Of a DNA stretch of 64,000 bases, positions 1 to 64,000 are shown in pieces; the first letter of the stretch is position 1; each line of letters begins with the position of its first letter. The DNA comes from an uncultured Chloroflexota bacterium (GTDB lineage Bacteria; Chloroflexota; Dehalococcoidia; GIF9; AB-539-J10). The translations under genes were made by a program, and so were the position numbers. The notes below the pieces were generated by a model. The model saw nothing but the letters and a program-made list of their open reading frames with translations. It had not been told where the DNA came from and made no database searches. The stretch is from positions 16,161 to 80,160 of the forward strand of contig CAISEW010000037.1 in NCBI GenBank assembly GCA_903884455.1, written 5' to 3'.

Positions 1-179
1 AGTATCAATTTAACTTGTTCACAGTCAGTCCAGTCAAAGCGCAGAACAACCCCACAATCGCTTGAAAACTCTCTTGGTGTTGGAATCAGCTTGGTAGAAT
101 AGCCTGCCTCCTTCAGGAGCTTCTCGGCACGCATCACAGATGAATTTGTAAAAAAGAGGACTACACCATATCGTGTCAT
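1..179 (-). CDS. Putative Se/S carrier-like protein (DUF3343 / Se_S_carrier), partial at window edge
   Basis: Reverse complement of 1-179 translates MTRYGVVLFFTNSSVMRAEKLLKEAGYSTKLIPTPREFSSDCGVVLRFDW...; the 'LIPTPREFSSDCGVVLRF' motif is typical of DUF3343. Start overlaps the upstream gene stop (ATGA). Confidence 0.75.
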   Translation of the reverse strand, partial: MTRYGVVLFFTNSSVMRAEKLLKEAGYSTKLIPTPREFSSDCGVVLRFDWTDCEQVKLI

Positions 180-1324
180 GAATGAATAACCTGCTCTATT
201 GCCCGTATTGTTGTGCTGATATCATCCATGGTTGTGAACACACCCGGAGCCAGCCGCACTGTCCCCTCAGGAAATGAGCCCATTGTTTTGTGCGCCGCCG
301 GGGCACAGTGCAACCCCACGCGGCACAGAATACCATATTCTTCATCCAGTTTCAGGCCGACCTCTGAAACCCGCTTGTGGTGAACACTAAAGGATATGAC
401 AGCTACTGTGCTATTGGTGTCAAGTGGTCCGTACACCTTGATTTCTGGCAGTTCAGATAAACCATTTATGAGTGCTAGGGTAAGCTCTTTTAGATGGGCC
501 CGGATTGTGTCAATCCCCCTATCCTTCACCCACTGTATGCCAGCGTGGAGGCCGGCAATCCCTACGAGATTAAGCGTGCCGCTTTCAAATTTATCTGGCA
601 GGTCATCTGGTTGTTCCTCCGACTCGGAATGGCTCCCCGTGCCGCCACGCATCACTGGTTCGATCTCTGATATATCAACATTATCGCCGATGGCCAGGCC
701 ACCGATGCCAGGAGGACCTTGCAATTCCTTATGTCCGGTGAAGGCTAAGAAGTCAATTCCCATTGCCGGCATGTCTATGGGTATAGTTCCCGCGGTTTGT
801 GCACTGTCAACTAACAGCAAAGCTCCAGCTTTATGAGCGACAGAAGCAACTTCAGCAATAGGTAGTATGGTTCCCATCACGTTGCTCGCATGAGTGATGG
901 CTACAAGACGTGTGCGGGAGTTCATCACTCTGACCACGTCTCTGACGTCAAGGCTGCCATCGGCAGCACAGGGAACAATGCTCAAATGAACTCCCTGTTT
1001 TTCCAAGCTTCGCAGAGGTCGCATCACTGCGTTATGTTCTATGGAGCTGGTGACAACATGATCACCTGGTTTTAATAATCCTCTGAGAGCTACGTTAATC
1101 GCATGGGTAGCGTTGGATGTAAAGATTAACCGAAGCGGGTCGGCAACATTAAAAAAAGAGGCAATATCTTCCCTGGCATTGTATACCTCTCGCGCCGCGG
1201 CAATGGACAAACGATGTCCAGAGCGGCCAGGATTGCCCCCGGCGAGCTCCAAGACATCGGTCATAGCCTTTAGAACTTCCGGCGGTTTGGGCCAGGACGT
1301 TGCTGCGTTATCAAGGTATATCAT
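176..1324 (-). CDS. Class V aminotransferase / cysteine desulfurase family protein (TIGR01977-like, selenium-associated type)
   Basis: MIYLDNAATSWPKPPEV..., PLP-Lys region FTGHKELQGPPGIGGL, and the C-terminal VGLHCAPAAHKTMG Cys loop. Confidence 0.85.
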   Translation of the reverse strand: MIYLDNAATSWPKPPEVLKAMTDVLELAGGNPGRSGHRLSIAAAREVYNAREDIASFFNVADPLRLIFTSNATHAINVALRGLLKPGDHVVTSSIEHNAVMRPLRSLEKQGVHLSIVPCAADGSLDVRDVVRVMNSRTRLVAITHASNVMGTILPIAEVASVAHKAGALLLVDSAQTAGTIPIDMPAMGIDFLAFTGHKELQGPPGIGGLAIGDNVDISEIEPVMRGGTGSHSESEEQPDDLPDKFESGTLNLVGIAGLHAGIQWVKDRGIDTIRAHLKELTLALINGLSELPEIKVYGPLDTNSTVAVISFSVHHKRVSEVGLKLDEEYGILCRVGLHCAPAAHKTMGSFPEGTVRLAPGVFTTMDDISTTIRAIEQVIHS

Positions 1325-1436
1325 TTCTTCAGTATCATTTGGCTAGCTTGTGCAACCCCTCTGAGTCAGCATTGCTGGCTGCGGGCATAACAACTCGCCA
1401 GCATCGATTATCTCAATATTGTTCATCACAAGCTCT

Positions 1437-2552
1437 CTATGCTTCTTTCTCCCGCATAACTAACCCAACAATTATACATATTACCAGACCCGTGATGACA
1501 CCAGCTGGCCCAAAGGCACCCATCGCATTATCTGTGGGACACAAGCAACTGGCTATGCTGTAGTTCTGGGCAAAACCGCCACCTACAATCATGCCAATAA
1601 CAAACATAGCTGCATCGGCATCTCCTTCACCAGAAAGAAAGAGCTGCCGAGCAGGACAACCGCCAGCCAGAGTGAGAGCGAGTCCAGCCATGACCATACC
1701 GCCAAAGTTCCACCACTCGTTGGTTTGAGCTAGTGGCTGATCTACGAAGCCAGGATGAAACTGGCCCAATGCCAGGTTAGTGATGAAAGCAGCGCCGATG
1801 AACGCCAGAAGGCCATTCAGGAGATGTGAATCCCGGAGCCATAGCATGTTACGCACCGCGGCAATTGTACAGAAGCGGCTACGCTGGGCCAAGAAACCAA
1901 TAACAAGCGCCACAACTAGAGAGATGATTATAGGGGCGTAGTGACTGGCCGGCCCCGTCGTGGAGAAAAAGATAGGGCCGGTTGGGTTGCCATCGGCATC
2001 CGTCCCAAATTGTGGCCGAGCGAGCAAAAGAACAAGCAGTGTCACCATTATGATTGGTAGCACCCAGCCTAAAGCCTTGGGCGCGGGATGGCTACGTCCA
2101 AGGCTAAACCCTCTGCGCAAGAAGACGATGCCTATTCCAATTCCAGCCACCAGACCAAGAATACCAAAAATGGCGTTCCAATCACCGCCGGCAAGCCGCA
2201 GGTAGGCGCGCCACGGACAGCCGATGAATACCAGCATGCCAAAGGCAGCAAATACGCCAAGGAGAAAACGCATCAACGGAGCCGACCCGGTGCGCGGCTT
2301 GAACTCTCGGAAAATGAGCGCAGCAATAAGAGCACCAAGTACAAAGCCGATTATCTCAGGACGGATATACTGCCCCTCGGGGTTGCCGGACAAGCCAAGC
2401 GCCCCGGCGATATCGCGGCTGAAACAGCTCACAGAAATCCCCATGTTTCCGGGATTACCGAGCTTGACGAGCACTGGGGCGAGTACTCCGGCAACGAGGC
2501 CGGTGAATATAGGACCCCAACGGGATGTAAGGAACCGTGAAACAGATGACAT
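1437..2552 (-). CDS. YedE/YeeE-family membrane transporter (selenium metabolism YedE-like)
   Basis: Polytopic protein with GCPWRAYLRLAGGDWNAIFG, RSRFCTIAAVRNMLW and GGCPARQLFLSGEGD motifs. Start moved to 2552, which has the Shine-Dalgarno AAAGGAGG. Confidence 0.8.
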   Translation of the reverse strand: MSSVSRFLTSRWGPIFTGLVAGVLAPVLVKLGNPGNMGISVSCFSRDIAGALGLSGNPEGQYIRPEIIGFVLGALIAALIFREFKPRTGSAPLMRFLLGVFAAFGMLVFIGCPWRAYLRLAGGDWNAIFGILGLVAGIGIGIVFLRRGFSLGRSHPAPKALGWVLPIIMVTLLVLLLARPQFGTDADGNPTGPIFFSTTGPASHYAPIIISLVVALVIGFLAQRSRFCTIAAVRNMLWLRDSHLLNGLLAFIGAAFITNLALGQFHPGFVDQPLAQTNEWWNFGGMVMAGLALTLAGGCPARQLFLSGEGDADAAMFVIGMIVGGGFAQNYSIASCLCPTDNAMGAFGPAGVITGLVICIIVGLVMREKEA

Positions 2553-2849
2553 AGAACCTCCTTTGTTCACTAGGTTTCCTTGTCGGACAGTTGACAATGT
2601 CTATAATAATGACACAAGCCTTGAGAAGTCGCAATACTTGTGAGTACTCGTAAAATCAGCAATAAAATGCCCCACACTTCCCGGTGGACTATGAATAGGC
2701 CATATCCTTTATGTTACTTCTTCACTAAAGTCTTATAAACTTCACTTATTAACCTAATTCTGCACCGGTAGCTATTCCATCCCAATGGACAAGGCGGTTC
2801 AAGCCCATAAAGGCGTGGAGTTAATATCTATTTTGGTAAACGAGGATGA

Positions 2850-3791
2850 CTAATCCTTGAGGGTGCAGGAAACCGAGCAATTAGTGCACTCGTTATCGCA
2901 GGGTTCAACATGGATGACAACGTCAGACTGGGGAAGACATTGTTGAATATCCTGCTCTAGGTGATCACATAGACGGTGCGCTTCTTCCACATCGGCGTTT
3001 TTAGGTACTACCAAGTGCAAGTCGATATGGCGCTGGCTACCTGCCTTGCGTGTCCGCAGGTTGTGAAAACCAACCAGTTGACCTCCGTGTTCCATAATGC
3101 AGGACCGTATTTTATCCTCCTCTGATTGCGATAATCTGATATCAAGTAATCCCCCGAACGACTTCTTGGTGATCTTGTAAGCGGCTCTCCCGATAAATAC
3201 TGCCACAAAGGTGGCAGCAATCGGGTCAAACATGGTGAACCCGGTAAACCTCACAACAAGCAAAGCAACTAGTACAGCGGACATAGTAATTACATCGGTG
3301 CTAAGGTGATAAGCATCTGCTTCAAGAGCTAGGGAATCTCGTTCAGAAGATACCTTAAATAAATAACGGGAAACTATCACATTCACCACGATAGACGCTA
3401 TCATTATGCCAATGCCGACATCGAGGAACTCCAGAGTTGTGCCGGCAATTAACCTTTTTATTGCCTCATATATGATTATCCCGGAAGCAACGAATATAAG
3501 TACTCCTTCGGCTATACCGCTAATATTCTCTGCCTTGCCGTGACCATAGGGGTGGTCTTGGTCGGCTGGTCTATCGGACACCCTGACGCTAATAAAGGCA
3601 ATAATGGCTGCGGCAAGGTCCATTATGCTATGGATAGCTTCAGCAATGAGGCTGACGCTGCCTGTCAGTATCCCAGCAACCAGCTTCAGCAAGATAAGAG
3701 TGGTATTGGAAGCAATAGAAATTTTCGCTGCCTTCTGCTTACTGGGAATATTGTCTTTAGTTTTGAGTTTCGCCATGTCCCTAATTGCCAA
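2850..3791 (-). CDS. Cation diffusion facilitator (CDF) family metal transporter
   Basis: AEAIHSIMDLAAAIIAF, DHPYGHGKAENI and the C-terminal cytoplasmic domain. Start is either TTG 3791 or ATG 3776. Confidence 0.9.
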   Translation of the reverse strand: MAIRDMAKLKTKDNIPSKQKAAKISIASNTTLILLKLVAGILTGSVSLIAEAIHSIMDLAAAIIAFISVRVSDRPADQDHPYGHGKAENISGIAEGVLIFVASGIIIYEAIKRLIAGTTLEFLDVGIGIMIASIVVNVIVSRYLFKVSSERDSLALEADAYHLSTDVITMSAVLVALLVVRFTGFTMFDPIAATFVAVFIGRAAYKITKKSFGGLLDIRLSQSEEDKIRSCIMEHGGQLVGFHNLRTRKAGSQRHIDLHLVVPKNADVEEAHRLCDHLEQDIQQCLPQSDVVIHVEPCDNECTNCSVSCTLKD

Positions 3792-3793
3792 AT

Positions 3794-3828
3794 AAAAAAC
3801 CCGCAGGACTGTTGCCTAGTCCTGCGGG
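3794..3828 (-). terminator. Intrinsic terminator hairpin acting as expression platform of the upstream aptamer
   Basis: Minus strand: CCCGCAGGACT-aggcaac-AGTCCTGCGGG-TTTTTTATTT, an 11-bp perfect stem plus U-tract, just upstream of the CDF gene. Confidence 0.85.
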
Positions 3829-3887
3829 TTTAGCTTCCGCTGCTCTACACTTAGCCCGGCTGCTAACCGATAGCGCCTGCTCCAGGC
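3814..3887 (-). promoter_or_regulatory. Candidate NiCo (czcD) riboswitch aptamer controlling the CDF exporter
   Basis: Minus strand GCCTGG-AGCAGGC-GCTATCGGTTAGC-AGCCGGGCTAAGTGTAGAGCAGCGGAAGCTAAACCCGCAGGA-CTAGGC. It has the GAGCAGGC...GCAGCCGGGC core I recall for NiCo riboswitches; P1 GCCTGG/CTAGGC shares bases with the terminator. Confidence 0.75.
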
Positions 3888-3955
3888 TATATTTCTTACG
3901 AACGACTATTTATATTATTATAACCCATCCTCAGCCAGAGTCAAATCTTTAGCGT

Positions 3956-5464
3956 TTAGAGTTTCTTGACTTCTATGGCCACAAATACAGCACCACCGAC
4001 CTTTATTTTCTTCCGCTGTCCTTCAATATGTTGTCGGACAGCTTCAGGAATCTGTAGATTAAGGTCGGAGAGATGCTTTATTCCTTTCACCTGATAAGTT
4101 AATTTATCGGTGCTACTTTCTATTGCGGCGGCGGCACCCATAGCTATAGCACGCATGTAATTTATCCCTGTGTGTATGCCTGAAGGCACAATATCGCTAT
4201 AAATAGCGCCATTGGCCACGCAGATCTCGTTGAAACCAGCGGGACCGATTAATCTCTTGCCGGCCTCTGTTTCGACGACTTTTACCTCGATAGACTTGTC
4301 TTTCCAGGCCAAAAATTCGCAGGGGGCAATCTCGTCTTTGTGTTTTCGGGCGGTTTCCTCGATTGCCTGGGCTATTTTCTGCCCCCGGGCTGTCTGAGGG
4401 CTGGCTATATAGGTAATAGATTTAGCTATCTCCTCGTCAGAATACTCCGTTACAGAAAACTGGGGATATGCTAACTTCCTCACATCGTCTATTTCATAAA
4501 TAAGCATCCCCAGTCGCTCAATGCCAAATCCTGCGTTGAACACAGGGTATTTAATTTCGAAATTCGCTAGGGCCACCGGCGAATACATTCCAATGTCCGC
4601 TATCTCGAGCCAGGTGCCTTTATGTTTAACAAAAAGCTCTTGCTCTTGCCCGGGGGCATAGTATTTGGATGTTGCTATCTTGGTCTCAAATTTTATGTCG
4701 GAAAAGCCATATTGCTGCATAATATCCTTGGTAATCGCACTTCCTGCATCCAAAGACATTTCAGGGTCCATAACTACAATGGATGCAGAGTGGTGGACTC
4801 GCAAATGCCGGGCATCTTCTCTTTGCTCGTTGCGATATCTAGGCCCCACGGAGAATAAAGCGACTGGAAAGCTGGCCTTGTCCTGTAATGCTGCCAAGGT
4901 ATGAAACCAGGTAGCCGTCATGTGACTTCTCAGAGTCTTGTTGGAGGGCACTGGCTGCAGTTCTCTTATCTCGGGGAAAACCTTATCCAGGAGCTCCGTG
5001 GCCTGGTAATCAGTGATGCCCAGTCCAGCAATGAGCTCTTCGATAAGATTGTCGGACTCGATTTCCCCCTTTTTATAATTTCTAAAAGTGGTCTGCAATT
5101 TTTCGATATCAATTTCTGGAGATATCTCTTTTATCTGGCTTATTCTTTTCTCGCTTAGCCCTATGTCAGGGCGAGGCAATTCCGCTAGATAAAAGGCCCT
5201 GTCGAGAATTACTCGAGCCTCCGGCCCATACTGCTTGACCACATCGCTGTCGGGCAGAAGTGTGAGATTCTCGACCTCGTCAAAGCCCAGGTTTAGGAGA
5301 ATCTGGCGAGATTTTTGAATTAATTCACGAACAAGATGAGGTTTGCCTTTCTTCGTCAGAGATATTTTAGTCTCGGTGGGGATAAGCTTCGCCGTAGCTA
5401 TCCAGGCATCGGTAAAATTGTTTTTTGCCTTAGACTTTATTTCCCCTGTATCGAAGGTTGCCAT
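3956..5464 (-). CDS. sepS: O-phosphoserine--tRNA(Cys) ligase (SepRS)
   Basis: 502 aa; N-terminal DTGEIKSKAKNNFTDAW, YGPEARVILDRAFYLAELPRPDIGLSEKRISQI, class II aaRS motif GPRYRNEQREDARHLRVHHSASIVV and NAGFGIERLGMLIY, collinear with archaeal SepRS. Confidence 0.9.
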   Translation of the reverse strand: MATFDTGEIKSKAKNNFTDAWIATAKLIPTETKISLTKKGKPHLVRELIQKSRQILLNLGFDEVENLTLLPDSDVVKQYGPEARVILDRAFYLAELPRPDIGLSEKRISQIKEISPEIDIEKLQTTFRNYKKGEIESDNLIEELIAGLGITDYQATELLDKVFPEIRELQPVPSNKTLRSHMTATWFHTLAALQDKASFPVALFSVGPRYRNEQREDARHLRVHHSASIVVMDPEMSLDAGSAITKDIMQQYGFSDIKFETKIATSKYYAPGQEQELFVKHKGTWLEIADIGMYSPVALANFEIKYPVFNAGFGIERLGMLIYEIDDVRKLAYPQFSVTEYSDEEIAKSITYIASPQTARGQKIAQAIEETARKHKDEIAPCEFLAWKDKSIEVKVVETEAGKRLIGPAGFNEICVANGAIYSDIVPSGIHTGINYMRAIAMGAAAAIESSTDKLTYQVKGIKHLSDLNLQIPEAVRQHIEGQRKKIKVGGAVFVAIEVKKL

Positions 5465-5532
5465 AGTGTCAAGTATACCTCAAAGAAGCCGTTCTATTCT
5501 ACGCTCAACCGCTGAATGAAGAGGGATGGGCT

Positions 5533-5784
5533 CTAGTCCTTCAGAATTCTCTCAGTTAAGAAATCCTTCACTACGTCTAAGACTTGGTCCTTTGGGCAGG
5601 TGGCTCTCCACATTCCTTCCGGAAAGTTGAAGAGCAACCATCTCTTATGAATCCCCTTGCCCATGATCAGAACGAAATTTCCCGTCTTAGGATCCTGGGA
5701 GATTTCTATAAGACCTTTGTTCTTCAGTCCCCGCATTCGTATCCTGTCTCTAACCCTTATTTCCTCGATTTTCATTTTTGACAC
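5533..5784 (-). CDS. Hypothetical protein (83 aa)
   Basis: Intact ORF with a GGAGGTGT-like Shine-Dalgarno; no family recognised. Confidence 0.6.
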   Translation of the reverse strand: MSKMKIEEIRVRDRIRMRGLKNKGLIEISQDPKTGNFVLIMGKGIHKRWLLFNFPEGMWRATCPKDQVLDVVKDFLTERILKD

Positions 5785-5877
5785 CTCCTTACCCTTATAG
5801 CCCTACGTGGAACGCAAGTTGTTCGGGTCGGCAGCGCTTTCAGTACCCGAACCATTGTCCAGAGAGTAGCTAGCTTT

Positions 5878-6153
5878 CTATTGCTTTTTGTCCTTCTCTT
5901 CCGGGGTATCTCCTACTTTCTCCACCTCGATAGTGCATTCTGTGACTAGTGCGGCAATTGCTCCGAGCGCAGCCAGTACTGGAGCTGCCAGGGCTGTTAC
6001 CGCAGCTACACCAACACCTGCTGTCAGTGGGATGTCTATCAGGGGACGCCCTTTATGTATTAAACGGACTCTTCTGATATTTCCTTGATGTATTAGCTCC
6101 TTGATCTTCTCAACTACTTGACTTCCATCTACGGTGAACTTCTCGCTTGTCAT
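5878..6153 (-). CDS. DUF4342-like small membrane protein
   Basis: EKIKELIHQGNIRRVRLIHKGRPLIDIPLTAGVGVAAVTALAAPVLAALGAIAALVTECTIEVE. Confidence 0.75.
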   Translation of the reverse strand: MTSEKFTVDGSQVVEKIKELIHQGNIRRVRLIHKGRPLIDIPLTAGVGVAAVTALAAPVLAALGAIAALVTECTIEVEKVGDTPEEKDKKQ

Positions 6154-6196
6154 TGTTCTTAACCTCCTTTCACTCTTAATTTTTACACCCTTATCT

Positions 6197-6706
6197 TCAG
6201 CCTTTGGCGTTGAGGCACCGCAGCAAATATTGCTTCAGCATGTTCAATGCGGCTTCGGCAGCATCTCGCTTGTTTCCCTCTCGATTTCCCGGGAAGGCAT
6301 GTTTCTGGCTGAAGCTCTCATCTCTGGTTGCAAGACCAATGTAAAACAAACCCAGCGGTTTTTCAGGGGTAGCACCCGAGGGGCCGGCAATGCCGGTATC
6401 AGAGACGCATATGTCCACATTCAAGAGCTTCTTGCCGCCTCGAGCCATTTCCAAGGCTGTTTGTTCGCTCACGGCTCCATAATTTTCAAGGGTCTTCCTC
6501 TTTACTCCGAGCAAGGCGATTTTTACTTCGTTGCTGTAAGCTACTATAGAGCCCTTGAAGTAATCCGAGCTGCCAGGCACATTGGTTATCCTGTCAGCTA
6601 TCCTGCCGCCGGTAGCCGACTCAACAGTGCCGATAGTCAGCAACTTTCCTGTTTTGGCTTGGTATTCTCTTATTAGCCGGGCAATTTCTGCTTCCAGTTC
6701 TGCCAT
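6197..6706 (-). CDS. CinA C-terminal family protein (nicotinamide-nucleotide amidohydrolase)
   Basis: LLTIGTVESATGGRIADRITNVPGSSDYFKGSIVAYSNEVK...DTGIAGPSGATPEKPLG. Confidence 0.9.
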   Translation of the reverse strand: MAELEAEIARLIREYQAKTGKLLTIGTVESATGGRIADRITNVPGSSDYFKGSIVAYSNEVKIALLGVKRKTLENYGAVSEQTALEMARGGKKLLNVDICVSDTGIAGPSGATPEKPLGLFYIGLATRDESFSQKHAFPGNREGNKRDAAEAALNMLKQYLLRCLNAKG

Positions 6707-6747
6707 TATTCGTTAATTTTAACAGGTTTCCTTGCTATAATTCACTG

Positions 6748-7527
6748 GTGGCCGAATTAAGCGATACAATCACCTTTCTGGGTACTGCCGGTGCCAGGTT
6801 TGTAGTGGTTCGCCAATTTCTGGCTTCAGGAGGTGCCTGGCTTAACCTTGGTAACACTCAAATACTTCTTGACCCCGGTCCCGGTTCCCTGGTTCAGGCT
6901 GCCAAAAGAAAACTTGATGCCACGAAACTGGACGCCATTATCTTATCTCATAGACATTTAGACCACAGTGGGGATATTAACATTATGATTGAAGCTATGA
7001 CCGACGGAGGTACAAAGAAGCGCGGCACGGTCTTTGCTCCCGCTGATGCCCTGAATCAGGACCCTGTTATCTTGTCTTATTTGCGGTCCTATCCCCAGAA
7101 TATACAGGTCTTAACTGAAGGTGGGTCTTACACAATAAACGACGTTTCTTTTGCGACCCCAGTCAAGCATAAGCATCCTGTAGAAACATACGGCTTTATC
7201 TTTCAAACGCCGCGGCATACTTTCTCTTGGATTATTGATACCAGATATTTTGAAGATTTAGCTAATCACTATGAAGGTGATTTGCTGGTTATCAATGTAG
7301 TCCGATTGAATCCCGGAGCTCCCATCGACCATCTATCTCTCCCTGAAGCCAAGCAAATAATTGAGAAACTAAAGCCCAGGATAGCCATACTTACTCATTT
7401 TGGCATGACCATGTGGCGGGCTAAACCCTGGGAGCTAGCTAAGAAATTGACTGAGGAAACTGGAATCACAGTCATTGCCGCCAGAGATGGCCTGAAGTTC
7501 GACCTGGCACAACTAGATACCCCCTGA
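6748..7527 (+). CDS. MBL-fold metallo-hydrolase
   Basis: LSHRHLDHSGDINIMIEAM motif; GTG start. Confidence 0.85.
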   Translation: MAELSDTITFLGTAGARFVVVRQFLASGGAWLNLGNTQILLDPGPGSLVQAAKRKLDATKLDAIILSHRHLDHSGDINIMIEAMTDGGTKKRGTVFAPADALNQDPVILSYLRSYPQNIQVLTEGGSYTINDVSFATPVKHKHPVETYGFIFQTPRHTFSWIIDTRYFEDLANHYEGDLLVINVVRLNPGAPIDHLSLPEAKQIIEKLKPRIAILTHFGMTMWRAKPWELAKKLTEETGITVIAARDGLKFDLAQLDTP

Positions 7528-7547
7528 AAAACTTCGTTTTTCGGGGG
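7519..7547 (+). terminator. Hairpin overlapping the MBL gene stop codon
   Basis: CCCCC-t-GAAAAAC-ttc-GTTTTTC-GGGGG. Confidence 0.5.
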
Positions 7548-7579
7548 TCAGATTTATCCATTAGCATTTCCGGGGTCCC

Positions 7580-8674
7580 TCATCTAGGCAGGAAGGCTTT
7601 GAGTAAATTTAATGAAGGCTCTAACCTTATTTCCCAGATGTATGATGTATCGACCACATCTGGATTATTGCATTTCCAGCATCCCTTCGTGATGTTTGCC
7701 GCCTCACGACGGTCCCAGTTTTTCATTATCTCATCGAACGGGGAGGTTCTCACATTTCCATAAGGTCTGTCATAGTTGAAGCAGTTTGTTACGTCGCCCT
7801 CTGGAGTCACGGTTACAAAAATAAAAGGGGCATGGCAAACATAAGGCGTCATATCCAGCAAGTATCTCTGCAGATAAGCTCGGGAATTATTTATTGGATA
7901 GCCCTTCTTTTTTAGGCCAAGCAACTCTCTGGCTACTTGTTGCTCTGACTCTCGTGATGCCAGAGTCTCCTTGTTTGTCTCCCCGGTTTCTCTCGAAATC
8001 CCTTCCTTTGCCGGGCAGACCCAAAGCGATACGCCGAGAGAGCGGGCAAGGTCCGCCATTTGCCCTATCATGTCCTCGTTCCCTCGATGCAGGAGACAAT
8101 TGATGACAATTTTCCTGGGCGAGTTCATCCTCTTCAGAACCTCTATGCCTTCAACAGCTCTGGCGAAAAGACCTGGCATGCCTCTGAATGAATCATGTTC
8201 CTTGCTCTCCGGATAATCCAGAGAGACTATAATGCAGTGGACTTCTTTGCCGATTTCATGTGCTCTGTCTGGTAGAAGAAATCCATTTGTGATCACAGTC
8301 GTATTCATTCCGTTTTCGCGGGAAGAACGGCAGAGCTGGCCAAGGTCTTGGCGCAAGAGAGGCTCCCCACCCCATATCGCATTTGCCACAAATCCCGCAT
8401 CCTTCGCACCCCGATAGAGCCGTTCGATCATGCTCGTTTCAAGCTCGTCTGCTTCATTATCACGCCAAATACACGTCGGGCACTGGCAATTGCACCGTCC
8501 TGTGATCAGATGTGAGAGAAAAAACGGGCCCCGCCTGCCCAATCGACTTGCCAGCAGAGTTCTGATGAAGCGGGCGATATCGCTCCAACCCCAGCGTGCT
8601 CCCGAATCCCGTTGCTTTTCTAGCATGGCACGGATTGTCCCTCTCTCATATGAAAGCGAGAGCGAAAATCGCAA
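7580..8674 (-). CDS. Radical SAM protein with SPASM-like C-terminal cysteines
   Basis: GRCNCQCPTCIWR (CxxxCxxC) plus C-terminal TPEGDVTNCFNYDRPYGNV...KGCWKCNNPDVVD. Confidence 0.85.
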   Translation of the reverse strand: MRFSLSLSYERGTIRAMLEKQRDSGARWGWSDIARFIRTLLASRLGRRGPFFLSHLITGRCNCQCPTCIWRDNEADELETSMIERLYRGAKDAGFVANAIWGGEPLLRQDLGQLCRSSRENGMNTTVITNGFLLPDRAHEIGKEVHCIIVSLDYPESKEHDSFRGMPGLFARAVEGIEVLKRMNSPRKIVINCLLHRGNEDMIGQMADLARSLGVSLWVCPAKEGISRETGETNKETLASRESEQQVARELLGLKKKGYPINNSRAYLQRYLLDMTPYVCHAPFIFVTVTPEGDVTNCFNYDRPYGNVRTSPFDEIMKNWDRREAANITKGCWKCNNPDVVDTSYIWEIRLEPSLNLLKAFLPR

Positions 8675-8709
8675 GATTTTCGTGGGTGGATTTAATTAGA
8701 ATGAGAGCT

Positions 8710-8827
8710 TCCTGGCAACGACATATTTTCCCAGAAGGTTGCCCCTTAAGTATCGTCTGCGCTGGAGAGTTTCACTTCCGTGTTCGGGATGGGAACGGGT
8801 GGTTCCACTTCGCTAAAGTCACCAAGA
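8710..8827 (-). rRNA. rrf: 5S ribosomal RNA
   Basis: Minus strand TCTTGGTGACTTTAGCGAAGTGGAACCACCCGTTCCCATCCCGAACACGGAAGTGAAACTCTCCAGCGCAGACGATACTT...GTTGCCAGGA. It contains the universal CCCGUUCCCAUCCCGAACACGGAAGUGAA core, and the ends pair. Confidence 0.93.
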
Positions 8828-8954
8828 AGCTCTCTGAGTAAGTATAGACTATTCCAGAAAGAATATGCAAGTTTCTGGGTTGTCTGGGGAAACGATTTGC
8901 TGCGTTCCTGTGATATAATAGTTCTAAAATCTCATAGAGAGGAGATTTGTTCTC

Positions 8955-9749
8955 ATGGATTGGGGGATGCAAAACCGTTTGGCACAATTAATTCAAGCGG
9001 ATGGTCGCTGTTTGTTTCTGCCTGTGGACCACGGGTATTTTCAGGGCCCTGTCAAAAAATTGGAGAACCCGCGTAAAACTCTCGAACCTCTTCTCCCTTA
9101 CACCGATGCGATTTTCATTACCCGGGGAGTTTTAAGGTCATCGGTAGACCCTGATAAGACAAAACCAATTATCCTTAGAGTATCGGGCGGCACCAGCGTA
9201 GAGGGAAAAGACCTGGCTCACGAGGGGATAACTACCTCTATGGAGGAAGCCATCCGGCTCAATGCGTGTGCTGTGGGCATCTCCATCTTTGTAGGGACTG
9301 ATTATGAGCACGATTCCTTGCTGAATCTGGCCAGGCTTGTCGATGAAGGGGAAAGGTATGGCATCCCGGTCATGGCAGTTACCGCTGTGGGCAGAGAACT
9401 GGAAAAGCGTGATGACCGCTATCTTTCTCTGTCATGTCGTATTGCTGCTGAGCTGGGTGCTCGAGTGGTAAAGACTTATTACTGTGAAAAATTCGAGAAG
9501 GTTACCAGGGGCTGCCCCGTTCCAGTAGTCATTGCTGGTGGGCCTAAAGTAGATACAGGATACGAAGTACTTCAATTTGTTTATGACGGCATTCAGAAAG
9601 GCGCCATAGGTGTGAATCTGGGTAGAAACATCTGGCAGGATGAACACCCCGTGGCCATGATAAGAGCCATCCGCGCCATTATCCATGAGAACGCTACTCC
9701 TGAGCAGGCCCGGAAACTATACGATAGTGTAAAGGGCGGGAAGGCATAG
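8955..9749 (+). CDS. DhnA/LsrF-type class I aldolase family protein
   Basis: LFLPVDHGYFQGPVKKLENP...RVVKTYYCEKFEKVTRGCPVPVVIAGGPKVD...GVNLGRNIWQ. Confidence 0.8.
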   Translation: MDWGMQNRLAQLIQADGRCLFLPVDHGYFQGPVKKLENPRKTLEPLLPYTDAIFITRGVLRSSVDPDKTKPIILRVSGGTSVEGKDLAHEGITTSMEEAIRLNACAVGISIFVGTDYEHDSLLNLARLVDEGERYGIPVMAVTAVGRELEKRDDRYLSLSCRIAAELGARVVKTYYCEKFEKVTRGCPVPVVIAGGPKVDTGYEVLQFVYDGIQKGAIGVNLGRNIWQDEHPVAMIRAIRAIIHENATPEQARKLYDSVKGGKA

Positions 9750-9950
9750 CCCCTGTGTCCACAGGTAAGTATGCTCCGGTATTGGGGAAACCCCGAACGA
9801 AATTCAAAAGTTAAAGGTCAAAAATCAAAATGACAACTCAAAACGCAAAACTTTTAATCTTTGCTCTGTCATTTTGCACTTTTCATTTTGCATTTTGAAG
9901 TGTTTCTTAGGGTTTATCCCCGCCTTATGGTCTGCTGAGAGGAAAATGCC

Positions 9951-10979
9951 ATGCATGTAGCTATGTATTACAGTAACCAGGATGTGCGCCTGGAGGAGAT
10001 GCCTGTGCCGCAGATTGGCCCCGGCGAGGTACTGATGCGAGTGGAGGCCAGCGGCATCTGTGGCACCGATTTGCTGGAATGGTATCGCCGGCACAAAGCG
10101 CCTTTAGTCTTAGGTCATGAAGTTGCCGGCGTGATTGTGGCTGTCGGGAAGGGGGCGAAACATTATAAAGTGGGTGACCGGATTTGTGCCGCTCATCATG
10201 TTCCCTGTAACACCTGCCACTATTGTCTGAGTGGACACCACACCGTTTGCGATACCTTGCGTCAGACGAACTTCGACCCTGGTGGCTTTGCTGAATATGT
10301 GCGGCTGCCGCGCATCAATGTCGACCAGGGCATATTTCCCTTACCTGACGAAGTATCTTTTGAGGAAGCGACCTTTGTCGAGCCACTGGCTTGTGTCCTG
10401 CGCGGGCAAAGATTAGCCCGTCTACAGCCGGGGCAAATTGTGCTCGTTATCGGCAGCGGCGTTGCCGGGCTGTTCCATATACAACTGGCTCGGACTTCAG
10501 GTGCCGGTTACATTATAGCGACGGACATCGTTGATTATCGCTTAGGGGCAGCGCGAAAATTTGGAGCCGATATTGCCATTCAGGCTAGGGAGTATACTCC
10601 AGCCTATCTACGTGGGGTAGCCGATGGTCGTCTGGCTGACCTCGTGGTGATATGCAGCGGGGCGACATCAGCGATAGCTCAAGCATTGGAGTCGGTGGAG
10701 CGGGGAGGCACTGTTCTCTTCTTTGCCCCTACAGAGCTGGGCGTTAGCATTCCGATATCGGTGAATGACCTGTTCTGGCGTAATGAGATAACGCTCACCA
10801 GTTCCTATGGTGGCAGCCCTGCCGATTATGCCGCAGCGCTGGAACTGATACAGGCTGGCAAAATACGTGTGCGGGAGATGATTACCCATCGGCTGGGGCT
10901 GGCGGAAACAGGCCTGGGATTCCAGCTTGTCGCCCAGGCTCAAGATTCTCTAAAAGTGATTATTGAGCCGCAGAGGTAG
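9951..10979 (+). CDS. Zinc-dependent alcohol dehydrogenase (MDR superfamily)
   Basis: ASGICGTDLLEWYR, GHEVAGVIVAVG, CNTCHYCLSGHHTVC. Confidence 0.9.
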   Translation: MHVAMYYSNQDVRLEEMPVPQIGPGEVLMRVEASGICGTDLLEWYRRHKAPLVLGHEVAGVIVAVGKGAKHYKVGDRICAAHHVPCNTCHYCLSGHHTVCDTLRQTNFDPGGFAEYVRLPRINVDQGIFPLPDEVSFEEATFVEPLACVLRGQRLARLQPGQIVLVIGSGVAGLFHIQLARTSGAGYIIATDIVDYRLGAARKFGADIAIQAREYTPAYLRGVADGRLADLVVICSGATSAIAQALESVERGGTVLFFAPTELGVSIPISVNDLFWRNEITLTSSYGGSPADYAAALELIQAGKIRVREMITHRLGLAETGLGFQLVAQAQDSLKVIIEPQR

Positions 10980-11011
10980 ATAGCGGCTGCCTTCCGAGCA
11001 AAGGCCTCAGT

Positions 11012-11530
11012 TCATCCTTCCATTAGCCAGTTTAAAACTTTCTTCATTACCTCAGTGCGGTTGTCTCTGGTCACCAGGAACGTTTCGACTTCAGGATGGC
11101 GTTTGATTTCGTCGGCAAAGGGATGGGGGTTAAGCATAATAGTGCCCAAAACTTTCTTGCCACTGTTTATTGCCTGCGTCACGGCTTCCTTGAACTGGGG
11201 CGACAGAAGCTCCATCTTGCCAATCTCATCGATAACTATGAGGTCGGTTTCCTTCAGCGCCTGGCGCAGAACAGAAACGCCAACTCTCTCCAAAGCATCC
11301 GTGTCCACCCGGTATTTGCTGACCTGGTAGGGGCTGGAGATGCTGACATGGGCTAATATCGCCTCCTGACCATCAAGGGCGACAATCCTGAACCCTTGCC
11401 TTATTCCCCCAGTCCGTATCTCCTCAGTATAGAAGCCGCCCCCCTTGACTTTTGTCCTGGCCAAGGCTTCTTTGATAAGAGCAGTTTTACCTGTGCCCGG
11501 CTTGCCGGTCAACAGGAGAGCCCTTTTCAT
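11012..11530 (-). CDS. Nucleoside-triphosphatase, THEP1 family
   Basis: MKRALLLTGKPGTGKTALI (P-loop), GGGFYTEEIR, IVIDEIGKMEL. Confidence 0.9.
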   Translation of the reverse strand: MKRALLLTGKPGTGKTALIKEALARTKVKGGGFYTEEIRTGGIRQGFRIVALDGQEAILAHVSISSPYQVSKYRVDTDALERVGVSVLRQALKETDLIVIDEIGKMELLSPQFKEAVTQAINSGKKVLGTIMLNPHPFADEIKRHPEVETFLVTRDNRTEVMKKVLNWLMEG

Positions 11531-11634
11531 TATTCCTTTGCTGGAGCTGGTGGAGCCTGGGCCTTTCTCTTTTCCTTGAGCTTCTTCTGGCGCTGGCGAT
11601 GCTTCAAGGCTGCTACTTTCTTCTTTTTGTACAT
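11530..11634 (-). CDS. 34-aa highly basic small ORF, translationally coupled (TAATG) to the THEP1 gene
   Basis: Reverse complement translates MYKKKKVAALKHRQRQKKLKEKRKAQAPPAPAKE*; the stop TAA shares its last A with the THEP1 ATG. Below the 60-aa cutoff of the ORF track. Confidence 0.6.
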   Translation of the reverse strand: MYKKKKVAALKHRQRQKKLKEKRKAQAPPAPAKE

Positions 11635-11727
11635 CTCTCCTGCACTAAATATAAGTTGTGGGAATTATTCTATCATATTGAGGGTGTTCAAGGAATGTAG
11701 GGAAGGGCTTGTAATGATGACTCCACT

Positions 11728-11960
11728 ATGTCGTTGCGAGGAGACGAGATTCCTCGCTTACGCTTCGGAACAGGCTCCGCAATCTCCTCCCTCGTGTCGT
11801 TGCGAGGAGACGAAGGCGACGAAGCAATCTGGGAGGTGATAATGAGATTGCCACGCACCTTTCAGGTGCTCGCAATGACAGGAGACGAGGTGCTCGCAAA
11901 GACAAAAAGGGAAGTGCTCGCAATGACAAAAAGCGAAGGGTTTGCAATGAAAAAAAGAGG
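11728..11960. repeat. Cluster of dispersed palindromic GCAATCTC/CATTGCGAG repeats
   Basis: gtcgttgcgaggagacgag..., gtcgttgcgaggagacgaaggcgacgaagcaatct, gagattgccacgcacctttcaggtgctcgcaatgaca, followed by degenerate gtgctcgcaatgacaaaaag units. Confidence 0.85.
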
Positions 11961-12022
11961 GGGCGGGGCTTGTCCCCGCCCCGACAAATCCATGTAGAAG
12001 AGAAGAATATAGTTGACCCTTT

Positions 12023-13222
12023 TTAGGCTTCCCTCTCCAGTATGGTGGCAGCGCCCTGACCGCCACCGATGCAGGCGGTGGCCAGGCCGTATTTCCCCTT
12101 TTCGACGTTGAGTATTCTGGCGAGGGTACCAACCAGCCTGGTGCCGCTGGCTCCCAGCGGGTGTCCGATGGCAGTAGCGCCACCCTTGACGTTGACTTTG
12201 TTGGGGTCGATACCCAGCTCTTTCATGGTGTAGAGCGCCACGATGACGAAGGCCTCGTTTATTTCCCAGAAATCGATGTCCTTCGCTTTGAGGCCGGCAT
12301 GTTCCAGAGCCTTGCGGCTGGCCGGGACCGGGCCTTTCCCCATCACTGTCGGGTCAACGCCAGCCCACCCCATGGATATGATCTTGGCCAGGGGCTTGAG
12401 GTTGTACTTCTTGGCCTTCTTCTTGGACATCAGCATCATGGCACTGGCACCGGCGTTGAGCGGAGAGGAGTTGCCGGGCGTTATCTGCCCATCCGGCTTG
12501 AAGGAAGGCTTCAACTGGGTGAGAGCCTCCAGCGTAGTATCGGCCCTGATGGCCATGTCATAGTCAATGACTTTCTTCGTCCCGTCCGCCTGCGGCGCCT
12601 CAACTGGCATTATCTCCCCCTTGAAATATCCTTCCTGGAGGGCCTTGGCCGCCATCTGATGGCTTTTCATCGCCCATTTGTCCATGTCCTCCCGGGTGAA
12701 GTTGGTCTGTGATAGCAGCTTCTCTGCAGTCAGGCCCATGTTCATGGTGGTCATTATGTCTATTTCTTTAAACTCTTCGGTGGCAAATCTGGGATTAGGT
12801 GATATCGGTACCTGTTGCCCGCCGCCTCCCAGGGTCGGGATGTGGGTCATATGCTCGATTCCGCAGGATATGACGATATCGGAGTACCCCAGCATGATTT
12901 CCATGGCCCCCTGGTGTATCGTGGACATCGAAGAGGCACACTGGCGGTCAATCCCCTGAGCTGCGACATTGAACGGCAGCTTGGATAGGAAGTTGATAGA
13001 CTTTCCCCCATAGAGCCACTGCTCGAGCACGGGCATGGCCGTCCCCGTGATTACATCGCCGATTTCCTCGGGGTTTATCTTGGTCTGCTTTAGCATTTCC
13101 TGGACCAGCCTGCCAGCCAGGTCGTCCATTCTCAGACCGTTGAACACGTCCCTCTCTGGCTCCCGCGGCCTCGATCTGGAAAAGGGTGTCCTTAGATAAC
13201 TGACAATTACAGCTTCTTCCAT
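12023..13222 (-). CDS. Acetyl-CoA acetyltransferase / thiolase
   Basis: DRQCASSMSTIHQGAMEIMLG, NEAFVIVALYTMKELGID, GGATAIGHPLGASGTRL, ATACIGGGQGAA. Confidence 0.92.
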   Translation of the reverse strand: MEEAVIVSYLRTPFSRSRPREPERDVFNGLRMDDLAGRLVQEMLKQTKINPEEIGDVITGTAMPVLEQWLYGGKSINFLSKLPFNVAAQGIDRQCASSMSTIHQGAMEIMLGYSDIVISCGIEHMTHIPTLGGGGQQVPISPNPRFATEEFKEIDIMTTMNMGLTAEKLLSQTNFTREDMDKWAMKSHQMAAKALQEGYFKGEIMPVEAPQADGTKKVIDYDMAIRADTTLEALTQLKPSFKPDGQITPGNSSPLNAGASAMMLMSKKKAKKYNLKPLAKIISMGWAGVDPTVMGKGPVPASRKALEHAGLKAKDIDFWEINEAFVIVALYTMKELGIDPNKVNVKGGATAIGHPLGASGTRLVGTLARILNVEKGKYGLATACIGGGQGAATILEREA

Positions 13223-13352
13223 ATAATTAGTCTCCTTTCTTTATTATTTTATTTTTCATTCCATTTTCCGAAATTATGGCCTGTTTATGTTATACCACTC
13301 TCGCTGCACAGTCAAGTCTTTATCCTCGTTCATATGAGCAGTGACAATTTTT

Positions 13353-13517
13353 TGTCGTTGCTAGGCACGATGGTGCCGAAGCAATCCCTGAGATTGCCAC
13401 GGGCTTCGCCCTCGCAACGACTTCGTCGGATTGCCACGCCTTCGGCTCGCAATGACAACCCCTATTATGTCATTGCGAGGCTGACGAAGTCAGATGAAGC
13501 AATCCCTGGGAGGGGCA
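13353..13517. repeat. Dispersed palindromic repeats (3 units)
   Basis: gttgctaggcacgatggtgccgaagcaatc; gattgccacgccttcggctcgcaatgaca; gtcattgcgaggctgacgaagtcagatgaagcaatcc. Confidence 0.8.
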
Positions 13518-13636
13518 TGGGGAAGCTTGACAGTTTGATAAAATATGGGTAAGATGGGCTTGCATTTTGGGAACACTCAATTATTAAGTTTTGCGCTTAA
13601 ATACAACCGCTATCTGTAATAAAATGGAGGTAAGAA

Positions 13637-15346
13637 ATGGCACAGGATGAAAACAAAGCTAAATATGAAGCCAGGCCGTGGATAAAATGGTATCTGCCGG
13701 GTGTGTCGCCGGATATTACAGTCGAGGAAAAGTCCGTGGTGGACACCTTTAATGAGACTACCGAAAAATGGAAGGACAAGACCGCTGTAATATTCTATGG
13801 TAGAAAGATGAACTACCGAGAGCTCAGAGACCAGGTTGACAGGTTTGCTACGGCGCTACATGATTTAGGCATCAAAAAGGGAGACAAGGTTGCCCTCCTG
13901 CTGCTTAATTCGCCTCAATTCATCATAGCTTATATGGGAGCCCTGAAAGCCGGGGCTACCTTAACGGCAATCAGCCCTGTTTATGTCAGCCCCGAAATCA
14001 AGTACCAGCTTGAAGACAGCGGGGCGAGAATGCTTGTCTGCCTGGATATTCTTTATGATAACGTGGAAAAAAGCGGAGTCAAGCTGGATGCTGTCATCCT
14101 GACCAGCATCGGCGAATACCTGCCGAAAATGAAACAAATTTTGGGCAGCAGCGTGCTCCGGTCTGTATATCAGAAAATGGCTGCCCCGCCTGTTGAAATG
14201 TTTCAAAGAGAGGGATTTTATCGATTCCAGGACTTGCTTAAGAAATACCCCCCGAATCCGCCCGATATCAAGTTCAATATTAGAGAGGACATAGTAACTC
14301 TTCCCTACACTGGAGGGACAACCGGGAAGCCCAAAGGTGCCAAGATAACTCATTACAATTTTGGCGCCGCTCGAGAGATCGGCACTAAATTCTGGGGTGA
14401 TGTCGTCCAGGATGGGAAAGAGACCGTAATAGCCTATTTGCCTTTCTACCACATCTATGGTCAAGCAGTGGTCATGATGGGAGGATTAACCCAGGGCTAC
14501 ACTTCAATACTAATCACCACTCCTGACCCTGATGACATTTTGAGTGCACTAGAAAATTACAACGGAACTATTTTCTACAGCGTTCCCGCCCTGTTTGAAT
14601 ATCTCAAGGACTATGAAAAGACTGACAGAGTAAATTGGAAGAAGATAAAAGTCCTTATCTCCGGTGCTGATGCTCTTCTCGAGGACACTGCTAAGGGCTG
14701 GGAAAAGCGGACCGGCGCTAGAATCCACGAGGGCTGGGGCATGACCGAGACGACCTCGACCGGTATGGTCAATCCCTACGGCAGGGCGAAAATCGGTTCC
14801 TTCGGTGTACCTCTGCCTGGCTGCGTGGCGGGCATAATGGAGGCGGAAGGCACCAAGTTCCTTCCCGTTGGGGAAACAGGAGAAATGGTATTCAAAGGGC
14901 CCAATGTCTTCCCGGGATACTGGGGAAGGCCGGAAGCGACCAAGGAAGTGCTTTTGGAAATCGACGGTGAAACCTGGCTGCGCACCGGGGACCTGGCCAG
15001 AATGGATGAAGAGGGCTATTTCTACTTCTACGATAGGAAGAAAGACATGATTAAATACAAGGGTCTGCAAGTATTTGCCAGAGAGGTAGAGGAAGTAATC
15101 ACTTCTCATCCTCAAGTCAAGGAGGCCGGCGTCATCGGGGTCCCCGACCCCGAGGTTGGCGAGAGAGTTAAAGCTATCGTCGTTCTGGATTCGGAAGCCA
15201 GAGGGAAAGTGTCGGAAGAAGACATTATAAAGTATTGCGCTGGAAAGCTGGCTGCCTACATGGTACCCAAGATAGTGGAGTTCCGAGGCGAGGTGCCCAA
15301 GACAGACATCGGCAAGGTATCCCGCCGCGAGCTGAGAGAGGAGTAG
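13637..15346 (+). CDS. AMP-dependent acyl-CoA synthetase / long-chain-fatty-acid--CoA ligase
   Basis: LPYTGGTTGKPKGAKITHYN, GWGMTETTSTGMVNP, TGDLARMDEEGYFYFYDRKKDMIKYKGLQVFAREVEE. Confidence 0.92.
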   Translation: MAQDENKAKYEARPWIKWYLPGVSPDITVEEKSVVDTFNETTEKWKDKTAVIFYGRKMNYRELRDQVDRFATALHDLGIKKGDKVALLLLNSPQFIIAYMGALKAGATLTAISPVYVSPEIKYQLEDSGARMLVCLDILYDNVEKSGVKLDAVILTSIGEYLPKMKQILGSSVLRSVYQKMAAPPVEMFQREGFYRFQDLLKKYPPNPPDIKFNIREDIVTLPYTGGTTGKPKGAKITHYNFGAAREIGTKFWGDVVQDGKETVIAYLPFYHIYGQAVVMMGGLTQGYTSILITTPDPDDILSALENYNGTIFYSVPALFEYLKDYEKTDRVNWKKIKVLISGADALLEDTAKGWEKRTGARIHEGWGMTETTSTGMVNPYGRAKIGSFGVPLPGCVAGIMEAEGTKFLPVGETGEMVFKGPNVFPGYWGRPEATKEVLLEIDGETWLRTGDLARMDEEGYFYFYDRKKDMIKYKGLQVFAREVEEVITSHPQVKEAGVIGVPDPEVGERVKAIVVLDSEARGKVSEEDIIKYCAGKLAAYMVPKIVEFRGEVPKTDIGKVSRRELREE

Positions 15347-15353
15347 CTATAGA

Positions 15354-16124
15354 ATGGCACCGTTTTTTGAAGTAGAAAACTTGACCAAGCGTTTTGGCGG
15401 ACTGGTTGCCGTCAACAATGTTAGCTTCCAAATAGGCCGGGACGAAATCGTGGGTCTGATTGGGCCCAATGGTTCCGGGAAGACCACCCTCGTGCGGTGC
15501 ATAATCGGCATATTCAAGCCCGAGTCTGGAAAAGTCCGATTTAAGGGCGAGGATATAACCAGATGGCGTCCCTGGAAAATCGTCCAGAGAGGGCTCGTAG
15601 GGACTTTCCAGGTAGTTAAGCCGTTCCGCCACCTCCCTATTATCGCCAATGTCATGGTTGGTTGCCTCTGCCCGCGGATAACCAGGGGAGGTGAATGGAC
15701 CAAGACCACCGTGGTGAAGGCACGGGATGCGCTGGAGTTCGTGGGCATCGCCGACCGGGCTCGTGAGCCAGCCTCCACCTTGTCTCATGGAGACTTGAAA
15801 CGACTGGAGGTAGCCCGGGCCATTGCTACCGAGCCCGAACTCCTTATCCTCGATGAGCCCTTCGGGGGGCTTAATCCTGCCGAAACAGAGCTTGTCGCTA
15901 AATCCCTGAAACGATTGCACAAAGGAGGTCGGTTCGGCAGGCTTCATAGCGAAGGGCCGGCTATGCTGATAATCGAACACAAGCTAAGTGAACTCATGAA
16001 AATAGTGGACCGGGTGATTGTCCTCAATTATGGAGAAATCATCACCCAGGGTACCCCCCAGGAAGTAGTCAAAAACCCCGCCGTGATTGAAGCTTATACC
16101 GGCAAGGAGGTGCTCATTGCTTGA
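15354..16124 (+). CDS. livG: Branched-chain amino acid type ABC transporter ATP-binding protein (LivG family)
   Basis: GPNGSGKTTLVRCIIG, LILDEPFGGLNPAE. Confidence 0.85.
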   Translation: MAPFFEVENLTKRFGGLVAVNNVSFQIGRDEIVGLIGPNGSGKTTLVRCIIGIFKPESGKVRFKGEDITRWRPWKIVQRGLVGTFQVVKPFRHLPIIANVMVGCLCPRITRGGEWTKTTVVKARDALEFVGIADRAREPASTLSHGDLKRLEVARAIATEPELLILDEPFGGLNPAETELVAKSLKRLHKGGRFGRLHSEGPAMLIIEHKLSELMKIVDRVIVLNYGEIITQGTPQEVVKNPAVIEAYTGKEVLIA

Positions 16125-16866
16125 GGTAAAAAATGTAATTGTCCGCTACGATACAGCCACCATCTTGGATGGCGCCAGCTTGACGGTAGAAAAAGGGGAG
16201 CTGGTGGGGCTCATCGGGCCCAACGGCGCGGGCAAGACCACTCTCCTCCGCGCTATCGCTGGTTTGATAAACTGGGACAGGGAAATTCTCAGGGGCACTA
16301 GGAAGTCCGATGTAACCTTTGAAGGCAGCATCGAATTTGAGGGGGAAAGGATTGACAAGCTATCGGCATTTGAAATCGCCAAGAAAGGTCTCCAGCTCTG
16401 CCCGCAAATGGGCCGGCCTTTCGTCGAGATGTCGGTCAAGGATAATCTCCTCGCCGGAGCCTACCTGTGCAAGAACAGGAAAGAAGCTGATGAGAGCCTG
16501 GTCAAAGTTTATGAACTGTTTCCCAGACTGAAAGAAAGGGAAAAGCAGCAATCGGGGACTTTATCCGGTGGGGAACGGCAGATGCTAGCTGTGGGACGCT
16601 CGCTGATGCGCCGGCCCAAATTCATGTTAGTCGATGAACCATCCAGCGGGCTGGCCCCCAAGATAAAAGATGACCTGTTCAAACGCGTGGAGGAGATTTA
16701 CCATGAATTGGGAGTCACCATACTCCTGGCTGAGCAGGATATCAGCTTTGCCTTCTCCCTCTCCAAGAGGAACTATGTTATGTCGAGGGGACACATCATC
16801 GCTCAGGGAACAGCCCAGGAATTGCTCAAAGACGAGACTATCAGGAAGACATACCTGGGCATGTAA
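16117..16866 (+). CDS. livF: Branched-chain amino acid type ABC transporter ATP-binding protein (LivF family)
   Basis: GPNGAGKTTLLRAIAGL, LSGGERQMLAVGRSLMRRPKFMLVDEPSSGLAP. TTG start 16117 with AAGGAGG; overlaps livG. Confidence 0.85.
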   Translation: MLEVKNVIVRYDTATILDGASLTVEKGELVGLIGPNGAGKTTLLRAIAGLINWDREILRGTRKSDVTFEGSIEFEGERIDKLSAFEIAKKGLQLCPQMGRPFVEMSVKDNLLAGAYLCKNRKEADESLVKVYELFPRLKEREKQQSGTLSGGERQMLAVGRSLMRRPKFMLVDEPSSGLAPKIKDDLFKRVEEIYHELGVTILLAEQDISFAFSLSKRNYVMSRGHIIAQGTAQELLKDETIRKTYLGM

Positions 16867-16884
16867 ATAGCCACCCTGCCTTCC

Positions 16885-17380
16885 GTCGTTGCGAGGCTGA
16901 CGAAGTCAGTCGAAGCAATCTCTCCTTCGCACCTCGAAGTCAGTAGTCAGAATTCAGCATTCAGAAGATTCCCCTACTGACTACTGGCTACTGGATTCTG
17001 TATTCTTGTTACTACCACTATTTTTTGCTTTTTGCAGTTTAATTTTTTATTTACTGTTGCTCTGTCATTTTGCATGGGCTTGTCCCGACATTGTCGGGAT
17101 GAAATCGGCATTTGGAGCTTGGATTTTGACATTTGGAATTTAGCCAAGGGGATTGCCACGCTCCCGCCTGCCTGCTCGCCGTATGACTCCAGCAGGCGAG
17201 CCAAGCCTTGGCCTGCTTGCGCTAAAGCTTCAGCGAAGGCAAGCGGGCAGGTCGCTCGCAATGACAAAAAAGTAAGGTGCTTGCAATGACCCCCTCACTA
17301 TGTCGTTGCGAGGAGCCCGAAGGCGACGAAGCAATCTTGATGAGGACGGGGGAGTGGGGAAAAATAGAGTTAACTTCTTT
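16885..17380. repeat. Composite intergenic repeat; one arm of a long inverted repeat (partner 22365-22690)
   Basis: Contains ...cagaattcagcattcagaagattcccctactgactactggctactggattctgtattcttgttactacca..., atttggaatttagccaaggggattgccacgctcccgcctgcc..., and ggaaaaatagagttaact. The same modules occur inverted at 22365-22690. Confidence 0.8.
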
Positions 17381-18502
17381 TTAGTGAAGGGAGGCACTAC
17401 AGGCCCGGCATTCCTTACGCCAGAAACCATTAGTTAGCTTACAGCGTGGACACTCTCGCTCAATCTTATCCCGTATCCACACGGCAAGCCCTTCAGGCAT
17501 GAATAGCAGTATCACTATCACTACAACAGACAGAATAATAATCGGGCGATCAGTAAGAAACAGCACAAAGTGCTCGATTTTAATAAGCGGAACGAAGAAG
17601 GGGGTACTGGGAATTGAAAGGCCCCTGATAATATCCCCGAGGCGCGTCGAAAGGTCCATAAGCGGATAGAGGATGAAAACCCCGACAACTGCTCCGTAAA
17701 TGCTGACAATACCGCCAAATATTACCCATATTATGGCCTGAAAGGACATCGTGAGGGAAAGGCTGGAGGGGCCGACAGACTGTATCACATGGGTAAATAA
17801 GGCGCCGGCAAGCCCGGCGAAAAGGCCGCCGATGGCAAAAGCCAGCAGCTTGTATCTTACGGTGTTTATTCCTGAGGCACGGGCAGCAATCTCATCTTCT
17901 CGGATGGCATGGAAGATTAGTCCGGTCCTGATATTACTGCTCCCGGCATCGGTGAGCTTCCACATTATAAGCACCGATACCGTCATCGCTATCAAACATA
18001 TATAATATCTCTGCACCTCCGAGCCGGCAAGAGCAGGAAGCGCAGCTATGCCATTTTCGCCGCCGGTATACTCTCTGAGAGATACGACTACTCCCGCCAG
18101 CATGAGAGGAAAGGCCAGGGTAAGCAGTGATAAGTAAGGGCCTCTCAGCCTCAGAGCCGGAAAACATGTGAGTACTCCTGTCACTACAGCGATCAGAACA
18201 CTCAGTGGTATCGTCGCCCACGGCTGCCAACCCAGATATTTGTACAGAAGTGCCGAACTGTATGCTGCCACCCCGAAGAACAGAGCATGGCCAAAATTCA
18301 GCTGTCCAGTATAACCAGATAACAAGTCCCAGCTCACAGCAAAAATAGTGAATATGCTGGCGAAGGTAAACATGATCACATAAAAGCGTTGGTCCGTAAT
18401 CAGCGGAAGAGTAAACAGGAAGACAAAGAAAATGATGGCAAGAAGTCGGCCGGGAACTGGTAGCACTCCATATTGGAAACTCTTGAGCAGCCGTCTCAAC
18501 AA
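17381..18502 (-). CDS. livM: Branched-chain amino acid type ABC permease (LivM family) with C-terminal zinc-ribbon-like CxxC...CxxC tail
   Basis: ISWDLLSGYTGQLNFGHALFFG..., SIYGAVVGVFILYPL; tail ECPRCKLTNGFWRKECRACSASLH. Confidence 0.85.
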   Translation of the reverse strand: MLRRLLKSFQYGVLPVPGRLLAIIFFVFLFTLPLITDQRFYVIMFTFASIFTIFAVSWDLLSGYTGQLNFGHALFFGVAAYSSALLYKYLGWQPWATIPLSVLIAVVTGVLTCFPALRLRGPYLSLLTLAFPLMLAGVVVSLREYTGGENGIAALPALAGSEVQRYYICLIAMTVSVLIMWKLTDAGSSNIRTGLIFHAIREDEIAARASGINTVRYKLLAFAIGGLFAGLAGALFTHVIQSVGPSSLSLTMSFQAIIWVIFGGIVSIYGAVVGVFILYPLMDLSTRLGDIIRGLSIPSTPFFVPLIKIEHFVLFLTDRPIIILSVVVIVILLFMPEGLAVWIRDKIERECPRCKLTNGFWRKECRACSASLH

Positions 18503-18503
18503 T

Positions 18504-19376
18504 TTACAGTTTCTCCTCTTCGAACATTGTACCGAACAATCCGGCTGGTCTGACTATGAGCACTATGACCATAGCCAGCAGGATAATCGTCCCTGTCAGG
18601 TAACCCCCATTAGGTATCAGAAAGCTGGCCATTTGCTCGACCAATGCTATGATGAAAGCCCCGATGATGCTCCCCTTGATGCTTCCCAGTCCTCCCAATG
18701 TCACAATTACCATGACCGTCACCAAGGGCGCCCCCCACATGCCAGGTCTGACTCCCTCTAGCGGTGCCAATAGGATACCAGCAACCACTGCCAGGGCTAC
18801 GCTTAGCCCCATGGTTACCAGCAGTATCCTGGAAGCACTTATCCCCATGAGGCCTGCAATCTCGGCGTCCTGTGCCGTAGCCCTGATGGCTATCCCCAGC
18901 TTTGTCTTTGTTAGAAGCAGCAACACCATGATAATAGCCAACGCCGCTACCCCAACTGTCAATAGCTGCTGGTTGAGGATGCGAACCCCCGCTATGTCCA
19001 CGTATCCTCCGATAAGAGAGGGAACCCCCCGAGTCTCACCGCCAAAACGCCAGAGCAGAGCACTCTCCATAATCATGACTAAAGCGATGGTAATGATCAA
19101 TACAGCAGCATGATGCTCGCGTACCCGGTCAATAATGAAGCGGTAGACTAAGATACCTAGAAGGGTAACGACAACTATCGTCACGGCGATTGCTTCAATG
19201 TAGCCCAAGCCAATTTTCTTGGTACAATAGAACAGGCCGAAGGCTGCCAGCATGAAAAATCCCGTATGAGCCATGTTAACCAAGCGGGCCACGCCGAAGA
19301 TAAGAGAAAAGCCTATCGCCAGGAGGGCATATATACCTCCGTTCACCACCGCGTAAGTTATAACTATGGCAGCCAC
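18504..19376 (-). CDS. livH: Branched-chain amino acid type ABC permease (LivH family)
   Basis: VNGGIYALLAIGFSLIFGVARLVNMAHTGFFMLAAF, TLGGLGSIKGSIIGAFIIALVEQ. Confidence 0.88.
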   Translation of the reverse strand: MAAIVITYAVVNGGIYALLAIGFSLIFGVARLVNMAHTGFFMLAAFGLFYCTKKIGLGYIEAIAVTIVVVTLLGILVYRFIIDRVREHHAAVLIITIALVMIMESALLWRFGGETRGVPSLIGGYVDIAGVRILNQQLLTVGVAALAIIMVLLLLTKTKLGIAIRATAQDAEIAGLMGISASRILLVTMGLSVALAVVAGILLAPLEGVRPGMWGAPLVTVMVIVTLGGLGSIKGSIIGAFIIALVEQMASFLIPNGGYLTGTIILLAMVIVLIVRPAGLFGTMFEEEKL

Positions 19377-19604
19377 GGCACTTTAATCCCCAAAACAAGA
19401 AAGGGAAGCCAAAGAAAAGGCGGGGATAACCCCCGCCCCTCCTACAAAGTCTGTGATTCCGGTCGTTTGATTAATTCTGGGCACTTTGCAAACCCTTCAC
19501 TGTCCGTTCAATTGGCAGATACTATATATTACATCTCCCCGCCTTGTCAAGGGTTTTCCCCGAGTCTTGGGATTTTCCGACAATTTTATCTCAAACTTAA
19601 CTGT

Positions 19605-19790
19605 CATTGCGAGCACCTGCCCGCCAAGGCTTGGCTCGCCTGCTGGAGTCATACGGCGAGCAGGCAGGCGGGAGCGCGGCAATCCCCTGTTCCCACAGAG
19701 ATTGCTTCGGCTGACTTCGTCAGCCTCGCAACGACACGAAGAGGGGGTGTCTTTGCGAGCACCTGAAAGGTGCGTGGCAATCTCATAATT
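19605..19790. repeat. Dispersed palindromic repeats
   Basis: gtcattgcgagcacctgcccgccaaggcttgg...gcggcaatcc; gattgcttcggctgacttcgtcagcctcgcaacgacac; cgagcacctgaaaggtgcgtggcaatctc. Confidence 0.8.
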
Positions 19791-20070
19791 CATCATACAG
19801 GTCACGCCATTCTCTGTTTGTACTATTAATTAACTGAACCTTCTTTTGTCTTGAGCCAGCCTTTATCTGCTTCTCCCTCAAAATGGCGTTTTCTATGTCC
19901 TCAAAGACCTCGTAATATACAACTTTGACAATGTTGTATTTCTTGGTGAATCCATCAGCCAGCCTTTCCTTGTGCTCGTAGACTCTTCTTATTAAATCGT
20001 TGGTGACACCCACGTAAAGCACGGTATTCCTTACGTTGGTCATTATGTAAACGTAGTATTGCTTACTCAC
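19783..20070 (-). CDS. GIY-YIG nuclease domain protein
   Basis: MSKQYYVYIMTNVRNTVLYVGVTNDLIRRVYEHKE (single-domain UPF0213-like type). Confidence 0.9.
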   Translation of the reverse strand: MSKQYYVYIMTNVRNTVLYVGVTNDLIRRVYEHKERLADGFTKKYNIVKVVYYEVFEDIENAILREKQIKAGSRQKKVQLINSTNREWRDLYDEL

Positions 20071-20094
20071 CCACTATATTATACTAGAGCTTGC

Positions 20095-20150
20095 GGAGCC
20101 TGTTCCGAAGCATAAGCGAGGAATCTCGGCTCCTCGCAACGACAAGAGGC
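20095..20150. repeat. Dispersed repeat, near-identical (~55 bp) inverted copy of 11730-11786
   Basis: gcttgcggagcctgttccgaagcataagcgaggaatctcggctcctcgcaacgac versus reverse complement of the 11.7 kb copy gattgcggagcctgttccgaagcgtaagcgaggaatctcgtctcctcgcaacgac. Confidence 0.85.
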
Positions 20151-20154
20151 GGCC

Positions 20155-20193
20155 GGTAAAAAACCGGAGGCCCCGGCTCAGCCGGGGCCTCCG
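20155..20193 (-). terminator. Strong GC-rich terminator of the livJ-type operon
   Basis: Minus strand CGGAGGCCCCGGCT-g-AGCCGGGGCCTCCG followed by GTTTTTTACC. Confidence 0.85.
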
Positions 20194-20224
20194 CAGGACT
20201 TGTCACCAGGTTAGATAGGTTAGA

Positions 20225-20494
20225 TTACCAGGTAGACCAGTTCCCGGTCATCCAGCTGGGTATGGCCATGCTTCCAGTGCCCGCATACTCGACGGCAGTC
20301 CAGTTCATACCAAGGAATGCCCTCGAAATAATGTTCGAATACGGCCAAGAAGCTGCCTTTGGAAAGACGCCAACCTGGGTGCCATTTCCTACCTCTCTGG
20401 TGGTTCCTCCACCACAGCCAGGTAGTGCCATAGCTAGCAGACCTAGCAACAAGAGACAACTAATAACCACTAAAATCGTTCTTTTCATTTCCAT
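20225..20494 (-). CDS. 89-aa lipoprotein matching the missing C-terminus of the adjacent substrate-binding protein
   Basis: MEMKRTILVVISCLLLLGLLAMALPGCGGG (lipobox) then VGVFPKAASWPYSNIISRAFLGMNWTAVEYAGTGSMAIPSW, resembling the C-terminus of the 37186 SBP (VGIWPMDF...WNFAYNGTMALVIPQ). Strong SD AAAGGAGG. Confidence 0.7.
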   Translation of the reverse strand: MEMKRTILVVISCLLLLGLLAMALPGCGGGTTREVGNGTQVGVFPKAASWPYSNIISRAFLGMNWTAVEYAGTGSMAIPSWMTGNWSTW

Positions 20495-20509
20495 TACCTC
20501 CTTTATCCC

Positions 20510-21940
20510 TTACACCTTCCGCCATTGCATAAATATGCCGGTCACCCAGCTTGGACCAAAAACCAAGTCATGGGGGTTAAATGATGGCATTGTGTAGTTG
20601 GATGCAGCAAAGGGCTCAGGAACGTAGCCGGTCGCACCCCACAAAGAGTCTATCTGAGTGTCGTTGAGTGCTGGCAGCAACATGCCATACGTCCCATAGT
20701 TCCACCTCATTGTGGTGCCATCCCACATCGGGAAAAAGGCGTTTACACCACTTGTGCCGGTCATCTTATTGTTCAAGTCTTCAAAGTAAGGAATAAGGGC
20801 ATCAACAGAAGCTTGAACGCTCGTAGCATTACTACCATCCCATCCCTTGTTTAAGATGGCAGCCTTCAGATTATACATAACATCATAGGCAGCTGCGGTA
20901 TAGGAGGGGAACTTACCATATGCCGCCTGGAACGCGCTAAGGAAAGGTAGCGTCTTCACGGTCTGATTTAGACCCGGTGCCCAGGTTCCCATGGTAATTT
21001 CATACTCGCAATAACCTTCGGTATCCTCCCAGAAGGTTGACTCCTGGGCTAATACATTAATGCCTGCCGCAATAGCTGGTATCCCCAGCTCGCCTTTCTT
21101 CTGACTGAAGACAGTGCCAACTGGCCCGGACATGATAGTGAAAATAACTTCACACTTGTCGGCTTTAAGCGCATTCAGTGCGGGAGTAACTATGCTTGAG
21201 CCAGCGGTGTCAGAAACTGTCTTTATGGCGCCCAGCGACCAGCCAAATAACGGCCCAAACGCAGGTATGCGGCTCTGGAATGCCGCTACCATCGGGGCGG
21301 CCCATTCTAGGCTCTCAGCGAATATGCCAATTCTAACTGTCTTATTAGAGGTACCATTGCTTCCATAGACGTACGGCTCCCATCCCGTCGCGTTTCGTAC
21401 GGTGTCAGTGACCATTTTCAGCATCTGGAAACAGGCGGTTATCAGAAAAGAGCTATTAAATGGGCTGGCTCTGAAGATGTACTTCTGGTTCCCGTAGGTG
21501 CCGGGATTGACTTTGTAGTATGGGACATACATTAATAGGGTTGCAGTAGCGGCACCAACGATCATAAACATCGGCGTCCTATTGAGAACAATGGGTATCT
21601 CGGTGTTCACGCCTTCTGTCCGGAAGCCGCCGATAACAAGCTTGCAATCTAGGTTGGCATCTAGCTTGGCTGCAAGCTTGGTTCCCGCCGCGGCAGAGTC
21701 ACTGATTTCGTTGGTGTCACATGAAATCACAGTGAAGTTATACGAAGTGCCGTTGACGGTGAAGCTGCCAATTTCGTTGGCTGCCAGTAGGGCGCCTCTC
21801 AACATGTCTTGCCCTTGTACATACGCCATTGGCCCGGCTATGATGACCTTGATTGTGGGGGTAGCGGCGCTGGCCATGCTAGGTAGCACCAACCCTATCA
21901 CCATAAGACTGGCAATAATTAGAAAAATAATCCTTTTCAA
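20510..21940 (-). CDS. LivJ-type ABC transporter substrate-binding protein (C-terminally truncated)
   Basis: Signal peptide LKRIIFLIIASLMVIGLVLPSMASA; periplasmic binding protein type I; ends ...GPSWVTGIFMQWRKV*. Start set to TTG 21940 with AAAGGAGG. Confidence 0.85.
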   Translation of the reverse strand: MKRIIFLIIASLMVIGLVLPSMASAATPTIKVIIAGPMAYVQGQDMLRGALLAANEIGSFTVNGTSYNFTVISCDTNEISDSAAAGTKLAAKLDANLDCKLVIGGFRTEGVNTEIPIVLNRTPMFMIVGAATATLLMYVPYYKVNPGTYGNQKYIFRASPFNSSFLITACFQMLKMVTDTVRNATGWEPYVYGSNGTSNKTVRIGIFAESLEWAAPMVAAFQSRIPAFGPLFGWSLGAIKTVSDTAGSSIVTPALNALKADKCEVIFTIMSGPVGTVFSQKKGELGIPAIAAGINVLAQESTFWEDTEGYCEYEITMGTWAPGLNQTVKTLPFLSAFQAAYGKFPSYTAAAYDVMYNLKAAILNKGWDGSNATSVQASVDALIPYFEDLNNKMTGTSGVNAFFPMWDGTTMRWNYGTYGMLLPALNDTQIDSLWGATGYVPEPFAASNYTMPSFNPHDLVFGPSWVTGIFMQWRKV

Positions 21941-21962
21941 ATCTTCAACCTCCTTTGTTTGT

Positions 21963-22036
21963 GGTTGCTCCCATTTCATCGGAGCTAACCTTCGCTGCTG
22001 GAACAAACCGGTCGACACCGGTTGCCTCCAGCAACC
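21963..22036 (-). promoter_or_regulatory. Candidate structured 5' leader RNA, copy 1
   Basis: Minus strand GGTTGCTGGAGGCAACCGGTGTCGACCGGTTTGTTCCAGCAGCGAAGGTTAGCTCCGATGAAATGGGAGCAACC: closing stem GGTTGCT/AGCAACC, CTGGA/TCCAG, AACCGGT/ACCGGTT, GCTCC/GGAGC. Conserved upstream of the other livJ-like gene (37083-37165). Confidence 0.6.
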
Positions 22037-22364
22037 TTAGTCTTTATACATTACCCGATAGACCCACCTCCTTTCGTGCTTTTGGTCTTCCGATTTTTTG
22101 TTGCCCGTGGGGGCAAGCCTGGAAAGGGAGACCAAATAAATTCGTTGGGAACTCGACCTTTTGACTATCTGCGATTCTTGTTGTCAATTTGATTGCTGCC
22201 AGATCCCCCCGAGCCTCCATTTTTCTCTTCCTATACCTCCTTTAATTATATCTTATCTCCCCGTCTTTGTCAATCAACCTTATCCCTTGTGTGCGCTTTA
22301 CTCTGTCATTTTTTCTTTTACTACTTGAAGTGTAACATCTAAATATTAAAATGCTGTTAAGGGG

Positions 22365-22690
22365 TAAGAAGGGGGTCAACTCTATTTTTCTCCACGCCTA
22401 TTCCTGCAGAGATTGCTTCGTCGCCTTCGGCTCCTCGCAACGACAGAAAGGGGGCTGTCATTACGAGCCATTTCCTTTTTGTCATTGCGAGCGACCTGCC
22501 CGCCAAGGCTTGGCAGGCGGGAGCGTGGCAATCCCCTTGGCTAAATTCCAAATGCCAAACTCCAAGCTCCAAACAAATCCCTTCGAAATGCAAAAAGCAA
22601 AAATAATGGTAGTAACAAGAATACAGAATTCAGTAGCCAGTAGGGGAATCTTCTGAATACTGAATTCTGACTACTGGCTACTAATTTTAG
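22365..22690. repeat. Composite intergenic repeat; inverted partner of 16930-17380
   Basis: Reverse complement gives ...agtagtcagaattcagtattcagaagattcccctactggctactgaattctgtattcttgttactacca...atttggaatttagccaaggggattgccacgctcccgcctgcc...ggagaaaaatagagttgaccc. Confidence 0.8.
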
Positions 22691-23625
22691 GATTTGGTGC
22701 TTGGGATTTGGAATTTCCCCTGGAGCATCTTATCCACGGCAGCTATCGCTTTAAGGCGAATTTCCCGGGGGACCTTCACCTCAGGACTCATCTCTTCCAG
22801 AGACCACAGGACTTTCTCCAGGGTAATCAACTTCATGTTGGGACAGATTGCCTGCTCGGAAACAGGAATAAACCTCTTGCCGGGACTCTCTTTTCTAAGC
22901 CGGTGTATTAATCCTATCTCCGTGCCCACAACCATCTCTCTGACCTCATCCCGCCGGGCATATCTACACATCCCGCTGGTGCTGGTTACTTCGTCGGCCA
23001 GGGCGATGACCTCCGGCTTACATTCGGGATGAACTACCACCTTAGCTTGAGGATATTCCCGCTTCAACTCCTTTATCGTCTCAGGCTCTATCCTGGCATG
23101 GGTGGGGCAGAAGCCGGGCCAAAGAATCATCTTTTTGCCTGTCCTGGCCGAGACATAATGCCCGAGATACTGGTCAGGGACAAATAATATCTCCGGAGCA
23201 TCCAGGCTCTCTACAATCTCGACGGCATTGGCGGAGGTACAGCAGATATCTGACTCTGCCTTGACTTCGGCTGAGGAGTTGATATAGCAGACCACCACTG
23301 CTTGAGGATGTTCCTTTTTCTTCGCTCGCAGTTGCTTAGCGGTAATCATATCCGCCATGGGGCAGCCAGCATTCATATCAGGCAGCAAAACCACCTTATC
23401 GGGACAAATGATGGAGGCTGTTTCCGCCATGAAGTGAACTCCGCAAAACACGATTACATCGGCATCGGTTTTAGCCGCATTCTGGCTCAGCTCCAGAGAA
23501 TCGCCGAGGAAGTCGGCTATATCCTGAACCTCATCCCGTTGATAGTTATGGACCAGGATAACAGCATTCTTTTTTTTCTTAAGAGCCGAGATTTTCTCGA
23601 CCAGTCCAGCATCCCTATTTTCCAT
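22687..23625 (-). CDS. nadA: Quinolinate synthase A
   Basis: ILVHNYQRDEVQDIADFLGDSLELS, CGVHFMAETASIICPDKVVLLPDMNAGCPMAD, HPECKPEV. Confidence 0.95.
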   Translation of the reverse strand: MENRDAGLVEKISALKKKKNAVILVHNYQRDEVQDIADFLGDSLELSQNAAKTDADVIVFCGVHFMAETASIICPDKVVLLPDMNAGCPMADMITAKQLRAKKKEHPQAVVVCYINSSAEVKAESDICCTSANAVEIVESLDAPEILFVPDQYLGHYVSARTGKKMILWPGFCPTHARIEPETIKELKREYPQAKVVVHPECKPEVIALADEVTSTSGMCRYARRDEVREMVVGTEIGLIHRLRKESPGKRFIPVSEQAICPNMKLITLEKVLWSLEEMSPEVKVPREIRLKAIAAVDKMLQGKFQIPSTKS

Positions 23626-24409
23626 CTATGGTTATCCTCCAGGCATGAGTGTAAACATTCATCCTCTTGCCTCTGACAAAGCCCACCAGGGTCACGCCCA
23701 AATCATTAGCTAGCCTCACCCCTAAGTTAGTAGGGGCGGACTTAGAGACAATTATGGAGACATTTCTTCGGGCTACCTTGAACAGTATCTCCGAAGTGAC
23801 CCTGCCGCTGGTGATTATTATGTGATCGTCCGTCGCTATGTCATTCAAGATGCATTCGCCAAAAATTTTGTCTATGGCATTGTGTCTTCCTATATCTTCG
23901 CTAAACACTAAAATGTCCTTATTATCACACAGGGCAGCGCTGTGCACACCGCCGGTCGCCCGATAAATCTGGGAGCGATGTTGAAACTCGCTTACCAGAG
24001 CTAGAACTTCGAGAGCGGAGATTTTAATCTGGGATTCGACTTTCCCCTGACCTTGAGCATCAGCGGCGCTGTGGAAAGAGGTCCCCCTCCCGCATCCTGA
24101 AGTGATGAACCTCTCAAACAAAACATCATCGGCAGGCTCCTCACCCTTTTTCGTTTCTACCCACACCACGCCCCGCCGGTCATCAACCATTATCTTTTTT
24201 ATCTCATCCTTACTCTTAAGAAATCCCTCGGAGAAAAGAAACCCGACCGCCAAATACTTTAAATTCGCCGGGGAACAGAGCAAGGTTACCAGCTCGTGGT
24301 TATTTAAGATGATAATGAGGGGAAACTCTTTGGCCACTACATCTTCAATGCTGCTGCTACCCTTTTCAGTAAGCTTCAATATAGAAATCTTCTCTGTCTC
24401 ATTATCCAT
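23615..24409 (-). CDS. fdhD: Formate dehydrogenase accessory sulfurtransferase FdhD
   Basis: LCSPANLKYLAVGFLFSEGFL, ITSGCGRGTSFHS, TGGVHSAALCDNKDILVFSEDIGRHNAIDKIFGECI. Confidence 0.95.
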   Translation of the reverse strand: MDNETEKISILKLTEKGSSSIEDVVAKEFPLIIILNNHELVTLLCSPANLKYLAVGFLFSEGFLKSKDEIKKIMVDDRRGVVWVETKKGEEPADDVLFERFITSGCGRGTSFHSAADAQGQGKVESQIKISALEVLALVSEFQHRSQIYRATGGVHSAALCDNKDILVFSEDIGRHNAIDKIFGECILNDIATDDHIIITSGRVTSEILFKVARRNVSIIVSKSAPTNLGVRLANDLGVTLVGFVRGKRMNVYTHAWRITIDGK

Positions 24410-24845
24410 TCTTTTCTATCCTTATCTGGTCTCCAGCCTTGACACAACCCCCGTGAGTCACCCTGGCAAATATCCCTTCCTTGGGCATGATGCATTTGCC
24501 TATCTCCTGGTAGATAGCGCAACCGCTATGACATTCCTTACCAATCTGAGTGACCTCAAGGAGGACATCCTTTCCAACAGAGATTTTTGTGCCTACGGGC
24601 AGAGACATGAGTTCCACCCCTTGGGTAGTGAGATTTTCCGCAAAATCACCGGGACCTACCTCGAAGCCCAGTCTTCTCATCTTATCGATACTTTCCATCG
24701 CCAGCAAACTCACCTGCCGATGGGTACAGCAGTCAGCGTGGGCATCCTCAACAAGACCGTAGTCCTCTTTAAGGATACCTTCGGCTACAGTTTTCTTTCT
24801 GGTACCCTTCTCTTCACTCTTGCAGACGGCAATTATTTTAGCCAT
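24402..24845 (-). CDS. MOSC domain protein
   Basis: MAKIIAVCKSEEKGTRKKTVAEGILKEDYGLVEDAHAD...GDFAENLTTQGVEL...HSGCAIYQEIGKCIMPKEGIFARVTHGG. Confidence 0.85.
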   Translation of the reverse strand: MAKIIAVCKSEEKGTRKKTVAEGILKEDYGLVEDAHADCCTHRQVSLLAMESIDKMRRLGFEVGPGDFAENLTTQGVELMSLPVGTKISVGKDVLLEVTQIGKECHSGCAIYQEIGKCIMPKEGIFARVTHGGCVKAGDQIRIEKNG

Positions 24846-24867
24846 TGAGCGGTAGTTTGTATTATAC

Positions 24868-24952
24868 ACACTCTTATTAAACTTAGCTAAAGACTGTCGG
24901 TCACTGGCAAATTCAGGCTGGTCTAAGGTGGGGCATTCTTCCTGTGATACAG
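24868..24952 (-). pseudogene. Degenerate fragment of the C-terminal Fe-S domain tail seen in the 26972-27808 protein
   Basis: EECPTLDQPEFASDRQSLAKFNKS versus EECPILDQPEFAADRQALAKLLK; nucleotide-level similarity to 26972-27045. Confidence 0.6.
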
Positions 24953-25009
24953 TCCAGATAGATGGGTGACACTCTATATGTTTGTAACGTTGGGTAATAA
25001 CCTCCTGTG

Positions 25010-25102
25010 TCATTGCGAGCCCCGACCTGTCGGGGCGTGGCAATCTCTATCCCCAGCAGCCCCACAAGATTGCTTCGTCACTTGTGTTCCTCGCAATGAC
25101 AA
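25010..25102. repeat. Dispersed palindromic repeats
   Basis: gtcattgcgagccccgacctgtcggggcgtggcaatctc; gattgcttcgtcacttgtgttcctcgcaatgaca. Confidence 0.8.
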
Positions 25103-25274
25103 GAAAGAGGCGTCACTAATCATATGAACGAGTACATCTTGTTGTAATTATTTTTGAGGATGGTTATACTTGGAGTTTGCATCTCCCGGAGTCGTGCCCG
25201 AGGCAGGATGATTAGAGGATTACACGGAGTCCATTATCTGGACGCTGCTAGCTTGCAGAAGGCAGATTAAGCAA

Positions 25275-26072
25275 ATGGCAATCATAGAAACTGTTGAGCT
25301 CACTCGCCGCTTTGGAGAACTAACTGCTGTGGATAGCCTGACTGTTTCAGTACAGCTTGGCGAGGTGTTTGGATTGCTGGGCCCCAACGGTGCTGGCAAG
25401 ACTACCGTTATTAAGATGCTGACCACTTTGTTGCGGCCAACTTCTGGCGAGGCGAGAATTGCTGGTTTCAGCATCACTAAAAATGGTGTTGATGTGCGGC
25501 GTATCATTGGATACGTGCCTCAATTGCTCTCAGCAGATAGCACGCTGACGGGCTACGAGAACCTTATGGTTTTCGCCAAGCTCTACGATATTCCCCGAGC
25601 CGAGCGTAAATCGCGAATGACGGAAGCGCTCTCCTTCATGGGGCTACAAGAGGTTGCCAACAAGCTCGTGCGCACTTACTCCGGTGGCATGATCCGTCGG
25701 CTGGAAATCATCCAGTCTATCCTCCATCGTCCCAGGGTTCTTTTCCTGGACGAGCCGACGGTAGGGCTGGACCCCTTGGCTCGCAAAGCGCTATGGGAGC
25801 ACATCAACAAGCTGCGTGTTGAATATGGTACAACCATATTCTTGACCACACACCTCATGGAAGAAGCGGACAGATTGTGCAGCCGTGTGGCAATCATGCA
25901 TCATGGGAAGCTCGTGGCCTTGGGAGCGCCAGCTGAACTGAAGGCATCTATTGGTGCGGCTGACGCCACATTGGACGACGCGTTCATTCATTTTACGGGC
26001 GACGTACTAGAATCAGGAGGAAGCTACCGTGAGACATCCAGAACAAGGCGGACAGCTCAACGACTCGGCTGA
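25275..26072 (+). CDS. ABC transporter ATP-binding protein (DrrA/ABC-2 type)
   Basis: GPNGAGKTTVIKMLTTLLRPTSGEARIAGF, TYSGGMIRRLEIIQSILHRPRVLFLDEPTVGLDP. Confidence 0.9.
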   Translation: MAIIETVELTRRFGELTAVDSLTVSVQLGEVFGLLGPNGAGKTTVIKMLTTLLRPTSGEARIAGFSITKNGVDVRRIIGYVPQLLSADSTLTGYENLMVFAKLYDIPRAERKSRMTEALSFMGLQEVANKLVRTYSGGMIRRLEIIQSILHRPRVLFLDEPTVGLDPLARKALWEHINKLRVEYGTTIFLTTHLMEEADRLCSRVAIMHHGKLVALGAPAELKASIGAADATLDDAFIHFTGDVLESGGSYRETSRTRRTAQRLG

Positions 26073-26877
26073 ACAGGCGTTGAAGCGAACAAATCCCTTA
26101 GCTATAGTGACCAGCTTTATTCGCAAGACATTAGCCATCGCTGAGATGGAGGCCCGCAAAATGCGGCATGACCCTACTGAATTGGCCTTTCGAGCAGTGC
26201 AGCCAGCATTATGGCTGCTGGTATTTGGGCAGGTGTTTACCCGTACACACGTGATTCCTACTGGAGACCTGAGTTATCTCGATTTCATGACTCCTGGTGT
26301 TCTGGCCCAGAGCGTGCTCTTTATTGCCATCTTCAGTGGTATGACGATTATCTGGGAACGGGACTTAGGAATCATCCACAAGTTTGTGGCCAGCCCAACC
26401 CCCCGGGTAGCTCTCTCACTGGGTAAGGCACTGGCCGGAGGAGTTCGCGCGTTTTCCCAGGCCATCGTAGTCTATGTGCTGGCGCTGCTCTTGCATGTCA
26501 ACATAAACTGGAATCCACTGTCTTTGATTGGGGTGCTGATACTCGTTGTTCTGGGGGCTGCGACATTCACTGCGTTCTCCCTGGTGATTGCGTTTCTGGT
26601 GAAAACACGTGAACGTTTTATGGGCATTGGTCAAGTCTTGACCATGCCGTTTTTCTTCGCCAGCAATGCACTCTATCCTATTTCGATAATGCCTGACTGG
26701 TTGAAGGTAATCGCCCACATCAATCCGCTGACTTATCAGGTAGATGCGCTACGCGATCTCATGCTGAGCGGCGGGAGTAGCTCGTTCGGTCTGCCGCTTG
26801 ATTTTGGCGTGTTAGTTATGGCGACAACGGTCCTGGTCATCATTAGCGGGTGGCTCTATCCCCGTGCAGCCACCTAG
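26029..26877 (+). CDS. ABC-2 type permease
   Basis: FMTPGVLAQSVLFIAIFSGMTIIWERDLGIIHKFVASPTPRVALSLGKALAGGVRAF. Confidence 0.85.
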   Translation: MRHPEQGGQLNDSAEQALKRTNPLAIVTSFIRKTLAIAEMEARKMRHDPTELAFRAVQPALWLLVFGQVFTRTHVIPTGDLSYLDFMTPGVLAQSVLFIAIFSGMTIIWERDLGIIHKFVASPTPRVALSLGKALAGGVRAFSQAIVVYVLALLLHVNINWNPLSLIGVLILVVLGAATFTAFSLVIAFLVKTRERFMGIGQVLTMPFFFASNALYPISIMPDWLKVIAHINPLTYQVDALRDLMLSGGSSSFGLPLDFGVLVMATTVLVIISGWLYPRAAT

Positions 26878-26971
26878 AATACTACATCGAGACAGGTCGC
26901 TGCTACACGCAATACAACCCAAACTCCAAGCTTCCTCTCTGTTTTTCCTGGGACATTTATCACCTGCGTCT

Positions 26972-27808
26972 TTATTTCAGAAGTTTAGCTAAAGCCTGTC
27001 GGTCGGCGGCAAACTCTGGTTGATCCAAAATGGGGCATTCTTCAAGACGACACTTGCCCTTTGCCAGCTCGATAGCGAAAGCAAGGCAAGTTCGCTTGCC
27101 GCACTTCCTGCAATTTGTCTTGGGTAAGAATTTGAGGAGCATAAACCCTGTATCCAGCTTTGATTTGCCTGGCTGCAGAATATCCTGCTGCGGCTGACTC
27201 AACTTTGATGCAATCTTATGGCATATCGCTGGCTCAGGATATGACCCTATGTCATAAAGGGTATAGCCCATAAATAGGACTGGCTCTTCCTGGTAGCAGC
27301 TCCACACCGCCTTTTCCAGCACCTTTGGGTTAAGTCCGGGTACACTGGTATCCCTTTCTCCAGGTTGGCATAGTAGGTTGATGACGCTTATGATCTGGTT
27401 TCTAAATCTTTCTATTAGCTCGAGTGGAATATTATAGAGGTGTGGGGTGGGAGCTTTTGTGCCGATAATTTGCTTCGTCTCAGTGACTCCGTTTTGCTTA
27501 AGTGCCAGGAGCGATTCGCCGGGCAAATGCCCTGCTGATTCCCTTCCACAGAGCACAATATATCTTATATTCGGGTTAGCCGCGATATTACAGACCATCT
27601 TCTCCAATCCTATGTTCTCTGTTTGAAGCATACCTGAAAGGGCGGCACCAGAGTCTACACCAGCCATTACCAGCTCATTCAATTCCGCTGGTATGGCAAA
27701 GTCAAAGGTATCTAGAGTTACACACACTGCTACCGGAGAATAATCATTGCCCCTCACATAGCGACCTTCCTCCGGAGGATAACCATCTGGTGGTTTTACT
27801 TTTAGCAC
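26972..27808 (-). CDS. MtrA-like (tetrahydromethanopterin S-methyltransferase subunit A family) protein fused to a C-terminal 4Fe-4S domain
   Basis: PPEEGRYVRGNDYSPVAVCVTL...VDSGAALSGMLQTENIGLEKMVCNIAANPNIRYIVLCGRESAGHLPGESLLALKQNGV...IIGTKAPTPHLYNIPLELIERFR (MtrA-like), then LPKTNCRKCGKRTCLAFAIELAKGKCRLEECP. Confidence 0.8.
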   Translation of the reverse strand: MLKVKPPDGYPPEEGRYVRGNDYSPVAVCVTLDTFDFAIPAELNELVMAGVDSGAALSGMLQTENIGLEKMVCNIAANPNIRYIVLCGRESAGHLPGESLLALKQNGVTETKQIIGTKAPTPHLYNIPLELIERFRNQIISVINLLCQPGERDTSVPGLNPKVLEKAVWSCYQEEPVLFMGYTLYDIGSYPEPAICHKIASKLSQPQQDILQPGKSKLDTGFMLLKFLPKTNCRKCGKRTCLAFAIELAKGKCRLEECPILDQPEFAADRQALAKLLK

Positions 27809-27870
27809 GAGTTCTTACTCCCTTACTTATCAAGGCTTGAGCTAGGCTTTGCTCAAAATAACTCTTTCGC

Positions 27871-28578
27871 TCAACTCTGTATCCAGAGCACGACAAGGTA
27901 TATTCCTACACCTATGAAGATAATGGAAACTGCGACACGAATGATTTTCTCAGCGCGGGTGACCGCGTTAAGCCAGGTAGAAACCCTGGCTACACCAGCG
28001 GATATGAGCACGCCGAATACTAAAACAGGTAGCCCGGTGCCAACGGCATATATCGCAGGCAGTGCCACGCCGCCAACGGATTTAAGGGACAAAGGTATCA
28101 ATACTCCAAAGAATAGAACAGCGCTATAGGGACAAAAGGCAAGGGCAAAAAGAGCACCTAACAGGAATCCCCCTATCATCCCCCAGTTAGCGACCTTTCC
28201 TCCTATTGAAGACAATCTTCCTCCTCCCAAACTAAAGGGCATCCTGTTTATAGTCAGCATTATCACCCCTACCACTATCAGAAGTGGCCCCAGGACTTGC
28301 TCACCGAAATCCTGAAGAAATGAGGCAAGTCCGGGAATCTCAAGGCCAGCCACAATGATTATGACGCCGAGGATAGAATAAGAAAACATGCGACCCAGCG
28401 TATAGAGCGTTCCAGTTATGACAGCGTATCTGCGCTCCGTCACTTTGCGGCTAACATATGCTATGGCAGCAATGTTGGTAGCCAGAGGACAGGGACTGAT
28501 GGCAGTTATCAACCCCAGAAGCAGCGCCGAGAGGGCGGGGATATGAATGTTTCCCGTAATGCCGCCCAAATCCATCAC
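27871..28578 (-). CDS. CcdA/DsbD-like membrane protein (ArsG-type permease candidate)
   Basis: LLGLITAISPCPLATNIAAIAYVSRKVTERRYAVITGTLYTLGRMFSYSILG. Confidence 0.75.
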   Translation of the reverse strand: MMDLGGITGNIHIPALSALLLGLITAISPCPLATNIAAIAYVSRKVTERRYAVITGTLYTLGRMFSYSILGVIIIVAGLEIPGLASFLQDFGEQVLGPLLIVVGVIMLTINRMPFSLGGGRLSSIGGKVANWGMIGGFLLGALFALAFCPYSAVLFFGVLIPLSLKSVGGVALPAIYAVGTGLPVLVFGVLISAGVARVSTWLNAVTRAEKIIRVAVSIIFIGVGIYLVVLWIQS

Positions 28579-29273
28579 ACCTCTCCGCTGAGGCTTTTCT
28601 CGACCTTGTTCTTCACTATTTCGGCAAACGCCTCGTCATTACCTATGACCAGCCAGATGTCTGTTACCACTTCGATGTGGTCAGTGCCACCTCTCACAGT
28701 GTTAATGCACAGGGTTAAATATGAAGCGTTATTATATTTCTCAACGATGTCAGCATTTGCCTCGTCCTGTACATTGATGGATTGGAAAGTCACCTTGCCA
28801 CTAGCCAGCTCATCCTCAAAGTAGGTTTCTAGGGTATAGCGTGTCTGTTCTTCGGCATACATACACGTAGCGCAGCGCTGTGTGCGGTGAAAGTAAACGA
28901 CCTCAACCCTGTCAGCCGGGCCTGAAGACACGTTAATAGGCAGCGAATCCGTAGCTGAGTCACCATTGCCATCGGTAACCACAACTGTGACGTCGTACGT
29001 GCCAACTTCTTGGGGAGCAGTCCAGTTTACAACCGCACCTGTGCCAGTAATATTACCTCCGGTGGCTGACCACTCATAGCTTAGCTCGCCGCCATCGCGG
29101 GCTGAAGCAGTACATACAATCTGGCAGCTTCCTAAAGGAAGGACTATCTCCGGCTCGGCTTTCAGGCCGGTGATAGCTGGCCGATGGTTGGCTAGCACCG
29201 TGTAAAATAGGATTGAAAGTAGCACTGCTGCCGCCACAATCCCCACAATTATTAGATATCTTTTTTTGTTCAT
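28575..29273 (-). CDS. Membrane-anchored protein with N-terminal Ig/PKD-like domain and thioredoxin-like ArsF-type C-terminus
   Basis: ELSYEWSATGGNITGTGAVVNWTAPQEVGTYDVTVVVTDGNGD (PKD-like), VEVVYFHRTQRCATCMYAEEQTRYTLETYF. Confidence 0.75.
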   Translation of the reverse strand: MNKKRYLIIVGIVAAAVLLSILFYTVLANHRPAITGLKAEPEIVLPLGSCQIVCTASARDGGELSYEWSATGGNITGTGAVVNWTAPQEVGTYDVTVVVTDGNGDSATDSLPINVSSGPADRVEVVYFHRTQRCATCMYAEEQTRYTLETYFEDELASGKVTFQSINVQDEANADIVEKYNNASYLTLCINTVRGGTDHIEVVTDIWLVIGNDEAFAEIVKNKVEKSLSGEV

Positions 29274-29397
29274 TAGTCTCTCTCCCTTGAGCCTCTTTTG
29301 TTCAAGTCTGTATCCAGGGCATCACGCATGTTACCACTATTATATTGGATTTGTTTAGAGCAATGACCTTTGTGTAACCATTTTCGCAATTGACCTC

Positions 29398-30492
29398 TCA
29401 TTCTTGGCTGGATGTCTCTTCAACTGGTTCAGACAGGGCCATCTCGGCTGGAAAGTATCGCCGACGAAACAGGAGAGCCACATTCACCAAACCGATGAGA
29501 ACCGGAACCTCTATAAGAGGACCGATTACAGCGGCAAATGCCTGCCCCGAACCGATGCCGAACACTGCCACAGCTACAGCAATGGCTAGCTCGAAATTGT
29601 TGCTGGCAGCGGTGAAGGCAATGCTCGCTGTCTTAGGATAGTCGGCGCCTATCTTCTTAGCCATAAAGAACGAAACCAAGAACATTACCACAAAGTAAAT
29701 GAGGAGCGGAACCGCGATGCGAACCACATCCAGCGGTATTTGCACGATAAGTTCACCCTTGAGGGAGAACATCACCACAATGGTAAAAAGTAAAGCCACT
29801 AATGTGATTGGGCTTATCTTAGGGATGAACTTGCCCTCGTACCACTCGCGTCCTTTTGCTTTTATCAATGTGAATCGGGTAATCATGCCTCCGAAGAAGG
29901 GAATACCGAGGTAGATAAGCACGCTCTTGGCAATTTCACCCATGGTGACCCTCACCATTGACCCTTCCAGTCCGAACCAACCCGGCAGAATTGTGATGAA
30001 GATATAGGCATAAACCGAGTAGAAGACTATTTGAAAGGTTGAGTTCAAAGCCACCAACCCGGCGGCATACTCTCTATCTCCCTTGGCCAGCTCATTCCAG
30101 ACAATGACCATGGCGATGCAGCGTGCCAGGCCGATCATAATAAGACCAACCATGTAGTCAGGATATGGCCATATGAAACCGAAGAAGAGGATGGCAAGGA
30201 GGAACATGAGCACCGGGCCGATAATATAGTTCTGTACCAGAGACAGGGCAAGCACCCGCCAGTTGTGGAACACCAGGCCCATCTCCTCATACCTCACTTT
30301 AGCCAGCGGCGGGTACATCATCAGGATGAGTCCTATGGCTATGGGGATTGAAGTGGTACCCACTTGGAAAAAGCTGATAAAGTCGGCTACTCTGGGGACA
30401 AAATACCCCAGTCCCACACCGAAGGCCATCGCCAAGAATATCCAGAGTGTAAGGAGCCGTTCCAATAAGGGAAGCCTGTTCTTTTGCGCCAT
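29398..30492 (-). CDS. Arsenite efflux transporter, ACR3 family
   Basis: [62 protein letters not shown]. Confidence 0.93.
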
Positions 30493-30534
30493 AAAACCTT
30501 TCTCCTACTTCAGAGCCTTTCTAATGCTCATTTT

Positions 30535-31077
30535 TCACTTCGCTGCCTCCTCCGAACTAACCGTCTGGAGCAGCCTGGCCAGTGCTTCCCTATCTTGAGC
30601 AAATTCCGCTTTACTTAAGGCGGGGCAGTCTCTCAAACGTTTTTGCCCCTTCAGCAAAGCCACGGCAAAAGCAAAACATGTGGGGAGTCCACAATCGCGA
30701 CAGTTGGTCTTGGGCAAAAAGTCAACTATATCCTTCGCCTTTATCTCTTCCTTTCTCTCATACACAGGGATGATGCTTGCTCGCTTCTCCCAGGTATCAT
30801 TTATCATCTCCTTGACATAATCCAGAACCTTTATAGCATCCTCCTCACATGTCACCTGTCCCGCACTCATCTCGCGGGGCATAAGGCTTATGGCCCCTGC
30901 GTCTATTTTGAAATTGAGGTTTTGGGCTTCAGGAGTATATACGGCATTTTTAACGACAGCATTAAGGTAAGGAAAAACCTCACTGATATCATCGCTAAGC
31001 TCGGCGGCTACCGTAATCCATTCCGGATTGCATAAATTGCGCCTGACTTTAGTTACCTTATAGTCTTGGAGAAGCAT
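30535..31077 (-). CDS. 4Fe-4S (CFeSP-like) domain protein
   Basis: DIVDFLPKTNCRDCGLPTCFAFAVALLKGQKRLRDCPALSKAEFAQDREALARLL. Confidence 0.8.
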   Translation of the reverse strand: MLLQDYKVTKVRRNLCNPEWITVAAELSDDISEVFPYLNAVVKNAVYTPEAQNLNFKIDAGAISLMPREMSAGQVTCEEDAIKVLDYVKEMINDTWEKRASIIPVYERKEEIKAKDIVDFLPKTNCRDCGLPTCFAFAVALLKGQKRLRDCPALSKAEFAQDREALARLLQTVSSEEAAK

Positions 31078-31209
31078 AACTCACCTCCATTTTTGCTCTA
31101 GCATAAATTCCAGCGCCTGGAGGAACTACCCCCAGCGGCCCTGATGGCAAGCATCCGGTAGCTGTTTTTTCCAGTCCAAGTTCTCTCACTACTCGGTTCA
31201 TCTCGTAGT

Positions 31210-31473
31210 TCATCTTTTCCCGTATTGTCGCTTATACTCCTTGAGCAGCGCCTTTGAATAATCAGCTTCGGCACTGGGCGCAACATAATTGTAAATTTTT
31301 ACCCTTTTGAGTAGCTCCTTTTTGATAGCCTCGTTATCAGCTAGCTTAAGGTCGGCAACTTCCTTGAAAATGCTTTCCATGTTCACAATGCCCACCTGGG
31401 AGCCATCGGGCAAGGCCAGTTTCTTTATCATCTTGGCCGCGGCTGCTGGACAGCATGGTTTCTCGCCTGTCAT
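31210..31473 (-). CDS. Hypothetical 87-aa protein in the ars operon (N-terminal CCPAAAAKM)
   Basis: Intact ORF with SD GGAGGT, co-oriented with the operon. Confidence 0.6.
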   Translation of the reverse strand: MTGEKPCCPAAAAKMIKKLALPDGSQVGIVNMESIFKEVADLKLADNEAIKKELLKRVKIYNYVAPSAEADYSKALLKEYKRQYGKR

Positions 31474-31528
31474 TTTTACCTCCTTATATATCTGCTATCT
31501 GCATGGCTCTTGTACCAAGATTAATCTC

Positions 31529-31792
31529 CTATCTCCCGGTTTTATCTTCTTTGGTTAGGGCGTTAGCGATAAGGTGAGTAACCTCGGCCTTGGTGGGCAC
31601 TCGACCAGCACAGACCAACTCTTCGTTGATTACCAATGCAGGAGTAGTCAGAATGGGATACTGCACTATTTTCATCATATCCTTGACCTCCTCTATGCTG
31701 GCGTCAATGCCGAGCTCTTTCACCACCTCCCTGGTGGTCTTTTCCAACTGGTGACATCTGGCACATCCGAGTCCTAAGATTTTTATGTTCAT
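31529..31792 (-). CDS. Small thioredoxin/glutaredoxin-like redox protein (CxxC)
   Basis: MNIKILGLGCARCHQLEKTTREVVKELG...TTPALVINEELVCAGRVP; start placed after GAAAGGAGGTAGAAGG. Confidence 0.85.
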   Translation of the reverse strand: MNIKILGLGCARCHQLEKTTREVVKELGIDASIEEVKDMMKIVQYPILTTPALVINEELVCAGRVPTKAEVTHLIANALTKEDKTGR

Positions 31793-31851
31793 CCTTCTAC
31801 CTCCTTTCTCAATTTCTCTAGAAATAACTTGTTTTTCTAAGTACCCAAGCC

Positions 31852-32916
31852 TCATAAGCTGGTGACAAAACCATATAACAATCCTGCTGCAGTACAGCAT
31901 GCGATTATGATAACCACATACCAGAGAAGCCTCTTGTTTCCAATCATCTGCCGGACGACAAGCATACTGGGCAGAGAAATCACCGGGTCAGCAAGTAAGT
32001 AGGCCAGCAGAGGTCCTCTCCCCACGCCAAGGTCTAGAAACAAACGTGCCATGGGCACCTCCACCAGCGTTGGGAAGTACGCGACAACCCCAAACAAGAC
32101 TGCTGCCAGCGTGGCCCCCACCGTTGTAGTTCCGAAATGCTGACTGACGAACTCAGCCGGAATGACTACCCGAAGCATACCTGCCACAAAAACACCCACC
32201 AACAACAAGGGAATAATGGTACGGACAAAAAACCATGTTTCCCGCATCCAGCTCAGCACGTCATCTCGACTTAATGCACGCCGAGCTACAAATATAAGTG
32301 CTATCAAGAGCGGAGCAAGCCCGATCAATTTCACTTTAAGAATGGTTATCGCAGGGGAAGCCCCCCACAGCAAGATGGCAAGCAGGAGCCCAAAGAACAC
32401 CCAGAGCCACTTTGAGGTAGGGCTATTTCCAGCCAGGGGGAAGGTCTGTCCTGTTGCCACATCGGCTGCGTTCCCAGATATTTTGTCGGGGAATAGAGCA
32501 GCCATGCTGGTGCCGATGATAATGGCGAAGCCGATAGAAAGGATGATTCGGGCCAGGGCAACATCTATACCAATCAGGGTTGAGGTATAGATGATGGCCA
32601 GGATATTGGTAGCTGGGGCAGTATAGAGAAAAACAATTGCTGGTCCAAGGCCAGCCCCGCTTTTCCGTATCCCGGCAAACAGCGGCAAAATAGTACAGGA
32701 GCAAACAGCCAGGCAGAGTCCAGCAGCAACCGACATAGTATAAGAAATATGCTTTGGTGCGCGCGGCCCGAGGTAGCGGAGGATTTTATCTTTGGGGAAA
32801 AGCGCGTACAGTGCCCCGGCTAAGAAGAAAGCAGGCACCACAAAGGGAAGATGAACCAGGAGATAATCCTTGAGAGTAGCTACGCCGCCTTTAAGAAGCT
32901 CGATAGCTAATATCAT
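31852..32916 (-). CDS. Permease (DUF318/UPF0718, ArsP-like)
   Basis: LCLAVCSCTILPLFAGIRKSGAGLGPAIVFLYTAPATNILAIIYTSTLIG. Confidence 0.85.
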   Translation of the reverse strand: MILAIELLKGGVATLKDYLLVHLPFVVPAFFLAGALYALFPKDKILRYLGPRAPKHISYTMSVAAGLCLAVCSCTILPLFAGIRKSGAGLGPAIVFLYTAPATNILAIIYTSTLIGIDVALARIILSIGFAIIIGTSMAALFPDKISGNAADVATGQTFPLAGNSPTSKWLWVFFGLLLAILLWGASPAITILKVKLIGLAPLLIALIFVARRALSRDDVLSWMRETWFFVRTIIPLLLVGVFVAGMLRVVIPAEFVSQHFGTTTVGATLAAVLFGVVAYFPTLVEVPMARLFLDLGVGRGPLLAYLLADPVISLPSMLVVRQMIGNKRLLWYVVIIIACCTAAGLLYGFVTSL

Positions 32917-32968
32917 ATCCTAGAATTTCCCTCCCAAATACGCATAAGCACAAATAACTACCCAAAAA

Positions 32969-33319
32969 CTATCGGTGCATAGCCCTTGGGCCGACTCGCA
33001 CAGCGTGACTTAATCTCTCTCTGTCCTGAGATATAATCTCCTCATTAAAGAGGGAATCGCGGAGCAGTTCAATTAGGGGCGCAGCATAGCTACTGGTCGC
33101 TTGCTCGGCGATAGAATAGACCACCCAGGGCCCGTCTCTCCTGGATTTGATAAAGCCAGCATCTTCGAGGACACGCAGGTTGCGCGAAGCGCGGGACTGA
33201 GAGATGTCCAATGCCTGCATAACCTCACAGACACAGCACTCTCTTTCCAGGAGGACTTTCAAAATCCTTATCCTGGTTTCATCAGACAAAGCCTTAAACA
33301 ACTTCGCAAAATCTCTCAT
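32969..33319 (-). CDS. arsR: ArsR-family metalloregulator (ECCVCE metal-site motif)
   Basis: LSDETRIRILKVLLERECCVCEVMQALDISQSRASRNLRVLEDAGFIKSRRDG. Confidence 0.92.
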   Translation of the reverse strand: MRDFAKLFKALSDETRIRILKVLLERECCVCEVMQALDISQSRASRNLRVLEDAGFIKSRRDGPWVVYSIAEQATSSYAAPLIELLRDSLFNEEIISQDRERLSHAVRVGPRAMHR

Positions 33320-33335
33320 TGTTGGGCCTTGTTAT

Positions 33336-33359
33336 ATGTGGATATTCGAATATCCACAT
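33336..33359. promoter_or_regulatory. 24-bp perfect palindrome; putative ArsR operator
   Basis: ATGTGGATATTCGAATATCCACAT, immediately upstream of arsR. Confidence 0.8.
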
Positions 33360-33413
33360 TAGGTTAAACATTTTATCCCGGAAGATCTTGACTGTCAAGC
33401 CATCTCATCTTAT

Positions 33414-33731
33414 TTAATGCGGCTCCTGGATGCCCAGAACAGTCAGTCGGCTAAGGCATTTTATGCCTCTAACGCCGGAAGGAGCGAAAATCATCGAGCC
33501 TGGTTCAGCATCCCACTGTTTTTCGCCGGCGGTAAAGGTGCCCTTTCCTGATACTACATAGAACAAGACATCGTAAGGCTCATCATGAGGGGGTATTTCG
33601 TATCCACTGTCCAAACATATGACCACTACGTTGAAGTGCCTTCCCTTGAATATGTCTTTCTTTACTTTATCACCAGGTATAAATTCTAGGAAATGGTGAA
33701 GGTCGTACTTTTGCTCCGCTCCCATTTTCAT
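33414..33731 (-). CDS. Cupin-domain protein
   Basis: VICLDSGYEIPPHDEPYDVLFYVVSGKGTFTAGEKQWDAEPGSMIFAP. Confidence 0.85.
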   Translation of the reverse strand: MKMGAEQKYDLHHFLEFIPGDKVKKDIFKGRHFNVVVICLDSGYEIPPHDEPYDVLFYVVSGKGTFTAGEKQWDAEPGSMIFAPSGVRGIKCLSRLTVLGIQEPH

Positions 33732-33754
33732 CTCCAGTTTCCTCCAGACTCACA

Positions 33755-34510
33755 TCATATTCTCCTGGGCATTGTCTTCTGATGTAGTTTCAGGGCCACC
33801 ACTAGAAAAAGAGAGGTGAAAGCCAGCAAAGCTAGAAGATCCACAGCTACGGGCAGATGGCCCCGCCCTTGGATACTGTATCGGGCGATGTCGGTAAAGT
33901 AAGTCAGGGGTGAAATGTAGGCAACTGCCTGCCCCCAAGCAGGTAGTTCGTCCAGCGGAATGAAGATACCGCTAATGAACACTACCGGGAATTTCACCAC
34001 GGAGGCAATCATGTTGATCGTAGCTGGCAGGTTAGTGGGAGGAATAGAGAAAACAGGGCCCAAAGAGGCAAAGCAAAGGGCCGCCAGAATTACCGCTATG
34101 GCGAAGATGAGAGGGCTTGCTACTGTGATTCCTAGAAAGAGACCAAGAATGATGGGCACCAGTGAGATACCTAGCCCGAAGGCAAAGGAAGCGAGGATGT
34201 CTCCTACGATAATGGTCTCGATCCTCACTGGGCAGGACATGAGCCGCTCCAGCGTTTTGGCCTGCGCCTCCCAGGGCACCACTATCGGCGATATTGAGGT
34301 AGCGGTGAAGAAGAGGACCATGCCCAGGAGTCCGGGTATCATGAAATCAACAGACAGATGTCTGCCGATAGTGAAGGAAAGGAATAGGAAAACGGGGAAG
34401 AGGACACCGAAGATTATTACCGGCCCCTTGGAATAGTAGATGCGGATATCCTTGCGTGCTATTACCAGGGAGCGGCGCATCTGCTCTCTCACTAAAGCCG
34501 TCTCAGGCAT
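33755..34510 (-). CDS. ABC-2 type transporter permease
   Basis: FMIPGLLGMVLFFTATSISPIVVPWEAQAKTLERLMSCPVRIETIIVGDI. Confidence 0.85.
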   Translation of the reverse strand: MPETALVREQMRRSLVIARKDIRIYYSKGPVIIFGVLFPVFLFLSFTIGRHLSVDFMIPGLLGMVLFFTATSISPIVVPWEAQAKTLERLMSCPVRIETIIVGDILASFAFGLGISLVPIILGLFLGITVASPLIFAIAVILAALCFASLGPVFSIPPTNLPATINMIASVVKFPVVFISGIFIPLDELPAWGQAVAYISPLTYFTDIARYSIQGRGHLPVAVDLLALLAFTSLFLVVALKLHQKTMPRRI

Positions 34511-35438
34511 GCTCAGTCTCCTTCTCAGTCAGCGCCACAAAGGCGTCTTCCAGAGAGGGGACAAGTATATTAAGGGATATCACTTTCAGACCATGTGAGC
34601 TGGAGTAGTTGGCCAGGGACACCACTAGTTCCCCGGGGTTGGCGGTGTACAGCCGGTACTTGTCACCGAGCTTCTTTACTGCATTCACGCCAGGAATATT
34701 CGCCAGGACTTCGGGGCTCACCATATTATCAAAGCTGACCTCAACCGAATGCATGCCACTCGTGGCCATCCTTAGCTTTTCCGGGGCATCTATGGCTACT
34801 ATGTTCCCCTTGTCGATGATGGCAACCCGGTCACAGAGCTGGTTTGCCTCATCCATATCATGGGTGGTGAGGAATATGGTCTTACCCTTGGCATTGAGAC
34901 TCTGAAGCAGGTCTTTGATAAGGCGGGCGCTCTGCACATCCAGACCAGAGGTTGGCTCATCCAAGAATAGCACTTCAGGGTCGCTTACCAACGCCATACA
35001 CAAAATCAGGCGCTGCTTCATTCCCTTAGAATATGTCTTTACTAGACTGTGCTTTCGAGGGTAAAGCCCCATTTCCTGCATCAGGCTGATACCTCTTTCC
35101 CGTGCCACGCTGGCCGGAATTCCGTAAAGTTCAGCCATCAGCATAAGGTTATCCCAGCCTGACAGGTCAGCGTAAGCGTTGGCCATCTCTGGGACTACCC
35201 CCGTTACCTGCTTTGCTTTCAGGCTGCCCGCCTTATATTCCAGGATTGAAGCACTCCCTTCATCTGCTATTACTACACCCGTCAACATCCTGACAGTAGT
35301 CGTCTTGCCAGCACCATTGGGCCCCAGAAAGCCAAAAAGCTCTCCCCTCCCGACGGTAAAGCTTATGTGGTCAACCGCCAGGAGTTGACCATAATACTTG
35401 CTCAAATTGGCTACCTGGATAGCAACGTCATTATTCAT
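34503..35438 (-). CDS. ABC transporter ATP-binding protein
   Basis: GPNGAGKTTTVRMLTGV, YSKGMKQRLILCMALVSDPEVLFLDEPTSGLD. Confidence 0.92.
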   Translation of the reverse strand: MNNDVAIQVANLSKYYGQLLAVDHISFTVGRGELFGFLGPNGAGKTTTVRMLTGVVIADEGSASILEYKAGSLKAKQVTGVVPEMANAYADLSGWDNLMLMAELYGIPASVARERGISLMQEMGLYPRKHSLVKTYSKGMKQRLILCMALVSDPEVLFLDEPTSGLDVQSARLIKDLLQSLNAKGKTIFLTTHDMDEANQLCDRVAIIDKGNIVAIDAPEKLRMATSGMHSVEVSFDNMVSPEVLANIPGVNAVKKLGDKYRLYTANPGELVVSLANYSSSHGLKVISLNILVPSLEDAFVALTEKETEHA

Positions 35439-36193
35439 TTATATGCCCTAACTGTGATGCTCAGAAGCTTAGTCAGGGCTTGGCTTCCCTCGCCTTCTAT
35501 ATAAAACTCCTTGCTGGACAGCACCTGCACATTTTCAAAGCCGGATTCCTTTATCTCTCTCAGGTATTCCTGGTGTTCCAAAGCCCCGCCGATACAACAT
35601 GCCCAGGCATTCGAGTCACTCTTTATCTCATTAGGGAGCGCTCCCTCCGAGACAATATCAGAAACCGTGAGCCTTCCGCCAGGCTTCAGGGCTCGGTAAG
35701 CTTCCCGGAAGACCTTAGATTTATCCGGTGAGAGATTAATAACGCAGTTGCTGATAATGGCATCCACAGATTCATCCTCGACTGGGAGTTTCTCAATTTC
35801 CCCCAGGCGAAACTCAACATTGTGGTAGCCATGATCCCTGGCGATACTTTTTGCCTTATCCACCATCTCCTCCGTCATATCAACCCCGATAACCCTGCCG
35901 GTGGGGCCAACTTTATTAGCTGCCAGGAACACATCTACCCCGGCTCCCGACCCTAAATCCAGGACTACCTCACCCGCTTGGAGGTCTGCTATGGCGGTGG
36001 GGTTACCACACCCCAACCCCATAATTGCCTCTTCTGGAACATGTTCCAAATCCTCTGTCGAATATCCGATAACCTTAGCTTGCAACAAAGAACTGCTCCC
36101 GCAGGCACAACTTGGGCAGCAGCTCTCTTGGGCTTGCTTAGCTATCTGGGCATATCTCCCCTTCACCACCTCTTTGATTTTCTTCTTTTCCAT
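35435..36193 (-). CDS. arsM: Arsenite S-adenosylmethyltransferase
   Basis: YAQIAKQAQESCCPSCACGSS, VLDLGSGAGVDVFLAANKVGPTGRVIGVDMTEEMVDKA, ISNCVINLSPDK, ACCIGGAL. Confidence 0.93.
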   Translation of the reverse strand: MEKKKIKEVVKGRYAQIAKQAQESCCPSCACGSSSLLQAKVIGYSTEDLEHVPEEAIMGLGCGNPTAIADLQAGEVVLDLGSGAGVDVFLAANKVGPTGRVIGVDMTEEMVDKAKSIARDHGYHNVEFRLGEIEKLPVEDESVDAIISNCVINLSPDKSKVFREAYRALKPGGRLTVSDIVSEGALPNEIKSDSNAWACCIGGALEHQEYLREIKESGFENVQVLSSKEFYIEGEGSQALTKLLSITVRAYK

Positions 36194-36497
36194 AATTCAC
36201 CTCCTGACATTTGCACAGCAATAGCTCTTTCATGAGAGCTTCGCAGTCAATAATTAACCTGGCTAATCTGGCATCCGTAAGCTTATAGTAAACCTTTTGA
36301 GCTTCTTGCCTCTCTTTCACAATGTTACATTCCTTAAGGGCTCTCAGGTGGTGCGAAATCAGGGATTGTTCCTTATTCAGAACGCAGGCGAGTTCACCAA
36401 CGCACCTCTCGCCCTCAGCCAGCAGCTTAAGTATCTGGAGTCTTGTCGGCTCCCCAACACACCTCAGAAATCTTGATTGGTCTTCCAGTACTGTCAT
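36138..36497 (-). CDS. ArsR-family regulator (second type, C-terminal CKC)
   Basis: EPTRLQILKLLAEGERCVGELACVLNKEQSLISHHLRALKE...LLLCKCQE; overlaps arsM start by 56 bp. Confidence 0.9.
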   Translation of the reverse strand: MTVLEDQSRFLRCVGEPTRLQILKLLAEGERCVGELACVLNKEQSLISHHLRALKECNIVKERQEAQKVYYKLTDARLARLIIDCEALMKELLLCKCQEVNYGKEENQRGGEGEICPDS

Positions 36498-36501
36498 ATG
36501 A

Positions 36502-36541
36502 ATCTCCGTTTATATGAATTATAATTCATATAAACGGAGAT
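36502..36541. promoter_or_regulatory. 40-bp perfect palindrome; putative operator of the arsR-arsM operon covering the SD
   Basis: ATCTCCGTTTATATGAATTA|TAATTCATATAAACGGAGAT, ending 5 bp from the arsR start codon. Confidence 0.85.
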
Positions 36542-36629
36542 GTCAACAAGTCTTAAATGGGGTAGTGCCGTAGACATCCAACAGACTGGATGGAATGAGA
36601 GGAAAACAAAGCTGAATGCTAAGCCTGTT

Positions 36630-36765
36630 TTTTGTCATTGCGAGCACCTGAAAGGTGTGTGGCAATCTCAAGGGATTGCCACCTGGAGTTTACCCTGAGC
36701 GGAGGTGAGATTCTTCGCCTTCGACTCAGAATGACAAAAGGGAAAGGGCTCGCAATGACAAGGGA
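36630..36765. repeat. Dispersed repeats, both CATTGCGAG and ATTCTGAG types
   Basis: gtcattgcgagcacctgaaaggtgtgtggcaatctc; gagattcttcgccttcgactcagaatgaca. Confidence 0.8.
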
Positions 36766-36868
36766 GTGGAGATTCTCTTTTCCCCTCCAGCCGCTATAAA
36801 AAAGTGTCAAATCCCCTAAACTTTAATAGGAATTTAATATTTAGATGTTATGATGTAATTGGGTTTTG
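36766..36868 (+). repeat. ~100-bp direct repeat, copy A
   Basis: agtgtcaaatcccctaaactttaataggaatttaatatttagatgttatgatgtaattgggttttg. Confidence 0.85.
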
Positions 36869-37082
36869 TATTGGCCCTCCCCTTCTGTCATTGTGAGGCT
36901 GACGAAGTCAGCCGAAGTAATCTCGTGGAGGGGTAATGAGATTGCCATGCCCCGAAAAGTTGGGGCTCCCAGTGACAAAAAACGAGTGGGGGCGAAGCTT
37001 GGCTAATAAATAAGGGAAGTACGAGAATGTCAAGACTCGAAACAGAAAGGGAGATGGGTCTGTGTTATAGTGTATAGAGATT

Positions 37083-37165
37083 AGGTTGCTGGAGGCAACT
37101 GGTTGTTGACCGGTTTCTTCTAGCACCAGTGGCTAGCTCCGATGAAATCGGAACAGCTGCAAACC
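37083..37165 (+). promoter_or_regulatory. Candidate structured 5' leader RNA, copy 2
   Basis: AGGTTGCTGGAGGCAACTGGTTGTTGACCGGTTTCTTCTAGCACCAGTGGCTAGCTCCGATGAAATCGGAACAGCTGCAAACC; alignable with 21963-22036, stems kept through G-U wobbles. Confidence 0.6.
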
Positions 37166-37185
37166 AAGAAGAAGGTTGATACGCA

Positions 37186-38757
37186 GTGAAAAGAATTGTT
37201 TTCCTGATTATGGCCATTCTTTTGGTGATAGGGTTTGTCTTACCGGGCTGTGGTGAAGCAAAACCCGAGCCAGTACTCTATGTCTTTGAAGGTGGGAAGA
37301 TTAATGTCGGTATAGCCGGGGAACTGAATTGCACGGCTGGTGCGATGCAGTGGGCAGGCGCCATGCTGGCGCAGGATGCAATCAACCGCAATGGTGGGAT
37401 AGACATAGACGGCGTGTCCCAGATCTTGGAGTTGGTTCCCATAGAGACCGGTGAAGAAACCGTGGACCCTAGTGGTCTCACTGGCGTATCGGCTCTTACG
37501 GCAGCGATAGATGGCGTGGACTTCATCCTCGGCGGTTTCCGACCAGAAGCCGTTGAGGTCTACCGAGATGTGGCTATGGAGAAGGGGGTGATTTTCATCA
37601 ACTGTGGTGCTGCCACAGAGACGTTACAGCACAGCGTAGTCGATGATTACGCGAGCTACCGGTTCTGGTTCAAGGGCATGCCGTCCAATGAGTATTTTTT
37701 GGGCCAGAGCGTTGTGAGGACACTGGGAGCGGTCGCAATAAAGCTCAGAGAGAAAATGGGAGTAGCAGCTAATTATACGCTGAATGCCACCATAGTCGCT
37801 GACAATTTGGCATGGGCCTATGAGCAAGTAACTGTTATTGGGAAACTGCTACCGAGTGTAGGCGTGAATCTTACCCGCAGCTTCTGGGTATCTTCCAAAG
37901 GAGACTCAGCGGAAATGGTATCTACACTGACCTCGATAGCAGGCTTAGATCCCCAGTTTATCATCCCCATATTCTCCGCAGATGCTGGCGCTCTCTATGA
38001 TGTGCTGCGTGCATCCTATGTACCGAATGCTATGTCGGTAGGTATTAACGTAATGGCCCAGCTAAAGGCCCCTTGGGGTGCCGGCAACCTTACCACACCT
38101 CCTCCTGGCGGCCCTGCTTGTGCTAATGAAGTTATACTGGATACCTGGGCGGAGGGCTTAAATCAAACCACCAAGACGGGACCTTTCCTTACTGCGTTCA
38201 TGAACTCTACCTCAGGAGAGTACCCACTCAATGCCGCAGCTACCTATGATGCGCTTTTTAGTCTGAAAGCAGCCATTGAAGCAGTGGCGTGGTACGATGC
38301 GGTTAACGGAACTGCATACGCAAAGGCTGATGACATTATTCAATGGCTGGAAGATCCGGCAAACGCCCGGGTGACCACGACTGGCAACACTACCTATTAT
38401 CCCAGGCCGGGAACCAAGGCCGCTGGGAAGCCGGCACTCACCGAGGCCCAGGTACGCTTGTTGTATGATCTTGATAGCTATAACTATACGTATACATATG
38501 ATGCGAAAGACTGGACAATGCCGGCACATACCACTCACGATCTGGCCTACGGTCCTGGCCTATTGACCGGCATTGGCGCCCAGTGGCAGTGGGATGCAAC
38601 GGCTGGTCGGTGGAAGAAGGTGGGCATCTGGCCAATGGATTTCGGAGACGAGTACGACGAGGCATTGACTGACCAGTACGGCTGCTGGAACTTTGCGTAC
38701 AACGGTACGATGGCCCTCGTAATACCACAGAATGTAATCAACCACCACAAGCCGTAG
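37186..38757 (+). CDS. LivJ-type ABC substrate-binding lipoprotein (full-length paralogue)
   Basis: VKRIVFLIMAILLVIGFVLPGCGEAKPEP lipobox; PBP type I fold; C-terminus ...GIGAQWQWDATAGRWKKVGIWPMDFGDEYDE...WNFAYNGTMALVIPQ. Confidence 0.87.
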   Translation: MKRIVFLIMAILLVIGFVLPGCGEAKPEPVLYVFEGGKINVGIAGELNCTAGAMQWAGAMLAQDAINRNGGIDIDGVSQILELVPIETGEETVDPSGLTGVSALTAAIDGVDFILGGFRPEAVEVYRDVAMEKGVIFINCGAATETLQHSVVDDYASYRFWFKGMPSNEYFLGQSVVRTLGAVAIKLREKMGVAANYTLNATIVADNLAWAYEQVTVIGKLLPSVGVNLTRSFWVSSKGDSAEMVSTLTSIAGLDPQFIIPIFSADAGALYDVLRASYVPNAMSVGINVMAQLKAPWGAGNLTTPPPGGPACANEVILDTWAEGLNQTTKTGPFLTAFMNSTSGEYPLNAAATYDALFSLKAAIEAVAWYDAVNGTAYAKADDIIQWLEDPANARVTTTGNTTYYPRPGTKAAGKPALTEAQVRLLYDLDSYNYTYTYDAKDWTMPAHTTHDLAYGPGLLTGIGAQWQWDATAGRWKKVGIWPMDFGDEYDEALTDQYGCWNFAYNGTMALVIPQNVINHHKP

Positions 38758-38775
38758 AGCACCCAGCGCAATGAT

Positions 38776-38884
38776 AGTGGTGAGAAGATTCTCTTTCCCC
38801 CTCTAGCCCACTAAGAAAGTGTCACATCCCCCTAAACTTTAATAGGAATTTAATATTTAGATGTTATGATTTAATTGGTTTTGC
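38776..38884 (+). repeat. ~100-bp direct repeat, copy B
   Basis: agtgtcacatccccctaaactttaataggaatttaatatttagatgttatgatttaattggttttg. Confidence 0.85.
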
Positions 38885-38955
38885 TTTTTGCATCGACATC
38901 TTCTTTCTGTCGTTTCGGGGCTGATTTTAGCCAGCCGAAGCAATCCCCGAAGGGG

Positions 38956-39084
38956 AAATCCTAAATTCCAAGCACGAAATCCTAAACAATATCAAAACCC
39001 AAAATACAAAGGCTCAAGACGTTTAGGATTTTGAATTTTTATATTTGGGTTTGTTTAGAGTTTAGAAATTAGAATTTGGGATTT
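38956..39084. repeat. AT-rich long imperfect hairpin element
   Basis: aaatcctaaattccaagcacgaaatcctaaac...gtttaggattttgaatttttatatttgggtttgtttagagtttagaaattagaatttgggattt; the arms are imperfectly inverted. Confidence 0.7.
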
Positions 39085-39228
39085 AGCCAAGGGATTGCCA
39101 CGCCCCGACAAGTCGGGGCTCGCAATGACAAAAACCTCAAGTGGCTAGACATTGCTTGCCAACAGGGGTATACTAGCTGGCACGTCTTCAAAGCCGCCGC
39201 TTGAGTAGCTAGAAGAGGCTGATTAAGG

Positions 39229-40002
39229 ATGGATGAAGTTATTATTTCCCGTGCTATTGTTGAAAGCTACATGAAAGACTTCATGGAGGCGATGGAGGTG
39301 GATGTCGCTGTAGCTGGGGCGGGGCCGGCTGGGCTTGTCGCTGCATACTACCTGGCGAAAGAGGGAATAAAGGTGATAGTATTTGAAAGGCAGCTTCGTG
39401 TGGGCGGTGGCATGCCTGGGGGAGGGATGATGTTTAACCGCATCGTCCTTCAGGAAAAAGGCAAGCGGATATTGGATGAGTTTGAAGTTTCGACTAAAGA
39501 ATATGAAAAGGGGTACTATGTCGCTGATTCGCTGGAAGCTATTTCGACCATCTGCTCAAGGGCTATAAAAGCCGGGGCGAAGATTTTCAATTTGATTAGC
39601 ATTGAGGATGTGATGATTCGGGAAGGTGACAGGATAACCGGGCTTGTTTTGAATTGGAGCGCTGTTTCCTGGTCGAAGCTGCATGTGGACCCTCTGACTA
39701 TAAGGTGCAAGGTGGCTGTAGATGCCACCGGGCATGACGCTGAAGTCTGCTGTATAGTGGTGAGGAAAATAGGTCCGAAGTTAAGGACGAAGACAGGGGA
39801 GGTGATAGGGGAGAAGCCCATGTGGGCTGAGAGAGGGGAAAGAGAAATATTGGAAAACACCAGGGAAGTCTATCCCGGCTTAGTGGTCGCTGGTATGACG
39901 GCGAACGCCGTTTTTGGTTCCCCGAGGATGGGAGCCATTTTTGGTGGCATGCTTTTATCCGGTAAAAAGGCTGCCCGAGTGGCTATGGAATTACTTAAAT
40001 AA
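39229..40002 (+). CDS. Thi4-family thiazole synthase (probable sulfide-dependent type)
   Basis: VDVAVAGAGPAGLVAAYYLAKEGIKVIVFERQLRVGGGMPGGGMMFN, VDATGHDAEVCCIVVRKIG, GMTANAVFGSPRMGAIFGGMLLSGKKAA. Confidence 0.88.
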   Translation: MDEVIISRAIVESYMKDFMEAMEVDVAVAGAGPAGLVAAYYLAKEGIKVIVFERQLRVGGGMPGGGMMFNRIVLQEKGKRILDEFEVSTKEYEKGYYVADSLEAISTICSRAIKAGAKIFNLISIEDVMIREGDRITGLVLNWSAVSWSKLHVDPLTIRCKVAVDATGHDAEVCCIVVRKIGPKLRTKTGEVIGEKPMWAERGEREILENTREVYPGLVVAGMTANAVFGSPRMGAIFGGMLLSGKKAARVAMELLK

Positions 40003-40015
40003 GGTTGAATTTGCT

Positions 40016-41224
40016 ATGGCAAAGACAATAGCTGAAATCAACGAGAAAATCAGAAAAGGTAAGGCTGTCGTGGTGACTGCCGAGGAAGTGATCGACATCG
40101 CTAAGGAAAAAGGCGTACGCAAAGCAGCCGAGGAAATTGATGTCGTTACCACCGGCACCTTCGGTCCAATGTGCTCCTCAGGTGCCTTTCTCAATATCGG
40201 ACACTCTAAGCCCAGGATAAAACTGGGCGGCGGCAAGGTTTACCTTAATGATATTCCGGTCTATACCGGAATAGCTGCTGTGGATATTTTCATCGGGGTA
40301 AATGCTCTTCCTGATGACGACCCCAGGAATAAGTTCTACCCGGGTGAGTTCAATTATGGTGGTGGGCATGTAATACAGGAACTGATAGCGGGTAAGGACA
40401 TAATACTTACCGCCACCGCTTATGGAACGGACTGCTACCCCAGGAAGAAGCTGGAGACCCTGATTAACATTAAGGACATAAATGAGGCGATTCTATTTGA
40501 TGTCAGAAATGCCTACCAGAACTATAATGTGGCGGTGAATCTCTCCGATAAGGTTCGCTATACCTATATGGGGGTGCTTAAACCGAATCTGGGGAATGCT
40601 AACTACTGCTCGGCGGGGCAACTCTCGCCGCTGTTGAATGACCCTTACTATAAGACCATAGGTGTCGGAACGAAGCTCTTCCTGGGCGGCGGAATAGGTT
40701 ATGTGGCCTGGCATGGTACCCAGCATAATCCCACTGCTCTCAGGGGAGACAATGGCGTGCCGCGGCGGGGGGCAGGGACACTGGCTGTGATTGGGGACTT
40801 GAAGCAAATGAAGCCGGAGTGGCTGGTCGGGACAAGCATGCTGGGTTACGGCTGCACATTAACTGTGGGCATAGGTGTCCCGATACCCATACTTTCCGAG
40901 GAAATTCTCCGCTACACTATAGTAAGCGATGCTGACATCCTGGCTCCCATCGTGGACTATTCCGAAGCTTATCCTCAAAGAGAGCCTGATATAGTAGGAG
41001 AAGTCAGCTACGCTGAGCTCAAGAGTGGCAACATAAAAGTTCAGGGGAAAGATGTGCCCACGGCTTCTTTGTCTAGCTATCCTAAAGCTGTGGAAATTGC
41101 CAATATTTTGAAAAAGTGGATAGAAAATGGTGAGTTTTTGCTTACCGAGCCCGTAGCTCCGTTGCCTGGAGTGGAGTCAGGCATAACTTCTAAGCCACTC
41201 AAAGAAAGACCGATAGTGGGGTAA
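40016..41224 (+). CDS. Homocysteine biosynthesis protein, COG1900/DUF39 family
   Basis: VVTTGTFGPMCSSGAFLNIGHSKPRIKLGGGKVYLNDIPVYTGIAAVDIFIGVN...YGTDCYPRKKLETLI...LGGGIGYVAWHGTQHNP. Confidence 0.88.
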   Translation: MAKTIAEINEKIRKGKAVVVTAEEVIDIAKEKGVRKAAEEIDVVTTGTFGPMCSSGAFLNIGHSKPRIKLGGGKVYLNDIPVYTGIAAVDIFIGVNALPDDDPRNKFYPGEFNYGGGHVIQELIAGKDIILTATAYGTDCYPRKKLETLINIKDINEAILFDVRNAYQNYNVAVNLSDKVRYTYMGVLKPNLGNANYCSAGQLSPLLNDPYYKTIGVGTKLFLGGGIGYVAWHGTQHNPTALRGDNGVPRRGAGTLAVIGDLKQMKPEWLVGTSMLGYGCTLTVGIGVPIPILSEEILRYTIVSDADILAPIVDYSEAYPQREPDIVGEVSYAELKSGNIKVQGKDVPTASLSSYPKAVEIANILKKWIENGEFLLTEPVAPLPGVESGITSKPLKERPIVG

Positions 41225-41233
41225 TCAAGAAAG

Positions 41234-41644
41234 ATGAATGTCTCCCGAAGAATAGTGCTTCACTTCCCGCCCAATATGACAGGGCAGCCGGTCGTTTGCC
41301 GCCTGGTTAAAGATTTTGGCCTCACCTTTAATATTCTGAAGGCTTCCATATCACCAGGACAAGAAGGATTGATGGTCCTGGAGCTAAGTGGTGAGCAGAA
41401 GAACTACGATAAGGGTGTCAAATACCTCACCGAGACCGGAATAGAAATCCAGTCCTTAAGCCAGGACGTTGTCCGTGACGAAACCAAGTGCACTCATTGT
41501 GGAGCTTGTATCACTATTTGCCCCACCGAGGCTTTTTCTCTGGAGCCAAGAACCAGAAAAGTGCTCTTTGACCATAATAAATGTGTTGTCTGCGGGCTAT
41601 GTGTCAAGGCTTGTCCTCCTCGGGCGATGATAGTGTATTTCTGA
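41234..41644 (+). CDS. NIL domain + 4Fe-4S ferredoxin protein
   Basis: N-terminal NIL-like domain, then CTHCGACITICPTEAFSLEP and CVVCGLCVKACPPRAM. Confidence 0.88.
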   Translation: MNVSRRIVLHFPPNMTGQPVVCRLVKDFGLTFNILKASISPGQEGLMVLELSGEQKNYDKGVKYLTETGIEIQSLSQDVVRDETKCTHCGACITICPTEAFSLEPRTRKVLFDHNKCVVCGLCVKACPPRAMIVYF

Positions 41645-41690
41645 CCCCGAGATTGCTTCGTCCCGATAAATCGGGACTCGCAATGACAAA
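41645..41690. repeat. Dispersed palindromic repeat between NIL-Fd and UPF0280 genes
   Basis: gagattgcttcgtcccgataaatcgggactcgcaatgaca. Confidence 0.8.
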
Positions 41691-41720
41691 ATGGGCGGGC
41701 TCCGTGAAGGGGATGAATCC

Positions 41721-42446
41721 ATGCATGAGCCACGTTTCTACCGCCACTGGATTAAAGACAGCGATTTGGTTTCTTTTGAGGTAGCGGTAAAGCAGACAGA
41801 CCTATACATCCGCTCCCGGCGTAATCTAAGGAATAAAGCTCTTGATTCCGTGCTAAAGCACCGTGGCTCTCTAGAGGCATATATTGAGCGTCATCCTCTT
41901 TTCCTGACCACATTGGACACTTACCAGGCTGAAGCTGAGGCCCCGGCCATCGTCAAAGAGATGGCTAGAGTATCTCAGCTAACAGGTGTTGGTCCTATGG
42001 CAGCGGTAGCTGGCGCCATTGCTGAAGCGGTAGGCAGAGATTTACTCACTTTCTCGCCTGAGGTAATTGTGGAAAATGGTGGTGATATTTTTCTGAAAAT
42101 ATCTAAGAAAAGGCTGGTGGGCATCTACGCCGGGCAATCCTCTTTTACCAAAAAAATTGCCCTGGAGATTATGCCCGGAGAAACACCACTGGGCGTATGT
42201 ACGTCTTCAGGAACCGTAGGACATTCTTTAAGCCTGGGCAGCGCTGACGCCGTTATTGTCCTTTCACCCTCGACATCTTTAGCTGATGCCGCAGCCACAG
42301 CCCTAGGCAATATAGTCAAGGACGCAGATGATATTCCTGGGGCAATTGAAAAAGCCCAGAGTATCGAGGGGCTACGTGGTGTGGTTATTATTGTGGGCGA
42401 CAAAATGGGTGTCTGGGGCAGGGTGAAAATTGTGCCCCTTGAGTAG
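41721..42446 (+). CDS. UPF0280 (COG2122, ApbE-like) family protein
   Basis: DLYIRSRRNLRNKALDSVLKHRGSLEAYIERHPLFLTTLDTYQ...VGPMAAVAGAIAEAVGRDL...EVIVENGGDIFL...GVCTSSGTVGHS. Confidence 0.88.
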   Translation: MHEPRFYRHWIKDSDLVSFEVAVKQTDLYIRSRRNLRNKALDSVLKHRGSLEAYIERHPLFLTTLDTYQAEAEAPAIVKEMARVSQLTGVGPMAAVAGAIAEAVGRDLLTFSPEVIVENGGDIFLKISKKRLVGIYAGQSSFTKKIALEIMPGETPLGVCTSSGTVGHSLSLGSADAVIVLSPSTSLADAAATALGNIVKDADDIPGAIEKAQSIEGLRGVVIIVGDKMGVWGRVKIVPLE

Positions 42447-42487
42447 TCCTTTCTTTTTTGCCCCGAGCAGTGATAAAGTTTTATGCA

Positions 42488-43432
42488 ATGAGAAAGTTGC
42501 CCAACTTCCGCGTGCAATTAGCCCCCCGGCATCCTAAGGGACTAATCCTGTCTAATCCTGTGATGATAGCCGCGGGCATAGCTGGCTATGGCATAGAGTA
42601 TGCTGAAATTGCTGATATACAAAAATTGGGTGCCATTGTCTGTAAAGGGACGACCCTTATGCCCAAAAAGGGTAATGCCCAACCACGACTGGTGGAAACC
42701 GCTGGTGGTCTGCTTAATTCGGTAGGCTTGGAAAATATCGGTGTTGACGCCCTGATTGAAGAAAAAGCGCCTGTATGGGCAGGGTGGCGGGTTCCGGTTA
42801 TAGTTAATGTTGCCGGGGAAACAATAGACGAATATGTGGCTGTGACCAGCAAGTTAGAAGGCGTGGCCGGGGTCAGCGGCATTGAGCTAAATATTAGCTG
42901 CCCCAATGTTTCCGCAGGCGGGATGGAATTTGGTGTCGATCCCAAGCTTGCCGCTCGGGTAACTTCAGCAGTTAAAGCTGCCACCACCTTACCGGTTATC
43001 GTTAAGTTGAGCCCCAATGTAACCGATATTAAGGAAATCGCTTTAGCCGTGGAAGAAGCTGGAGCTGATGCCATATCCCTGATTAACACACTGAAGGGCA
43101 TGGCAATTGACATAGACCAAAGAAAGCCTTGCCTGGGGAATATTGTAGGCGGGCTTTCTGGTCCCGCTATCAAGCCTGTGGCTCTTTATATGGTGTTCGA
43201 GACAGCCAAGGTGGTCCGTATTCCTGTGATAGGATGTGGTGGCATTGCTTGTGCTGAGGATGCCCTGGAGTTTATTATGGCTGGGGCTACGGCCATACAA
43301 ATTGGCACAGCCAGCCTGACTAGTCCTGATATCTGTCTTACTATACTGGAGGGAATAGAGCATTTTATGCTGGACAATGGGGTGGAGAATCTCACTGACC
43401 TTATTGGCATTGCCCAGCACTCAGCACGCTGA
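42488..43432 (+). CDS. pyrD: Dihydroorotate dehydrogenase, catalytic subunit
   Basis: [74 protein letters not shown]. Confidence 0.92.
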
Positions 43433-43440
43433 GTGCTGGG
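43413..43440. terminator. Bidirectional hairpin inside the overlapping 3' ends of convergent pyrD and the mutase subunit gene
   Basis: CCCAGCACTCAG-cacg-CTGAGTGCTGGG then TTATTT; perfect 12-bp stem. Confidence 0.8.
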
Positions 43441-43831
43441 TTATTTCCTTCTGGATGAAACTGATGATGTCCTCTGTGGAAATGCCCGGGCCAAAAACAG
43501 CTTTTACGCCCATTTGTTGTAAGGTGGGAATATCATCCTCGGGTATTATGCCACCAGCGATAACCAGGGCATCTTCTCTTCCTTTTTTTCTTAATCCTTC
43601 TATGATTGGTGGAAAGAGCTCTAAATGAGCTCCCGACAAGATGCTCAACCCCACAACATTTACATCCTCCTGGATAGCTGCCTCGACAATCATCTCGGGA
43701 GTTTGTCGGATACCAGTATAGATTACCTCCATGCCGGCATCCCGCAAAGCTCTAGCTACCACTTTAGCACCTCGGTCATGCCCATCTAAACCAGGCTTGG
43801 CTAGCAGAACACGAATCCTACTTTTGTTCAT
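43421..43831 (-). CDS. Methylmalonyl-CoA mutase, B12-binding small subunit
   Basis: [49 protein letters not shown]. Confidence 0.93.
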
Positions 43832-43845
43832 AGTCTGCTCCCTCT

Positions 43846-44244
43846 CTAGATTTTCTGACAAAGCTCAACAAGCACCCCTCTAAGCGATTTGGGGTGAATG
43901 AAAGCTACCATGCCCTCGAAGCCAGGGCGAGCCTTCTTATCAATTAATTCTACCCCCCTTTTAGAGAGGCGGCTAAGCTCCTTATCTACATCGTCAACTT
44001 CAAACGTTATATGGTGAAGGCCCTCCCCTCTTTTCTCCAAGACGTTAGCCATATTACTGCCGGGAAGTGGTTCCAAAAGTTCCAGATTGGCGCCCTGGGC
44101 TAAGGAAAGGATGGCTGCCTTTACTCCTCGCTCCGAGAGGGTTTCAATCTTGTCAACCTCAGCGCCGAAACAATCCTTATAAAGCTTTATCGCTTCATCG
44201 AGGTTGCTAACTAAAATACCGATGTGGTCAACTTTTTTGGCCAT
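43846..44244 (-). CDS. mce: Methylmalonyl-CoA epimerase
   Basis: [40 protein letters not shown]. Confidence 0.92.
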
Positions 44245-44289
44245 TTCACCTCCTTTAAAGCTAGTATCATAAATCTTGAAAGCTGCCTC

Positions 44290-45945
44290 TCAAAAAACCA
44301 GGAATTCCTTTTGGGTAGAAAAAATCTTGCGCAGTACATCACATATCTCACCCAAGGTGGCGTAAGCCTCCACGCATTCCAGAAAGGCGGGCATGGTATT
44401 ATCCTTGCTTCGGGCGACATCTTCCAATCGCTTAAGCGCCTTGTGGACATTGCTGTTGTTCCTGTCTTTCCTGACCTGGGCAGTCCTCTCCTTCTGTCTT
44501 TTTTCCACTTCGGGCTTGACTCGCAGCAGCCCCACTATTTTAGGATAGGGAGAGACGAATTTGTTTACCCCTACCACAGTACGTTTACCGCCTTCAATTT
44601 CTTTCTGGTAGCGGTAAGAGGAGTCCTGAATTTCCCTCTGTTGATATCCTTGCTCTATGGCAGCTACGGCACCACCAAGGTTATCAATTTTGGTGATATA
44701 CTCACCGGCTTCCTTTTCTAAGCTGTCGGTTAGATGTTCTATGTAGTAAGAGCCACCAAGGGGATCAACAACATCAGCAATGCCATTTTCATAAGCTAGT
44801 ATTTGCTGAGTCCGCACAGCTATGGTCACTGCTTCTTCAGAAGGCGGAGCATAAGCTTCGTCGAAAGAGTTAGTGTGCAGCGATTGAGTACCTCCTAAGG
44901 TTGCCGCCAGGGCTTCTATGGCTGTCCGCACAATATTATTATGTGGCTGCGGCGCAGTGAGACTGCATCCCGCAGTTTGAGAGTGGAAACGAAGCATCCA
45001 GGAACGTGAATCTTTAGCCCCGAACCTCTCTCTCATAATCTTCGCCCAGAGGCGTCGTGCTGCCCTAAATTTGGCAATCTCCTCAAAAAAGTTGATATGG
45101 CTATTGAAGAAGAATGATAGCCTGGGAGCGAATGTATCTACATCAAGCCCAGCATCAATAGCTGCCTGAACATAAGCAATACCGTTAGCCAGGGTGAAGC
45201 CAATTTCTTGAGCCGCGGTGGAACCAGCTTCTCGGATGTGATAACCACTGATACTGATGGTATTCCAACGAGGGACCTGCTTGGCACAGTAGGCAAATAT
45301 ATCAGTGGCCAACCTCATGGAAGGGCGGGGCGGGAAGATGTGAGTGCCTCGGGCAATGTACTCCTTGAGTATGTCATTTTGAGTAGTGCCGTTTAATTCA
45401 GTGGGCTTGACTCCTTGTTTCTTGCCCAGGGCAATATACATGGCAAGAAGAATTGGGGCAGTGGCATTTATGGTCATGGAAGTGCTTACCTTATCTAGAG
45501 GTATACCCTGGAAAAGAATCTCCATATCCCGTAGGCTGTCTATGGCAACACCAACCTTGCCCACCTCGCCTCTAGCTAAGGGATGGTCAGAGTCATAACC
45601 AATTTGTGTGGGCAGGTCGAAGGCTATGCTCAGGCCAGTCTGCCCTTGCTCTAAGAGATAGAGGTACCTCTGGTTAGTTTCCTCAGCAGTACCAAAGCCA
45701 GCGTACTGGCGTATTGTCCATATTCTCCCCCGATACATATTTGATTGGACACCCCGAGTAAAGGGATACTCTCCGGGGTAACCCAAATCTCGAATGTAGT
45801 CAAAATCTGGCAAGTCCTCCGGTGTGTAAACAGTGTCAATCTCCACGCCAGAGCTGGTTTCAAACTTCTCCTGGCGCTCGGCGGCACGCTTTAAAGCCGG
45901 AGCCAATGTAGTTTCACGCCATTCCTGCTTAGTTTTATTGGCCAT
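44290..45945 (-). CDS. Methylmalonyl-CoA mutase, catalytic large subunit
   Basis: [67 protein letters not shown]. Confidence 0.95.
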
Positions 45946-46004
45946 AGCTACCCCCTGAGTTAAGAAAATTTGCCCAATGGAGTCTCTCGAGTCTAGATAT
46001 TACC

Positions 46005-46180
46005 TTTCGTCATTGCGAGCACCTGGAAGGTGCGTGGCAATCCTCTGCCCCACTGAGATTGCTTCGGCACTGTCGTGCCTCGCAATGACAGAATGATGTG
46101 TCATTCTGAGCCCTTCGCATAGCTCAGGATGGTGTATAAAGATTCTTCGTCGTCCAACTTCATTTGGACTCCCAGAATGA
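46005..46180. repeat. Dispersed repeats (CATTGCGAG and ATTCTGAG types)
   Basis: gtcattgcgagcacctggaaggtgcgtggcaatcc; gagattgcttcggcactgtcgtgcctcgcaatgaca; gtcattctgagcccttcgcatagctcagga...gattcttcg. Confidence 0.8.
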
Positions 46181-46227
46181 ATTACTAAACGCTCTCGCCA
46201 TGTGCTATTGACACGGGTTATGTCCTA

Positions 46228-46992
46228 CTATTTACTTTTCTCTGACCCACTAACCTTGCCCAAAAGGGGAATTAGATCCATGGGCAAGGGGAACACGATG
46301 ATGTTGCTTCTCTCTGTGGCAATGACTGACAATGTTTGCAAATAGCGAAGCTGTAGTGCTGACGGCTGACTAGAAATAATTTTGGCAGCCTCGGCCAATT
46401 TTTCTGCCGCCTGGGCTTCACCCTCGGCATGAACTACCTTGGCTCTTCTCTCTCGCTCAGCCTCAGCTTGGGCTGCCATAGCCCTCTGCATTGTTTGCGG
46501 CAGTTGCACATCCTTAACCTCCACCATGCTCACTTTTATACCCCAGGGACTAGTGCCTTCATCAACCACTGCCTGTATCTTTCCGTTGAGCCTGTCCCGC
46601 TGGCCTAATAACTCATCCAGCGTGGATTGTCCGACAACATTTCGCAAAGTGGTCTGGGCAAGCAGCGAGGTTGCCTTGATATAGTCGAGCACCTTGAGAA
46701 TAGCATCTGCGGCATCGACTACCCGAAAGTAAATTACGGCGTCAACCCTGACAGTAACGTTGTCCACGCTGATGCACTCTTGCGCGGGAACGTCCATGGT
46801 GATTACCCGAAGGTCAAGTTTCCGCATAACCTCAATGAAAGGTATAATGAAGACCAGGCCTGGCCCCCTGAGGCCAACCCATCTACCCAAGCGGAAAACG
46901 CCCCCCCTTTCATACTCTCGAACGATTCTGATAGCTGCCGACAGAAGTATTATTACTACTACTGCGATAAGCAAATAAATAAATAAGTTCAT
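46228..46992 (-). CDS. Slipin / SPFH-domain protein
   Basis: AIRIVREYERGGVFRLGRWVGLRGPGLVFIIPFIEVMRKLDLRVITMDVPAQECISVDNVTVRVDAVIYFRV. Confidence 0.93.
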   Translation of the reverse strand: MNLFIYLLIAVVVIILLSAAIRIVREYERGGVFRLGRWVGLRGPGLVFIIPFIEVMRKLDLRVITMDVPAQECISVDNVTVRVDAVIYFRVVDAADAILKVLDYIKATSLLAQTTLRNVVGQSTLDELLGQRDRLNGKIQAVVDEGTSPWGIKVSMVEVKDVQLPQTMQRAMAAQAEAERERRAKVVHAEGEAQAAEKLAEAAKIISSQPSALQLRYLQTLSVIATERSNIIVFPLPMDLIPLLGKVSGSEKSK

Positions 46993-47315
46993 TTTTCCTC
47001 CTTTTCTTTAGATTTTTTGACCACCCACAATTTCAATCCCTCTGTTTTGGTTATTATCACCTCCTCTCCGGGTTCTATTGTACTATCTTCGGCTATGGCT
47101 GTCCATAACTCTCCCTCAGCCAGAACCGTGCCCTTGGGGTTGAGGGTCGTTTGCACCACAGCTTCCTTCCCTATCATCTCCTCTACACCAGCCGAGAGTT
47201 TTCGCCTCTGGCCTTTTACGATGGCATAAATAACGAAAATGATAAAAGCGGCGGCAAAGACTATGGCTATGATAATTGGGCCGGTCATTTCGATAGTGGG
47301 CATAGAGTATTCCAT
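46989..47315 (-). CDS. Short NfeD-like protein (OB-fold)
   Basis: MIGKEAVVQTTLNPKGTVLAEGELWTAIAEDSTIEPGEEVIITKTEGLKLWV. Confidence 0.88.
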   Translation of the reverse strand: MEYSMPTIEMTGPIIIAIVFAAAFIIFVIYAIVKGQRRKLSAGVEEMIGKEAVVQTTLNPKGTVLAEGELWTAIAEDSTIEPGEEVIITKTEGLKLWVVKKSKEKEEK

Positions 47316-47328
47316 GAATGCTACCTTC

Positions 47329-48645
47329 CTATTCTTTTGATTTCTTTGCCACCCATAATTTCAATCCTTCCACTCTGGATATTATCACCTCTTCACCCGG
47401 TGCTACTCTGCCGCCTACTGATGCCGCCGTCCATAATTCTCCCTGGGCGAGAACCGTGCCCGTAGGGTCGAGGAGTGTTTTGGCTATGGCTATTGTTCCA
47501 ATCATTCCTTCAGCCCCGGTAACCTTGCGTCGCCTTTGCCCGCGGATAATGGCGCCGATGACAAAGATAGCGAAAGCGGTGATGCCTGCTGTAACCCCGG
47601 CAATTAGCCCCCTATTTACCTCTATCCCCGGGCTATGGCTGAACAAAATCAGCGAGCCCATAACCAGCGAGGCTACACCCCCGGCAGTCAATAGCCCATA
47701 ACTATGGGTGAAATACTCGGTGACAAAAAGTCCCATGGCCAGTAAAATAAGTGCTATACCTCCCCAATAAGCATTAAGCACGCCCAGGGAGTAAAACGCC
47801 AGGAACAAGCTGATGCCACCAGCCACCCCGGGAAAAACCATTCCCGGGTTGGAAATCTCGACAATCAACCCTATGGTAGCCAGGGTGAGGAGGATGTAGG
47901 CAATGTTGGGGTCGCTGATGGTTTGCAGAAATTTCTCAATGTCGTTCATTTCGTTTCTAGTTGAACCATAGTTCGTAGTATCAATGGTAACTTCCTCGCC
48001 ACTGGCTAACGTAACCTTCCAACCATTGATTTGGGAAATAAGGTCTTCCAAACTGTTAGCTCGCAGGTTGATAAGGTTATATTCCAGGGCATCAACATCG
48101 GTAAATGATTTACTTTCCGTAACTGCTAGCTCAGCTTGTTCCATATTGCGGCCACGGTCCTCAGCTATGGTCTTCATCCACTTAGCCGAGAACTCGACTA
48201 TTTTTTTCATCTGGTCTTCTGATATATTCTCTCCCCCAGTAGTTACAGGATGGGCAGCGCCGATAGTCGTGCCCGGCGTCATCGCCGCGATATTAGCAGA
48301 TAGAGTAATGAAGGTTCCCGCTGAGGCAGCCCAGGCACCTTTGGGGGAGACGTAAACCACGATGGGCACGTCGGCATTCATAATCCTCTGGACTATCTTC
48401 TCGGTTGAGTCCAGAAGCCCACCGGGGGTATCTAGCTCAATTATGCAGACGGTAGCGCCATCCTTCTCCGCCTGGCTGATACCTCGATCAATATAGTCAG
48501 CTATCACGGGCACAATGGTGCCATCCACGGTCAGGACTTCCACAGTAGTAGGGCTGGCGGCAGCGATCAGGCTGCCTCCTAAACCTGCAACTATTGGCAT
48601 CACAAGCCAAGCAAGGAAGAAAACCTTAAGCCCAGTTCTCAGCAT
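47329..48645 (-). CDS. NfeD family membrane-bound serine protease (ClpP-class)
   Basis: CIIELDTPGGLLDSTEKIVQRIMNADVPIVVYVSPKGAWAASAGTFITLSANIAAMTPGTTIGAAHPV. Confidence 0.93.
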   Translation of the reverse strand: MLRTGLKVFFLAWLVMPIVAGLGGSLIAAASPTTVEVLTVDGTIVPVIADYIDRGISQAEKDGATVCIIELDTPGGLLDSTEKIVQRIMNADVPIVVYVSPKGAWAASAGTFITLSANIAAMTPGTTIGAAHPVTTGGENISEDQMKKIVEFSAKWMKTIAEDRGRNMEQAELAVTESKSFTDVDALEYNLINLRANSLEDLISQINGWKVTLASGEEVTIDTTNYGSTRNEMNDIEKFLQTISDPNIAYILLTLATIGLIVEISNPGMVFPGVAGGISLFLAFYSLGVLNAYWGGIALILLAMGLFVTEYFTHSYGLLTAGGVASLVMGSLILFSHSPGIEVNRGLIAGVTAGITAFAIFVIGAIIRGQRRRKVTGAEGMIGTIAIAKTLLDPTGTVLAQGELWTAASVGGRVAPGEEVIISRVEGLKLWVAKKSKE

Positions 48646-48750
48646 CTCGCATTATCCTCAAGTTAATTATAAACTAAGCGATTAAAAGCAACAAAGATTT
48701 TCAAGTTCATCGTTGAAGCTGGGCACAGCTTAGTGTAGAATAGGCTAAAG

Positions 48751-49995
48751 ATGAAAAACCAAAAGTGTAAGGGAATGCGGGACTTGCTCCCCCAGGACAT
48801 GTTGCGCTTTCGTCGTATTGAAGATACCTTCCGGACTTGTTGTCGTAACTGGGGCTACCAGGAAGTGAGGACGCCGACCTTGGAATATCTCTATTTGTTT
48901 ACAGCTACGGGAACACTTACTCCGAGCATGTTAAGCAAGGTATATTCCTTTCTCGATTGGGATGGCTGGAGTGGTGAGCGAGTCGTCTTGAGACCAGATG
49001 GCACTATTCCTGTAGCCAGACTCTACATCGACAATCTAAGTGAACAAGAATTAGTCAGGCTTTTCTATGTGACTAACATCTTCGCTTTCGAAGGAACCGG
49101 GAAAAAGAACAGGGAGCGATGGCAATGTGGTGCTGAGTTTTTCGGTGGTGCTAAATTGGCTCCGGATGTGGAGATAGTTCTGCTGGCTGAAGAGGTTATC
49201 CGCAGACTTGGCATCAGCAATGTCAGGCTGCAACTGTCCCATGCCGGCCTGGTGAAGGCATTGCTCAAAGAGTTTAATCTCAGCCCCGCTGAAGAAGCTA
49301 AGATGACGAACCGCATTTTAGAAGGAAATTGGCAAGCATTGACCAAGGCGAAATCCACTACTCCCGAAGTCGACAGGCTCATGGCTGCATTATTGGGCCT
49401 CAAGGGGAAATCGAGCAGCTTTCTACACAATGTAAAAGCTTCATTCCCCAAAGTTTCGCGGGACTTCAAGTCCAGCCTGGAGGACCTCTTAAGCATTACC
49501 ACATTACTGGATAATCTGAGTTGCAGCTATGAAATTGATATCGCAGCGATACATGGTTTTGAGTATTATACTGGGATCTGTTTTCAATTCCTGGCTGCTG
49601 GGGAAAAGATAGGTGGCGGAGGAAGATATGATAAGCTTGTGCCCCTTATGAATGGAGAGGACATCCCTGCCTGCGGATTTGCCTTATATGTGGACCCTAT
49701 AATGAAATTGCTGGCACTGGAGAAAGAGAAAAAGGGCAAATCTGGAATTTTAGTTAAAGGTAAGGAATTGGCTCCGGAGATAATAAAGGCGTGCTTTGCT
49801 GTGGCGGAATCGCTTCGTGATGCCGGACACTCGGCAGAGCTTGGCTTCACAGGTCAAGAAGAATCTAATTATAGGTGGGTCATCTTGATTTCGGGAAAGG
49901 AACCCTCTCCGTTTGTGCTCAAGGATTGCATACAAAAGCGACGGCGGGATGCCGCTTCTATGGCGGAGATTCTTAAAGTGGTAAGAGGAGGATGA
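48751..49995 (+). CDS. hisZ: ATP phosphoribosyltransferase regulatory subunit (HisS-like paralogue)
   Basis: KCKGMRDLLPQDMLRFRRIEDTFRTCCRNWGYQEVRTPTLEYLYLF; GEKIGGGGRYDKLVPLMNGEDIPACGFALYVD; lies immediately upstream of hisG. Confidence 0.85.
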   Translation: MKNQKCKGMRDLLPQDMLRFRRIEDTFRTCCRNWGYQEVRTPTLEYLYLFTATGTLTPSMLSKVYSFLDWDGWSGERVVLRPDGTIPVARLYIDNLSEQELVRLFYVTNIFAFEGTGKKNRERWQCGAEFFGGAKLAPDVEIVLLAEEVIRRLGISNVRLQLSHAGLVKALLKEFNLSPAEEAKMTNRILEGNWQALTKAKSTTPEVDRLMAALLGLKGKSSSFLHNVKASFPKVSRDFKSSLEDLLSITTLLDNLSCSYEIDIAAIHGFEYYTGICFQFLAAGEKIGGGGRYDKLVPLMNGEDIPACGFALYVDPIMKLLALEKEKKGKSGILVKGKELAPEIIKACFAVAESLRDAGHSAELGFTGQEESNYRWVILISGKEPSPFVLKDCIQKRRRDAASMAEILKVVRGG

Positions 49996-51422
49996 AGGAC
50001 TACCAAGCCAGCTACATCAAACTCGCCCTCCCTAAAGGCAGGTTTCTATCGCCTACCGCTAGCTTGCTTGCCGAGATAGACGTGGGATTTGAGGGTTATA
50101 GCGATAAAGCAAAGCAATATCGCCTGCGCTCGGCAAGGTTTCCTAGTCTTTCCGCTAAAATACTTCAGGAAAAGGATATTCCTATACAGGTAGCTGTAGG
50201 GAATTACGACCTGGGTATTTGTGGTTTGGATTGGGTTGAAGAATTCCTGGTGAAATATCCTGCAGGAGCTCTGGTAAAAATAGCGAGTCTCAATTACGGA
50301 GAAGGCAGCGTACATGTGGTTACCAGTGCTCAAGCGGGGATAACCAGTCTCGATGAATTAGCAGCCCGGAGAAATGATTGTCGTATCGTGAGTGAGTACC
50401 CTAATCTGTCTGAGGCTTTTGCCTTAAATCTCAGAATGAGAAGGTTCAGGATTTTCCCGGTGTGGGGGGCTGCTGAAGCTTATCCCCCGGAAAATGCCGA
50501 TTTGGCAGTGCTCTGGGGAAGGAGTAGAGCACATATAGCAACTCAAGGCTTGATTCCTCTCGAAAAGTTACTCCCTGTCACTGCCTTTCTAATAGCAAAT
50601 CGAGAAAGCCTGGAGAACAAGGATTTGAGCCAGATATTGATGTGTTTTGACTCCAAGCTTAGCGCTGAGCCGCAGACACCAATAGAAAATGAGCTTAATA
50701 TCCGTAAGGAACTGAAGATTCCCCGTCCCTCGTGGCCGGCAAAGGAAATCAACTTGGCTTTGCCTGATGGACACCAGCAAGCATCTACTGCGCAGTTTTT
50801 GAAGCAAGCCGGGCTGACACTTCAGGGGTATTCTGAAGAGGGAGTGAGCCGCCGACCCTCCGCTGATTTAGACTGGCTGGGCATTAAAGTAATCAGGCCT
50901 CAGGATATGCCTCTGCAGGTAGCTAATGGCAATTTCGACTTAGCCATAACCGGTGAGGATTGGCTGCGGGAACACCTCTGTCGCTTCCCCTCAAGCCCGG
51001 TGAAAAAGTTGTTTGCTCTCGGCTTGGGCACCGTCAAAATCGTCGCTGCCGTGAGCCAGGAAATGCCTGCAACCGACATTGATGAATTAAGGTCGCTTGT
51101 TCAGAGCAATAAGTTCGCTCATCTAAAAGTAGCCTCGGAGTACATAAATATTGCCGACAAGTACCTTCGGGACAATCACATTAACCCCTACAAGCTAATT
51201 CCAACATGGGGGGCGAGCGAGGCTTTTTTACCCGAGGACGCCGATATGCTTATTGATAACACTCAGACAGGGAAGACTCTGGAGCAGCACCAATTAAAGA
51301 TTATTGATGTGCTATTTCGGTCTTCGGCTTGTCTAATTGCCAACAAAGATAGTCTGGCATCTTCCGATAAAAAAGAGAAAATGAAGTTTCTGACACAGAA
51401 ATTGAGGGCGGGGCTAAAGTAG
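49992..51422 (+). CDS. hisG: ATP phosphoribosyltransferase with two tandem HisG catalytic-type domains
   Basis: 476 aa. Domain 1 ...DIPIQVAVGNYDLGICGLDWVEEFL...; domain 2 ...DMPLQVANGNFDLAITGEDWLREHL...DNTQTGKTLEQHQLKIIDVLFRSSACLIAN. Confidence 0.9.
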   Translation: MKDYQASYIKLALPKGRFLSPTASLLAEIDVGFEGYSDKAKQYRLRSARFPSLSAKILQEKDIPIQVAVGNYDLGICGLDWVEEFLVKYPAGALVKIASLNYGEGSVHVVTSAQAGITSLDELAARRNDCRIVSEYPNLSEAFALNLRMRRFRIFPVWGAAEAYPPENADLAVLWGRSRAHIATQGLIPLEKLLPVTAFLIANRESLENKDLSQILMCFDSKLSAEPQTPIENELNIRKELKIPRPSWPAKEINLALPDGHQQASTAQFLKQAGLTLQGYSEEGVSRRPSADLDWLGIKVIRPQDMPLQVANGNFDLAITGEDWLREHLCRFPSSPVKKLFALGLGTVKIVAAVSQEMPATDIDELRSLVQSNKFAHLKVASEYINIADKYLRDNHINPYKLIPTWGASEAFLPEDADMLIDNTQTGKTLEQHQLKIIDVLFRSSACLIANKDSLASSDKKEKMKFLTQKLRAGLK

Positions 51423-51503
51423 GTAAAAAGGTAAAATGCAAAAGTCGAAAATACAGAGCAAAAATAAAAAAGTTTTGTTTTTTGACTTTTGGTTTTAGTT
51501 GAT

Positions 51504-52898
51504 ATGAAAAGAGTCAAAGGATTCAATAAAGCAAGGCGATTACTGACCAGGGAAAATTTCTGGGAGTCTTTCACCACCACACCAAGACTACGAGCTCAAA
51601 TAAAGCAGGTCTTTGGCGAAGCGCTTTCAGTTCAAGAAGTGGTCGACCGTATCATCGGGGAAGTTCGGTATAAAGGTGATAATGCCCTTTTTGATTACAC
51701 CGAAAAACTGGATGGGGTGCGACTGGATTCCCTTGAAGTGGATAGACGGGAAGTTGTTGCCGCTTATGACATAATAAATAAGAAGGTTATCTCGGCCCTC
51801 GAATTCGCAGCCAGAAGAATATGGGACTTCCATCTTGCCTGTGAGTACAAAACCGGCCTAATTCCTATCGACAGGCACCTAGGGCAACAGATTCTGCCCT
51901 TACAAAAGGTCGGCTTATATGTGCCTGGTGGCAGTGCTGCCTATCCATCTACAGTGCTGATGATGGCTATACCAGCCAAAGTGGCCGGTGTTGAGGAAAT
52001 CATTATGGTTTCACCGCCCGGTAAGGATGGCCGGATTCCGGCCCCCACGTTAGTCGCCGCCGACATTGCCAAAGTCAACCGCATTTTTAAGCTTGGCGGT
52101 GCTCAGGCTATTGCAGCATTAGCTTTTGGTACTGAATCAATACCCAGAGTGGATAAAATTTGCGGTCCGGGGAACATCTTCGTGACCCTGGCTAAGAAGA
52201 TGGTTTATGGCACAGTGGACATTGATGGTCTCAAGGGTCCCAGCGAGATAATAATTGTCGCCGATGAGAAAACCAACCCTGCTCTTTGTGCCGCCGACCT
52301 CCTGGCCCAGGCTGAACATGACCCGCTGGCTTCGGTAATTTTAATCACCACTTCGGCTGACCTGGCTGACCAGGTAGACAAAGAAATTGAGATACAACTG
52401 GGGAAATTAAAGCGGCGTTCTATTATTAGAAAGGCTATTGATGCCGGAATGCTTGTGCTTGTCGATGACATGGCCCAAGCAGTAGAGTTGGTCAATCTAT
52501 TCGCTCCTGAGCATCTCTCCCTTATGACATCCGACGCTTCGGCTTTAGTCCCCAAAATTCGCAATGCCGGCTGTATTTTTGTAGGCGAGAACTCGCCTGT
52601 CGTTCTCGGTGATTATGTTGCCGGTCCCAGCCATGTCTTGCCCACCGGAGGCAGCGCTCGTTTCGGTTCTCCTCTGGGCGTTGCGGACTTCCTCAAGGTT
52701 AGCAATATCATTGCCTTGGACAAGCCTGCCATGCGGGAACTGAGCCAGGCCGCTGTGGTAATAGCTAAAGCTGAAGGGCTCGATGCCCACGCCCAGGCTG
52801 TAGCCCTCCGTGTCATTGCGACTCTGAGTAAAACGAAGAGGAAGCAATCTCGAAGGTCTCCCTCGATGAGAGAGAGTGAGGGTAAAAAGCTGAAATGA
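51504..52898 (+). CDS. hisD: Histidinol dehydrogenase
   Basis: [83 protein letters not shown]. Confidence 0.95.
52810..52852. repeat. Dispersed repeat embedded in the hisD 3' end
   Basis: gtgtcattgcgactctgagtaaaacgaagaggaagcaatctcgaagg. Confidence 0.7.
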
Positions 52899-53983
52899 AC
52901 ATCGAAAAACTTATTAGGCCTGAGCTCGTGACCATGAAGAGTTACACCCCAATCGAGCCTACGGAAGTTTTGAGCCAGCAAGCCGAATTGCCTTCGGATA
53001 AAGTAATAAAGCTTGATGGCAACGAGAATCCTTATGGCTGTTCCCCCACGGTCTATCAAGCTCTAGCCACTTATCCTCATTATCATAATTACCCCGACCC
53101 GGAGCAGAGGGAGCTACGGAAGGCTTTAGAAGAATATACGGGTTTAGGACGCCAGCACATTGTTTGCGGCATGGGCAGTGATGAACTTATTGACCTTATC
53201 CTCAGGCTTTTCCTCAAGCCCGGAGACGAGGTTATCAATTGTCCACCGACGTTTGGCATGTATCTCTTTAGCACCGATGTTTGTGGAGGTTGGGTAGTTG
53301 ATGTGCCCAGAAGCGAAGATTTTGCCCTTAATATGACCGGTATAAAGAAGGCATTGACCAGGAGAACAAAGGTCATTTTTGTTGCCTCGCCCAATAATCC
53401 CACCGGCAACAGTACCCCTGAGAGGGAAATTATGGAGCTTGTTGATACGGGGAAGATTATTGTCGTGGACGAAGCCTATTTTGAATTCAGCAATGTGACT
53501 GTGGCTAACCTGGTGCCCTCTTACCCTAACTTGATAGTTTTACGCACCTTCAGCAAATGGGCCGGGCTAGCCGGCTTAAGGATAGGCTACGGCTTTTTCC
53601 CGATAGAAATTGCTGATTATCTGATGAAGATTAAGCAGCCCTATAATACCAATGCCGCAGCCCAGGTTGCGGTGCTGGCTTCCCTGGCCGATGTAGAGTA
53701 TCTTCGTCTTAATGTTATGAAGATGGTCATGGAACGGCAACGATTATTCGGCAAACTGAAGGAACTGAATTGGCTAAGACCTTACCCCTCCCAGGCTAAT
53801 TTTATCCTCTGTTCTCTGCCCAAAGGAGAAGCCAAAGAAATCTGGCAACAACTGCGGAAGAAAGGCATCTTTGTTCGCTATTTTGATACTCCTGGACTAA
53901 AAGATTGCCTGCGAATCAGCGTAGGCAGACCTGAGGATACTGATGCTCTGGTTAAGGCATTAAAGGAGGTTAAACATGACTGA
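52895..53983 (+). CDS. hisC: Histidinol-phosphate aminotransferase
   Basis: IKLDGNENPYGCSPTVYQAL, VFVASPNNPTGNSTPE, LRTFSKWAGLAGLRIGYG. Confidence 0.95.
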   Translation: MNIEKLIRPELVTMKSYTPIEPTEVLSQQAELPSDKVIKLDGNENPYGCSPTVYQALATYPHYHNYPDPEQRELRKALEEYTGLGRQHIVCGMGSDELIDLILRLFLKPGDEVINCPPTFGMYLFSTDVCGGWVVDVPRSEDFALNMTGIKKALTRRTKVIFVASPNNPTGNSTPEREIMELVDTGKIIVVDEAYFEFSNVTVANLVPSYPNLIVLRTFSKWAGLAGLRIGYGFFPIEIADYLMKIKQPYNTNAAAQVAVLASLADVEYLRLNVMKMVMERQRLFGKLKELNWLRPYPSQANFILCSLPKGEAKEIWQQLRKKGIFVRYFDTPGLKDCLRISVGRPEDTDALVKALKEVKHD

Positions 53984-54566
53984 AAGAAAAGCAAAAGTAG
54001 TTCGTGAGACTGCCGAGACGACCGTCAGGGTGGAGCTCAACATTGACGGCAGCGGACAATTTCAAATCACCACCGGCATAAGGATGTTCGACCACCTCCT
54101 TAGCCAGCTAGCCCAGCACGGAGTATTTGACATAAAAATCTCAGCCTCGGGTCCCGACCAGCACCACGTAGTGGAGGATGTGGCTATTTCCTTGGGCAAA
54201 GCTCTTAACCAGGCGTTAGGAAAAAAGCAAGGCATTGTTCGTATGGCACATGCTATCGTGCCTATGGATGAAGCTCTGGCAGCGGTGGCTGTGGATATCG
54301 GGGGCAGGGTCTACAACACAATCGAGGCCGACTTTAACGAAGCCAACATAGGTGACCTGGACGCTGATTTAGTCCGCCATTTCCTGGTCTCCCTTGCCTC
54401 CGAAGCTAAAATTAACCTCCACGCCAAAGTGCTCAGCGGCATCAACGACCACCACAAAGCCGAAGCCCTATTCAAAGCCCTGGGCCGAGCCCTGGACTCA
54501 GCCACCCGCATTGACGAGCGCATTCTGGGCAGAGTCCCCAGCACTAAAGAGGTTATCGAGGGGTAG
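53976..54566 (+). CDS. hisB: Imidazoleglycerol-phosphate dehydratase
   Basis: FQITTGIRMFDHLLSQLAQHGVFDIKISASGPDQHHVVEDVAISLGKAL; INDHHKAEALFKALGRAL. Confidence 0.95.
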   Translation: MTERKAKVVRETAETTVRVELNIDGSGQFQITTGIRMFDHLLSQLAQHGVFDIKISASGPDQHHVVEDVAISLGKALNQALGKKQGIVRMAHAIVPMDEALAAVAVDIGGRVYNTIEADFNEANIGDLDADLVRHFLVSLASEAKINLHAKVLSGINDHHKAEALFKALGRALDSATRIDERILGRVPSTKEVIEG

Positions 54567-54717
54567 GTAGACAATTGGGCAGGTTTCGAAGCCTGCGTGG
54601 GGAGCAGGTTTTGGGGTTCCGAACTTGGACAGATACAAGATAGCCCGAACTAGGGTCTGTTGGAGTGATGAAGGAGAGCTGGCTTCACAGCCCGATAAAG
54701 CTTAGACAGGATCGGAT

Positions 54718-55338
54718 ATGTCAAAATCGTTTACTATCGCCTCGGATAATCGAGTCAAAAGATTGCTTGCGATAGCCAAGAGACATTTGGGCTATATTGC
54801 GAAGTCTCGCTCAAAGACAATTATTGTGCCCGGGGATCTCAAACTTGACCATGCTATCGTGGCTAGTATATTCTCTGCCGCAGCTGTCGAAGCGGGGCTA
54901 AACCTGTTTATTAGCATTCCTATTCTGTTCGTTAAGGATGAAAATGTTCGGAGATTCTTCGGCATGTTAGTAACGAAATACTCACGACTTTCAGTGAGGC
55001 AAAAAATTGAATTCGCATGTGAGTTTTGCCCCCAGATTAAACAGGATAAAGCACTACTCAAAAGGGTACGTGCTCTCCTTGAATACCGAAATTCAGTCCT
55101 TCATTCCTCCCAGGAATATGCAGAGCCCTTGGGACTTCCAGATTTGGATTTCAAAGAGTTGCCTAGCAGGATTACGGAAGAGGATCTCATTCCACATCCA
55201 CAATTGTTATCACGAGGGACTTCATCAGCGGGAATAGAAGAAGCATTCCAACACTATCAGACCGCCTCAGATTTTCTAAGTAAGCTGATCGTGTATGATC
55301 AAGAGGTTGAAGACAGCACTTCGGCTAACGGAGGATAG
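54718..55338 (+). CDS. Hypothetical protein with HEPN-like RxxxxH motif
   Basis: KRVRALLEYRNSVLHSSQ (RNSVLH = R-x4-H) in an all-helical context. Confidence 0.55.
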   Translation: MSKSFTIASDNRVKRLLAIAKRHLGYIAKSRSKTIIVPGDLKLDHAIVASIFSAAAVEAGLNLFISIPILFVKDENVRRFFGMLVTKYSRLSVRQKIEFACEFCPQIKQDKALLKRVRALLEYRNSVLHSSQEYAEPLGLPDLDFKELPSRITEEDLIPHPQLLSRGTSSAGIEEAFQHYQTASDFLSKLIVYDQEVEDSTSANGG

Positions 55339-55457
55339 CGACAATGCCTAAGCTGTGTTCCGTCACCGGGGGCTATACGTATCAAGTTAGACGCATTGAT
55401 AGGTAGGCTTTTTCTGGTTAGCGATCGGTAAAGTGACGAATAGCCAGAAGTCCACAA

Positions 55458-55475
55458 AAGTTCGGATTTTCCCCC
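55458..55475 (+). repeat. Short direct repeat upstream of hicBA
   Basis: AAGTTCGGATTTTCCCCC; partner at 56030-56046. Confidence 0.6.
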
Positions 55476-55534
55476 ACCCTCTAGGGCAAGTGCTTCCTCT
55501 GCCACTGTGCTATAATCAGAGCCAGGGGCAATAA

Positions 55535-55747
55535 ATGGAATATACCGTTATCATGAGAAAGGCACCTGATGGATTCTATATAGCCAGTTGTCCTGTGCTT
55601 CCAGAAGCGAAGGCTCAGGGTGAAACATACGAGGAGTGTCTGGCTAATATCAAGGAAGTGCTTGGGCTTTGCCTTGAATGCCGAAAAGAGCGGGGTGAGG
55701 AAATCCCGCAGGAAATTGACACAAAGAAGGTTATTGTCGCCATATGA
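55535..55747 (+). CDS. hicB: HicB-family antitoxin
   Basis: MEYTVIMRKAPDGFYIASCPVLPEAKAQGETYEECLANIKEVLGLCLE. Confidence 0.9.
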   Translation: MEYTVIMRKAPDGFYIASCPVLPEAKAQGETYEECLANIKEVLGLCLECRKERGEEIPQEIDTKKVIVAI

Positions 55748-55977
55748 CAAGGCTACCTCCCTTTAAAGCCAGGGAGGTGATTAAGGGGCTTCAAGCATTG
55801 GGGTTTGAGAGGATTCGACAAAAGGGTAGTCACGCTATATTTCATCACGAAGATTGTCGCAGGTCTCCTGTCCCGATTCATCCGACTAAAACCATTAGCC
55901 CCTACTTGCTTTCCGATATTCTCAAGCAGCTTGAAATTGAAGATGACGAGTTCTTGCGAGCTGCAGGCCGGAGATAG
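55744..55977 (+). CDS. hicA: HicA-family toxin
   Basis: FKAREVIKGLQALGFERIRQKGSHAIFHHEDCRRSPVPIHPTKTISPYLLSDILKQLEI. Confidence 0.93.
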   Translation: MTRLPPFKAREVIKGLQALGFERIRQKGSHAIFHHEDCRRSPVPIHPTKTISPYLLSDILKQLEIEDDEFLRAAGRR

Positions 55978-56029
55978 TGGGTGATACCTTTCTTTACTGC
56001 CAATCCGACGATAAACCAGACATCGCAGT

Positions 56030-56046
56030 AAGTTCGGATTTCCCCC
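56030..56046 (+). repeat. Short direct repeat downstream of hicBA
   Basis: AAGTTCGGATTTCCCCC; partner at 55458-55475. Confidence 0.6.
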
Positions 56047-56120
56047 TACTCGGGGAGCAGATTTGCCTTTTCCGAAGCTGATAGATAGAAAAATGTGACC
56101 TAAGCTTAACGGCGGAGCAG

Positions 56121-56831
56121 ATGAAAGTTCTGAAGGAAAGCGAATATACCTATTTGCAAGCAAAGTACAAGCGGAACAGAAAGTGGTGCATTATATTCTC
56201 AGCCGCGAGTATTCCTGCATTTATCTTGGGAGCTTACCTTGCTCAATTGATAGTCTTGTTTGTAGGTTTGATATTGTTAGGCGTTGGGGTGACATATTTG
56301 AGTCGCTCGCTTTCGTATAGGGCCGGCATTCAGGGCGAGAAAGCAGTGGTGGAAGCCCTCCAAGAGCTAGATGACTCCTACTATCTAATCAACGACATCA
56401 TGGTAGGCGAGAAGAGGGGCAATATTGACCATGTGCTGCTGAGCCCCAAGGGCATATTTGTTATCGAGACTAAGAACTACACTGGTGATGTTCGATGCGA
56501 GGGGGATCGTTGGAGTAAAAAAGGAGAACGCAGGCTCTATGAGATACGCAGCGTCAGCAGACAGGCAACTAACAACGCGAATTACTTGAGTGGCCTGATA
56601 CGTAGAGAGCTCAATCTCCGTATACCGATTAGGCCTATCTGCGTATTTACGAATCCCCGGGTGGAGTTGAAGCTCCGCAAGCCTACTCTACCAGTCTTGC
56701 GGTTACCTGAGTTAGCCAAATTTGTCAGAGCGGCTCCACCTCTGCCCACCCTCACAGACTCTGAGATACAAGCTGTTTCTGAATGTATGCTCGGAAAGCC
56801 CTACAAAGAAGGCGTAGCAGCTAGTGAGTGA
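56121..56831 (+). CDS. NERD-domain (nuclease-related) protein with two N-terminal TM helices
   Basis: GIQGEKAVVEALQELDDSYYLINDIMVGEKRGNIDHVLLSPKGIFVIETKNYTGDVRCEG. Confidence 0.9.
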   Translation: MKVLKESEYTYLQAKYKRNRKWCIIFSAASIPAFILGAYLAQLIVLFVGLILLGVGVTYLSRSLSYRAGIQGEKAVVEALQELDDSYYLINDIMVGEKRGNIDHVLLSPKGIFVIETKNYTGDVRCEGDRWSKKGERRLYEIRSVSRQATNNANYLSGLIRRELNLRIPIRPICVFTNPRVELKLRKPTLPVLRLPELAKFVRAAPPLPTLTDSEIQAVSECMLGKPYKEGVAASE

Positions 56832-56904
56832 AATATGTGGCAGGGGGCAGCACACTGATTTCTACTTCGATAGTCAGGATGCTTCTGTCTTAATGACACG
56901 AAGG

Positions 56905-58197
56905 CTAAGGGCGAACCTGGCCGCTGCCCACGATAATCCACTTGTAGCTGGTTAGCTCTTTCAAAGCCATAGGACCACGGGCGTGAAATTTCTGGGTACT
57001 TATGCCTATCTCAGCGCCTAAGCCAAACTGCCCCCCGTCGGTGAAACGAGTGCTGGCATTGGCATAAACACAGGCAGCATCCACTTCGTTGAGAAAGCGC
57101 ATTGCTGCCGAATGGTCTTCGGCAACGATAGCTTCGGAGTGTCCCGAGCCGTATTTCTCGATGTGCTCCAAGGCTTCGTCCAGCGAGTCAACCACCTTAA
57201 TAGCCGCCTTCAGCGACAGGTATTCCTTACCCCAGTCCACCTCTGTGGCCGGGACTAAGAGATTCTTCACTTCGTTCAGAATGACATTGTTGGCCTTAAG
57301 GATAGCCATGGCTCGCTTGTCGCAGTGCATTTCCACTCCAGCTTTAGCCCACTCTTTGGCAATAGTCGGCAGGTAAGCTTGAGCAATCTGATTATGAACC
57401 AGGATGCAATCCAAGGCATTGCACACGGTAGGGCGCTGGACCTTGGCATTGTAGGCAATGGCGACAGCCTTATCCAGGTCGGCACTCTTATCCACATAGG
57501 TATGGCAGACACCGATGCCGCCGGTAACTACCGGCATAGTGGCATTCTCCGAGACAAGCTTTATCAAGTCAGCGCCGCCGCGGGGAATCATCAAGTCAAT
57601 TATTCCCTTCATCTTGAGCATGTGGTTGACCAAAGCCCGCTCCGTGGACTCAATAAGGTGGATTGCCCCCTGGGGCACTCCAGCCTGGTTGCAAGCTTCT
57701 TGAGCTACCTTCGCCAAGGCTTTGTTAGAATTTATGGCTTCCTTGCCACCGCGGAGGATGACGGCGTTGCCCGATTTGAGGCACAGGCCGGATATGTCTA
57801 TGGTAACATTGGGGCGGCTCTCATATATCGCACCGATAACTCCCAAGGGCACTCTCCTCTTGCTTATCTGTAAACCATTGGGTAAGGTTCGCATCTCGAA
57901 CTCCTCGCCCACCGGGTCGGGCAGCGCCGCCACGTTTCTTGTGTCCTGAGCTATGTCATCCAGGCGAGACGGTGACAACATAAGCCTGTCGAGCATGGCT
58001 TCACTCATGCCCGAAGCCTTGGCTTTTTCGTAATCAATTTTGTTAGCTTCCAGGATTTCATTCAGCTTATCGATAAGAGCATCAGCGATATTGAGCAAAG
58101 CCTTGTTCTTAACTTCGGCGGAAAGGAAAGCCAGCTTCCTCGAAGCTGCCTTAGCCGCCCTTCCTTTTTCCTCTAGCTCTTTTATGGCTGATTTCAT
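56905..58197 (-). CDS. proA: Glutamate-5-semialdehyde dehydrogenase
   Basis: RVPLGVIGAIYESRPNVTIDISGLCLKSGNAVILRGGKEAINSN, RPTVCNALDCILVH, FGLGAEIGISTQKFHARGPMAL. Confidence 0.95.
   Translation of the reverse strand: MKSAIKELEEKGRAAKAASRKLAFLSAEVKNKALLNIADALIDKLNEILEANKIDYEKAKASGMSEAMLDRLMLSPSRLDDIAQDTRNVAALPDPVGEEFEMRTLPNGLQISKRRVPLGVIGAIYESRPNVTIDISGLCLKSGNAVILRGGKEAINSNKALAKVAQEACNQAGVPQGAIHLIESTERALVNHMLKMKGIIDLMIPRGGADLIKLVSENATMPVVTGGIGVCHTYVDKSADLDKAVAIAYNAKVQRPTVCNALDCILVHNQIAQAYLPTIAKEWAKAGVEMHCDKRAMAILKANNVILNEVKNLLVPATEVDWGKEYLSLKAAIKVVDSLDEALEHIEKYGSGHSEAIVAEDHSAAMRFLNEVDAACVYANASTRFTDGGQFGLGAEIGISTQKFHARGPMALKELTSYKWIIVGSGQVRP
57262..57298. repeat. Dispersed ATTCTGAA-type repeat embedded in proA
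   Basis: Plus strand gagattcttcacttcgttcagaatgacattg, encoding NVILNEVKNLL on the minus strand. Confidence 0.8.
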
Positions 58198-58228
58198 AGT
58201 AACTATCCTTTCATGCCTCCCTTAGTGT

Positions 58229-59341
58229 TTATAGTATCACCATATTATTTCTGTGAATTGCTTCGTTGCCATAATCGTAGCTAAGGAGGCTGAGGATTTC
58301 ATCGGAGTGCTTCCCTCCGATGATAGCTAAATCAGAAGAGCTATAGTTGGAAATACCACAGCCAATGTGTTTGCCCTTCTCATCCAGGATATCCACGATA
58401 TCGCCGCGCTGGAACTTGCCCTCCGCTTTCATAATCCCCGCAGGGAGCAGGCTCTTATTGTGCTCCTTGAGGGCTAAGGCAGCGCCTTTGTCCACTGTGA
58501 CCTTGCCCTTGGAAGCCAGCCCGCTGAGCATCCATCTCTTTTTGCTCTCCATCTTATTTACCGGCGTAGGAAAGAAAGTGCCTGTATCTTCTCCTTGGCT
58601 AATCCTCACCAGTATGTCAGGTTCTCGCCCATCGACAATGACTACGTTTACCCCTGAAGAGGTAGCTAACTTAGCTGCTTCAATCTTGGTGGTCATGCCG
58701 CCAGTTCCCTGGCAACTGGCGGTATCACTAGCCATGCGTTTGATTTTGGCATCAATTTTGTCCACCCGGCGAATAAGTTGAGCTTCAGGGTTGTAATGTG
58801 GATCGGCAGTGTATAAGCCGCTAATGTCAGTGAGTATGGCTAAAATGTCAGCGTCAACCAGGTTAGCCACCATGGCGGAAAGATTATCGTTATCCCCGAA
58901 TTTGAGCTCTTCAATCTCATCAATGGCGACAACGTCATTCTCATTGACAATGCAGATTATGCCTAGCTCGATAAGGGCCAGTAAAGTATTACGAGCGTTA
59001 AGGTAGCCACTGCGGTCAGAGAGGTCTCCCTTGGTGAGCAATGCTTGGGCTACGGTTATATCATACTGGCTGAAAAGTTGTTCATAGGTATACATGAGGT
59101 GGCTTTGGCCCACCGAAGCCAGTACCTGTTTAAAAGGAGTGTTCTTGCGTTCTGGAACTTTCTTAAGCTTCTGTCTTCCCGAGGCAATAGCTCCGGAAGA
59201 GATTATCACTATCTCCTTCCCCTGGCCATGGAGTCGGGCTATCTGCTCCACCAAACTTGACATAACTTGCAAGTCGAGATGGTCAGTGCCCGAGGTAAGG
59301 AGGCTTGTGCCGAATTTAGCCACTATGCGATGATATGACAT
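58229..59341 (-). CDS. proB: Glutamate 5-kinase with C-terminal PUA domain
   Basis: RIVAKFGTSLLTSG, VIISSGAIASGRQKL, FGDNDNLSAMVANLVDADILAILTDISGLYTADP, GTGGMTTKIEAAKLATSSGV. Confidence 0.95.
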   Translation of the reverse strand: MSYHRIVAKFGTSLLTSGTDHLDLQVMSSLVEQIARLHGQGKEIVIISSGAIASGRQKLKKVPERKNTPFKQVLASVGQSHLMYTYEQLFSQYDITVAQALLTKGDLSDRSGYLNARNTLLALIELGIICIVNENDVVAIDEIEELKFGDNDNLSAMVANLVDADILAILTDISGLYTADPHYNPEAQLIRRVDKIDAKIKRMASDTASCQGTGGMTTKIEAAKLATSSGVNVVIVDGREPDILVRISQGEDTGTFFPTPVNKMESKKRWMLSGLASKGKVTVDKGAALALKEHNKSLLPAGIMKAEGKFQRGDIVDILDEKGKHIGCGISNYSSSDLAIIGGKHSDEILSLLSYDYGNEAIHRNNMVIL

Positions 59342-59635
59342 TTGACATAAATCTAGCAGTTTTCACTCATGCTGACAACTCAGACAAGGAAGAAGCGAGA
59401 CGTTCAGGTAATTGAAAAGGGAAGAATTAATAGTCCAGAGGGAACGAGGGCAAAAGCAGGCCTTTAAGAACTAGAGTGGATGATTTAATTCGCCCCCTTC
59501 CACAAAACACTGAAACAAGCTAGAATACCTGACTTAGGATGAGTTTTCTCAAAATAGCTTTGGCGACTAAAACTGGCAAGCACAATGACAAGTTAGCTCT
59601 CAAGTGGTGGTCGTTGTTTCGAGCTCTATTTAGAG

Positions 59636-60745
59636 TTGCATGTTGTTCATATTTTTGATGGGCTGTTGCCAAAGTTCGGTGCCGGCGGCAAGTTCGGTGT
59701 CAGCATGAATGAGTATGGGCTGAAGATAAACCTGCGTAAGTCGGTTTTCTTGGTGGCTCTCGCTATTGTTCTCATGGCAGTAGCTGGATGGCTTCTAGTG
59801 CATGAGAATTTTTATCAAATGTTTGAAGCTGTCAGGAGTGCCAACCGCTTACTTATCGCATTAGCCATAGCCATATATTTTCTTAGCGTGGGGCTTTGGG
59901 CCACCCGCTGGCAAGCTGCACTTTCTTCTGTAAACTGTGAAATAAGCTTCCGTATTCGTTACCTGATACTTTGCGCAGCCATTTTCCTTAATAATATTAT
60001 TCCTTTCGTACGTGTTGGTGGCGACCCATTCGGAAGAGTTTATATGCTACATAGGCTGGAGAATACGAGTTATTCGTCGGGTATGGCTTCCTCCATTGGT
60101 GAGCACGCTCTTGCTCCCCTGGTTATTGTCTCGTTTTTAATGGCGGGCTTGTTTTTGCAATTTGGGAAGGGGTCACTCCAGTTAAGTTTGATTCTTATAG
60201 CAGCATGGGCTTTAGCCTCTCTCGGAACAGTCTTTATCCCCCGCCTCTTTTTCAAGAAAAGGATTGCAGCCAAGGGTATAAGCAGCATTACAAACCGTGT
60301 TCTGGGTTGGTTTGGAAAGCGCGGGAATGTTCAAGAAATAATAGAAGGAATTGAGGCTTTCTATTCAAGTTCTTATGCTACGATAGACAAATGGAAGAAG
60401 ATATTGTTGATAGGGAGTTTGACAGTATTATATATGGTGCTTGACGTTTTTCGACTTTACACTATATTCCTAGCCTTAGGCTATCATCCCAAATTTTCCA
60501 TGCTTTTAGTTGCCTCTTCACTTCCGCCTATCGTTGGTCTTATTCCATTTCTACCAGGAGGCTTAGTTCTTGTTGAAGGGTCATTAATTTCGATTTTTGC
60601 CCTTTTCGGTGTTCCTCTAAATCTGGCGATGGCAGCAACAGTGATCGAGCGAGGAATCTCGTTTGTTCTGAGCACTATAGTAGGGGCTGGAGTCTTCTCC
60701 TATCTGGGAATCAAGATGGCAGCAAAGCCTGAAGTTCAAAACTAA
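59636..60745 (+). CDS. Lysylphosphatidylglycerol synthase TM-region family (UPF0104) membrane protein
   Basis: Polytopic; LGYHPKFSMLLVASSLPPIVGLIPFLPGGLVLVEGSLISIFALFGVPLNLAMAATVIERGISF. Real start may be ATG 59705. Confidence 0.8.
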   Translation: MHVVHIFDGLLPKFGAGGKFGVSMNEYGLKINLRKSVFLVALAIVLMAVAGWLLVHENFYQMFEAVRSANRLLIALAIAIYFLSVGLWATRWQAALSSVNCEISFRIRYLILCAAIFLNNIIPFVRVGGDPFGRVYMLHRLENTSYSSGMASSIGEHALAPLVIVSFLMAGLFLQFGKGSLQLSLILIAAWALASLGTVFIPRLFFKKRIAAKGISSITNRVLGWFGKRGNVQEIIEGIEAFYSSSYATIDKWKKILLIGSLTVLYMVLDVFRLYTIFLALGYHPKFSMLLVASSLPPIVGLIPFLPGGLVLVEGSLISIFALFGVPLNLAMAATVIERGISFVLSTIVGAGVFSYLGIKMAAKPEVQN

Positions 60746-60751
60746 ACAAAG

Positions 60752-61903
60752 ATGCGTGTAGCATTAGTTGGCGACGAATATTACCCTGATATAGGTGGTG
60801 CTGCTCGTTATGCTTTTGAGTTAAGTCTTCAGTTGGTTAAGTTAGGTGTAGAAGTTGTGGTGATCACCCATGTGCATCCTGGCCAACCTGAAGAGGAGGA
60901 AATTGCTGGGGTTAAAATCAAACGAGTGAAAGGCTTGGTGCTAAGTGATCCCCACCGTGCTGTCTCGCCACTACTTTTTCGCCGCTGCCACAAATATATC
61001 CAGGATGGAAAATTCGATGTGGTCCAGGGATTGGACATTTATTCCTCTATGTCGCAAATGGTGATTCTTTTTGCACACAGACACCGAATTCCTTGTGTCA
61101 TAACCTGCCACACAGTGATTGAGTCGCCTTTTTCAATATTCCTGCAACGCCCCATGGGCTTGGCACTAAGCAGGTCTGATCGCCTAATAGCTGTAAGCCA
61201 GGCAGCGGCGCGCTTCTCCCATTTGTTGGGCTGTCCCGAAAAAAGAATAACTGTTGTCCCAAATGGTGTTGATCTATCGTGCTTCAATGGGAACATAGAT
61301 GCTTCCCTAATGCGAGAAGAATTGGGCATTGGTGACGAGCCTCTTGTAGTGACAGCGTCGCGACTGATCAAGCGGAAGAGCCCAGGTTTGCTCATATCAG
61401 CCCTTGTCAGGGTATTAAAAGTCGTTCCAGATGCCAAGCTGGTTATCGCCGGCTCTGGTCGGGAAAAGGATAATCTGTCTCGCCAGATCAAGGGCTTAAA
61501 CATTACAAATTCAGTATTCATGCTGGGAGGACTGGCGAAAGAAAAAGTTGCTCAGCTCATGGCAGCGGCTGATGTCTTTGCTTTACCCTCTAAAATGGAA
61601 TCCTTTGGGCTGGCATTGCTGGAAGCTTCGGCTGCGGGTGTGCCAGTAGTATGTTCAAATGCAGGTGGAGTTCCCGAAGTTTTTCAAGATGGTTTCAATG
61701 CGCTCCTATATCCCCCGGGAGATGATAATGCTATGGCAAAGGCAATAATTTGTCTGATTCAAGATAAGGAGCTAGCAAAGACGATTGGCGCAAACGCCGT
61801 AGAAACCGCTAGCAGATTTACCTGGGAGACGGCTGCCAAGCAGACGATCCGAGTTTATGAAGAAGTGTTACAAAAAAAAGCCTCAAGTCGCTCTCACTAT
61901 TGA
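60752..61903 (+). CDS. Glycosyltransferase family 4
   Basis: VALVGDEYYPDIGGAARYAFELSLQLVKLGVEV; VVPNGVDLSCFNG; VFALPSKMESFGLALLEASAAGVPVVCSNAGGVPEVFQDGFNALLYPPGD. Confidence 0.92.
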   Translation: MRVALVGDEYYPDIGGAARYAFELSLQLVKLGVEVVVITHVHPGQPEEEEIAGVKIKRVKGLVLSDPHRAVSPLLFRRCHKYIQDGKFDVVQGLDIYSSMSQMVILFAHRHRIPCVITCHTVIESPFSIFLQRPMGLALSRSDRLIAVSQAAARFSHLLGCPEKRITVVPNGVDLSCFNGNIDASLMREELGIGDEPLVVTASRLIKRKSPGLLISALVRVLKVVPDAKLVIAGSGREKDNLSRQIKGLNITNSVFMLGGLAKEKVAQLMAAADVFALPSKMESFGLALLEASAAGVPVVCSNAGGVPEVFQDGFNALLYPPGDDNAMAKAIICLIQDKELAKTIGANAVETASRFTWETAAKQTIRVYEEVLQKKASSRSHY

Positions 61904-62597
61904 CGTTGAGCAGGATGCTCCGCCCTTTCTCAACACATGGCAGGGTGTAGAGAAAGGGTTACCATTAATGCTAGAGGTTCTTGCCAAACATGATGTGCCA
62001 GCTACATTTTTTATAACGGGACTAGCTGCAGAAAGATTTCCTGGACTTATTGCTGAGATTTCTCAAAGGCATGAAGTTTCGTGTCACGGATATGAGCACG
62101 AAAGGTTTGATATGTTGGCTGTAGAGGAGCAACGGAAACGGATTCAGAAGGCAACAGAGATTTTGCAAAAGATAACAGGGACAAAGCCTCTGGGATTCAG
62201 AGCACCGAATTTCAAACTGACCGTGCAAACCCTTGCCATCTTAGAGGAGATTGGATACGTCTACGATGCTTCGAAAGCGAGTTATAAACAGGCCCCGAGG
62301 CGGAGTGGTTCCAGCCTTGTAGAAATTCCTAATACCTTACCATCTAGCTTTCTTCGTTTGCCCATCTGGCTTTCCCGGCAAGTGCTAAGTCTATGTCTTT
62401 GCTTCTTGCCCTTGGTCGTCCTGGATTATCATCCCTGGGAGCTGGTTAAAATGTCGAATGTCAGATTCGACCTGAGATTTGCCACTGGGGATAAGGCGTT
62501 AAATAGGCTAGACAGGACAATAAGCTATCTGCGTACCAGAGGGACAAGATTTGTAACATTGAAGGAAGTCGCCTTATATCGAGCGACACAAGGCTAG
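61857..62597 (+). CDS. Polysaccharide deacetylase family protein
   Basis: ALTIDVEQDAPPFLNTW, VPATFFITGLAAERFPGLIAEISQRHEVSCHGYEHERFD, LGFRAPNFKLT. Confidence 0.9.
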   Translation: MKKCYKKKPQVALTIDVEQDAPPFLNTWQGVEKGLPLMLEVLAKHDVPATFFITGLAAERFPGLIAEISQRHEVSCHGYEHERFDMLAVEEQRKRIQKATEILQKITGTKPLGFRAPNFKLTVQTLAILEEIGYVYDASKASYKQAPRRSGSSLVEIPNTLPSSFLRLPIWLSRQVLSLCLCFLPLVVLDYHPWELVKMSNVRFDLRFATGDKALNRLDRTISYLRTRGTRFVTLKEVALYRATQG

Positions 62598-62630
62598 TCA
62601 GCATAACTCTCAAATTACGAAGATGTCAAG

Positions 62631-63257
62631 ATGATATTCGGTAAAAGATATTTTGAAGAAAGATTTGAGAAAGAAGATCCTTGGAGATACTTCTCGTGTG
62701 AATATGAAAATAGGAAATACATTAGGCAAATAGAGGCTATCAAACAATATTCTCCTCACCCTCAGAATATTCTCGAAATAGGATGCGCCGAGGGAGCTCA
62801 TACGCTGATGCTAGCAAGAGCGTTTCCAGAAGCCAGCATATTGGGCATAGATATATCAGGATTTGCTGTTAAGAGGGCAAAACAAAACTGCGAATATTGT
62901 CAGAATGTAAACATTGTTGAAGCAGATATAATAGAATTATTCAAGCAGGACCATTTTCCAGAAAATACCTTTGATGTTATTATCCAAAGTGAATTGCTCT
63001 ACTATTTGTTTCCTAAATTGTTCATTCAACTGAGTTTGATACATTATCTAAGATCTATAACCAAAATCATGAAAAATAGCGGTATCTTTGTCACATCGAA
63101 TCAATTTAGTATTCGGACGAAGCCTGTCATGGGAATATATTACTTGATACTAAAACATCTGGGCAGGTTAGCACAGAATGCTGAATATAAAGAATGGCAT
63201 GATATCAGGTGTAAATATCTGACTTACGATGTGAAGATTTTCACCAAAGCAAAATGA
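62631..63257 (+). CDS. SAM-dependent methyltransferase (class I)
   Basis: NILEIGCAEGAHTLMLARAFPEASILGIDISGFAVKRAKQNC. Confidence 0.85.
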   Translation: MIFGKRYFEERFEKEDPWRYFSCEYENRKYIRQIEAIKQYSPHPQNILEIGCAEGAHTLMLARAFPEASILGIDISGFAVKRAKQNCEYCQNVNIVEADIIELFKQDHFPENTFDVIIQSELLYYLFPKLFIQLSLIHYLRSITKIMKNSGIFVTSNQFSIRTKPVMGIYYLILKHLGRLAQNAEYKEWHDIRCKYLTYDVKIFTKAK

Positions 63258-63350
63258 AGTCTTATAAGGTATCTGCCTCCGGGGTAGCTGTGCAGCTTCA
63301 GGAGAATGGGACAATTAGAAGACGTAACTTAACCGGCACTTGATATATGC

Positions 63351-63770
63351 TTACTCACCCAATATCTGAATAGTAATCTTTCGAGACCTGGGGCGATTGT
63401 CAAAATCTACGAGAACTATCTGCTGCCAGGTGCCCAGAGTTAACTTCTTATTCACAAAAGGTATTATTAGTGAAGCTCCGAGCGTAGAGGCGCGCACATG
63501 GGAATGGCCATTCCCGTCCCCCCAGGTTTTATTATGCTCGTAAGGAATATTCTGGGGTATCACCCTATCCCACATATTCTTAAAATCGGAAAGTAGATTT
63601 GGCTCATACTCTATGGTGGTTATTCCGGCCGTTGAACCGACTATAAACAAAGTGACTATTCCGCTATTAATCCCAGATTCCTTGACATTATTGGCCACCT
63701 GAGAGGTTATATCGATAATGTCGCAATTGCCTCTTGATTGAAGGGTGATGTCTTTAGTGACTACAGTCAT
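63351..63770 (-). CDS. YjbQ / UPF0047 family protein
   Basis: GIVTLFIVGSTAGITTIEYEPNLLSDF, GNGHSHVRASTLGASLIIPFVNKKLTLGTWQQIVLVDFDNRPRSRKI. Confidence 0.92.
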   Translation of the reverse strand: MTVVTKDITLQSRGNCDIIDITSQVANNVKESGINSGIVTLFIVGSTAGITTIEYEPNLLSDFKNMWDRVIPQNIPYEHNKTWGDGNGHSHVRASTLGASLIIPFVNKKLTLGTWQQIVLVDFDNRPRSRKITIQILGE

Positions 63771-64000
63771 ATCCTTACCTCCTGCCATATGATATCGTCC
63801 AACTCAAATACTGGTCCATCACGGCATATATGTTTTAAACCCTTCTTGGTATTTATAGTGCAGCCGTAGCAAGCTCCAAAACCACACCCCATCCGCACTT
63901 CGAGGGAAACCTGACATTTCCTTAGTTTGAGATTGCTTTGCTTTGCTCGCAATGACATCTTTGCCATCGCCTTATACATATCTACTGGACCACAGGCATA
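63767..64000 (-). CDS. pyrK: Dihydroorotate dehydrogenase electron-transfer subunit, C-terminal part (window edge)
   Basis: YACGPVDMYKAMAKMS...CQVSLEVRMGCGFGACYGCTINTKKGLKHICRDGPVFELDDI ([2Fe-2S] cysteine cluster). Confidence 0.88.
   Translation of the reverse strand, partial: YACGPVDMYKAMAKMSLRAKQSNLKLRKCQVSLEVRMGCGFGACYGCTINTKKGLKHICRDGPVFELDDIIWQEVRI
63925..63958. repeat. Dispersed CATTGCGAG repeat embedded in pyrK
   Basis: Plus strand gagattgctttgctttgctcgcaatgaca, encoding MSLRAKQSNL on the minus strand. Confidence 0.85.

Follow-up and report, generated by a model that had tools for sequence, protein, structure and literature searches.

A predicted sulfide-assimilation operon of methanogen-type enzymes with a non-Cys Thi4 in a SepRS-bearing Dehalococcoidia genome

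The window, i.e., the whole stretch of 64,000 nucleotides analysed (C37:16161-80160), contains a run of genes, thi4, hcyBio, nilFd, COG2122 and pyrD, which very probably constitutes an operon fixing free sulfide, with SepRS and SepCysS serving separately for cysteine. The operon and SepRS/SepCysS appear to be the sole sulfur entries to homocysteine, thiazole and Cys-tRNA in this genome. The evidence comprises the identities of the genes, the conservation of the operon, the key residues and the families missing from the assembly, all of which were observed directly.

The sequence-only reading had described thi4, hcyBio, nilFd and COG2122 as four consecutive plus-strand genes, and the profile searches returned the same families at the same positions, all over their cut-offs (Table 1). 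Gaps of 13, 9 and 46 nt separate the four genes, and pyrD begins a further 11 nt downstream. The hcyBio reading frame opens at 39914, with ATG 40016 as the likely start, and COG2122 has an alternative internal ATG near 41721. The gene hcyBio is present in a single copy in the genome, and a search for HcyBio on plasmids found none. A promoter-like match and a terminator-like hairpin flank the run, although such sites are no commoner in the region than in shuffled sequences. The Rfam search gave no credible match to a riboswitch or regulatory RNA upstream of thi4. The order and content of the four genes recur in dozens of genomes, so the arrangement is not due to chance; pyrD is kept as a neighbour only within the genus. 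Elsewhere the window contains a lone 5S rRNA gene (8710-8826, minus strand), no tRNA genes and an arsenic-type cluster with genes of a DsbD-like protein, a bile-acid-type symporter, ArsP, thioredoxin, ArsM and ArsR. Near this cluster lies the gene of a methanogen-type, MtrA-like corrinoid protein (methyltransferase corrinoid subunit; 26972-27808, minus strand) with a C-terminal Cys-rich motif.

Table 1. Features of the predicted operon and of the SepRS/SepCysS pair (window positions unless C37 is given).
Feature	Position	Strand	Evidence
sigma-70-like promoter match TAGACA-17-TATACT, 55 nt upstream of thi4	39146..39174	+	position only
thi4, thiazole synthase, non-Cys (His152) type, predicted sulfide-using	39229..40002	+	TIGR00292 E 8.9e-99, 330 bits vs cut-off 148
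hcyBio (COG1900a, DUF39), predicted aspartate-semialdehyde sulfurtransferase subunit, no CBS	40016..41224	+	PF01837 E 2.7e-151, 504 bits vs Pfam cut-off 26.2 (profile search)
nilFd, NIL domain and two [4Fe-4S] motifs, presumed reductant and methionine-sensing subunit	41234..41644	+	PF09383 E 1.3e-17, plus Fer4
COG2122 (UPF0280), presumed sulfide/persulfide trafficking partner	41691..42446	+	NF003323 312 bits vs cut-off 271; PDB 2o34 153 bits, E 1e-43
pyrD, dihydroorotate dehydrogenase, final gene of the run	42458..43432	+	NF005574 E 2.3e-128
terminator-like hairpin, 13 pairs, at pyrD end	43412..43441	+	position
SepRS, O-phosphoserine--tRNA ligase	3956..5464	-	TIGR00470 E 4.4e-135, 451 bits vs cut-off 381
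SepCysS, ~1.3 kb left of the window, same contig	C37:13715-14854	-	524 bits vs cut-off 365

We infer all the chemistry of the pathway from characterised homologues. COG2122 would pass sulfide-derived sulfur, as a persulfide, to a conserved cysteine of HcyBio, which would load it onto L-aspartate semialdehyde to give a thioaldehyde-like intermediate. The NIL-ferredoxin would reduce this intermediate to homocysteine, bypassing homoserine, and its NIL domain is probably a methionine sensor. By the account given in PMC5764234 of earlier work, COG2122 has been proposed to help both DUF39 and SepCysS acquire a persulfide. Thi4, with histidine in place of the sacrificial cysteine, would be a multiple-turnover enzyme that makes the thiazole of thiamine from sulfide, glycine and NAD, and SepRS and SepCysS, encoded elsewhere on the contig, would build cysteine on tRNA-Cys. 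The cysK gene usual for the operon is missing here, probably as SepRS/SepCysS made it dispensable. A wider scheme has methanogen-type free-sulfide enzymes as the only entrance of sulfur into homocysteine, thiazole and cysteine, COG2122 as the shared carrier for HcyBio, SepCysS and possibly Thi4, and SepRS/SepCysS displacing an ancestral cysK, which persists at the head of the operon in relatives; taken as a whole, it is tentative and rather doubtful.

The assembly (1.56 Mb, 63 contigs, 1.05% contamination) is estimated to be 99.5% complete, and the absences given here, obtained by family searches of this assembly for PF01053, CysK, ThiG and CysRS, are conditional on that estimate. No full-length protein of PF01053 (MetB/C/Y/Z; cystathionine synthases and lyases) was found in the genome, where the best matches were fragments of other PLP enzymes, e.g., the cysteine desulfurase encoded in the window. 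Because there is no PF01053 enzyme, a homoserine acyltransferase of the MetX or MetA type would be useless for homocysteine. A protein query against the genome found no CysK; the three PALP proteins present are, judging by sequence and neighbours, ThrC (beside homoserine dehydrogenase), TrpB and a second TrpB-like protein. A genuine ThiG was not found in the genome either, the matches being only pieces of 38-56 positions in frames of about 300-400 aa, at about 28 bits or less. Among the eight congeners with both SepRS and HcyBio, five also keep CysK and a PF01053 protein. The latter is encoded about 1.7 kb from cysK in several SepRS-bearing congeners, and it scores highest with cystathionine gamma-lyase/synthase models, below their cut-offs. 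This retention in five of eight congeners indicates that the exclusive sulfide route is a trait of some lineages and that the replacement has been uneven.

SepRS lies about 34 kb from the operon, physically separate and outside the cluster. SepCysS, SepRS and the operon are all located on one 145-kb contig, so a binning error does not explain why they occur together. The family search of the genome found no CysRS, which would make the tRNA-dependent cysteine route obligatory. CysRS is likewise absent from the two other SepRS-bearing genomes tested, whereas each of the five SepRS-less relatives in the same test has it. The genes of SepRS and SepCysS adjoin each other in most relatives, unlike in this genome, where a same-strand cassette lies between them (window 176-3791; L051:13715-20000). 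It encodes a CDF transporter, a homologue of the YedE-type selenium transporter, a cysteine desulfurase (TIGR01977, near selenocysteine lyase SclA) and a small membrane protein.

As was found in an alignment of 35 sequences from many phyla, Cys53 and Cys140 of HcyBio are invariant. They presumably correspond to the Cys54/Cys131 pair of Methanosarcina acetivorans MA1821. Cys54 is essential in the M. acetivorans enzyme, and the methanogen enzyme carries a C-terminal CBS domain (PMC12068725). The profile search found no match to a CBS domain in the HcyBio of the window; this domain is a regulatory addition in the methanogen form and does not define the catalytic activity. HcyBio was modelled confidently by AlphaFold (pLDDT 86, pTM 0.87). 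Comparison of the model with the PDB returned nothing at E < 0.001 and gave no hint of the mechanism, and, judging by this comparison of the model with solved structures, the fold appears to be experimentally unseen.

Thi4 has His152 at the position of the sulfur-donor cysteine, aligned with the histidine of the solved Thi4 structures 6hk1 and 4y4n, and histidine occupies this position in 23 of 26 relatives. Methanogen Thi4s with histidine at this position use sulfide (PMC8454699). The sequence-only reading had suggested a methanogen-like, free-sulfide supply of homocysteine, cysteine and thiazole, and had proposed a search for canonical MetY, MetB, CysK and ThiG. The search found PF01053, CysK and ThiG all absent. 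The homocysteine branch is supported by families over their cut-offs and the missing PF01053, and the cysteine branch by SepRS and SepCysS over their cut-offs and the missing CysRS. For thiazole, a Thi4 of predicted sulfide type (TIGR00292 over cut-off, non-Cys) and the missing ThiG point the same way. One congener (G135) possesses at L263:870-3319 a Rrf2-like regulator, cysK and a second Thi4 with a TCVDP motif, by eye of the Cys type, besides the His-type Thi4 in its operon.

Across the class, hcyBio-nilFd-COG2122 is a common order. The arrangement cysK-thi4-hcyBio-nilFd-COG2122, an operon with cysK at its head, was found in several relatives, some in the family of the window (G047, G106) and some in other families. 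A cysK gene adjoining hcyBio was also found in records titled Omnitrophota, Deltaproteobacteria, Spirochaetota, Elusimicrobia, Saganbacteria, Margulisiibacteriota and others. Since this adjacency recurs across many phyla, the operon is a widespread bacterial sulfide-assimilation operon. A search for a cysK remnant upstream of thi4 in the genome found none. A 99% complete genome of the same family (G031) contains two copies of thi4-hcyBio-nilFd-COG2122 (L076, L052).

The assignment of HcyBio to homocysteine synthesis has to be weighed against a coenzyme-M-synthase-like function (Mmp16/ComF, COG1900d) or the use of another aldehyde substrate. Such a function would agree with the shared Pfam family and with a weak match to TIGR03287, the coenzyme M synthase model, but the score of 127 bits is far under the cut-off of 364. 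Besides, the HcyBio protein itself has no ferredoxin domain, it is accompanied by a NIL-ferredoxin and COG2122 as the homocysteine enzyme is, its cysteine pattern is conserved as in COG1900a, and the genome offers no alternative, PF01053-type route to homocysteine, all of which makes this alternative function very unlikely. It is less improbable, but still unlikely, that Thi4 is a chance neighbour, co-transcribed and unrelated to the sulfide pathway. The operon often occurs without thi4 in other phyla and in parts of the class, and the distances of Thi4 track those of HcyBio less closely (r 0.41) than do the distances of COG2122 (0.95) or NIL-Fd (0.78). However, thi4 is directly upstream of hcyBio in 28 of the 34 informative copies in the family (manual count), several families besides this one, as well as a Sumerlaeota genome, have the order cysK-thi4-hcyBio, and the active site is, as predicted from its residues, of the sulfide-using type.

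The sequence-only reading had also pointed to joint transfer with SepRS, and the acquisition of the operon together with SepRS/SepCysS from an archaeon would be in line with their location on one contig and with the fact that, across the family, HcyBio and SepRS proteins diverge in step (distance correlation r 0.96, n 17), but plain vertical descent predicts this correlation equally well. Within the genus the two genes co-occur (both in 8 genomes, SepRS only in 2, HcyBio only in 1, neither in 9; Fisher p 0.005), and among the 52 genomes of the family the respective counts are 26, 8, 7 and 11 (Fisher p 0.014); many family genomes are incomplete, so single absences in these counts are soft. Outside the genus, however, the family shows co-occurrence at the level of chance (both 18, single-gene classes 6 and 6, neither 2; p 1). 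The association seen in the family therefore stems from the genus and is missing outside it. In a sample of 98 genomes of the class, HcyBio was found in 32 and SepRS over its cut-off in only 3, all in the family of the window. In a 95-sequence tree built by a quick method from bacterial matches only, the HcyBio of the window clusters with other Chloroflexota. Since SepRS is so much rarer than HcyBio and HcyBio groups with Chloroflexota, joint transfer is unsupported; the operon is widespread without SepRS, occurs in many bacterial phyla, often with cysK, and lies 34 kb from SepRS here. Acquisition of the whole set together from an archaeon is thus very unlikely, and the operon is very probably indigenous to the anaerobic bacteria that make up this class.

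The genome provides a clean case of a bacterium that seems to rely on sulfide fixation in the manner of methanogens for three of its sulfur products simultaneously. Close relatives represent intermediate states, in which the operon cysK, CysRS or PF01053 enzymes are kept. The lineage allows asking which steps came first as cysteine synthase gave way to RNA-dependent cysteine synthesis, and whether COG2122 donates sulfur to several pathways.

The sequence-only reading had considered the combined, clustered form worth describing. The combination is not supported as new: Mukai et al. (2017; PMC5424206) had already reported methanogen-type homocysteine genes in SepRS-carrying Chloroflexi, including two genomes of this family: RBG_13_51_36, of the same genus as the window (HcyBio 91%), and CG2_30_46_9 (HcyBio 85-86%), both bearing SepRS-SepCysS. 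The text searched in that paper mentions neither Thi4 nor an operon, nor the absences of CysK, PF01053 and ThiG. The operonic thi4 and the joint absence of CysK, PF01053 and ThiG were not found in the open-licence literature, which is weak evidence of novelty. Most of the case is already reported in sister species, and the genome serves as a good illustration, not as a new discovery. Its operon is slightly enlarged, its lack of canonical enzymes is unusually thorough, and known families explain it well.

Among the characterised systems, M. acetivorans MA1821 (COG1900a), MA1822 (NIL-Fd) and MA1715 (COG2122) represent the same three families with the conserved cysteine pair. In contrast to them, the HcyBio of the window has about 402 aa and no CBS domain, the host is a bacterium, and the three homocysteine genes form one operon with thi4. 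Price et al. (2018) found that Desulfovibrio vulgaris depends on added methionine when DUF39, NIL-Fd or COG2122 is mutated, and that homoserine is not an intermediate (PMC5764234). Desulfovibrio vulgaris/alaskensis thus offers a bacterial system where the same three proteins are genetically required for methionine, but the Desulfovibrio genes are scattered (locus tags DvMF_1464, DvMF_0262 and DvMF_0044), unlike the operon of the window, and D. vulgaris has no SepCysS, unlike this genome. The same paper describes the DET0921:DET0919 cluster of Dehalococcoides, a Dehalococcoidia example of homocysteine genes lying together, with a predicted role in growth on minimal medium; its description mentions neither SepRS nor Thi4. 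Judging by Dehalococcoides (PMC7857596), the methionine synthase in this genome would be MesB. The non-Cys THI4 synthases (PMC8454699; PDB 4y4n, 6hk1, 7rk0) belong to the same family as the Thi4 of the window and have histidine at the cysteine position, but their published gene context consists of TRASH and cobalt/nickel genes, whereas that of the window consists of homocysteine genes.
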